This document shows, in pieces, positions 1 to 34,440 of a stretch of DNA of 34,440 nucleotides (its first letter is position 1; every line of letters starts with the position of its first letter). The stretch is taken from assembly GCA_017501145.1 (NCBI GenBank), contig JAFVXL010000022.1, positions 1-34,440 of the forward strand, read 5' to 3'. The stretch is from Clostridia bacterium. GTDB taxonomy: Bacteria > Bacillota > Clostridia > Christensenellales > Pumilibacteraceae. A model generated the notes under the pieces. The model made no database searches and was not told where the DNA came from. It saw only the letters and a list, made by a program, of their open reading frames with translations. The translations under genes were made by a program, and so were the position numbers.

Positions 1-313
1 CCTTGCTAACGCCTTCCTTGATGGTGCTGGGAGCGCCTTCAACGAGTGCCTTAGCATCGCCAAGACCAAGACCGGTGATTTCACGAACAACCTTGATAAC
101 TGCAATCTTGTTTGCGCCGAATTCCTTAAGAATTACGTTGAACTCGGTTTGCTCTTCTTCAGCAGGAGCAGCAGCAGCGCCTGCAGCAGGAGCAGCAACT
201 GCCATAGCAGCAGCGGATACGCCAAACTCATTTTCGATCATCTTAACGAGATCGTTAAGCTCAAGAACCGAAAGACCCTTGATTTCTTCTAACATTTTAT
301 TCAAATCAGCCAT
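1..313 (-). CDS. rplL: 50S ribosomal protein L7/L12 (partial, C-terminus outside the window)
   Basis: This is the stalk protein of the large ribosomal subunit; dimers bind L10 and recruit translation GTPases. Translated from the ATG at 313 the protein begins [19 protein letters not shown], the N-terminal dimerisation and L10-binding region. An Ala/Gly/Pro-rich hinge follows at about residues 34-52, then the start of the C-terminal domain ([20 protein letters not shown], and [16 protein letters not shown]). The gene runs off the left edge after about 104 residues, against roughly 120-130 for the family. AAGGAGATAAA lies just upstream of the start. It follows rplJ by 34 bases in the usual rplJL order and should share the L10-leader attenuator. 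Confidence 0.97.
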
Positions 314-347
314 TTTAATTTATCTCCTTTGATATTTTTTAATTAGA

Positions 348-866
348 TTAAGCTTGTTTTTTTGCTACCTCGCTAAGCGCAACAGCAAGACTGCGCATCG
401 GCGAAGTAAGTAATCCCAACAACTGTCCAACCAAAACGGTCTTGGACGGAATTGAAGCGATTTTGTTGATACCAGCAGCGTCCATTGCTTGATTTTCAAC
501 AACGCCACCCTTTATTGCAAGTTTGTTAAGTTTCTTCATGTTTTCGCTAATGATTCTTGCCGGAGCGGTTGCATCATCATACGAGAATGCTACTGCGGTA
601 GGACCTTCGAAAACCTTATCGAAACCTTCGTAACCCGAATTTTTGAATGCTCTTAAGATCAATCTGTTCTTGATTACCTTGTATTCAACGCCTGCTTCAC
701 GAAGAGCGCTACGAAGCTTGGTGTCTTCTTCTACGCTGATTCCACGATAATCTACAACTACGATACCAGCCGCCTTCTTAACCTTTTCTTCGAGCACAGC
801 AACTTGCTCTTTCTTAAGTCTAAGGGTTTCGGTTTCCTTTTGGAGCTCATTAATTTGTGTAGACAA
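348..866 (-). CDS. rplJ: 50S ribosomal protein L10
   Basis: L10 forms the base of the ribosomal stalk and, in complex with L7/L12, binds its own mRNA leader. The 172-residue product has the family's usual length. It shows the N-terminal rRNA-binding region with the conserved AAGIVVVDYRGISVEED stretch and NRLILRAF, and a C-terminal helix (LLGLLTSPMRSLAVALSEVA) for L7/L12 binding. The start is a TTG at 866, chosen because AGGAGG lies directly upstream at the right spacing (plus-strand 874-880) and the product opens MSTQINELQ. The N-terminus carries about 15 more residues (ETETLRLKKEQVAVLEEKV) than the shortest family members. It is preceded by a leader with a hairpin terminator. Confidence 0.97.
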   Translation of the reverse strand: MSTQINELQKETETLRLKKEQVAVLEEKVKKAAGIVVVDYRGISVEEDTKLRSALREAGVEYKVIKNRLILRAFKNSGYEGFDKVFEGPTAVAFSYDDATAPARIISENMKKLNKLAIKGGVVENQAMDAAGINKIASIPSKTVLVGQLLGLLTSPMRSLAVALSEVAKKQA

Positions 867-899
867 AACTTATTCCTCCTTTACAAAATTTATATTATC

Positions 900-984
900 T
901 AAGAAAAAATCCGACTTCGCAATAAGAGAGCGAGGTCGGACTAAAAAACAATCTTTTTTTGCCAACAACCTCGGTAAGCTCTGT
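900..984 (-). promoter_or_regulatory. Ribosomal protein L10 leader (attenuator) of rplJL
   Basis: The untranslated stretch before rplJ contains a strong intrinsic terminator: plus-strand 910-940 forms a stem (TCCGAC-CTCGC paired with GCGAA-GTCGGA), followed in the transcript by six U (904-909). An upstream segment, ACCGAGG in the transcript (plus-strand 968-974), is complementary to ACCTCG (931-936) inside the terminator stem. The RNA can therefore form an antiterminator or a terminator. This layout and position match the L10 leader family (Rfam RF00557), where L10/L12 binding shifts the balance to termination. The family call is from memory and position; the alternative pairings are read from the sequence. 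Confidence 0.8.
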
Positions 985-989
985 TGCGA

Positions 990-1018
990 ATTATAACCAA
1001 ACGGTTACTTACTTTCTA
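990..1018 (-). promoter_or_regulatory. Possible internal promoter for rplJL
   Basis: On the minus strand a perfect TATAAT (plus-strand 990-995) lies 17 bases from a weak -35 TAGAAA (1013-1018). Transcription would start near 983, at the beginning of the L10 leader. This would allow rplJL expression independent of the upstream rpmG-rplA transcript. The -35 match is only 4 of 6. Confidence 0.4.
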
Positions 1019-1035
1019 CGGTTTTTAACTTAAAA

Positions 1036-1722
1036 TTAGATACGATAATTTACTTTTACGCCAGGGCCCATAGTTGCCGCTGCGGTTACGCTGCGGATAT
1101 AAGTTCCCTTTGCTGCTGCCGGCTTAGCCTTAACGATAGCTTCCATAAGAGCGTTGAAGTTCTCCAAAAGCTTCTCTTCGCCGAAGGACTTCTTACCGAT
1201 GGGGCAGTGAATAATAGCAGTCTTATCAACTCTATATTCTACCTTACCAGCCTTAGTTTCTTTAACTGCCTTAGCGATATCCATAGTAACGGTACCCGAC
1301 TTAGGCGAGGGCATAAGACCCTTAGGTCCAAGAATTCTTGCCACTCTACCCATTTGACCCATCATATCAGGGCTGGTGATGCACACGTCGAAGTCAAGGA
1401 AGTTCTCGTTTTGGATCTTAGCGATAATTTCCTCAGCGCCAACAATATCAGCGCCTGCCTTCAATGCGATTTCTGCCTTGTCACCCTTAGCGATAACAAG
1501 CACCTTTACGGACTTACCGGTTCCATTGGGAAGTACAACGGTACCACGAACCTGTTGGTCAGCTTGACGAGGATCTACGCCAAGACGAACGTGAAGCTCA
1601 ATAGTTTCGTCGAACTTAGCCTTAGCCGAAGCAACTACGTTCTTCATAGCGTCAGCAGGCTCATAAACCTGAGTCAAATCTATTTCCTTAACGGTGTTAA
1701 GATAATTCTTTCCGTGTCTCAT
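1036..1722 (-). CDS. rplA: 50S ribosomal protein L1
   Basis: L1 forms the mobile L1 stalk at the ribosomal E site and binds 23S rRNA. The 228-residue product has the usual length and family signatures: the N-terminal MRHGKNY...[11 protein letters not shown], the central [19 protein letters not shown], the [20 protein letters not shown] motif and the C-terminal [16 protein letters not shown]. The ATG at 1722 is chosen because AGGAGGGGAC lies just upstream. A longer frame to 1743 would begin inside rplK and place the Shine-Dalgarno inside the coding sequence. It follows rplK closely, with the rplA ribosome-binding site overlapping the rplK stop codon, so translation is probably coupled. Confidence 0.97.
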
Positions 1723-1732
1723 AGTCCCCTCC

Positions 1733-2158
1733 TTAGTCCACAACCGTAACGCCCATGCTGCGAGCGGTACCAGCGATCATGCTGCAAGCGCTCTCAAGCG
1801 AAGCTGCGTTCAAGTCGGGCATCTTAAGCTTAGCGATCTCCTCAACCTGAGCCTTGGTGATCTTAGCTACCTTGTCCTTGTTGGGCTTAGCGGAGCCGGA
1901 TTCGATCTTACAAGCCTTCTTGATAAGAACTGCCGCGGGCGGAGTCTTAAGAACGAAGGTAAACGAACGGTCTGCATAGATGGTGATAACTACGGGAATT
2001 ATCAAGCCTTCTTGGCCTCTAGTCTTTTCGTTAAATTCCTTGGTAAAGCCCGGAATATTGATACCGTGAGGTCCGAGGCTAGAACCAACCGGGGGACCCG
2101 GGGTTGCTTTGCCGGCGGGAAGCTGAAGCTTTACCATAGCTGTGATTTTCTTTGCCAT
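1733..2158 (-). CDS. rplK: 50S ribosomal protein L11
   Basis: L11 organises the GTPase-associated centre of 23S rRNA. The 141-residue product has the family's standard length, with the N-terminal [20 protein letters not shown] and [16 protein letters not shown] motifs, [15 protein letters not shown] in the middle, and a C-terminal rRNA-binding domain ending [12 protein letters not shown]. The ATG at 2158 has AAGGAGAAAAA upstream. It lies 79 bases after nusG and directly before rplA, the usual Bacillota order. The 79-base gap contains only a small hairpin (GAGCG-TTT-CGCTC). Confidence 0.97.
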
Positions 2159-2237
2159 TAAAGTTTTTCTCCTTGCTTATAATTTTTATATATGCAATCG
2201 AGGTACTAGCGAGCGAAACGCTCTCCCTGACCGTATA

Positions 2238-2774
2238 TTACGAATTTTCAATAAGCTCGATTTGATTGAGCTCAAGCTCAACAGGGGTAGCCCTGCCGAA
2301 CATACTTACGATAACCTTGCACTTGCTCGCAGCAGCGTTGATAGACTCAATCTCGCCCACAAAGCCCTCGAGCGCACCATCGATAACGTTAACCTTATCT
2401 CCTACCTTAAACTCGGTAGTTACGGTAAGCTTTTCGAGATGCATACGCTTTATTTCGTCTTCGGTAAGCGGAATCGGACGACCCATCGGACCTACGAAAC
2501 CGGTTACGCCACGAGTGTTAACAATCATATGCCACATCGAGTTATCATAAACCATCTTAATCAGCACGTAGCATGGAAACATTCTACGCTGAACTATTTT
2601 ACGTTTGCCGTTCTTTTCTTCGACAACGTCTTCCATCGGTATGGTTATCTCCAAAAGCCTATCCCTTTTGCCGTTCTTGGTAAAAACCATCTCAAGGTTT
2701 TCCTTTACCATGTTTTCGTAACCGGAATAGGTATGAAGAACATACCACTTAGCATCTTCCAAATTTACGCTCAT
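2238..2774 (-). CDS. nusG: Transcription termination/antitermination protein NusG
   Basis: NusG binds the RNA polymerase clamp and affects pausing, termination and transcription-translation coupling. The 178-residue product has the two-domain form. The NGN domain is at about residues 8-115, with KWYVLHTYSGYENMVKENL and RRMFPCYVLIKMVYDNSMW. A C-terminal KOW domain (VGDKVNVIDGALEGFVGEI) follows at about residues 123-175. Its start overlaps the secE stop by four bases (ATGA), implying translational coupling. The secE-nusG-rplK order is conserved across bacteria. Confidence 0.97.
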   Translation of the reverse strand: MSVNLEDAKWYVLHTYSGYENMVKENLEMVFTKNGKRDRLLEITIPMEDVVEEKNGKRKIVQRRMFPCYVLIKMVYDNSMWHMIVNTRGVTGFVGPMGRPIPLTEDEIKRMHLEKLTVTTEFKVGDKVNVIDGALEGFVGEIESINAAASKCKVIVSMFGRATPVELELNQIELIENS

Positions 2775-3043
2775 TTGCCGATCGCTCCAACTATCTTAGA
2801 TATCGGATCAATATCTTTCAAAAGTAAGCCGTCGTGTGCAACGCCAAGCAACATATCGAACGCAAATAATACAACCAAAAATGCTGCTACCACGCCAAGC
2901 ACAACTAAAGTAGTCTTAAATACAGTAGCAAACGTCGGCCAGCTAACTTTCTTCATCTCAGAAAAAGCCTCCTTAAAAAAGGTTGCTATCTTGCCACGTT
3001 TTTTGGTCTTTTTAGTCTCGGGCTTGTTGTTGTTCTTTTCCAC
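2771..3043 (-). CDS. secE: Preprotein translocase subunit SecE
   Basis: SecE is the essential small membrane subunit of the SecYEG translocon. The 90-residue product begins with a basic cytoplasmic segment (KKTKKRGKIATFFKE), followed by the conserved amphipathic motif FSEMKKVSWPTFATVFKTT. One transmembrane helix (about residues 45-68) comes next, and a short tail. The start is GTG at 3043, preceded at good spacing by GGAG. Single-span SecE of this size is typical of Bacillota. It lies 11 bases downstream of rpmG and overlaps nusG. Confidence 0.95.
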   Translation of the reverse strand: MEKNNNKPETKKTKKRGKIATFFKEAFSEMKKVSWPTFATVFKTTLVVLGVVAAFLVVLFAFDMLLGVAHDGLLLKDIDPISKIVGAIGK

Positions 3044-3054
3044 AGCCGCTCTCC

Positions 3055-3204
3055 TTATTTGGTTTCCTTATGAACGGTATGCTTACGGCAAAATCTGCAG
3101 TACTTCTTAAGCTCGATTCTATCAGGATCGTTCTTCTTATTCTTCATGTCGTCGTAATTTCTCTGCTTGCATTCGGTGCATGCCAAGGTAATTCTCGTTC
3201 TCAT
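3055..3204 (-). CDS. rpmG: 50S ribosomal protein L33
   Basis: This 49-residue protein reads [20 protein letters not shown] and continues to [15 protein letters not shown] at the C-terminus. The two CxxC pairs (Cys9/Cys12 and Cys36/Cys39) make it the zinc-binding (C+) form of L33. A Shine-Dalgarno-like AGGAG lies before the ATG at 3204. It is the first gene of the rpmG-secE-nusG-rplKA transcript, a usual Bacillota arrangement. A promoter lies about 60 bases upstream. Confidence 0.95.
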
Positions 3205-3258
3205 TTTGTTACTCCTAATTCGTCACTAAAAACACCACCCATAGGTGGCGCTTGTATT

Positions 3259-3288
3259 ATCTTATCACAAGCCGTCAAAACAAGTCAA
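3259..3288 (-). promoter_or_regulatory. Sigma-A promoter of rpmG-secE-nusG-rplKA
   Basis: On the minus strand TTGACT (plus 3283-3288) is followed after 18 bases by TAAGAT (3259-3264). The downstream leader contains a small hairpin, CCACC-TATGGGTGG. Apart from this promoter, the 3424-3447 terminator and AT-rich DNA, I see nothing else in 3205-3459. Confidence 0.6.
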
Positions 3289-3423
3289 GCATTTTTATGC
3301 CTTTTTAGAATTTTTTAGCAAAATTTTCGTTGATTTTTTTAGTATTTTTTACTTGACTATTTGTTGCATTTTTACTGCAAGCTGACAAAACGAACCTTAT
3401 CATATATATATGGTTCAACATTA

Positions 3424-3447
3424 TAAAAACCGCCCAAAAAGACGGTT
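3424..3447 (-). terminator. Rho-independent terminator of the aspB-trpS operon
   Basis: In the minus-strand transcript AACCGTC-TTTTTG-GGCGGTT forms a 7-bp stem (one G-U pair) followed by U residues. It lies 13 bases past the stop of the last gene of the operon. Confidence 0.8.
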
Positions 3448-3459
3448 TAGTTGTAAAAA

Positions 3460-4161
3460 TTAAATCTTATGGTCGATATACGAGAACTTGCCAAGATATC
3501 TCACTCTGAACGCCCCGAAGTTCTTTATTTTGTCCACCTGCATAGAGTCATATATGGCCGGTGTTACGACGGTTACCTGCTCTCCGTCACGAACAAACAC
3601 GTACTTGACCTTAAAATACCTTTTCGAGCCGCTCTTCGAGCGAACCGCCTCGACGAAAGAGCCGATACTTTCTTCGCCTTTTTTCAGCACTACAAAAACG
3701 ATTACGTTGCGAACGACAAAATACATTGCTATTAAGAACATTATGCCGCCTATAACCCACAAAAATATACTCTGCGTAGAAGGCCACGGCACAAACGCAT
3801 CAACGTACTTTTTGTCGAAGGTAAACAAATTACCCTCTTCATCGTAAATGTAGCACACCTCTACCAAATAGTTCATTTCTTCCGCTTGCGCCTTAGTGTA
3901 AGTAGCAACCGTTGCTCCGTCCACCTCGTTTTCGTGCTCAATGCCGGGAATAATATACCCCCAAGAGTGCGCGCCCATATCAGTATAAGTCATAGTGCTA
4001 AGCTTAACCATTTCCGCTTGCACCACCGTGCCTTCTGTTTTGAGCCTTTCCATCCTGCTATTAGTTTCTTGATAGCTTGCATGAATATAATAGCCCATAA
4101 CAGCTACAGCTACAGTCAAAAGCGCAAAAAAAATAAATCTGCTGTTCCACTTTCCAATCAT
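3460..4161 (-). CDS. Membrane protein with two predicted TM helices, DUF3592-like, function unknown
   Basis: I do not recognise a specific function for this 233-residue protein. It has a transmembrane segment near the N-terminus (about residues 8-28). An extracytoplasmic region of about 100 residues follows, opening with EGTVVQAEMVKL. A second helix lies at about residues 134-156 (IFLWVIGGIMFLIAMYFVV), with a C-terminal beta-rich cytoplasmic part. The helix-beta-helix layout with an EGTVV motif resembles DUF3592 proteins, but this is by eye only. Its ATG overlaps the stop of the preceding membrane gene by four bases, so the two are probably made together. It is the last gene of the operon, just before a terminator. 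Confidence 0.7.
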   Translation of the reverse strand: MIGKWNSRFIFFALLTVAVAVMGYYIHASYQETNSRMERLKTEGTVVQAEMVKLSTMTYTDMGAHSWGYIIPGIEHENEVDGATVATYTKAQAEEMNYLVEVCYIYDEEGNLFTFDKKYVDAFVPWPSTQSIFLWVIGGIMFLIAMYFVVRNVIVFVVLKKGEESIGSFVEAVRSKSGSKRYFKVKYVFVRDGEQVTVVTPAIYDSMQVDKIKNFGAFRVRYLGKFSYIDHKI

Positions 4162-4682
4162 TTTTTCGTAAACCTCTTCAATACGTACGCCACTCCCTTG
4201 TCAAGCGCAAACCCGAACAACACAGTAGCTACCATCCAAACTACACCTAATAAATAAACACCCACTCTAAGCTCGCCAATCTTAACACTCTCTACGTCAA
4301 AGCCAACGAAACCTTTTAGCACGGTTGCAAATAACACGTACACGCAAATCGCGAATACCGAAAATATAACAGCTCTCAACACAACCTGCAAACCCGTTTT
4401 GTCAAGCTTTTTTGTGCAAAATACTATTATAGCAAGCGGCGAAAAATATAATGCGCTAAAAAGTATTTCGCCACCACCTATTCCGCCCAAAAAGAAACCT
4501 ATAATATTACTCGCCACAACTACTATTGTAGCAACAGTCGCACCACTCTTTTGGGCACAAACGCAATAAAAAACACACGCAAATATAAGCGGAGTTATTA
4601 AATGAAATAATGACGATAAAATGATACAAACGCTACATAGCGCGCACATCACTCCACCAAACGCCAAATCACGTGTACCCAT
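4158..4682 (-). CDS. Polytopic membrane protein, function unknown (possibly S-component-like)
   Basis: This 174-residue, very hydrophobic protein has about five transmembrane segments. It starts MGTRDLAFGGVMCALCSV and has a Gly-rich loop, FFLGGIGGGEILF. The N-terminal RDLAFGGVMCAL pattern and small size are reminiscent of substrate-binding S components of ECF transporters and of DUF2232-like proteins. No diagnostic motif supports either, and no ECF energising genes are nearby. It lies 9 bases after the Cys-rich J-like gene and overlaps the next membrane gene by 4 bases. Confidence 0.7.
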   Translation of the reverse strand: MGTRDLAFGGVMCALCSVCIILSSLFHLITPLIFACVFYCVCAQKSGATVATIVVVASNIIGFFLGGIGGGEILFSALYFSPLAIIVFCTKKLDKTGLQVVLRAVIFSVFAICVYVLFATVLKGFVGFDVESVKIGELRVGVYLLGVVWMVATVLFGFALDKGVAYVLKRFTKK

Positions 4683-4691
4683 ACACTCTCC

Positions 4692-5273
4692 TTAGCAGCG
4701 ACAGCAAAGATTCATACATTCCATACAGCAAAGCGTGGTACAGCAGGTATTGAGACAGTTTCCCGTTGCGTAGCTGCCCTGCATCCCTTGTTCGCCCTTT
4801 AGATCCTGGGGCGGGACTTTGTCCGAGCCAAGAACTTGCTGCATTTTAGCAAGAGAATCCTTGTACCTCTCGTTGTCAGGGCTAAGCCTAACCGCCTCTT
4901 GTAAGTGCGTAAGGCAGTCGTTCATCCACTCGCGCTTATAGTAAACAAGAGCTTGGTAATAATGCCACTCGCCGTCGCGGTCCATGATAGCGTCAAGTCG
5001 CTCTTGCGCCTCGTCGTACTTCTTTTCTTTGACCATTTGCTCGACGTAGCCGTACCCTACTCCGTACTTTTGTTCATCATCCTTTTGCTTCTTTTTTTCG
5101 AGAATAATGCGCCAAGCAAATTCAAGCTCGGTAAGCATGCTTGCAGCTTGCGCGCCTTCGTCGCCCGGCAAAAATCTCTTTTCGCCATACTCATCCTTAA
5201 GCTGCTCGTACCTTGCTTTAAGCGCATCAAAATCCGAATCTTCGGGCATATTCAATATCTGGTATGGATTCAT
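4692..5273 (-). CDS. J-like/TPR protein with a cysteine-string C-terminus
   Basis: The 193-residue product begins with a J-domain-like helical segment (MNPYQILNMPEDSDFDALKA, then AWRIILEKKKQKDDE). The HPD tripeptide that stimulates DnaK is absent; the loop reads DEYGEKRF. About two TPR-like repeats follow (GYVEQMVKEKKYDEAQERLD; YYQALVYYKREW; HLQEAVRLSPDNERY). The last 22 residues contain nine cysteines, including three CC pairs (NTCCTTLCCMECMNLCCRC). The ATG directly follows the TAA of the DUF5685 gene, with AAGGAG inside that gene's end, so translation should be coupled. Role unknown; I infer a metal-binding or membrane-associated adaptor acting with the DUF5685 protein. Confidence 0.8.
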   Translation of the reverse strand: MNPYQILNMPEDSDFDALKARYEQLKDEYGEKRFLPGDEGAQAASMLTELEFAWRIILEKKKQKDDEQKYGVGYGYVEQMVKEKKYDEAQERLDAIMDRDGEWHYYQALVYYKREWMNDCLTHLQEAVRLSPDNERYKDSLAKMQQVLGSDKVPPQDLKGEQGMQGSYATGNCLNTCCTTLCCMECMNLCCRC

Positions 5274-6185
5274 TTATTCTCCTTTTTTGTCGGCACTACT
5301 GGCCGTCGCTTTAATAATCGGCTTTTTGAGTTTGCTTTTGCTGGCAAGCAGCTCGCATACCTTTTCTCTTAAGCCGTAATACACTATTTTACGCAACAAA
5401 TCGTAGCTTTGTGTAAACGTAAGCAAGTTAAAGCATTCTATCACTCTATTTACCGTAGAATTTAGTGCAAATTCTATAAATTGTCTATTGTCATTAAAAA
5501 ATTGTTGTCTACTCTTAAAATTCTCCGATATGGTCAAAGCCAAAAACGGATTGTATCTTTTTGCCTTAAAATCTTCGTCAATATCGTCTAACGCATCCAT
5601 CAAATAGACGTACTTACCGATATTGTACGCAAGTCTAACGCTGTTTTCGTCCGCCTTATCTCCAATCAATAACGTAACCAAATCTTGCATCATACGCGCG
5701 AACGCATCACTCATTCTATCCAAGCCGACTACGCTGGATTGTTCTAAGCTCCTGAGCTTAGCATAGCCGTTACAAATTATCTCATCTGCTTGCGCAAAAG
5801 CGTCCCTACTTGCTTGGTACGCCTTAAACAATGATTTTTTCGCAAGCTTATATTTAAGTCCATCTCCGTCAACGATACCGTCCTCAGCCTTATAATAGCT
5901 AAGCATAATATTGACGGCAACAAGGCGATCCATCAATTCATTTTGACTAATCACGGACTTCTTCTTTATGGGGCTTACAATACACGTTCTTTGCTCGACC
6001 TTGACTTCTTGATTTTTCAAATCGTGCACAAGCGCGCTCAAAAATGCCATATCATAATTTACAGTAAGCCTTGCCATTTGCCCCATCAGCTTACCCGTTC
6101 TTATACAAAGTCCGCAGTAGAAAGCGTTAAATACACCAAGCTCTGCGGGCGTTACGTTTTTGGGCGGAACTATATAGCCGAACAT
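5274..6185 (-). CDS. DUF5685 family protein
   Basis: This 303-residue protein opens with MFGYIVPPKN and has the N-terminal FYCGLC motif (Cys24, Cys27) that I associate with DUF5685. ARLTVNYDMAFLSAL follows, and a third cysteine is in RTCIVSPIKKK. Much of the rest is alpha-helical, including an acidic DALDDIDEDF segment near residue 200. The function is unknown. The CxxC plus third-cysteine pattern suggests a metal or Fe-S site, which is inference. The gene lies 1 base after trpS and abuts the J-like Cys-rich gene (TAA followed at once by ATG). Confidence 0.8.
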   Translation of the reverse strand: MFGYIVPPKNVTPAELGVFNAFYCGLCIRTGKLMGQMARLTVNYDMAFLSALVHDLKNQEVKVEQRTCIVSPIKKKSVISQNELMDRLVAVNIMLSYYKAEDGIVDGDGLKYKLAKKSLFKAYQASRDAFAQADEIICNGYAKLRSLEQSSVVGLDRMSDAFARMMQDLVTLLIGDKADENSVRLAYNIGKYVYLMDALDDIDEDFKAKRYNPFLALTISENFKSRQQFFNDNRQFIEFALNSTVNRVIECFNLLTFTQSYDLLRKIVYYGLREKVCELLASKSKLKKPIIKATASSADKKGE

Positions 6186-6186
6186 A

Positions 6187-7173
6187 TTAAATGCCTATGA
6201 AACCTATCTTTCTCTTTACCTTAGAGAGTGTTTTGTATGCTATTGCGCTAGCCGCGTTAGCCCCGCTCTTCATAAGATCAGATAGGTATGCCTTGTCGGC
6301 GCGAATACGCTTGTATTCTTGTTGAACCTTGTCTAAGAACGAAGCAACCGTTTCGCCTACGGCAAGCTTAAATGAAGCATAGTTGCTTGAGCTAAATTCG
6401 CTTTCGACTTCGCTAATACTCTTATCTGCAAATGCTGAATATATCGTAATAAGGTTGCTTATGCCAGGCTTATCCTCTCTAACGACAATTTCGCTACCGC
6501 TGTCCGTTACTGCGCGCTTAAACTTACGCATAACGGTATCCTTATCGTCAAGCAAGAACACCGTTCCTTCTGCGTTTTCGTCAGTCTTGCCCATCTTAGC
6601 GGTAGGATCCAATAAGCTCGTAATCTTAGCGCCTACTTTGGGATAAATGCCCTCTGGAAGAACGAAGGTCGGCGAATAGCGGTTGTTAAATCTTTCGGCA
6701 ATAGTGCGGGCAAGCTCAAGGTGTTGCTGCTGGTCCTTGCCAATAGGCACGTACTTTGCTTGGTACAAAAGTATATCCGCCGCCATAAGCACAGGATAGG
6801 CAAAGAGCCCCACGTTAATATTTTCGGGGGCCTTTGCGCTTTTGTCCTTAAATTGAGTCATACGGCGCGCCTCACCAAATTGAGTGTAGCAGTTGAGTAT
6901 CCACGAAAGCTCGCTATGCATATGCACTTGCGATTGCAAAAAGAGTATGCATTTTTCGGGGTCAACGCCGAGCGCAACAAGCAAGGAAAACATATCCAAG
7001 GTGTTTTCTCTAAGCTCTGCGGCAGGGATACTTACGGTAATGCTGTGCAAATCAGCTACGGTATAAATACAATCGTAGCTTTTGGTCAAAGAGACCATGT
7101 TTTTTATTGCACCGAGATAGTTGCCTATCGTTAGTTTTCCGGTTGGTTTGAGCGCGCTGTATACAGTTTCCAT
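6187..7173 (-). CDS. trpS: Tryptophan--tRNA ligase
   Basis: TrpRS is a class Ic synthetase that charges tRNA-Trp. The 328-residue product matches the usual length. Family landmarks include PTGKLTIGNYLGA (HIGH region in the TIGN form), VADLHSITV, ARRMTQFKDKSA, PVLMAADILLYQA, VPIGKDQQQHLELAR and VTDSGSEI...KPGISNLITIYS. The KMSKS loop is unusual: residues 193-197 read KMGKT, with Gly for the first Ser. The start at 7173 has only a weak AAAGG upstream at long spacing. It is the second gene of an operon after the aminotransferase (30-base gap). Confidence 0.95.
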   Translation of the reverse strand: METVYSALKPTGKLTIGNYLGAIKNMVSLTKSYDCIYTVADLHSITVSIPAAELRENTLDMFSLLVALGVDPEKCILFLQSQVHMHSELSWILNCYTQFGEARRMTQFKDKSAKAPENINVGLFAYPVLMAADILLYQAKYVPIGKDQQQHLELARTIAERFNNRYSPTFVLPEGIYPKVGAKITSLLDPTAKMGKTDENAEGTVFLLDDKDTVMRKFKRAVTDSGSEIVVREDKPGISNLITIYSAFADKSISEVESEFSSSNYASFKLAVGETVASFLDKVQQEYKRIRADKAYLSDLMKSGANAASAIAYKTLSKVKRKIGFIGI

Positions 7174-7203
7174 AAGTTTTTGTAGCCTTTTTACTTAATT
7201 TTA

Positions 7204-8400
7204 TTATTTGCAGCCCTTAACAAATTTTTCGAATCTAGCAAGTCCCTCTCTAATTTGCTTTTCGCCGGTTGCGTAGCTAAGTCTTACGTAATCGTCTGCA
7301 CCGAAAGACTCGCACGGAATAACTGCGGTATAGAGCTTATCAAGCATGATAGTAGCAACGTCCATAGCCGACTTGATTTCCATATCCTCGTACTTCTTGC
7401 CAAAGAGCGACTTAACGTTTACCATAACGTAGAACGCGCCTTCGGGCTTAATGATGGGCAAGCCTACCTTTTCCATAAGCTCTACCATAAGGTTACGGCG
7501 AACCTCGAAGATAGAGTTCATATTAGCAAGGAACTCGTCACCCTTCTTGTCCGAAAGTGCAACAACAGATGCGTATTGAGCAATACTGTTGGGGTTAGAG
7601 GTCGAGTGGCTCTGAATACTGCTCATTGCCTTAGCAATTTCAAGGCTAGAAGCGGTATAGCCTATTCTCCAACCGGTCATAGCATATGCCTTAGACATAC
7701 CGTTGATGATAATGGTACGCTCCTTGAGCTCTTCGGAGCAAGCTGCTAAGCTCATGGTTTCTACGCCATAAACGAGCTTTTCATAAATCTCGTCCGAAAG
7801 AATATATACGTGTTTATGATTTTCAAGCTCTTTGCCAAGCGCCATAATTTCCTCTTTGCTATAAACGACACCCGTCGGATTAGACGGGTTGTTGATAATA
7901 ATAGCCTTGGTCTTAGGCGTAATCAAGCTACGAAGCTGCTCGGGAGTAAGCTTAAAGCCGTTTTCGGGCAAAAGCTGAGCAATTACCGGAGTTCCGTCGC
8001 TAAGCTTAACAAGCTCGGGATAAGTGAGCCAGAACGGAGCAGGAATAATAACCTCGTCGCCTTCTTCTACAAGAGCGCGAATAGCGTTAGAAAGCGAGTG
8101 CTTAGCACCGTTGCTTACAACTATTTGATTAACGTCGTAGGTTACGCCGTTTTCACGAGCCAACTTGTCACAAATTGCCTTGCGAAGCTCTACCGTTCCG
8201 CTTGCCGGCGTGTATCTGGTGATACCTTTGTCAAGAGCCTCTTTGGCTGCTGCAATGATATAGTCCGGAGTATCGAAGTCTGGCTCTCCTGCACCAAAGG
8301 AAATAACGTCAAGTCCGTCTGCTTTCATCTTCTTCGCCTTAGCTGTAATTGCCAAGGTAAGGGACGGCGAAACGCCCAAAGCTCTTTTGCTTAAACTCAT
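7204..8400 (-). CDS. aspB: Pyridoxal-phosphate aspartate aminotransferase (class I, subgroup Ib-like)
   Basis: The enzyme interconverts aspartate and 2-oxoglutarate with oxaloacetate and glutamate, or acts on related amino acids. The 398-residue product shows the class I/II signatures: FGAGEPDFDTP, RYTPASGTVELRKAI, the NNPSNPTGVVYS motif, DEIYEKL (Asp203, Tyr206) and the PLP lysine in GMSKAYAMTGWRIGY (Lys237). The ATG at 8400 is chosen because GGAGG lies 9 bases upstream. An in-frame TTG at 8418 would put that site inside the gene. It heads the operon with trpS and has an excellent promoter. Substrate specificity within the family is inferred. Confidence 0.92.
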   Translation of the reverse strand: MSLSKRALGVSPSLTLAITAKAKKMKADGLDVISFGAGEPDFDTPDYIIAAAKEALDKGITRYTPASGTVELRKAICDKLARENGVTYDVNQIVVSNGAKHSLSNAIRALVEEGDEVIIPAPFWLTYPELVKLSDGTPVIAQLLPENGFKLTPEQLRSLITPKTKAIIINNPSNPTGVVYSKEEIMALGKELENHKHVYILSDEIYEKLVYGVETMSLAACSEELKERTIIINGMSKAYAMTGWRIGYTASSLEIAKAMSSIQSHSTSNPNSIAQYASVVALSDKKGDEFLANMNSIFEVRRNLMVELMEKVGLPIIKPEGAFYVMVNVKSLFGKKYEDMEIKSAMDVATIMLDKLYTAVIPCESFGADDYVRLSYATGEKQIREGLARFEKFVKGCK

Positions 8401-8432
8401 AAATATGATCCTCCACAATAAATAGTAAACAT

Positions 8433-8461
8433 ATTATACAGTATACAATAAAAAATTGCAA
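8433..8461 (-). promoter_or_regulatory. Sigma-A promoter of the aspB-trpS operon
   Basis: On the minus strand TTGCAA (plus 8456-8461) and TATAAT (8433-8438) are separated by exactly 17 bases. The -10 lies about 32 bases before the chosen aspB start codon. Confidence 0.85.
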
Positions 8462-8514
8462 ACGTTTAAGCACGAAATATCACCATATATACAGTTATAA
8501 TTTTTTTAGTTTTT

Positions 8515-8904
8515 CTAAAATAAATTGGTTGGGTTGGGCACGGCGTCGTTGCGTATCGCGTCTATAAGTCCAAGCGTAACCTCAATCATAACCTTGGCGT
8601 CGTCCGTATAATTAATGTTTATCATTACCTTAAGACTGCTTAGCTTTTCGTCAACAGTACGCAGCACGTTGTGATTTCCCAAGCAAAATAAAATTTCTTT
8701 ATTCTTTTCCCATATATCAACGGTATCGTCTATTAGCTTAACCGTTTCTTCGTTATATACGTCCTCGTGCTTATCTATGCTTTGCTGAACCTTAGTAAGC
8801 CCATCGTAAATATCGCTATAAACGTCAAACGTATACAACGTTTCGAATACGCCCGCCCCTATTACCAACGCAAAAACAATGCTTATTATTATAAGCTTTT
8901 TCAC
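8515..8904 (-). CDS. DUF4363 family protein
   Basis: This 129-residue protein has one N-terminal hydrophobic helix (MKKLIIISIVFALVIGAGVF), acting as a signal anchor. A helical extracytoplasmic domain follows (SDIYDGLTKVQQSIDKHEDV; DTVDIWEKNKEILFCLGNHN). This profile, and its position directly after a DUF421 protein with a 4-base overlap, match the DUF421-DUF4363 pair found in Clostridia. The function is unknown. The WEK...N segment resembles the family core. No terminator is obvious after it. Confidence 0.8.
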   Translation of the reverse strand: MKKLIIISIVFALVIGAGVFETLYTFDVYSDIYDGLTKVQQSIDKHEDVYNEETVKLIDDTVDIWEKNKEILFCLGNHNVLRTVDEKLSSLKVMININYTDDAKVMIEVTLGLIDAIRNDAVPNPTNLF

Positions 8905-9596
8905 CAGCTGCCCCCTTTGCCAAGGCCGACCTTCGCCACAAAATACTTGCCTTTTTTGGGTGAAACGTACATTGTTCCGTCTTGACGAACGTCTGCATAA
9001 AGCACTTCCTTTACGCTTTTAAGTCCGTTTTTGCGAAGCGCGACGTTTACGACCGCCTCGGTCACTCCCGTTCTTTTAAGGTTTTCGTCGTTCCACTTGC
9101 CGTCCACTATCAAAATTATGGGCAAAAGCGCAGGTGTGGGCTTTGTTGGGTCTGTCATACGCTCAACTACGCTCATTTTGCCGTTGGTTTCGATTATTGC
9201 GTACTCTATCTCGTTAATGTCCATATACCCACTTGAGTGAACAGTTTCGATAAGGTCATGAACGTTCATATTCATCTTTTGAAGATTAGTGTAGTTTATT
9301 CCGTTTTTGTCGATTACAATCATTGATTTGCCACTCATAACACGGCGAGCCCACAGACTTTTGCGCGCAACAAACGATAGCACGACCTCCAAAAAGCATA
9401 GCGTAATTATGGGTATCAAGCCGCTATAAAAAGGGATATACGGATCGTTTATGGGTATGCACGCTACTTCTGCAATAATAAGAGTTATTACAAGCTCAAA
9501 GGGTTGCATTTCGCTGATCGTGCGCTTGCCCATAATTCGCACGGCAATAACCACTACTACAAAGATAATAACCGATTTTATAAATACTATAAGCAT
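8901..9596 (-). CDS. DUF421 (YetF-like) membrane protein
   Basis: This 231-residue protein has about three N-terminal transmembrane segments, with the family motif AVRIMGKRTISEMQPFEL and LIIAEVACIPINDP. A cytoplasmic alpha/beta domain follows, with GKSMIVIDKNGINY and MNVHDLIETVHSSG. In B. subtilis YetF-type proteins form dimers linked to spore or membrane stress functions, but the biochemical role is unsettled. The ATG at 9596 has only a weak AAAGG at long spacing, and I could not identify a convincing promoter upstream. It is translationally coupled to the DUF4363 gene. Confidence 0.88.
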   Translation of the reverse strand: MLIVFIKSVIIFVVVVIAVRIMGKRTISEMQPFELVITLIIAEVACIPINDPYIPFYSGLIPIITLCFLEVVLSFVARKSLWARRVMSGKSMIVIDKNGINYTNLQKMNMNVHDLIETVHSSGYMDINEIEYAIIETNGKMSVVERMTDPTKPTPALLPIILIVDGKWNDENLKRTGVTEAVVNVALRKNGLKSVKEVLYADVRQDGTMYVSPKKGKYFVAKVGLGKGGSW

Positions 9597-9702
9597 AAAT
9601 TTAGTATTGCCTTTTTTACATTTATTATCGACTCAAAATGCAAATAATTTACAAACACTTAAAGCTATTTGACGCTGAAATATGCCACATATTACGAAAT
9701 AT

Positions 9703-9743
9703 TAAAAAACAAGCACAGCGAAAATTAAATTCTGCCATGCTTG
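9703..9743 (-). terminator. Rho-independent terminator of the P-type ATPase gene
   Basis: In the minus-strand transcript CAAGCATGGC-AGAA pairs with TTCGCTGTGCTTG (one mismatch, some G-U), followed by six U. It lies about 25 bases after the ATPase stop codon. Confidence 0.8.
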
Positions 9744-9768
9744 CTTTGGTTACTAACTAATATTAAAA

Positions 9769-12402
9769 TTAGTCTAAAAATTTACCCCTTCTCTTTGCAA
9801 CCGTTCTTTGAACAAGCTTGATAAGCTCTACGATAGGAATTATGGAAATTGCGAGCGCGATTGCTACAGCGTACTCAATAAGCGAAATTGCCGCAAAGCC
9901 GAACGCTGCCGCAAAGGGCGGAACGTAAATTACGAGCGTAGTAAGAACAAACGATGCCGCAGTAGCCGCCCAAATGTACTTGTTTGCTTTCATACGGAAC
10001 ATAGACTTATGGCGCGAACGCATATTAAACGAGTGAAAGATTTCCGCCATAGAAAGCGCTAAGAACGCCATCGTGCTACCGTCAACAGATTCCGCAATCT
10101 CCCACACGCCCGATTCTAAGTAGTGGCCGATAAAGTACGCCACAACCGTAATAATAGCAACTATCGTGCCTTGAACAATGACGTCGGTTAACATTCCACC
10201 CGCAAATATGCCGTCCTTGCTACTGCGCGGAGGTCTGGACATAATATCATCCTCCGCCTTCTCCATACCGAGCGCAAGTGCCGGGAAGGTGTCGGTAATA
10301 AGGTTTATCCAAAGCAAATGCACGGGGTGCAAAATAGTAAATCCCATAAGCATTGCGGTAAATATCGCAAGCACCTCCGAAAGGTTGGACGCAAGCAAGA
10401 ACTGAATAGACTTACGAATATTGTCATAAATTCTTCTGCCTTCCTCTGCTGCCGCAACTATTGTTGCAAAGTTATCATCAGCGAGCACCATATCAGCGAC
10501 GTTCTTGGTTACGTCAGTACCCGTTATGCCCATGCCTATACCGATATCTGCGTTCTTAATGGACGGTGCATCGTTAACGCCGTCACCGGTCATAGCGGTA
10601 ATCATGCCCTTAGCCTTCCACGCCTTAACTATACGAACCTTATGCTCAGGCTGAACGCGCGCGTATACCGAATATCTTTCTATTTGAATTTCGAGATCCT
10701 CATCAGATATATCGTCAAGCATAGCGCCCGTTATCGCCTCGTCAGCCGACTGAATTACACCAAGCTGCTTAGCAATTGCAACAGCGGTATCAAGGTGATC
10801 GCCGGTAATCATAACAGGGCGAATACCCGCTCTCTTACACTCAGCTATAGCATCCACTACCTCGGGACGTACGGGGTCAATCATACCCGTTAGTCCAACG
10901 AAGCACATATCCTTTTCGAGATTTTCCGCCTCGCAAGATGGCATATTGTTATGGAATCTTACTGCGCAAGAAAGAACTCTAAGCGCTCTCGTTGCCATAT
11001 TCTTGTTTTCAGCAAGCGCCGCCGCGCGCATTTCGTCAGTTAGCGGCACAACCTTGCCAGCTTGATATGCGTGAGTACATCTCTTAATAACCTCGTCCGG
11101 CGCGCCCTTTGTGTACTGAATAAATCTTTCTTGGTCTTTATGAACGGTACTCATCATCTTGCGGTTGGAGTCAAACGGAGCCTCGCCCACTCTCGGAAAA
11201 GCTTCTTTGAGCGAGTTTTTGTTGTATCCCAGCTTAAACGCAAAGTTTACAAGCGCGCACTCAGTCGGCTCGCCCTCCGCCTCGGTTTCAACCATTTCGG
11301 CATCAGAGCACAAAGCCATTGCTTGGCAAAGCATTTCGTTGTCGCCGTACGACTCTACAACGGTCATCTTGTTTTGCGTAAGAGTACCTGTTTTGTCCGA
11401 GCAAATAACCTGAGTACAGCCAAGCGTTTCTACGGCAGTCAGCTTGCGAATAACCGCGTTACGCTTGCTCATATTTGTTACGCCTATGCTAAGAACTATG
11501 GTAAACACCGCCGCAAGACCTTCGGGAATAGCCGCAACCGCTAGCGAAACGGCAACCATAAACGTATCAAGCGTACTATCTAAGGTAACGTTAGGATATG
11601 TACGGATAATATCTACGATAAAAATTATTACGCAAATACCCAGCACCAAAAAGCTGAGCATCTTACTGAGCTGATTGAGCTTTTTTTGCAAGGGTGTGTC
11701 GCCTTCTTTTGCTTGAGAAAGCGCGCCTGCAATTTTGCCCATTTCGGTATTCATACCCGTTTGGGTAATAACTGCCTTACCTCTGCCGTACACTACCGTA
11801 CTGCCCATATAAACCATATTTTTTCTATCGCCAAGCGAAACCTTGCCGTCGCCGCTAATAACAGAGTCAGTTTTGTTTACGGGAACGGATTCGCCGGTAA
11901 GCGCCGCTTCTTCTATCTTAAGAGAAGCGCACTCAAAAATTCTTCCGTCAGCAGGAACGCTATCTCCTGCCTCCAAAACAACTACGTCGCCCGGCACAAG
12001 CTCCTCGCTCCTAACGACAACCATTTTTCCGTCGCGAATAACCTTGCTCGTTGCCGCCGTAATTTCGTTAAGCGCCGCGATAGCCTTTTCTGCCTTGTTC
12101 TCTTGAACTACGCCCAAAACGGCGTTAATAATAACTACCGCTATAATGATTATAACGTCGGCAAACGACTCGTTAGCATACAAAGCGGTTATTCCCGAAA
12201 CAATTGCAGCAACTATGAGAATTATAATCATAGGATTAGCCAATTCTTTCAAAAACTTGACAATAAGCGGAGTTTTCTTGGCTTCTTTGAGCTTGTTTTT
12301 ACCAACAGAGCTAAGTCTTTGGTTCGCTTCGACGCTAGACAGTCCGTTTGGCGACGAATTGTTGTCCGAAAAAACTTCGCTAGCAGTCTTTTTGTATTCC
12401 AT
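9769..12402 (-). CDS. P2-type cation-transporting ATPase, likely Mn2+/Ca2+ exporter
   Basis: The 877-residue product is a full-length P2 ATPase. It has an N-terminal cation ATPase domain, TGES (169-172) in the actuator domain, PEGL (293-296) in M4, the phosphorylation site DKTGTLT with Asp336, KGAPDEV in the nucleotide-binding domain, and TGDGVNDAPS (about 606-615). The M5/M6 residues that bind Ca2+ in SERCA are present: Asn673 and Glu676, and Asn700, Thr703 and Asp704 in WINLITDTFPALALGME. By family alone it would be called a Ca2+ pump. The upstream yybP-ykoY-type Mn2+ riboswitch suggests that it exports Mn2+, like the riboswitch-controlled P-type ATPases of Lactococcus (YoaB) and pneumococcus (MgtA). 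GGAGG precedes the ATG. Confidence 0.93.
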   Translation of the reverse strand: MEYKKTASEVFSDNNSSPNGLSSVEANQRLSSVGKNKLKEAKKTPLIVKFLKELANPMIIILIVAAIVSGITALYANESFADVIIIIAVVIINAVLGVVQENKAEKAIAALNEITAATSKVIRDGKMVVVRSEELVPGDVVVLEAGDSVPADGRIFECASLKIEEAALTGESVPVNKTDSVISGDGKVSLGDRKNMVYMGSTVVYGRGKAVITQTGMNTEMGKIAGALSQAKEGDTPLQKKLNQLSKMLSFLVLGICVIIFIVDIIRTYPNVTLDSTLDTFMVAVSLAVAAIPEGLAAVFTIVLSIGVTNMSKRNAVIRKLTAVETLGCTQVICSDKTGTLTQNKMTVVESYGDNEMLCQAMALCSDAEMVETEAEGEPTECALVNFAFKLGYNKNSLKEAFPRVGEAPFDSNRKMMSTVHKDQERFIQYTKGAPDEVIKRCTHAYQAGKVVPLTDEMRAAALAENKNMATRALRVLSCAVRFHNNMPSCEAENLEKDMCFVGLTGMIDPVRPEVVDAIAECKRAGIRPVMITGDHLDTAVAIAKQLGVIQSADEAITGAMLDDISDEDLEIQIERYSVYARVQPEHKVRIVKAWKAKGMITAMTGDGVNDAPSIKNADIGIGMGITGTDVTKNVADMVLADDNFATIVAAAEEGRRIYDNIRKSIQFLLASNLSEVLAIFTAMLMGFTILHPVHLLWINLITDTFPALALGMEKAEDDIMSRPPRSSKDGIFAGGMLTDVIVQGTIVAIITVVAYFIGHYLESGVWEIAESVDGSTMAFLALSMAEIFHSFNMRSRHKSMFRMKANKYIWAATAASFVLTTLVIYVPPFAAAFGFAAISLIEYAVAIALAISIIPIVELIKLVQRTVAKRRGKFLD

Positions 12403-12429
12403 TTTTTTCCTCCATAAATTTTTACCGCT

Positions 12430-12460
12430 AAAAAAAAATCATACACGTTGCCGTATATGA
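12430..12460 (-). terminator. Riboswitch expression-platform terminator
   Basis: The transcript forms a 9-bp stem, UCAUAUACG paired with CGUGUAUGA (one U-G pair), closed by a GCAA tetraloop and followed by nine U (plus 12430-12438). It lies between the aptamer and the ATPase ribosome-binding site. Confidence 0.88.
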
Positions 12461-12538
12461 GTCTCATTCTTTAAGACAAGCCGAGTCAAACGACCGCGGT
12501 GACGACTTGCCACACAATGTGGAATTACTCCCTCACTT
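12430..12538 (-). promoter_or_regulatory. yybP-ykoY (Mn2+) riboswitch controlling the P-type ATPase
   Basis: The 5' leader begins GUGAGGGAGUAAUUCC (transcript of plus 12521-12536) and ends with AAUGAGACUCAU (plus 12457-12468). These two segments resemble the conserved loops of the yybP-ykoY family, joined by a structured arm (GTCGTCACCGCGGTC region). P1 can form between GUGAG (plus 12532-12536) and CUCAU (12457-12461). The same UCAU is the 5' edge of a terminator stem (12439-12460), so P1 and terminator exclude each other. This predicts that Mn2+ stabilises the aptamer and turns expression on. I identified the family by motif recognition, without a covariance model. Confidence 0.82.
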
Positions 12539-12546
12539 ATATACGC

Positions 12547-12575
12547 ATTATAACATTTTATGTATATGCTGTCAA
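12547..12575 (-). promoter_or_regulatory. Consensus sigma-A promoter of the riboswitch-ATPase unit
   Basis: On the minus strand TTGACA (plus 12570-12575) and TATAAT (12547-12552) match consensus exactly with 17-base spacing. Transcription should start near 12540, at the riboswitch 5' end. The gene-free stretch 12403-12767 holds the riboswitch, this promoter, and the divergent iorA promoter. Confidence 0.92.
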
Positions 12576-12696
12576 TCAATTTTTTATACTTTTACAAATA
12601 TTTGCTTTTTTCTATTTTGCAATTTTTTAGGCAAAACAAAAAAACTGTCCTTGTTAAATATATTTAAGAATAATAGCTTTTTTTGTTATATAAAAT

Positions 12697-12725
12697 TTGA
12701 CAAAATATTTTCCTTACTATATAAT
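12697..12725 (+). promoter_or_regulatory. Consensus sigma-A promoter of iorAB
   Basis: TTGACA (12697-12702) and TATAAT (12720-12725) are perfect matches with 17-base spacing, about 43 bases before the iorA ATG. Confidence 0.92.
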
Positions 12726-12739
12726 ACATATAAACGTAA

Positions 12740-12753
12740 CGTATACGTATACG
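12740..12753 (+). promoter_or_regulatory. 14-bp perfect palindrome in the iorA leader (possible operator)
   Basis: CGTATACGTATACG is a perfect palindrome between the predicted transcription start and the Shine-Dalgarno (GGAGG, 12758-12762). The position suits a repressor site. No regulator can be named, and an alternating purine-pyrimidine palindrome can occur by chance. Confidence 0.4.
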
Positions 12754-12767
12754 ACTTGGAGGTTTTA

Positions 12768-14561
12768 ATGAGTAAACAACAGCTTATGACGGGTAACGAA
12801 GCAATCGCTCGCGGCGTTTTTGAAGCAGGCGTTCGTTTTGCTGCAGCTTACCCCGGAACACCCAGCACGGAAATTTTGGAAAATATTTCCACTTACAAGG
12901 AAGTTCTCGCGCAGTGGTCGCCCAACGAAAAGGTTGCCTTTGAGGCTGCTTACGGCGCATCGCTCGGCGGAGCTCGCAGCTTTGCTAGCATGAAGCACGT
13001 TGGCTTGAACGTTGCCGCAGACCCCTTCTTTACCGTTGCTTATACCGGCGGTAACGCAGGTCTTGTAGTAGTAACGGCAGATGAGCCCGGTCAACACTCG
13101 TCCCAAAACGAGCAGGACAACCGCAACTACGCTCGTCACGCAAAGGTTCCTATGTTCGAGCCCGCTGACTCGGCACAATGCAAGGCTATGACCAAATTCG
13201 CCTTCGAAATGAGCGAGCAGCACGAAACTCCGGTGCTTATCAGAGTTACCACTAGAGTTTGCCACTCTAAGAGCTTGGTTGAGCTTGAAGACAGAGTAGA
13301 AAAGGAAATCGTTCCTTACGTTAAAAATGCAAAAAAATATGTTTGCGTACCTGCTAACGCTATTATTCGTAGAGGCGAAGTAGAAAAGCGCCTTGACACT
13401 CTCAAGGAGTACTCCAACAACTGCGAGTGGAACTATATCGAAGACAACGGCAAGGACGTTGGCGTTATCGCAAGCGGTATGGCTATCAATTACGCAAAGG
13501 AAGTGTTTGGTAGCGATGTAAACTATCTCAATATCGGATTCAGCTATCCGCTCCCCATGAAGCTCATGGACTCCTTCCTTAAGAATCTTAAGAAGGTTTA
13601 TGTAATCGAAGAAAACGACGAATATATCGAAGACGCAGTTAAGATGCTTGGCTACAAGCATATTTGCTTTGGAAAGTACGCTCCCGATGAAAGCAGATTC
13701 TTGCCCGCTTACGGTGAGCTTACCTCTGACGTTATCCGCAAGGCTGTCAACGGTGGCAAGGGATATGTTGCTTCGTTTGACCGCAGCAAGGTTCTTGGCC
13801 GTCCCCCCGCTCTTTGCGCAGGATGCCCGCATAGAGGCTTCTTCTACGAGCTTGGCAAGCGCAAGGACGTTGTTGTTTCGGGCGATATCGGATGCTACAC
13901 TCTCGGCTTTGCTGCTCCGTACAACGCTATGGACTTCAACTGCTGCATGGGCGCGTCGGTAAGTGGCGCAAACGGTATGCAAAAGGTGCTTAATATGGTA
14001 GAAGGCAACGAAAAGCGCGTTGTTGGCGTTCTTGGCGACTCCACCTTCTTCCATAGCGGTATGACCTCGCTTCTTGATATCGTATATAACAAGGGCAACT
14101 GCATCACAGTTATTCTTGACAACCGCATTACCGGTATGACCGGACATCAACAAAACCCCGGCACAGGCTTTACCGCTCAGGGCGAGCCCACGGAAATCGT
14201 TGATATAGAAGGTGTTGTAAGAGCTCTTGGTATCAAGCATGTCAGAACTATTGATCCTAACGATCTTACTCTTATGCGCGAAACGCTTGATTGGGCAATC
14301 GCGCTCAAGGAGCCCAGCGTAATCATCACCCGTTATCCGTGCGTTCTTAAGAAAATGAGCGCTCACGACAAGAACGAGTGGCCGCAAATGTATAGCTCTA
14401 AGTGCACCGTAGATGCAGATAAGTGCATTGGCTGCAAGCTCTGCTTACGTAGCGGCTGCCCCGCTATTTCCGTTAAGGACAAAAAGGCTGTTATCGACAA
14501 GACTATGTGCGTAGGCTGCTCGGTATGTAAGCAAATTTGTCCCAAAGACGCGATTAATTAA
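12768..14561 (+). CDS. iorA: Indolepyruvate ferredoxin oxidoreductase, alpha subunit
   Basis: IorAB oxidatively decarboxylates aryl pyruvates from aromatic amino acids to aryl-acetyl-CoA with reduction of ferredoxin. The 597-residue product has a pyrimidine-binding domain at the N-terminus (LMTGNEAIARGVFEAGV, YPGTPSTEIL) and a thiamine-diphosphate region (CAGCPHRGFFYELGK, GDIGCYTLG, GDSTFFHSGM, NRITGMTGHQQNPGTG). A C-terminal ferredoxin domain carries CIGCKLCLRSGCP and CVGCSVCKQICP, for two 4Fe-4S clusters. The ATG at 12768 follows GGAGG. The frame stays open for 87 codons further upstream, but that part spans the promoter and lacks protein-like composition. iorB follows 13 bases later. Confidence 0.95.
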   Translation: MSKQQLMTGNEAIARGVFEAGVRFAAAYPGTPSTEILENISTYKEVLAQWSPNEKVAFEAAYGASLGGARSFASMKHVGLNVAADPFFTVAYTGGNAGLVVVTADEPGQHSSQNEQDNRNYARHAKVPMFEPADSAQCKAMTKFAFEMSEQHETPVLIRVTTRVCHSKSLVELEDRVEKEIVPYVKNAKKYVCVPANAIIRRGEVEKRLDTLKEYSNNCEWNYIEDNGKDVGVIASGMAINYAKEVFGSDVNYLNIGFSYPLPMKLMDSFLKNLKKVYVIEENDEYIEDAVKMLGYKHICFGKYAPDESRFLPAYGELTSDVIRKAVNGGKGYVASFDRSKVLGRPPALCAGCPHRGFFYELGKRKDVVVSGDIGCYTLGFAAPYNAMDFNCCMGASVSGANGMQKVLNMVEGNEKRVVGVLGDSTFFHSGMTSLLDIVYNKGNCITVILDNRITGMTGHQQNPGTGFTAQGEPTEIVDIEGVVRALGIKHVRTIDPNDLTLMRETLDWAIALKEPSVIITRYPCVLKKMSAHDKNEWPQMYSSKCTVDADKCIGCKLCLRSGCPAISVKDKKAVIDKTMCVGCSVCKQICPKDAIN

Positions 14562-14574
14562 GGAGTAATAAACT

Positions 14575-15150
14575 ATGACTAAAAATATTCTTCTCGTAGG
14601 TGTTGGCGGACAAGGTACTATTCTTGCAAGTAAGATTCTTACCCTTGGTCTTCAAAAGGCAAATTACGACGTAAAAATGAGCGAAATTCACGGTATGAGC
14701 CAACGTGGCGGATCGGTTACCTCGCATATCAGATATTCGGAAGATAAGGTTTACTCACCCGTTATCGAGCACGGTCAGGCTGACGTTATCGTTGCGTTCG
14801 AAAAGATGGAAGCGCTTCGCTACCTTGACTATCTCAAGGTTGACGGCAAAGTTTTTGTAAACGATTATGAAATCCCCGGTATGCCTGTTACATCAGGTCA
14901 GGCAGAATATCCGCAAGGAATTATCGAGGAGCTTAAGCGTGTTGCTGATACTACCGTTATCGACGCTAACAAAGAAGCTGAAAAAATCGGCAGCTCTAAG
15001 GTTATGAACATGATTTTGCTTGGCACTATCATTGGTTCTATGAACCTTACCAATATTGATTGGGATCAAATCCTTACCGAAAACGTTAAGCCGCAATTTA
15101 TTGAGCTTAACAAGAAGGCTATCAAATGCGGTATTGAGCTTGCTAAATAA
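14575..15150 (+). CDS. iorB: Indolepyruvate ferredoxin oxidoreductase, beta subunit
   Basis: This 191-residue gamma-domain subunit pairs with IorA. It opens TKNILLVGVGGQGTILASK, the Gly-rich motif typical of the 2-oxoacid:ferredoxin oxidoreductase gamma family. The conserved SEIHGMSQRGGSVTSHIR follows, then VIVAFEKMEALRYL. Length and motifs match IorB. GGAG lies just before the ATG. It ends the two-gene operon before a strong terminator. Confidence 0.95.
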   Translation: MTKNILLVGVGGQGTILASKILTLGLQKANYDVKMSEIHGMSQRGGSVTSHIRYSEDKVYSPVIEHGQADVIVAFEKMEALRYLDYLKVDGKVFVNDYEIPGMPVTSGQAEYPQGIIEELKRVADTTVIDANKEAEKIGSSKVMNMILLGTIIGSMNLTNIDWDQILTENVKPQFIELNKKAIKCGIELAK

Positions 15151-15165
15151 TTAATTCAAGCATAC

Positions 15166-15201
15166 AAAAAGCGTAGAACTTGTTTGTTCTACGCTTTTTT
15201 T
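15166..15201 (+). terminator. Rho-independent terminator after iorB (possibly bidirectional)
   Basis: AAAAAGCGTAGAAC and GTTCTACGCTTTTTTT form a long perfect stem with a short loop and a T tract. The A-rich 5' side gives five U for minus-strand transcripts, so it may also end the 15221-15598 gene. Confidence 0.9.
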
Positions 15202-15220
15202 GTCATTTTTTAACAACCGG

Positions 15221-15598
15221 TCACGAATTTTTAGCTACGTACCAAATAATAAAGCCTATTATGCACACAACACCTACTATCCATCTGATGACCTTTTGTG
15301 TCTTTTCTTCCATGGGCTTATAGCCTTGCTTTTGACCTTCTTTTAGATAATGTCCGCAACAAACGCAAGTATCAATAGTAACGGGCATCAGCTCTCCACA
15401 AGACGGACACTTGATCATTTCGGGTCCTTCGCCATCCTTGTACGGCTCAACGAGCAATTCGGGATCGTTAGTTTCGGTTCGAAAATCCTCACGTTTTTTC
15501 AAAACGACTCTTTCTTCGTCCTTAGTGCTTTCTTCCTTTTGGCTGTTTTGCAATTCGGACTGCTCGTTAATCTCTTCTTTTTTTTGAATTTCGTCCAT
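15221..15598 (-). CDS. Zinc-ribbon protein with a C-terminal membrane anchor
   Basis: The 125-residue product has a charged, Glu/Lys/Gln-rich, probably disordered N-terminus (residues 1-60). A zinc ribbon follows, with Cys64-x2-Cys67 and Cys78-x2-Cys81 (CPSCGELMPV; DTCVCCGHYL). A single transmembrane helix (about 103-121) lies near the end (WIVGVVCIIGFIIWYV). No specific function can be assigned. It starts 2 bases after the M3 peptidase stop and is likely cotranscribed with it. Confidence 0.75.
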   Translation of the reverse strand: MDEIQKKEEINEQSELQNSQKEESTKDEERVVLKKREDFRTETNDPELLVEPYKDGEGPEMIKCPSCGELMPVTIDTCVCCGHYLKEGQKQGYKPMEEKTQKVIRWIVGVVCIIGFIIWYVAKNS

Positions 15599-15600
15599 AA

Positions 15601-17277
15601 TTAAAACTCCTTGAGAATATCGGGTACTACCGTTGCAATTTTCTTAAGCGCACCCTCAGCAAACGGTGATACAAGTCCTGCTCTATCACAAAGCTTGCTA
15701 AACGGTACTGTACCTCCCGCCTTGCAAAACTCTAAGTAGCGACCAAACGCGTCCTTATAATCCTTGCGCGACTCTACCAAAAATCCGAGCGCAATGGTCT
15801 GAGCCAAGCAGTAATCTATATAGTAGAAGGGCGTTTCGTAAATGTGCATTTGGTACTGCCATCTCGTTCCCTTCTCAAGATACGGTATTCCTTCAAAGCT
15901 AAGGTACGGTCTGTACTTACGCTCGAGCTTAAGATATTCTTCGTTGCGCTGAGCGGGCGTAAGGTCGGGATTTGCATATACTATGTGCTGGAATTCATCC
16001 ACTATAGTACCGTATGGGATAAAGCTGATTGCCGCAAGCAAATGCTTGTATCTATACTTGTCAGCATCTTTGCCAAAAAACCTATCCATATACGGCCAGC
16101 ACAAAAACTCCATACTCATAGAATGACACTCTGCCGTTTCGCACCCGCCGATATCAAGCTCCCTGTCACCGTCAAACGCCATATCCATAGCAAGCGCATG
16201 ACCAAATTCGTGAGTTATTACGTCAATATCGTCGGACGAGCCGTTGAAGTTAGCGAGGATAAACGTTTGTCTATAGTCTTCTATTGCCGTGCAATATCCA
16301 CCACCCCATTTGCCCTTACGAGCGTCAACGTCAAACGCGTCCTCCGCTACCATTTTCTTAAAAAGCTCTCCGGTGATAGGCGACATTTCGTCATACATAA
16401 GCTGACCGCGTCGGAAAATTTCGTCTTTGTCTATAATAGGCTTAGGCTCGCCGTCCGTAAAGCAAACCGCGTCGTCATAAAACATATAATTATCTATTCC
16501 AAGCTTAGCCGCAAGCTGCTTTTTGATATCCGTTATTACGGGTACAAGGTCAGTCAAAACGCTCGTTCTAAACTTTTCGACCATGTTTCTATCGTAATCC
16601 ATACGGTCCATATTAAGATATCCAAGCTCAATAAAGCTCTTAAAGCCGAGCTTTTTTGCCATATTGTCCCTAACGTGAACGAGTCTGTCGTATATATCGT
16701 CAAGCTTATCAGCGTGCTTTGACATACCCTTGCCCATAGCCTCACAGGCAGCCTTACGTACATCTCGATTGCCTTCGGCAAGATAACCGCGAAGCACCGA
16801 AAGCGGCATTTCTTCTCCGTTAAACTCAAACACCATCTCCGCCATAAGCTTGTTGTACTCTACTATGATTTCCGCTTCCTTTTGTTTATCCTCAATAATG
16901 CGCGGATCTGACGAAAGAGCTAACATACGGTATTTTTCGAATACAAGCGGAGAAATGCTCTTTTTTAATTCGTCAACAAACGGACTAGCAAGCATCGCCT
17001 TGCCAAAATCATTGTAAAGCTCTGTAAAAATAGGCATTACGCTGTCATAGTACTCTTGCTCTTTTTCGTAAAATTCGTCAAACGAATTAAGCGAAAATCT
17101 TATATTCGTTATCGTTGCCATAGTGGTAAAACCACCCATAACCTTCAACATGTTGTCGTGCGCCGCAAGAGCTTCGTCTGCATTTTTTGCATTTTTAACA
17201 GCTTCCGTGCTTGCCTTAAACTCTTGTTCTACCTTTTTGATGTCGTATCTGCTGTACGGTAAATCTTTTATCTTCAT
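15601..17277 (-). CDS. M3 family oligoendopeptidase
   Basis: This is a cytosolic zinc metallopeptidase that degrades oligopeptides. The 558-residue product has the M3 active site ITHEFGHALAMD, with His356, Glu357 and His360. The downstream CETAECHSMSMEFL supplies the third zinc ligand, probably Glu383. The size and the YRQTFILANFNGSSDDIDV segment fit the compact clostridial oligoendopeptidase F-like subfamily. The ATG at 17277 is preferred to an upstream in-frame codon at 17343: AAAGGAG lies just upstream of it, and the longer frame would run through the promoter. Confidence 0.92.
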   Translation of the reverse strand: MKIKDLPYSRYDIKKVEQEFKASTEAVKNAKNADEALAAHDNMLKVMGGFTTMATITNIRFSLNSFDEFYEKEQEYYDSVMPIFTELYNDFGKAMLASPFVDELKKSISPLVFEKYRMLALSSDPRIIEDKQKEAEIIVEYNKLMAEMVFEFNGEEMPLSVLRGYLAEGNRDVRKAACEAMGKGMSKHADKLDDIYDRLVHVRDNMAKKLGFKSFIELGYLNMDRMDYDRNMVEKFRTSVLTDLVPVITDIKKQLAAKLGIDNYMFYDDAVCFTDGEPKPIIDKDEIFRRGQLMYDEMSPITGELFKKMVAEDAFDVDARKGKWGGGYCTAIEDYRQTFILANFNGSSDDIDVITHEFGHALAMDMAFDGDRELDIGGCETAECHSMSMEFLCWPYMDRFFGKDADKYRYKHLLAAISFIPYGTIVDEFQHIVYANPDLTPAQRNEEYLKLERKYRPYLSFEGIPYLEKGTRWQYQMHIYETPFYYIDYCLAQTIALGFLVESRKDYKDAFGRYLEFCKAGGTVPFSKLCDRAGLVSPFAEGALKKIATVVPDILKEF

Positions 17278-17314
17278 ATTACACTCCTTTGAATTGCCCT
17301 TGATTTCCACTTTA

Positions 17315-17343
17315 AGTATAACAAAAACGTCCGCATAAGTCAA
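17315..17343 (-). promoter_or_regulatory. Sigma-A promoter of the M3 peptidase operon
   Basis: On the minus strand TTGACT (plus 17338-17343) and TATACT (17315-17320) are spaced by 17 bases, about 38 bases before the start codon. Confidence 0.88.
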
Positions 17344-17353
17344 GGATTAATAC

Positions 17354-17392
17354 AAAAAAAAGACGCGCTACGTCAAATTTACGCAACGCGCC
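17354..17392 (-). terminator. Rho-independent terminator of the GATE membrane-protein gene
   Basis: The transcript forms a 12-bp stem, GGCGCGUUGCGU with ACGUAGCGCGUC (some G-U pairs), followed by eight U (plus 17354-17361). Confidence 0.9.
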
Positions 17393-17418
17393 TAATTTTA
17401 TTTTACTTTTAATTAGTC

Positions 17419-18828
17419 TTACAAAAGTAACGCAAACAAAGCGTACAACCAGTGCGCGCTAAAGCCTGCCACTACACCGCCGATCGTGTGGTACAAAATC
17501 GAGCTAGTAGTAAATTTACGAAAACCAAGGCTGTCCATCATAGCAACGTGAGTAGACAAATATCCACTCCAGAACATACACATAGACGTAAATACGGCTA
17601 TTTCGGTTGCGGTATAAAGTCCGTCTTCTACAAGTGCAATCGCTGCGCCCGCGCTACCAAGAGCAGTAATAGGAATACTTATAGCTGTGCCCGTTTCGAA
17701 GCCGAAAAGCGGGTTAAGAATAACCGAAAGCTTTTCGCCTACCCACGGCAACAAGCCTACGCCTTCGCCTGCCGCACCCGTCCAGCCACCGTCAAGCGCC
17801 TGTCCGTCACTGAGAATCATAACAAAGTTAGCTATAATAAGTACGCCCGGAATAATTGCAAAGCCGATCTTTACACCAGACGCGCCACCTTCTAGAAGGC
17901 TATCAAAGAATCTTTGAACGATTCCGCCCTTACGAACCTCACGCTCGTTGACTGCGTCAAACTTATGTCCATCGTCTTCGACCGCGTTTTCTTCTGTGCC
18001 AAAAAGCTTTTTGGTCTTATGCAACATCAAACGAGTAGCCAAAACACTACCGATCACCGCGCCCAAAACACCCATCGCAACGGCAAGACCGGTCGAGCCC
18101 TCTCCTGCTGGCGTTTTGTTAGCCATAGTCATTACAACTATAAGACCCATACCAAACGCAGTACCGAGGTTGGTTAATCCTGCAAGCTGGTACTTTTTGA
18201 AATATTTACGATATCTTACGTCGTCGGCAAGGGTAAGAACTGCCGGGTTATCAGAAAGGAAGGTAGAAAAAATTGCTACAGACGTTGCTCCGGGCATACC
18301 GTAAAGCGGCTTCATAAGCGGCGAAAGCGCTTTGTTTGCAAGCGAAATTACACCAAACTCGGTAAGCACAGAGCTAAGCGCGCCTATAACTACGGCTATT
18401 GCCATAAGATAAAAGCAGGTGTTGAGCAACAAGTCAAGCGCATTGTTAAATAGAGTGTTGAGCATATTGCCAAAACCCATAACAAACGCAATTGCGCCAA
18501 ACAGTAAAATCACTACTCCAAGAGCCACAAATCCTTCTACGCTGACTGCTTTTTTGATGGCGAACTTGCCGCCTTCATCCATATCTTCGCCTCTAACTTT
18601 ACGGCGAGGTCTACGGAAAAAGTCAAGCATGTTTCTACGACGGTATTCACGCGGGAGCTCTTCTACAGGGTCCTCGTTCTTAATTGCCGTCGAAGGCTGT
18701 TCCTCGTTAGACTGACTGCTTTCTTGCTCTGCCGCTAGGCCTTGATCTGTTGTGGGCAAGTCGCAAGGCTGCTCTTGTTCAATCCCCAACTCTTGCTCAG
18801 AGTTTATCTCTTTCTTTGGATCTTCCAT
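17419..18828 (-). CDS. Nucleoside-recognition (GATE) domain membrane protein
   Basis: The 469-residue product has a hydrophilic N-terminal extension of about 85 residues, rich in Glu and Gln (for example ELGIEQEQPCDL), ending in basic RRRNMLDFFRRPRRKVRG. About eight or nine transmembrane segments follow. The core motifs AIFSTFLSDNPAVLTLADDV and TAISIPITALGSAGAAIALV, with paired internal repeats, resemble the nucleoside-recognition/GATE family (SpmA/YjiH relatives, CD0519-like clostridial proteins). Substrate unknown. It is monocistronic, with its own promoter and terminator, and divergent from nifJ. Confidence 0.8.
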   Translation of the reverse strand: MEDPKKEINSEQELGIEQEQPCDLPTTDQGLAAEQESSQSNEEQPSTAIKNEDPVEELPREYRRRNMLDFFRRPRRKVRGEDMDEGGKFAIKKAVSVEGFVALGVVILLFGAIAFVMGFGNMLNTLFNNALDLLLNTCFYLMAIAVVIGALSSVLTEFGVISLANKALSPLMKPLYGMPGATSVAIFSTFLSDNPAVLTLADDVRYRKYFKKYQLAGLTNLGTAFGMGLIVVMTMANKTPAGEGSTGLAVAMGVLGAVIGSVLATRLMLHKTKKLFGTEENAVEDDGHKFDAVNEREVRKGGIVQRFFDSLLEGGASGVKIGFAIIPGVLIIANFVMILSDGQALDGGWTGAAGEGVGLLPWVGEKLSVILNPLFGFETGTAISIPITALGSAGAAIALVEDGLYTATEIAVFTSMCMFWSGYLSTHVAMMDSLGFRKFTTSSILYHTIGGVVAGFSAHWLYALFALLL

Positions 18829-18858
18829 TGAAATGTCTCCACTAAAATAATACCTAAA

Positions 18859-18887
18859 ATTATAATGTTTTCAGCTAAGGCTGTCAA
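18859..18887 (-). promoter_or_regulatory. Consensus sigma-A promoter of the GATE membrane-protein gene
   Basis: On the minus strand TTGACA (plus 18882-18887) and TATAAT (18859-18864) match consensus with 17-base spacing, about 30 bases before the start codon. Confidence 0.9.
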
Positions 18888-19018
18888 TCAATTTAAGTCC
18901 TTTATGCAACAATTTTCTTTTTTGGTTCTTTTGTTGTTTTTTGTAAGTAAAACAGAGCTATTTTTTATATTAAAATCAATATTTTTACGCCCTTTTTGTT
19001 ACAAAGCAAGCAAAATAT

Positions 19019-19047
19019 TTGACTAATTTACATCAAAATATTATAAT
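19019..19047 (+). promoter_or_regulatory. Sigma-A promoter of nifJ
   Basis: TTGACT (19019-19024) and TATAAT (19042-19047) are spaced by 17 bases. The leader to the nifJ ATG is about 58 bases and ends in GGAGG. The rest of 18888-19018 is AT-rich with no further signal I can name. Confidence 0.88.
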
Positions 19048-19111
19048 AAAAATGTTGTGGCTTACGCTCAACGATCAAACTTAGGTTAAATTCCAATTAC
19101 GGAGGTAAATT

Positions 19112-22100
19112 ATGAAGAAAATGACCATTGATGGCAACACCGCCGCGTCGCATATTGCTTATGCGTTTAGCGAAGTAGCTGCCATTTACCCCATCACTCC
19201 GTCCTCTCCGATGGCGGAATACGCTGACGAATGGTCCGCTCAGGGCAGACTTAATATGTTCGGCGAGCCGCTTCGTCTTGCAGAAATGCAAAGTGAAGGC
19301 GGTGCTGCAGGTGCTGTTCACGGCTCTCTCGCAGCAGGTGCGCTTACGACCACGTACACGGCGAGTCAGGGCTTGCTCCTTATGATCCCCAACATGTACA
19401 AAATCGCAGGCGAACTTCTTCCCACTGTATTCCACGTAAGCGCTCGTGCTCTTGCTGCTCACGCGCTTAACATCTTCGGTGACCATGCAGACGTTATGGC
19501 TTGCAGACAGACTGGATTTGCAATGATCGCATCCAACTCTGTTCAAGAAGCTATGGACCTTGCGCTTGTATCTCACCTTTCTACTCTTAGAGCAAAGGTT
19601 CCGTTCTTGCACTTTTTTGACGGTTTCCGTACCAGCCACGAAGTTTCCAAAATTGACGGAATCGAATACGAAGAAATTCGCGCTCTTTGCGAGAAGCTTG
19701 GTCTTATGGAAGACATCAAGGACTTCAAGTCCCGCGCTCTTAACCCCGAGCATCCGCACCAAATGGGTACCGCTCAAAACCCCGACATCTACTTCCAAAA
19801 CCGCGAAGCTGCTAACAAGTACTACGAAGCTACTCCCGCTATCGTTAAAGAAATGATGGCTGCAGTAAGCGAGCTTACCGGCAGAAAGTATGAGCTTTAT
19901 CAATATTATGGATCTGAGGACGCTACCGACGTTATCGTAATGATGGGTTCTGGCTGCGATGCTGCAGAAGAAACCGTTGATTACCTTACCGCAAAGGGTA
20001 AGAAGGTCGGCTTGCTTAAGGTAAGACTTTACCGTCCCTTCTCCGCTAAGGATTTCATTGACGCAATTCCCGCTACCGTTAAGCGCATAGCTGTTATGGA
20101 TAGAACTAAGGAAGCTGGCTCACTTGGCGAACCGCTTTACCTTGACGTTTCTGCAGCTCTTACCGAGTGTGGTCGCAAGATCTCCGTTATCGGCGGTAGA
20201 TACGGTCTTGGTTCTAAGGAATTCAACCCCTCTATGGTTAACGCTATTTACGAGAACCTTAAGAGCAAGAATCCTATCAACCACTTTACCGTTGGTATCA
20301 ACGACGACGTTACCCACAAGTCGCTCGAGATCAAGAACTTCATCAACGCTTCGCCTGCTGGCACTAGCCGTTGCAAGTTCTACGGTCTTGGCTCTGACGG
20401 TACCGTTGGCGCTAACAAGAACAGCATTAAGATTATCGGTGACCACACCGACATGTACGCTCAGGGTTACTTCGTATACGACTCCAAAAAGAGCGGTGGT
20501 ATAACCATTTCACACCTTCGTTTTGGTCAAACCCCCATCAAGTCGAGCTACCTTATCGACCAAGCAGACTTCGTTGCTTGCCACAACCCCTCGTACGTAA
20601 CTAGATACAACATGACCTCTGACATTAAGAAGGGCGGCGTATTCGTTCTTAACTGCAAGTGGTCGCTTGCTGAGCTTGAAGCTAACCTTCCCGCTTCGAT
20701 GAAGAACGATATCGCTTCTAAGAAGATTAAGTTCTACACCATCGATGCTCTTAAGATTGCTAACAATGCAGGCATGGGCAACAGAATTAACGGCGTAATG
20801 CAAGCAGCTTTCTTCAAGCTCGCTGACATTATCCCCTACGCTGATGCAGAAGGCTACATGAAGCAAGCTATTAAGAAGACCTACGGCAAGAAGGGCGAAG
20901 ACGTTGTTAAGAAGAATTGCGACGCTATCGACAACGCTATTGCAGGTCTTAAGCAAGTAAAATATCCCAAGACTTGGGCTACCACTACCGAAGGCGCTTC
21001 TATCGAAACTACCTCGGATGACGAATACTATCGTAACTTTATTCTTCCTATCGTATCTCAAGAAGGTGACAAGCTTCCCGTTTCGGCATTTAACGCTGAC
21101 GGAACAGTTCCCACCGCTACCACCAGATACGAAAAGCGCGGTATTGCTGCAAAGGTTCCCGCTTGGATTGCTGACAACTGCATCCAATGCAACATTTGCT
21201 CGCTCGTTTGCCCGCACGCTTGTATCCGTCCGGTGCTTGTTAAAAATGACGCTAACCTTCCCGAAGGATTTAACGTTAAGCCGGCAATCGGTCTTGAAGG
21301 ATACTCCTTCCGTATGCAGCTTTCTCCGCTTGACTGTACTGGTTGCGGTAGCTGCGCTAACGTATGCCCGTCCAAGAATAAGGCTCTCGTTATGAAGGCT
21401 CTTGACGAGGTTGCTCCGCTTGAAGAAGCTAACTACAGCTACTCGCTTACCGTTGAAGACGTAGACGTTACCAACAAGTTCAAGCCTGAAACCGTTAAGG
21501 GTAGCCAGTTCTTACAACCGCTCTTCGAATTCTCGGGCGCTTGCGCAGGCTGCGGCGAAACTCCGTACGTTAAGCTTATTACTCAGCTCTTCGGTGACAG
21601 AATGGTTGTTGCTAACGCAACAGGTTGCTCGTCCATCTACGGCGGCTCCGCTCCCACCTGCCCATACGCAGTTAACAAGAAGGGCCACGGTCCTGCTTGG
21701 GCTAACAGCTTGTTCGAGGACAACGCAGAGTTCGGCTATGGCATGAATCTTGCTTACAGCACTCGCCGTAACGCTCTTGCTAACAAGATCGCTAAGCTTA
21801 TGGAAGAATCCTCTTGCGAAGATTGCAAGGCTGCTTGCAAGGCTTGGCTCGAGGGCAAGGACGACGCTAACGCAAGCAAGGCTGCTAGCGAAGCTCTTAT
21901 TAAGGTTCTCGAAAAAGGCATGAGCTGCGATTGCAAGAAGGCTGATCTCGTTAAGGAAATTTACGCTGAAAGAGATTGCCTCGTTAAGAAATCTATTTGG
22001 ATCTTCGGTGGCGACGGTTGGGCATACGATATCGGTTACGGCGGACTTGACCACGTACTCGCATCCGGCGAAGACGTAAATATCCTCGTTCTTGATACCG

Positions 22101-22630
22101 AAGTTTACTCCAACACCGGTGGACAATCGTCCAAGGCTACTCCGACCGGCTCGGTTGCTAAGTTCGCTGCAAGCGGAAAGCGCACCAAGAAAAAGGACCT
22201 CGGCATGATGGCTATGAGCTATGGCTACGTTTATGTTGCTCAAGTTGCAATGGGCGCTAACCAAAATCAACTTATGAAGGCTATCACCGAAGCTGAAGCT
22301 TACCATGGACCTTCGATCATCATTGCTTACGCTACCTGTATCAACCACGGTATCGATATGAGCAACGGTCAGCTCGAAACCAAGAAGGCTGTTGAATCCG
22401 GCTACTGGCAGCTTTACCGTTACAATCCGGACCTTGTAGAGCAAGGCAAGAATCCGTTTATTCTTGACTCTAAGGATCCGACGGGCAACTACCAAGAATT
22501 CCTTGCTGGCGAAACCCGCTATAAGACTCTTAAGGCTTCTAGACCTGAGCTTGCTGCAGAACTCTTCGCAAGAGCTGAAGAAGATGCAAAAGTAAGACTT
22601 GCAAGCTACAAGGCAAAAGCAGATAAATAA
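19112..22630 (+). CDS. nifJ: Pyruvate:ferredoxin (flavodoxin) oxidoreductase
   Basis: PFOR converts pyruvate and CoA to acetyl-CoA, CO2 and reduced ferredoxin, the central step of clostridial fermentation. The 1172-residue single chain has all expected domains in order. The pyrimidine-binding domain has AYAFSEVAAIYPITPSSPMA. The gamma domain has GLGSDGTVGANKNSIKIIG. The 2x4Fe-4S domain has CIQCNICSLVCPH near residue 690 and CTGCGSCANVCP near residue 743. The C-terminal TPP domain has SGACAGCGETPY near 810, GDGWAYDIGYGGLDH near 967 and the NTGGQSSKATPTG motif. GGAGG precedes the ATG. It stands alone between its own promoter and terminator. Confidence 0.98.
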   Translation: MKKMTIDGNTAASHIAYAFSEVAAIYPITPSSPMAEYADEWSAQGRLNMFGEPLRLAEMQSEGGAAGAVHGSLAAGALTTTYTASQGLLLMIPNMYKIAGELLPTVFHVSARALAAHALNIFGDHADVMACRQTGFAMIASNSVQEAMDLALVSHLSTLRAKVPFLHFFDGFRTSHEVSKIDGIEYEEIRALCEKLGLMEDIKDFKSRALNPEHPHQMGTAQNPDIYFQNREAANKYYEATPAIVKEMMAAVSELTGRKYELYQYYGSEDATDVIVMMGSGCDAAEETVDYLTAKGKKVGLLKVRLYRPFSAKDFIDAIPATVKRIAVMDRTKEAGSLGEPLYLDVSAALTECGRKISVIGGRYGLGSKEFNPSMVNAIYENLKSKNPINHFTVGINDDVTHKSLEIKNFINASPAGTSRCKFYGLGSDGTVGANKNSIKIIGDHTDMYAQGYFVYDSKKSGGITISHLRFGQTPIKSSYLIDQADFVACHNPSYVTRYNMTSDIKKGGVFVLNCKWSLAELEANLPASMKNDIASKKIKFYTIDALKIANNAGMGNRINGVMQAAFFKLADIIPYADAEGYMKQAIKKTYGKKGEDVVKKNCDAIDNAIAGLKQVKYPKTWATTTEGASIETTSDDEYYRNFILPIVSQEGDKLPVSAFNADGTVPTATTRYEKRGIAAKVPAWIADNCIQCNICSLVCPHACIRPVLVKNDANLPEGFNVKPAIGLEGYSFRMQLSPLDCTGCGSCANVCPSKNKALVMKALDEVAPLEEANYSYSLTVEDVDVTNKFKPETVKGSQFLQPLFEFSGACAGCGETPYVKLITQLFGDRMVVANATGCSSIYGGSAPTCPYAVNKKGHGPAWANSLFEDNAEFGYGMNLAYSTRRNALANKIAKLMEESSCEDCKAACKAWLEGKDDANASKAASEALIKVLEKGMSCDCKKADLVKEIYAERDCLVKKSIWIFGGDGWAYDIGYGGLDHVLASGEDVNILVLDTEVYSNTGGQSSKATPTGSVAKFAASGKRTKKKDLGMMAMSYGYVYVAQVAMGANQNQLMKAITEAEAYHGPSIIIAYATCINHGIDMSNGQLETKKAVESGYWQLYRYNPDLVEQGKNPFILDSKDPTGNYQEFLAGETRYKTLKASRPELAAELFARAEEDAKVRLASYKAKADK

Positions 22631-22644
22631 TTTACCTTATATAT

Positions 22645-22681
22645 AAAAAAGGAGCTGTCCTATTTGGACGGCTCTTTTTTT
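22645..22681 (+). terminator. Rho-independent terminator of nifJ
   Basis: GAGCTGTCC-TATTT-GGACGGCTC (one G-U pair in RNA) is followed by eight or more T. The 130 bases after it, up to the lipoprotein stop at 22814, show no other feature I can support. Confidence 0.92.
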
Positions 22682-22813
22682 GCGCTTAATACTATCTTCT
22701 TATGTCCTTGCTTCCTTTTTGTGCCTTTATACTTCGGTTTATAGTTCTTTTAGTATAAAAAAGAGACTTAGCATAAAGCGCACTAATCGTTCTTATTGAC
22801 TCTAATATTCTAT

Positions 22814-25117
22814 TTATCTATATAGCATAACCAAAAGATAGTCGCCTACTATCGCCCACGGAACAGCTTGAGCCACCAAAACTTCAGTTATTGCCGCGTT
22901 AATGTATATCGTGTTTGCCCTAAAGTATGCTTTAGCCTTTTGACTAAGACGAATTTCTATAACGTAGAATTCGCGCTCAATTACGCTATCTCCTATGCTA
23001 AAATCATAAAACGCATTTTTTGCGCCGTATTCAATCGAGTTAGCTAGCTCATAAACGGACGAATCTTTTACGTGTAAAGTCGCGTTTTCGTCGCACCTAC
23101 TATCGTACCAGTCATAAATATGGTTAGCCTTAGGATAAAGGCTAGAATCATTTTCTTTGTGTGTGAGCATTTCGCTATCCGCTTTGAGATAATAAGCGTG
23201 TAACGCGCCTTCAAAGGTAGCGCCGTTGATCGTAATTAGACTATCCCCCCACGTTGCGTCTATTACGTACCAATACCCGTCCAAGCAAACCTTATTCCAA
23301 GCGTGACGGCTTACCGTGCCATTGTCGGTTATTCCTACTACTCTTACGCACGGAATATCTGCCATATTACAAAGCAAACTCACCGCCTTAGCAATTCCGT
23401 CGCATACTGCAAAGCCGTAATCAAAAACTCCCTCTAGGTAGTACGCCGGCTGCTTGACTGCGTAATTTACGTCAGAAACAGCAACAACCTCATAGTCGTA
23501 AGAGGTGTTCCACATTACCCACTCGTATATAGCTCGAACCTTTTGCTCGTCGTTCATATCGTTAGCCAAAATTTGGCTTAAAGTATCGGTAGCCTTGTCA
23601 TAAATGCGCTGTGCGCTAGAGCCTTGCACCGGCACAGGCTGGTATCCCTTTTGTACCACGAAATACAGCTCATCTGACGTTTCTACCTCCGCCTCGGCCA
23701 CACTTTGCGAGATAGTATAGCCGCTAGAAAAGGACGGGGTAAGAAGCGATTGATAGCTCGTTTTGTAGCTTACGTCCGCTTGCTCGGGTTCGCCCTGCGT
23801 ATAAAACATTAGCTCAAAGGTAACTACGTTGCCGTAATCCGCCTTACCTATTGCCTTAAGCGAATAACTACCTGTTTGTTCAAGACGCGACCAACCTTTG
23901 CTAAGTAGTGTCGCTGCGCTAAAATGGCTATCATACCCCATATACGCGCTTAACGTAACAACCTCTGACTCGCTGCCCTTTACAGCCTGCGGACGAAAAA
24001 TAAGCGCGTACGCAATAAGGTCATATATTTCTTGGTCGCTGGTAAGATAATAATTCCCATCAAAATATTTTTTGTTAAGATAGCTTATTTGTTCGTTGTT
24101 TATAACGGGAGTTTGCACCTCAACCGTGTCCGACTCTGTCAAATAGTCGTTAGCAAGGCACGTTACGCTTATACAAGTCGCCTCATATAAATCCACGATA
24201 TTAGTTATTTCAAATTGCGTTTGGTCCGTTTCAAAAGTTTGTTGCCCTATCGAAATTCGGTAATTCGACTGTGAGCCTTCCCACTTTAGATATACGCTTG
24301 GATACGAATCCACGTCCACTCTAAGATTAGCTAGATCCGCTTTGCCAAATACGGTAACGGTCATTTCATTAGTTTTTATTCCATTAACCAACGCGTATAC
24401 TGTATAAATTCCTGCTGACGAAGGAAAAAACTCAAAGCTCTCTCCGCTTGCAATCTTTCCATCTTGGCTATACCACTCCACGACGTAATGCTCTCCGCTT
24501 ACTTGCGCACTAAAGGCTACCCGCGAGCCTACGCTAATTTGCGTTTGGGATGCAGTTATAGTGGGCGCTGACGAAAATTCTTGATAACAAACTGCCGTAA
24601 CAGAACTTGTTGTACCGTCAGCCGTTGCCGAAATCGTATATACGCCATAATCCTTAACTTCAAGCTGATAATTTTTGCCAACTCCTACAGTAGCTCCGTT
24701 TTTCTTCCATATGATTTCTTTTGAATCGTCAGCATTGTCCGCTATGCGCGCGTAAAACTCCATAACGCTACCCTTAACGGTTGTAAACGGAGAGCTTTGG
24801 CAGTTAACGGTTAGCTCTGTCTTTGCGTAGCTTACCGTAACGGACGCAGTTGCCAAATTTAGTCCTTGCGTAACTAATATTTCGGTCGTTCCCACTTTGA
24901 GCCCCTTAAGCACCGTGCCACTTATAAGCGAGACAACCGAGCTGTCTACAATGCTCACGTTGCAATCGCCGCTTACATACTCAGCCACGTCAACAAACTC
25001 TCCTACGGTAAGCGAAAATTCGTCCTTTGACAAAAATGGATCTTGCTGACAAGACAACAATAAAGCGGCTGACAAAACCACGATTATAGATAACGCGATA
25101 ACCAAAAGCTTTTTCAT
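22814..25117 (-). CDS. Lipoprotein with Ig-like repeats and a transglutaminase-like domain
   Basis: The 767-residue product starts MKKLLVIALSIIVVLSAALL, followed by a lipobox (LLSC, Cys23), so it should be a surface lipoprotein. Several beta-sandwich segments follow: a BIG2-like region with SLTVGEF and GLKVGTTEILVTQG, then Ig/PKD-like repeats with WKKNGATVGVG and WYSQDGKIASGE. A transglutaminase-like domain near the C-terminus has the triad Cys572 (GFAVCDGIAKA), His605 (SRHAWNKV) and Asp620 (YVIDATWGD). Such domains act as peptidases or cross-linkers; which applies here is unknown. The ATG at 25117 has no Shine-Dalgarno and lies 7 bases after a -10 box. A longer frame to 25144 would run through that promoter. 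Confidence 0.88.
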   Translation of the reverse strand: MKKLLVIALSIIVVLSAALLLSCQQDPFLSKDEFSLTVGEFVDVAEYVSGDCNVSIVDSSVVSLISGTVLKGLKVGTTEILVTQGLNLATASVTVSYAKTELTVNCQSSPFTTVKGSVMEFYARIADNADDSKEIIWKKNGATVGVGKNYQLEVKDYGVYTISATADGTTSSVTAVCYQEFSSAPTITASQTQISVGSRVAFSAQVSGEHYVVEWYSQDGKIASGESFEFFPSSAGIYTVYALVNGIKTNEMTVTVFGKADLANLRVDVDSYPSVYLKWEGSQSNYRISIGQQTFETDQTQFEITNIVDLYEATCISVTCLANDYLTESDTVEVQTPVINNEQISYLNKKYFDGNYYLTSDQEIYDLIAYALIFRPQAVKGSESEVVTLSAYMGYDSHFSAATLLSKGWSRLEQTGSYSLKAIGKADYGNVVTFELMFYTQGEPEQADVSYKTSYQSLLTPSFSSGYTISQSVAEAEVETSDELYFVVQKGYQPVPVQGSSAQRIYDKATDTLSQILANDMNDEQKVRAIYEWVMWNTSYDYEVVAVSDVNYAVKQPAYYLEGVFDYGFAVCDGIAKAVSLLCNMADIPCVRVVGITDNGTVSRHAWNKVCLDGYWYVIDATWGDSLITINGATFEGALHAYYLKADSEMLTHKENDSSLYPKANHIYDWYDSRCDENATLHVKDSSVYELANSIEYGAKNAFYDFSIGDSVIEREFYVIEIRLSQKAKAYFRANTIYINAAITEVLVAQAVPWAIVGDYLLVMLYR

Positions 25118-25124
25118 AATAATA

Positions 25125-25154
25125 ATTATAACACAATCCAACAATTTATTTCAA
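25125..25154 (-). promoter_or_regulatory. Promoter implying a leaderless mRNA
   Basis: On the minus strand TTGAAA (plus 25149-25154) and TATAAT (25125-25130) are spaced by 18 bases. Only 7 bases separate the -10 from the lipoprotein ATG, so transcription should begin at or within a base or two of the start codon. No AGGAGG-like sequence is present in the gap, which reads TATTATT. Confidence 0.7.
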
Positions 25155-25156
25155 GT

Positions 25157-25199
25157 AAAAAAATACGGCAAGCTCTTTTTTCACATTGCCGTATTTTTT
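25157..25199 (-). terminator. Rho-independent terminator of the SDR-zinc gene
   Basis: The transcript stem ATACGGCAA/TTGCCGTAT, extended by A-T pairs, is followed by seven U. It ends 3 bases before the -35 box of the next minus-strand gene. Confidence 0.9.
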
Positions 25200-25216
25200 A
25201 CTTTTTTCTCTATCTA

Positions 25217-26764
25217 TTATTGCTCATCATTAAGATTATGCATAACTGAGTTTCCGTTCTCGTCAAGGTCATAAGTAACGTTTTCGTCTTTTTCGTGCGA
25301 GTCGTACCAAGCCTGCGCAAAGAACTCATTATTTTTACTCAATCTGTCAAAGTCCCACGGAGTAGGCTGACAGCACTTTTCGCACCAATGACCAGCACAG
25401 AGCACGGTAAACGGAGTTGCTTCAAATTCATGTCCGTCGGCGCAACGCCAAACTAGCTTATTGTACGCGCCGTTATATTCGTTAGACACCACTTCGCCAC
25501 CACGGAATCGAGCTGCGTCCACGCAGTCAGAAAGCGTCCACTCGCTGATAGGCTTATCTTCGTCGTAGCCGTGCTGCAAAAGATCGTCCCTTGTAAGGCG
25601 ACTTACGTCACGCATTTTGTCGTAATCGCCAAAATCACCCTTTACGATAAGCTTAGTTTCTTCCCACTTAGTCGGCAAGGAATTCGCCTTGTCAACCGAG
25701 CCAAAAGTTGCCGTTACCCTAGGAATATCGTTATCCTTAAGCCACCTGTCGGGCGAATTATAGTGAAATCTCAAGCGCCTAAACAAGAACAAGTACATAA
25801 GCTTAGCAGGCACGAGCTTGCCTAGCGCATAAATTTTGTGCATAGAGCCAATTTCTTTCCAATACTCGCTTACTCCGTCACGCTGAAAATGGAACAAGTC
25901 CTCAAGCTCGTGTCCGTCAGCAAACCATACGCCGTGGAAATTACGAGTAGCAAACCAATGTGGCTTAAAGAACTTTTCGGGAGTTCCGCCAATAATTGCA
26001 AAGCCGTCGTTAAAGGTATCATAACCGGTATTCATACCCTTTATGCCTGCGCCTATATTATAAACGTTCTTCCAAAATTGCGGTACTTCGTTATTAGCGT
26101 CGCGCTCAATTATGCGCTTGATAAGATATCCGCTATCTCTATCGCTTACCCACTCAAGCGGAGCGTTAAGCACGGTATGGAACATAAGCCCGTCGCTGAT
26201 ATTGTCGCTCATCATATTGGGATTGAGCATTGCCGTTTGTCTAAGCACTACCCAGCAATCAAGCCCGGCTTCTATCGCGTACCTTTCGCCACGCAGCTTG
26301 TGCATAGCGTAGTGATCAAACGGGCTGACAAGTAGCGGATCGCCCACTCTGCCAAACGGGTGCTTTTCGTTGCGGTTACCGTAAAGCGCCATAGTGGATA
26401 TGTGAATATACTTAGGCTGGGGGTTGCTTTCTTTTATTGCGTCAACAAGAGCCTTTGCACCCAAATAGTTACACTCCCAGCTTGCCGCAGGGCTTGCGTC
26501 AGAGGCAGGTGGAATAACTGCCGCCATATGCACGACGTAATCAACGCCTGCAACAAGCTCCCTGCACAGCTCTTTGTCTGCCACCGTTCCCCTTAAAATT
26601 TCAATACGGCTTCCGTACTCTTTTGCAAGCTTTTTGGATAGCTTGTTGTTTTTCTTCTTATTAGTCAAAAGAACACGCACAAGCTCTACGCTGCTTAGCT
26701 CCAAAACTTGTTTTAGCGCCTCTTTACCCATATTGCCGCTTGTGCCAGTCATTGCAATCTTCAT
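25217..26764 (-). CDS. NAD(P)-dependent epimerase/dehydratase (extended SDR) fused to a treble-clef zinc domain
   Basis: Residues 1 to about 330 form an extended short-chain dehydrogenase. It has the nucleotide-binding TGTSGNMG (6-13), VDYVVHMAAVIPP, HISTMALYG and the catalytic Tyr152-x3-Lys156 (HYAMHKLRGE). The remaining 180 residues are atypical for SDRs. They hold a region with ARFRGGEVVSNEY followed by WRCADGHEFEATPF and CAGHWCEKCC, giving likely zinc ligands Cys441, His445, Cys461 and Cys464. That pattern resembles the treble-clef domain of many stand-alone zinc proteins (GH-W...WCPxC). An acidic tail follows. The substrate is unknown. It has its own promoter and terminator. Confidence 0.85.
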   Translation of the reverse strand: MKIAMTGTSGNMGKEALKQVLELSSVELVRVLLTNKKKNNKLSKKLAKEYGSRIEILRGTVADKELCRELVAGVDYVVHMAAVIPPASDASPAASWECNYLGAKALVDAIKESNPQPKYIHISTMALYGNRNEKHPFGRVGDPLLVSPFDHYAMHKLRGERYAIEAGLDCWVVLRQTAMLNPNMMSDNISDGLMFHTVLNAPLEWVSDRDSGYLIKRIIERDANNEVPQFWKNVYNIGAGIKGMNTGYDTFNDGFAIIGGTPEKFFKPHWFATRNFHGVWFADGHELEDLFHFQRDGVSEYWKEIGSMHKIYALGKLVPAKLMYLFLFRRLRFHYNSPDRWLKDNDIPRVTATFGSVDKANSLPTKWEETKLIVKGDFGDYDKMRDVSRLTRDDLLQHGYDEDKPISEWTLSDCVDAARFRGGEVVSNEYNGAYNKLVWRCADGHEFEATPFTVLCAGHWCEKCCQPTPWDFDRLSKNNEFFAQAWYDSHEKDENVTYDLDENGNSVMHNLNDEQ

Positions 26765-26795
26765 AAAACATCTCCACGATTATTAGTGTATCTGC

Positions 26796-26825
26796 ATTAT
26801 ACCATTTTATAACAAATTGTGTCAA
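26796..26825 (-). promoter_or_regulatory. Sigma-A promoter of the SDR-zinc gene
   Basis: On the minus strand TTGACA (plus 26820-26825) and TATAAT (26796-26801) are separated by 18 bases. A GGAG Shine-Dalgarno lies between it and the ATG. Confidence 0.88.
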
Positions 26826-26901
26826 TAATTTTGATTTAATTGCATTTATCCCTTAAACATATTTTTACAATGGGGTATAGATTTTTATTCTTTACAATAA
26901 C

Positions 26902-26911
26902 TATACGTATA
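26902..26911 (+). promoter_or_regulatory. Palindrome upstream of mazE (possible operator)
   Basis: TATACGTATA is a 10-bp perfect palindrome 24 bases before the mazE ATG. The same 10-mer is the core of the palindrome in the iorA leader. The evidence for function is only its position. Confidence 0.3.
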
Positions 26912-26935
26912 AATCACACCATAAAGGAAACAATT

Positions 26936-27136
26936 ATGAGCAAATATATCATAGAAATTGACGGAGAACTTGAAAATATGCTTATTGACAACGCGAATAA
27001 CCATGGCAAATCGCCCGAGCAATTTATTGTCGATATTGTTAACCGTTATTTACCGCTAACGCATATTATAAATCAAGAGGATATGGCAAAGGGCTATTTA
27101 GAAATGGCTCAAATAAACTTAGAGCTTGCCAAATAA
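26936..27136 (+). CDS. mazE: MazE-like antitoxin (probable ribbon-helix-helix)
   Basis: The 66-residue product begins MSKYIIEIDGELENMLIDNA, compatible with a short ribbon-helix-helix DNA-binding domain. It ends GYLEMAQINLELAK, closely resembling the toxin-contacting helix of B. subtilis EndoAI (GYMEMAKINLNIA, from memory). It is shorter than EndoAI (about 93 residues) and stops right after that helix. AAGGAAA lies before the ATG at 26936; the open frame upstream to 26840 has no start signal and looks non-coding. It precedes mazF by 27 bases and probably represses the pair. I found no convincing sigma-A promoter in 26826-26935. Confidence 0.8.
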   Translation: MSKYIIEIDGELENMLIDNANNHGKSPEQFIVDIVNRYLPLTHIINQEDMAKGYLEMAQINLELAK

Positions 27137-27163
27137 CCAAAGAAGTTCTCCAAAAGGAAGGAA

Positions 27164-27517
27164 ATGGAAAATTCGATTAAGCGTGGCGAAGTATATTATG
27201 CCGACCTATCTCCCGTTGTCGGCTCTGAGCAAGGCGGAATACGCCCCGTTCTTATTATTCAAAACGATATTGGAAACAAATATTCGCCTACCGTTATTGT
27301 TTCGGCAATCACTAGTCAACTTACAAAAGCCAAGCTCCCCACCCATATCGAGCTAAAAAAAGGACAATTTGGTCTACCGAAGGACTCGGTAATACTTCTT
27401 GAACAAATCCGGACGCTTGATAAGCGCAGGCTAAAGGATAAGGTTGGTACGCTTGACGACAAAATAATGCGGTACGTTGACCGCGCAATGCTTATTTCCT
27501 TAGGATTTAATACATAA
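27164..27517 (+). CDS. mazF: MazF endoribonuclease toxin
   Basis: MazF cleaves RNA at short sequence motifs and is neutralised by MazE. The 117-residue product aligns along its whole length with B. subtilis Endo[73 protein letters not shown]. The catalytic pair is present as Arg27 and Thr50. GGAAGG precedes the ATG. It lies 27 bases after the antitoxin and is followed by a terminator shared with rnpB. The gene is intact. Confidence 0.96.
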
Positions 27518-27537
27518 GGAAATATGATTATCAAAAC

Positions 27538-27571
27538 AAAAAAAGCCCGTAAATTACGGGCCTTGTTTTTT
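27538..27571. terminator. Bidirectional terminator between mazF and rnpB
   Basis: GCCCGT-AAATT-ACGGGC is flanked by seven A on the left and by CTTGTTTTTT on the right. It therefore gives a stem plus U tract for the plus-strand mazF transcript and, better, for the minus-strand rnpB transcript. Confidence 0.88.
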
Positions 27572-27572
27572 A

Positions 27573-27905
27573 ATTACCGAGTATGGTCTATAAGCCGAGT
27601 TCTGTATTTGGCGGTTATCTATCTTGGCGCAGCGTTGCCGCTACGCTCTAGCGATACTGGAGAGAAGGCGAACAACCCTACACTCTCTCACAATCTTGTA
27701 CCAAATGGGGTTTACATGTGCCCGCCGCGTTGCCGCAGCGGCGGTGAGCTCTTACCTCGCCTTTCCACCCTTACCTTATCACTAAGGCGGTTTATTTCTG
27801 TTGCACTTTCCTTGGAGTCGCCTCCACCGGTAGTTAGCCGGCATTTTGTTCTGCGGTACTCGGACTTTCCTCGTTAAAAACGCAACCACCTGGCCATCTC
27901 GGTAA
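27573..27905 (-). ncRNA. rnpB: RNase P RNA
   Basis: This is the catalytic RNA that matures tRNA 5' ends. On the minus strand the conserved cores are all visible: GAGGAAAGTCCGAG near the 5' end, CAACAGAAA, GGTAAGGGTGGAAAGG and, near the 3' end, AGAACTCGGCTTATAGACC. The ends pair as the P1 helix, ACCGAG at the 5' end with CTCGGT at the 3' end. Length is about 333 bases. A promoter precedes it and a terminator follows. The P4 elements and GC-rich hairpin (CCGCCGC-TGC-GGCAACGCGGCGG region) fit a bacterial RNase P RNA; the A or B subtype was not resolved. The ends are approximate. Confidence 0.95.
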
Positions 27906-27909
27906 AAGC

Positions 27910-27938
27910 ATTATACCATAATGAAAGGTAAAATGCAA
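27910..27938 (-). promoter_or_regulatory. Sigma-A promoter of rnpB
   Basis: On the minus strand TTGCAT (plus 27933-27938) and TATAAT (27910-27915) are spaced by 17 bases, placing the transcription start near 27903. The -35 box ends 6 bases from the sigK stop codon. Confidence 0.88.
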
Positions 27939-27944
27939 ATAGAA

Positions 27945-28628
27945 TTAGCTATTAAATTGCTTGCCTAATTTTTCTATCGCGCGTTTTTCTATACGCGAAA
28001 CGTATGAGCGAGAAATTTTGAGCTTATTTGCTATTTGCAATTGAGTTAGCTGAGCGGAGTTTATTCCGTAGCGATAGCAAATTATCTTTTTTTCACGTGG
28101 AGTTAGGACTTTGTCCATAACCTTAAGAATTTGGTTGTAGAGTACGTCAGTTTCTACCTTACTAAATACGTTTTCGCCACTTACAGGCAAAACGTCCATA
28201 AGCGTAATTTCGTTTCCTTCTTTGTCCGTGCCTACAGACTCAGACAAGCTAATTGCATTGCGGTGCTTTTTGTTGGCGCGTATATACATCAAAATCTCGT
28301 TGTCTATGCACTTTGCGCAGTATGTAGCAAGCTGACTGCCCTTGCCGTATTCGAAGGTTTCGATCCCCTTGATAAGTCCTATACTACCTACGGAAATAAG
28401 ATCGTCCGCCTCTCCAGCGTTAGAATATTTTTTGACGATATGCGCCACAAGTCGCAAGTTGTGTCGTATAAGCAGCTCGCGAGCCTTCATATCTCCGTTT
28501 TTTATCCTAAAAAGATATTCTTTTTCTTCTTCGGCGCTAAGCGGGCGCGGAAACGAGCCGCTGTTGTTTACAAACGAAGTAAAACAAAAAATTTTGCTTA
28601 AAAAGGACAAAAATGTTTCTACTATCAT
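27945..28628 (-). CDS. sigK: RNA polymerase sporulation sigma factor SigK
   Basis: SigK directs late mother-cell transcription during endospore formation. The 227-residue product has an N-terminal hydrophobic pro-sequence (MIVETFLSFLSKIFCFTSFV) followed by SGSFPRPLSAEEEKEYL. Region 2 has NLRLVAHIVKKYSNAGEADD, LISVGSIGLIKGIETF and LATYCAKCIDNEILMYIRA. The middle has GTDKEGNEITLMDVLP, and region 4 has a helix-turn-helix, LQIANKLKISRSYVSRIEKR. The order and spacing match SigK rather than SigE. It is a single intact frame, not split by a skin-type element. The ATG at 28628 has GGAG upstream. I could not find a clear sigma-A or sigma-E promoter. Confidence 0.92.
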   Translation of the reverse strand: MIVETFLSFLSKIFCFTSFVNNSGSFPRPLSAEEEKEYLFRIKNGDMKARELLIRHNLRLVAHIVKKYSNAGEADDLISVGSIGLIKGIETFEYGKGSQLATYCAKCIDNEILMYIRANKKHRNAISLSESVGTDKEGNEITLMDVLPVSGENVFSKVETDVLYNQILKVMDKVLTPREKKIICYRYGINSAQLTQLQIANKLKISRSYVSRIEKRAIEKLGKQFNS

Positions 28629-28700
28629 AAACGCTCCAAGTTAGATAATACAAACATATATATGACTTTTTTAGACAAAAAATTACATATTTTTTTACAT

Positions 28701-28726
28701 AAAAAAAGCAGACTCAACCAGCCTGC
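28701..28726 (-). terminator. Rho-independent terminator after trhP
   Basis: The transcript stem GCAGGCT-GGTTG-AGTCTGC (one G-U) is followed by seven U (plus 28701-28707), 17 bases past the trhP stop codon. Confidence 0.88.
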
Positions 28727-28742
28727 CTCTTTTTGTATTATA

Positions 28743-29951
28743 TTATTGTGCGTTTATTCGCAAAATATCGTACGGCTTAAGCAAAATATCAGACCTAATA
28801 AAAAGCTTTTGTTGAACCTTGTTAGCATCAAGAACTTGATTGCCGCCCTCGTCAAGCATTTGTCTTATTTCTACCGTCTTACCGTTGTTGTCATCTGGGG
28901 ACAAAATCTCTAACTTGTCTCCTACTCTAAATCGGTTACGCATTTCTACCATAAATCCGTCTGGCGCGCTCGAAGTAACTATCGCCGCAAAAATCCCTTT
29001 TTGCTCGGGCTTGGAGGTATCGTAGCATTGATCGCCTTTATCTCCAAAATAGAACCCCGTACAGTATTTTCTGTGACTAAGCAGCTCTAATTCTCGTTTG
29101 ATGTAGTCTGGCAAAATAAAATCGTCGCCTGTTTTATTATACTCGTCAACAGCTCTACGATACGCATTGACTACGCCCGCAACGTAATACGGAGATTTGA
29201 TTCGGCCTTCTATTTTTAACGAGGTTACGCCAGCCGAAGCAAGCTCCTTTATGTACGGCGCCATATTTAGATCCTTGCTGTTAAGTATAAAAGTTCCCCT
29301 TCCGTCTTCGCCTATCGGGAAATATTCGCCGCCACGCGACTTTTCGCTTATTGCGTACTCCCACCTACAAGATTGAGCGCACTCGCCGTGATTGCTGTGT
29401 CTACCCGTAGTAAAATCACTAAGCAGACATCTGCCCGAATAAGATATGCACATAGCGCCGTGAACGAAAGCCTCAAGCTCTATTTCTGGCGGAAGATAAT
29501 CGCGAATTTCTTTGATTTCGTCCAAAGATAGCTCACGCGCAAGCACGATACGCTTAACTCCTTGGCTAGCCCAGTAAGCCGCCGAATACTTGTTGGTGGT
29601 ATTGGCCTGAGTGCTAAGATGAATACAAAGATTCGTTTCTTTTCTTACAAGCGCAAGAATACCCGAATCGCTAATAATTACGCCGTCTACCTTGATTTGC
29701 TCTAAGAATTTGACATAGTCAACAAGTCCTACAAAATCTCGGTTATGCGCAAATATGTTAAGCGTTACGTACACCTTTTTGCCAAGCTTATGTATAAGCT
29801 CGGTTGCTTCCCTTAGCTCATCTCGGTCAAAATTGTCCGCAAAAGCGCGCAAGCCATAGCTTTTGCCTGCTAGATACACTGCGTCCGCGCCAAAATGCAA
29901 GGCACACATAAGCTTTTCTTTATTTCCTGCCGGTGCTAAAACTTCTATCAT
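28743..29951 (-). CDS. trhP: U32 family tRNA hydroxylation protein (TrhP/YrrO-like)
   Basis: U32 proteins of this type are needed for prephenate-dependent formation of 5-hydroxyuridine at tRNA wobble position 34. The 402-residue product starts MIEVLAPAGNKEKLMCALHF and has GADAVYLAG, the U32 signature region ELEAFVHGAMCISYSGRCLL and the cysteine set GECAQSCRWEY, likely Fe-S ligands. LKIEGRIKSPYYVAGVVNAY follows. The C-terminal small barrel is at about residues 318-400. It lies 3 bases after a TrmR-type methyltransferase. B. subtilis has two U32 genes here (yrrN, yrrO); this window has one. Confidence 0.88.
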   Translation of the reverse strand: MIEVLAPAGNKEKLMCALHFGADAVYLAGKSYGLRAFADNFDRDELREATELIHKLGKKVYVTLNIFAHNRDFVGLVDYVKFLEQIKVDGVIISDSGILALVRKETNLCIHLSTQANTTNKYSAAYWASQGVKRIVLARELSLDEIKEIRDYLPPEIELEAFVHGAMCISYSGRCLLSDFTTGRHSNHGECAQSCRWEYAISEKSRGGEYFPIGEDGRGTFILNSKDLNMAPYIKELASAGVTSLKIEGRIKSPYYVAGVVNAYRRAVDEYNKTGDDFILPDYIKRELELLSHRKYCTGFYFGDKGDQCYDTSKPEQKGIFAAIVTSSAPDGFMVEMRNRFRVGDKLEILSPDDNNGKTVEIRQMLDEGGNQVLDANKVQQKLFIRSDILLKPYDILRINAQ

Positions 29952-29954
29952 AAG

Positions 29955-30599
29955 TTATTCCTTCTTAATACTGAGTGAAACTCCGTCGCCTACGGGCAAA
30001 ACGGACGTTACAAAATCCTCATCGCTTGTAATAGTTCGCAAGAACAAATCAAGCGCATTAACGATAGTCGCCTTCTTTTTTACGACTTCCGATTCGCCGC
30101 TTACCATACCGTTAAACAACACGTTGTCACAAAGCAATATTCCGCCTGGGGATAGCATCCTCTTTAGATACGGTAGATATTGAATATATCTCGTCTTTGG
30201 TCCGTCCAAAAAGATAAAATCAAATTCCCCGCTAAAAAGCGGCACTATCTCGTTGGCGTCACCTAAATATGTAGTAACTCTATCCTTGTACCCCGACGAC
30301 GTAAAAAATTCGTTGGCTTTTTTTAGTGATTTTTCGTCCGCCTCTATAGTATACAAATGCCCATCGCACGCACCCAAAATTACGTGACCGCTATATCCTA
30401 TCGCCGTGCCTATTTCCAAAATCTTTTTGGGGTTTTTGAGCATAACGGCTTGTTTCAAAAATGCGGCTGTTTCTGGCAAAAGTACGGGAATCATATTTTC
30501 GTCCGCGTATAACGATATTTGCCTTAGCTTTTCGTCCTTTTCCTTAGGCAAGATAGAACGGATATATATTGAATTTGCTCCCGGTGTTTTGAACGGCAT
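29955..30599 (-). CDS. trmR: tRNA 5-hydroxyuridine O-methyltransferase (TrmR/YrrM)
   Basis: TrmR methylates 5-hydroxyuridine in tRNA anticodons to 5-methoxyuridine, widening wobble decoding. The 214-residue product is a class I SAM methyltransferase of the O-methyltransferase family 3. The SAM motif is KILEIGTAIGYSGHVIL; YTIEADEKSLKKANEF gives the ribose-binding acidic residue. FDFIFLDGPKTRY and GGILLCDNVLFNG carry metal and active-site residues. It could also be a small-molecule O-methyltransferase; I favour TrmR because of the adjacent U32 gene. Its ATG follows the RNase J stop after 1 base. Confidence 0.87.
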   Translation of the reverse strand: MPFKTPGANSIYIRSILPKEKDEKLRQISLYADENMIPVLLPETAAFLKQAVMLKNPKKILEIGTAIGYSGHVILGACDGHLYTIEADEKSLKKANEFFTSSGYKDRVTTYLGDANEIVPLFSGEFDFIFLDGPKTRYIQYLPYLKRMLSPGGILLCDNVLFNGMVSGESEVVKKKATIVNALDLFLRTITSDEDFVTSVLPVGDGVSLSIKKE

Positions 30600-30600
30600 A

Positions 30601-32265
30601 CTATACTTCCAAAATTTGAATTATCATCATAGGATTACGCTTAGTTTTACGGAAAATAAAATTCTTAAGCTCCTTTTTTAACGTAGTTTTTGCGTTACTC
30701 CAATCTTCTTGCGCCTTTATATCCATGTCCGCAAAAATGTTTTCTATCATTTCCTTTGCTTGAGAGAGCAGCTCGTCCGTGTCAGCTGTATATGCAAACC
30801 CGCGCGACGTTATGTCAACATTTAACAACGCTCCTTGAGCTTTGTCCACGCAAGCGCACGCAGCTAGCGCACCCTCTTGCGCCAAATGCTTTCTGTCACG
30901 AAGAACCAAGCTACCCACTTCGCCTACGCCCAAGCCGTCAACAAGCAATGCTCCCGACTGAACGCGCTCGGCAAGCCTAAAACCCTTCGTACTTATTTCT
31001 ACAACGTCGCCTATATCTGTTATGATTATATTAGACGGGCGCATACCCATCGAAATAGCAAGCTCTGCGTGCTTTTTTTGGTGACGGTGCTCGCCATGAA
31101 CTGGTATAAAATATTTAGGTCTTATTAGCGAGTGTATAAGCTTAAGCTCTTCTCTGCACGCATGACCGCTCGTATGAACCTCGGCTAAGCTCTCATAAAT
31201 CACCTTTGCGCCGTGACGGTATAAGTTGTTGATTACCGTATATATCATACGCTCGTTGCCGGGGATAGGAGATGCAGAAATTATTACGAGATCATTATAG
31301 TGGAGCTTGATTTTTGACTCGTCATTAGCTATGCGAGTGAGAGCGCTCATAGGCTCGCCTTGGCTACCCGTAGTTATTATCATAAGCTCGTTGTCGGCAT
31401 AATCGTTTACGTCATCAACGTCTACAAGATTATCCTTGTCTATCTTAAGCTCGCCTATTCGCTGCGCACAATCTACGATATTAAGCATGCTACGACCTGC
31501 AAAAACCACCTTTCGCTTGTATTTGGCAGCAAGGTCAACGAGCTGCTGAAGCCTATGGATATTTGATGCAAACGTCGTTACGAAAACCCTGCTTTCCGTA
31601 TTCTCTTGCAAAATAGTGTTTATTGACTTACCTACCGCCGATTCGCTCAAGGTAAACCCCGGGCGCTCAACGTTGGTGCTTTCGGCAAGAAGGAGCAAAA
31701 CCTCTTGCTTGCCAAGCTCGGCTATGCGGCTAAGATCTATTATGTTACCCTTAACAGGCGTATAGTCCACCTTAAAGTCACCCGTATGAAACACAAGTCC
31801 CATAGGTGTAGATATTGCTAGAGCGCAACTGCCTGCTATTGAGTGGCTAACGTTGACAAACTCTACCTTAAACTTTCCAAGCGGAACGATTGCTTGTGGT
31901 TTAATAACGTTAAGCTGAGCCGTTACCTTTGCCTCGCGCAGCTTAGCCTCCAAAATAGCAATAGTAAGCTCAGTTCCGTACACGGGTACATTAAGATTTT
32001 TGAGAATAAACGGCAGTCCGCCGATATGGTCCTCGTGTCCGTGCGTAAGCACTATTCCTTTTACTTTATATCTGTTTTCTAATAAATATGTTGTATCGGG
32101 TATTACTAAATCGACGCCCGGCATATCGCCACCCGGGAACGTCGATCCGCAATCTATTATAATTATGTCCTCGCCAAATTCAAGCGCAGTCATATTTTTA
32201 CCGATTTCACCCACGCCCCCAAGAAAAACAACCCTAAGGACTGGTTTGCTACTACTGCTTATCAA
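30601..32265 (-). CDS. rnjA: Ribonuclease J
   Basis: RNase J is a metallo-beta-lactamase/beta-CASP enzyme with 5'-3' exo- and endonuclease activity in mRNA decay and rRNA maturation. The 554-residue product has the usual length. The zinc motif LTHGHEDHIGGLP contains His75, His77, Asp79 and His80. IDCGSTFPGGDMPGVD lies upstream, and beta-CASP motifs include VFHTGDFKVDYTP, TTGSQGEPMSALTRIA and IPVHGEHRHQKKHA. The C-terminal domain ends in TKRNPMMIIQILEV. The start is a TTG at 32265, supported by GGAGG 5 bases upstream. Whether it is the J1 or J2 paralogue cannot be told. It heads the trmR-trhP transcript. Confidence 0.95.
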   Translation of the reverse strand: MISSSSKPVLRVVFLGGVGEIGKNMTALEFGEDIIIIDCGSTFPGGDMPGVDLVIPDTTYLLENRYKVKGIVLTHGHEDHIGGLPFILKNLNVPVYGTELTIAILEAKLREAKVTAQLNVIKPQAIVPLGKFKVEFVNVSHSIAGSCALAISTPMGLVFHTGDFKVDYTPVKGNIIDLSRIAELGKQEVLLLLAESTNVERPGFTLSESAVGKSINTILQENTESRVFVTTFASNIHRLQQLVDLAAKYKRKVVFAGRSMLNIVDCAQRIGELKIDKDNLVDVDDVNDYADNELMIITTGSQGEPMSALTRIANDESKIKLHYNDLVIISASPIPGNERMIYTVINNLYRHGAKVIYESLAEVHTSGHACREELKLIHSLIRPKYFIPVHGEHRHQKKHAELAISMGMRPSNIIITDIGDVVEISTKGFRLAERVQSGALLVDGLGVGEVGSLVLRDRKHLAQEGALAACACVDKAQGALLNVDITSRGFAYTADTDELLSQAKEMIENIFADMDIKAQEDWSNAKTTLKKELKNFIFRKTKRNPMMIIQILEV

Positions 32266-32315
32266 AGCTACCTCCGAAAAATCGATGTAATATTCAGTTT
32301 TTTGTCGTCAAGAGT

Positions 32316-32344
32316 ATTATACGATATTTGGAGCTAAAATACAA
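32316..32344 (-). promoter_or_regulatory. Sigma-A promoter of rnjA-trmR-trhP
   Basis: On the minus strand TTGTAT (plus 32339-32344) and TATAAT (32316-32321) are 17 bases apart, about 50 bases before the RNase J start codon. Confidence 0.8.
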
Positions 32345-32357
32345 CTTTTTTTAAGGA

Positions 32358-33338
32358 TTAGCGTAAACTTTTTTTGAAAATTTTGGCGTTTTCGCTTACC
32401 GTATATTCGCTAAGAGGCAATACTGCGCTGTTAGAAATTATGCAATTATTGTGCCTTCCTTTTACGGTTACTCCGTCCAAAACAACACACTCTCTAATAA
32501 CAGAGCTTGAGCATATACGACATCTTTTTCCTATTACGCTGCGACTTATTCGTCCCGCCACACTTGCAGAATTTGAAACCAGGCTTAACTCGTTACTGCC
32601 GTACAACTCGCTGCTTGCGCTACGATCGTTATGTGCAAACGGATATAATCCACCACTTATCATGTCCATATTAGCCCTATGGTAGCTTACGATATCCCCT
32701 ATATCGTTCCAATAACCGATATGCTTATACACGCCTATTTTGCCGTTCGCTAAAATTAGCGGAAACAAGTCCTTTGAAAAGTCAAAGAAGGCGTTGTCGG
32801 GCACGTAATCCAAAACGCACTTGTTGATTATATACACACCTGTATTTATCCATCTTTTGCCAAAAGCGTCTTTGGGCTTTTCGAAAAATTCCTTTACGTA
32901 GCCATCGCTATGCTCCACTACGCCATACAGCCACGGTGTTTCAGACTGCGTAACCGCCATTGTTACATCAGCTCCACTTTTAATATGAGTAGCAAGCATA
33001 TCACTAAGGTTAACATCGCTTAGGCCGTCACCGCTTATGACTGCAAACACTTCGCCTAAATGCTTAGCGGCGTTTTTTACACCCCCTGCCGTTCCAAGCG
33101 GATTTTGTTCTATGGAATACTTTAAGCTAAAATCACTATACCCGCTTACCCACTCAATAATTTTTTCGGGCATAAAGGCAAGCGTAAGCGTAACGTCAAA
33201 AATTTTGTGAGCGCTTAACTGAGCAAAACAATAGTCAAGCATTGGTCTATTAGCCACACTAAGCATAGGCTTGGGTAATTCGTTTGTGAGCGGCGCAAGT
33301 CTTTTGCCAAATCCACCGCATAAAATAACTGCATCCAT
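32358..33338 (-). CDS. NDP-sugar pyrophosphorylase (nucleotidyltransferase)
   Basis: The enzyme joins a nucleoside triphosphate to a sugar 1-phosphate, in the mannose-1-phosphate guanylyltransferase/glucose-1-phosphate nucleotidyltransferase group. The 326-residue product has the N-terminal LCGGFGKRLAPLTNELPKPM pyrophosphorylase signature, then LGTAGGVKNA, VISGDGLSD and the WINTGVYIINK segment. A C-terminal left-handed beta-helix-like tail (VIGKRCRICSSSVIRECVVL) is at about residues 265-310. Sugar specificity is not readable. The ATG at 33338 lacks a strong Shine-Dalgarno (only ACGGGT), and I see no good promoter in the 57 bases between it and the repeats. Confidence 0.9.
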   Translation of the reverse strand: MDAVILCGGFGKRLAPLTNELPKPMLSVANRPMLDYCFAQLSAHKIFDVTLTLAFMPEKIIEWVSGYSDFSLKYSIEQNPLGTAGGVKNAAKHLGEVFAVISGDGLSDVNLSDMLATHIKSGADVTMAVTQSETPWLYGVVEHSDGYVKEFFEKPKDAFGKRWINTGVYIINKCVLDYVPDNAFFDFSKDLFPLILANGKIGVYKHIGYWNDIGDIVSYHRANMDMISGGLYPFAHNDRSASSELYGSNELSLVSNSASVAGRISRSVIGKRCRICSSSVIRECVVLDGVTVKGRHNNCIISNSAVLPLSEYTVSENAKIFKKSLR

Positions 33339-33395
33339 TACCCGTAGTGTTTGAATCTAAAATATTAAATATTCATTTTTACCAAATTTTAACGC

Positions 33396-33530
33396 AATAC
33401 TCCGCTTTCGCCCAGTGGCGCTTACAATCTTACGATTGCTCGGCTAAGCGAACCCAGGGCTTCTCATCCCCCTTGTACAAAAATATAAGACTACATTGCG
33501 TAGTCTTATTTTTTTGGTACCACTAAGGGG
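33396..33530. repeat. tRNA-Glu-linked tandem repeat, copy 1
   Basis: This 135-bp unit is about 97% identical to the adjacent copy (three substitutions, one single-base indel). It starts AATACTCCGCTTTCGCC. In the middle is a stem, CGCTTA...TAAGCG, enclosing CAATC-TTAC-GATTG. It then carries CTTCTCATCCCCCTTGTAC, a terminator-like hairpin (33486-33508) and ends with a copy of the last 16 bases of the tRNA-Glu gene (33515-33530). It occupies most of the gene-free stretch 33339-33650. Confidence 0.92.
33479..33515 (-). terminator. Second-copy hairpin terminator in repeat copy 1
   Basis: The transcript stem TAAGACTAC-GCAAT-GTAGTCTTA is followed by UAUUUUU. The U tract is broken by an A compared with copy 2, so it should be somewhat weaker. 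Confidence 0.7.
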
Positions 33531-33666
33531 AATACTCCGCTTTCGCTCCGTGGCGCTTACCAATCTTACGATTGCTCGGCTAAGCGAACCCAGGGCTTCT
33601 CATCCCCCTTGTACAAAAAAATAAGACTACATTGCGTAGTCTTATTTTTTTGGTACCACTAAGGGG
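33531..33666. repeat. tRNA-Glu-linked tandem repeat, copy 2 (overlaps the tRNA 3' end)
   Basis: This 136-bp copy directly abuts copy 1, and its last 16 bases (33651-33666) are the real 3' end of the tRNA-Glu gene. In minus-strand RNA, AAGGGGGAU (plus 33602-33610) can pair over 9 bp with AUUCCCCUU (33525-33533, across the copy junction), including one G-U pair. That closes a fold around the internal hairpin (33554-33586). Copy 1 lacks this closing partner on its left. Confidence 0.92.
33615..33650 (-). terminator. Rho-independent terminator of tRNA-Glu (repeat copy 2)
   Basis: A near-perfect 15-bp stem (AAAAAATAAGACTAC with GTAGTCTTATTTTTT, loop ATTGC on the plus strand) lies directly after the tRNA CCA and ends in a U tract for the minus-strand transcript. 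Confidence 0.88.
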
Positions 33667-33725
33667 AATCGAACCCCTGTTTTCGGCGTGAGAGGCCAAC
33701 GTCCTAACCGCTAGACTATAGTGGC
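33651..33725 (-). tRNA. tRNA-Glu (anticodon CUC)
   Basis: On the minus strand the gene reads GCCACTATAGTCTAGCGG at the 5' end. The anticodon stem is TTGGC/GCCGA, with loop CTCTCAC giving anticodon CTC. The T arm is CAGGGGTTCGATTCCCCTT, and the acceptor strand TAGTGGT is followed by A-CCA encoded in DNA. Acceptor pairs are complete except a G1-U72 wobble. The length is 75 bases with CCA. Its last 16 bases are duplicated in the adjacent repeat. Confidence 0.95.
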
Positions 33726-33738
33726 TCACAGCTTTTGT

Positions 33739-33768
33739 AGTATAGCACAAAACTTAAGTATAAATCAA
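33739..33768 (-). promoter_or_regulatory. Promoter of tRNA-Glu
   Basis: On the minus strand TTGATT (plus 33763-33768) and TATACT (33739-33744) are spaced by 18 bases. The start would be about 7 bases before the mature tRNA 5' end. The rest of 33769-33867 is AT-rich, with a small palindrome AGCTCA-TAT-TGAGCT at 33828-33842. Confidence 0.75.
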
Positions 33769-33867
33769 CAAAAAATAGACCTTTTTGAAAAAAAATTAAT
33801 ATTTTTTGTATGACGTAAATTACTTTTAGCTCATATTGAGCTATTTGCTTACCTTTTAGTTGCGCTT

Positions 33868-33908
33868 AAAATAAAAGAGCCACAGCAATGCTTAACTGCT
33901 GTGGACTC
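33868..33908 (-). terminator. Rho-independent terminator after rubredoxin
   Basis: The transcript stem GAGTCCACAGCA / TGCTGTGGCTC (one bulge) is followed by UUUUAUUUU, 10 bases past the rubredoxin stop codon. Confidence 0.85.
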
Positions 33909-33917
33909 CTAAATCTT

Positions 33918-34079
33918 TTATTCAGCTTCCGAAAACATGTCCTTACCCACTCCGCAAAGCGGGCAAGCAAAATCCTCGGGAAGATCCTCAAACTTTGTTC
34001 CGGGCACGATTCCGTTATCCGGATCGCCAAGCTCTTCATTGTATTCCCATCCGCAGGCATCACAAACATACTTTTTCAT
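33918..34079 (-). CDS. Rubredoxin
   Basis: This 53-residue electron carrier holds one iron on four cysteines: Cys6 and Cys9 in [12 protein letters not shown], Cys39 and Cys42 in [13 protein letters not shown]. The [18 protein letters not shown] stretch between them is diagnostic. The ATG at 34079 has AAGGAG upstream; a longer frame to 34139 would overlap the ferritin gene. It lies 16 bases after ferritin, suggesting a shared transcript for iron handling and protection against oxygen. Confidence 0.96.
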
Positions 34080-34095
34080 TGTCTTACTCCTTCTT

Positions 34096-34440
34096 TTAGT
34101 CAAGCACCAAGGAGGGAGCGGTATATACTCTTGCCGCAAGCTCCTGATTGAGCATATAAAGGCTCTTCGGATCCGAACCGAACAGCTCCATATTAGTAAT
34201 CATATCGTTAGCATTTGTTTCTTCCTCGCCCTGTTCCTTAACGAACCAATCAAGGAACTGCATAGTGCGGAAATCCTTTACTTCGTATGCTGCCGCATAA
34301 ATATCATGAATAAGCGAGGTTACGTATTCCTCGTGCTCAAGCCCTGCCTTGAGAACTGTCATATGGCTGTCAAGCACCTTGTCGGGCTTTGGAATAGCCT
34401 CAAGGGTTACGGGCATATTCTCGTTCTGAAGATAGGTATA
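34096..34440 (-). CDS. Ferritin (partial, N-terminus outside the window)
   Basis: The visible C-terminal 114 residues read in from the right edge as [20 protein letters not shown]. They contain the ferritin helices C and [21 protein letters not shown], then [20 protein letters not shown], with the ferroxidase-type Glu residues and the QGEEE motif of bacterial ferritins. The methionine at 34416 is internal and not the start. Ferritin oxidises Fe(II) and stores it as a mineral. It is upstream of rubredoxin in the same orientation. Confidence 0.93.

Follow-up and report, generated by a model that had tools for sequence, protein, structure and literature searches.

The tRNA-linked repeats (TLRs) of Escherichia coli were first described in 1978. 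There are 22 of them in this species, distributed over ten loci, and their last 18–19 bp repeat the 3' end of the tRNA or rRNA that precedes them; most are without known function (PMC8144298). They have been defined by sequence and not by expression, and those of the rRNA operons are transcribed, the RNAs RrA, RrB and RrF binding Hfq and CsrA in vitro (PMC8144298). At the sensitivity used, 4680 of the 5426 E. coli genomes searched had RtT repeats, and a limited literature search gave no published account of the origin of TLRs. Two other kinds of short hairpin DNA are relevant here, the CGTC-type REPs, reported without a dedicated transposase (PMC3733652), and the mitochondrial double-hairpin elements and yeast GC clusters, which have been proposed to be mobile and for which no dedicated enzyme has been identified (PMC5910586, PMC4478555).

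We have analyzed a contig of 34,440 nucleotides from a Clostridia bacterium of the Pumilibacteraceae (the whole stretch is called the window here), in which an intact tRNA-Glu(CTC) gene (33651–33725; ARAGORN, 67.6 bits with the Rfam tRNA model) is followed by a repeat array. All the features are on the minus strand, and read in this direction the order is tRNA, terminator, inverted T-arm, GGGTTCG, GC-rich core, 19-nt tail, and again terminator, inverted T-arm and core. Directly 3' of the gene there is a terminator-like hairpin (33614–33652, 17 of 17 positions paired). It is followed, as we read the sequence, by an inverted copy of the tRNA T-arm and acceptor (GTACAAGGGGGATGAGAAGCCC) and a direct GGGTTCG (both within 33585–33613), and then by a double-hairpin element of 51 nt, copy A (33534–33584, CTTAGCCGAGCAATCGTAAGATTGGTAAGCGCCACGGAGCGAAAGCGGAGT), which scored 45.6 bits (E 8.9e-10) with R1, a covariance model built from the element core and run on the window without filters. 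The 19 nt directly 3' of copy A (33515–33533) are identical at all positions to nt 57–75 of tRNA-Glu, from the T-loop to the CCA, and since the match is exact the break falls in the T-loop, at TTCG|ATTCC, just after nt 56. The second unit contains another terminator hairpin (33478–33516, 16 of 17 paired), the inverted T-arm segment with GGGTTCG as a direct repeat (33449–33477) and copy B of the element (50 nt, 33399–33448; 45.0 bits, E 1.3e-9 in the same run), in which the region of the second hairpin has decayed to CGCCACTGGGCG. Beyond it there is ATT (33396–33398), three nucleotides with which another tRNA 3' end would begin; the far copy terminates in ATTGCGTTAAAATT, so the remainder of that tRNA end is gone.

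An earlier sequence-only reading of this locus had described two abutting direct copies of 135 bp, each with a terminator hairpin and a piece of the tRNA, and this is indeed what is found. The copies are about 97% identical (109 nt at 99% and 30 nt at 93%) with a spacing of 135/136, and the 9-bp helix that it had proposed (ATTCCCCTT/AAGGGGGAT), in which a single pair is G-U, is there. The common tRNA piece is however 19 nt long and not 16 (33515–33533 equals 33651–33669), and the differences between copies do not all fall outside the stems as had been claimed, one of them being in the second terminator stem and others in the CGCCAC.. segment of the element. The array is unlikely to be an artefact of assembly, because the copies differ and because arrays of the same type occur in many genomes, including that of the cultured Pumilibacter muris. 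The 271-nt segment folds more strongly than its shuffles (z -5.15), mainly by virtue of the two terminator palindromes, and the element core of the window taken alone has an ordinary fold energy when compared with shuffles (z 0.26). Within the segment only the tRNA exceeded the Rfam thresholds; sub-threshold matches to microRNA families and to RtT (RF00391, 16.4 bits for a gathering score of 45) were discarded as chance-level. Elsewhere in the window, the class A bacterial RNase P RNA (27574–27901) and an L10 leader (896–1039) are both ordinary.

The array thus consists of two units that immediately follow a tRNA, where E. coli has one to five, and the first ends in an exact tRNA 3' end, the second having lost its own past the ATT. 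Judged on its sequence, which is also the basis of the published definition, the window array is a tRNA-linked repeat.

The 135-bp unit is composite, being made of a mobile-looking element of 50–51 nt together with the copy of the tRNA 3' end, the terminator and the inverted T-arm. When one window unit was compared by BLAST with related genomes, it was the core and not the unit that was matched, in 14 of 61 of them. We have therefore rejected the 135-bp unit as a single mobile element, since what relatives have in common is only the core; the miniature element suggested before stands, reduced to these 50–51 nt. In the family the element measures about 36–54 nt, usually 43–51 nt, with the organization C-Y-Y-AGCCGAG, hairpin 1, CGAACGCCACG, hairpin 2 and GAGT. 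R1 matched 38 of the 74 genomes of Pumilibacteraceae, eight times in that of the window and at most 42 times in a single genome; the cultured P. muris and Pumilibacter intestinalis both belong to this family. Of 297 genomes sampled over the whole order, 34 had matches, mostly Pumilibacteraceae plus one other family. No Rfam family corresponds to the element. Carriage by phages, plasmids or viruses was discarded, as the searches of phages and plasmids gave no match and 57 viral contigs retrieved with a loose pattern contained no genuine match to the model.

Hairpin 1 has 67 different sequences in the roughly 113 distinct elements and its pairing is kept, with 357 Watson-Crick pairs and 3 G-U pairs, as opposed to 51 and 13 after shuffling the letters. 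In a small alignment there were 25 cells in which both sides had changed (0 of 500 shuffles). The arms of hairpin 2 are GC/GC, GCC/GGC, GGC/GCC, AC/GT, GT/AC or AAC/GTT, and the loops are mostly GNA. A terminal stem CTC/GAG is suggested by the sequence, and its covariation was not significant (p 0.17). The near absence of G-U suggests that the hairpins are important at the level of DNA, whichever the strand; together with the use of both orientations, it argues against selection acting on one RNA strand. The sequence-only reading would have been abandoned had the unit occurred nowhere else and shown no covariation; many other occurrences were found in relatives and the hairpins covary strongly.

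The element is an insertion with exact ends. We listed both flanks of 147 copies, removed the sequence from C-Y-Y-AGCC to GAGT and joined the flanks; excision at these ends restored a 16-nt word of an intact tRNA in 28 of the 147, and moving the boundaries by 1–3 nt reduced the intact junctions to 0, 1 or 3. Comparison of the flanks revealed neither duplication nor loss of the target. The base on the right was A at 104 of 106 distinct sites, the dinucleotide being usually AT, and that on the left was usually G or C. Exact sites were located after nt 56 (T-loop) of Glu and Arg tRNAs, which is also the position of the window insertion, at TTCG|ATTCC of a second tRNA-Glu copy. Others were after nt 16 of Leu (D-loop), after nt 8 of Thr(GGT) and, with the element facing opposite ways, after nt 30 and nt 39 of Thr(CGT). 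The anticodon is interrupted in further copies, of Met(CAT) and of Ile(GAT). Insertions were found in either orientation with respect to the tRNA. The idea that tRNA 3' ends are targeted has thus to be modified: tRNA genes are indeed a main target, but in the T-loop, the D-loop, the anticodon arm or near nt 8 of a spare copy, and the 19 nt of tRNA 3' end in the unit are merely what lies 3' of a T-loop insertion. Identical elements were present at differing flanks, at three sites in one family genome (G001), three in P. intestinalis (G025) and two in another (G011), and such identical copies at unrelated flanks point to copying of the element.

The element also nests within itself, at a single site (GAACGYC|AC) between the two hairpins (loci L018, L030, L129, L142 and L125). 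At L021, L019, L032 and L092 it lies in one arm of a larger palindrome, in which a segment of the tRNA faces its own inverted copy, as though snap-back copying had taken place. Inverted copies spanning the junction beside insertions scored at least 24 in 26 of 142 cases and in 1 of the shuffled controls, REP clusters contributing to the former number, for which reason we draw no conclusion from it.

An alignment test spanning the junctions classified the 147 copies into 68 in tRNA, 44 at the tag of a CGTC-type REP, 6 nested, 4 in half-tRNAs and 25 others, in a set that is not random, some loci having been fetched as tandem pairs or from the first BLAST. In other families of the order, 21 of 25 copies lay within tRNA copies, in a sample chosen by score alone and not for the presence of tRNA. 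In CGTC-type REPs the element is located just 3' of the tag (TGTC|ATTGCGAG, TGTC|ATTTCGA, TGTC|ATTCCGAG and CCTC|ATCCGTC), and uninterrupted targets of this kind numbered 402 in P. intestinalis, 56 in P. muris and 60 in G011. The CGTC-type REP TGTCATTNCGAG of P. intestinalis, with about 400 copies, has undergone a very large expansion when compared with the 56 of P. muris. At L079, L081, L087 and similar loci there are REP-like repeats made up of GNA mini-hairpins that closely resemble hairpin 1, such as GAGGAGCGAAGCGACGAA, the mini-hairpins common to both hinting at an exchange of hairpin modules.

Of the eight matches in the genome of the window, four passed the strict test (Glu, Thr-GGT, Thr-CGT and Leu) and the others, judged by eye, are next to remnants of tRNA, one being in the second Glu unit, two in Asn-like copies and one within an older Thr-CGT insertion. 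The 21 intact tRNA genes found in this genome are all different, and each extra partial tRNA copy found there, leaving out real tRNAs cut by contig ends, has the element or a variant with hairpin 1 only. This shorter variant, GAGCGCAGCGAACGCC, is found at tRNA-Arg(TCG), where the end of a contig (locus L389, contig C37, 497–738) carries the tRNA, a terminator and, after the variant, a second tRNA 3' end (nt 58–75). Spare tRNA copies of many related gut bacteria harbour the element. Many contig ends of this assembly (C42, C43, C62 and C75) and of other drafts are in or beside element-bearing tRNA arrays; the arrays therefore break short-read assemblies and hide tRNA genes, and the tRNA counts of such drafts are too low.

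We infer that the double-hairpin element moves, and have searched for what could move it. The Y1 transposase domain (Y1_Tnp) was absent from the element-rich genomes G000 (that of the window), G003, G008 and G011, in a search that did not include G025. IS110, with its DEDD transposase, was limited to 3 of the 74 family genomes, in one of which the score did not reach the cut-off, and was absent from that of the window and 70 others; TnpB was absent from nine Pumilibacteraceae tested and a reverse transcriptase domain was present in 3 of 12 genomes. None of the four families is consistently present, and we have rejected all of them as mobilisers. A search with the 3' half of the element pattern for an autonomous partner with the same ends led, in the places checked, to complete elements in every case. 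These data bear on a conventional REP of the IS200/IS605 type moved by a RAYT (Y1), or a small relative of IS110, which inserts into REPs. Small hairpins, no target duplication, a short target motif and the targeting of REPs would all fit, but with the transposases so scarce, no GTAG tag and no autonomous copy found, this origin is quite improbable. The position of the sites, in tRNA loops or close to them (T-loop, D-loop, anticodon), could also be explained by insertion at the RNA level, the product then being reverse transcribed and recombined into the chromosome. This is very improbable, given that most tested element-bearing genomes are without a reverse transcriptase domain, that both orientations occur, that REPs are targeted too and that the duplicated units include flanks foreign to the tRNA, such as the terminators.

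A structured small RNA like RtT or RrB, made by read-through of the terminator, released by processing and with its hairpins kept for an RNA function, has a precedent in the transcribed and protein-binding TLR RNAs of the E. coli rRNA operons (PMC8144298), and the hairpins of the element do covary. We regard it as unlikely, because selection on RNA alone tolerates G-U and only 3 of 360 pairs are of this type, while the element is found in both orientations relative to the tRNA and also in REPs away from tRNA genes, and in the window a strong terminator separates it from the tRNA. Tandem duplication of tRNA is common in bacteria, and the array could in principle be a plain tRNA pseudogene duplication, the core being leftover or chance sequence and no mobile element; with the same core in many different tRNAs, in REPs and in itself, and contradicted as it is by the exact-boundary test, this explanation is hardly credible.

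What we consider probable is that the window array is a TLR in Bacillota that arose by insertion of a miniature hairpin element into a duplicated tRNA and subsequent amplification of the resulting unit, the two tandem units agreeing with the amplification already suspected from the sequence. The element would move as single-stranded or cruciform DNA into targets prone to form hairpins, with the moving enzyme supplied in trans. Insertion into a single essential tRNA would be lethal, so that only insertions in tandem-duplicated tRNAs would survive, and the copy bearing the insert would then decay and might be amplified by recombination between direct repeats. Duplication of the tRNA presumably came first and insertion second, although both could have been one event.

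For comparison with E. coli we examined the MG1655 loci tyrT/tyrV (with the RtT repeats), argVYZQ and lysV, which provided eight repeat copies. All the TLRs examined are T-loop cases: the tRNA copy starts at TTCG|AATCC in six cases, and in the two others one base further on; one tyr copy is counted twice here because two of the loci examined overlap. They resemble the window array in standing directly 3' of a tRNA, in one to five tandem units with an 18–19-nt tRNA 3' end as tail, and the clostridial array in the T-loop break, within 1 nt, behind mini-hairpins with GNA-type loops; the spacing of the tyr array is 178 bp. As in the window, an inverted T-arm is found ahead of the insert at tyr and lysV, lysV also duplicating the terminator, and that of tyr has TGAGAA replacing TTCGAA. 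This replacement was seen alike in inverted T-arms of Glu, Arg (G002) and E. coli Tyr (window 33585–33613 and loci L422, L423 and L016). The terminal CGAGCCGCAAGGCGAGT of the argV/argZ insert is identical in 17 of 17 letters to part of a Pumilibacteraceae element, and one tyr insert has 18 letters in common with another clostridial element. In similarity to the element, the inserts of argZ and tyr copy 1 narrowly exceeded all 100 shuffles, and those of tyr copy 2 and lysV did not rise above theirs. The E. coli TLRs and the clostridial arrays are alike in architecture, and R1 scored none of the E. coli inserts. They differ in that the clostridial element is dispersed and is also found in D-loops, anticodon arms, REPs and itself, and in their hosts, Enterobacteria for the former and Bacillota for the window array.

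A wider proposal, which we put forward as a real possibility without favouring it, is that mobile DNA double hairpins of about 36–54 nt, with tRNA as a main target and moved by none of the transposase types tested, gave origin to the E. coli TLRs. If so, the constant 18–19-nt tRNA tail of TLRs would be the footprint of insertion in the T-loop. The clostridial loci make the origin of TLRs testable because they separate the parts, with an element of exact ends, empty sites adjoining, several hot spots in tRNA and REPs as second targets.

Among other hairpin DNA, REPs of the GTAG type with their RAYT are also miniature and without long target duplication, and differ from the element, which has no terminal GTAG tag and occurs in the four genomes where no Y1_Tnp was detected. 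The CGTC-tagged REPs have in common with the element that they are short palindromic DNA with no dedicated transposase known (PMC3733652), and inhabit the same genomes. Unlike them, the element does not begin with a CGTC, TGTC or CCTC tag and an 8–9-bp stem starting with AT, but with C-Y-Y-AGCC, has two short hairpins and uses such REPs as targets. The mitochondrial double-hairpin elements and yeast GC clusters are likewise short, GC-rich and dispersed hairpin DNA, the GC clusters having putative target duplications (AG/ACT) that the clostridial element lacks (PMC5910586, PMC4478555). With two covarying hairpins and dispersed copies on the chromosome of Pumilibacteraceae instead of an organellar genome, the clostridial element suggests a bacterial counterpart of these mitochondrial hairpins, for which no enzyme is known either.
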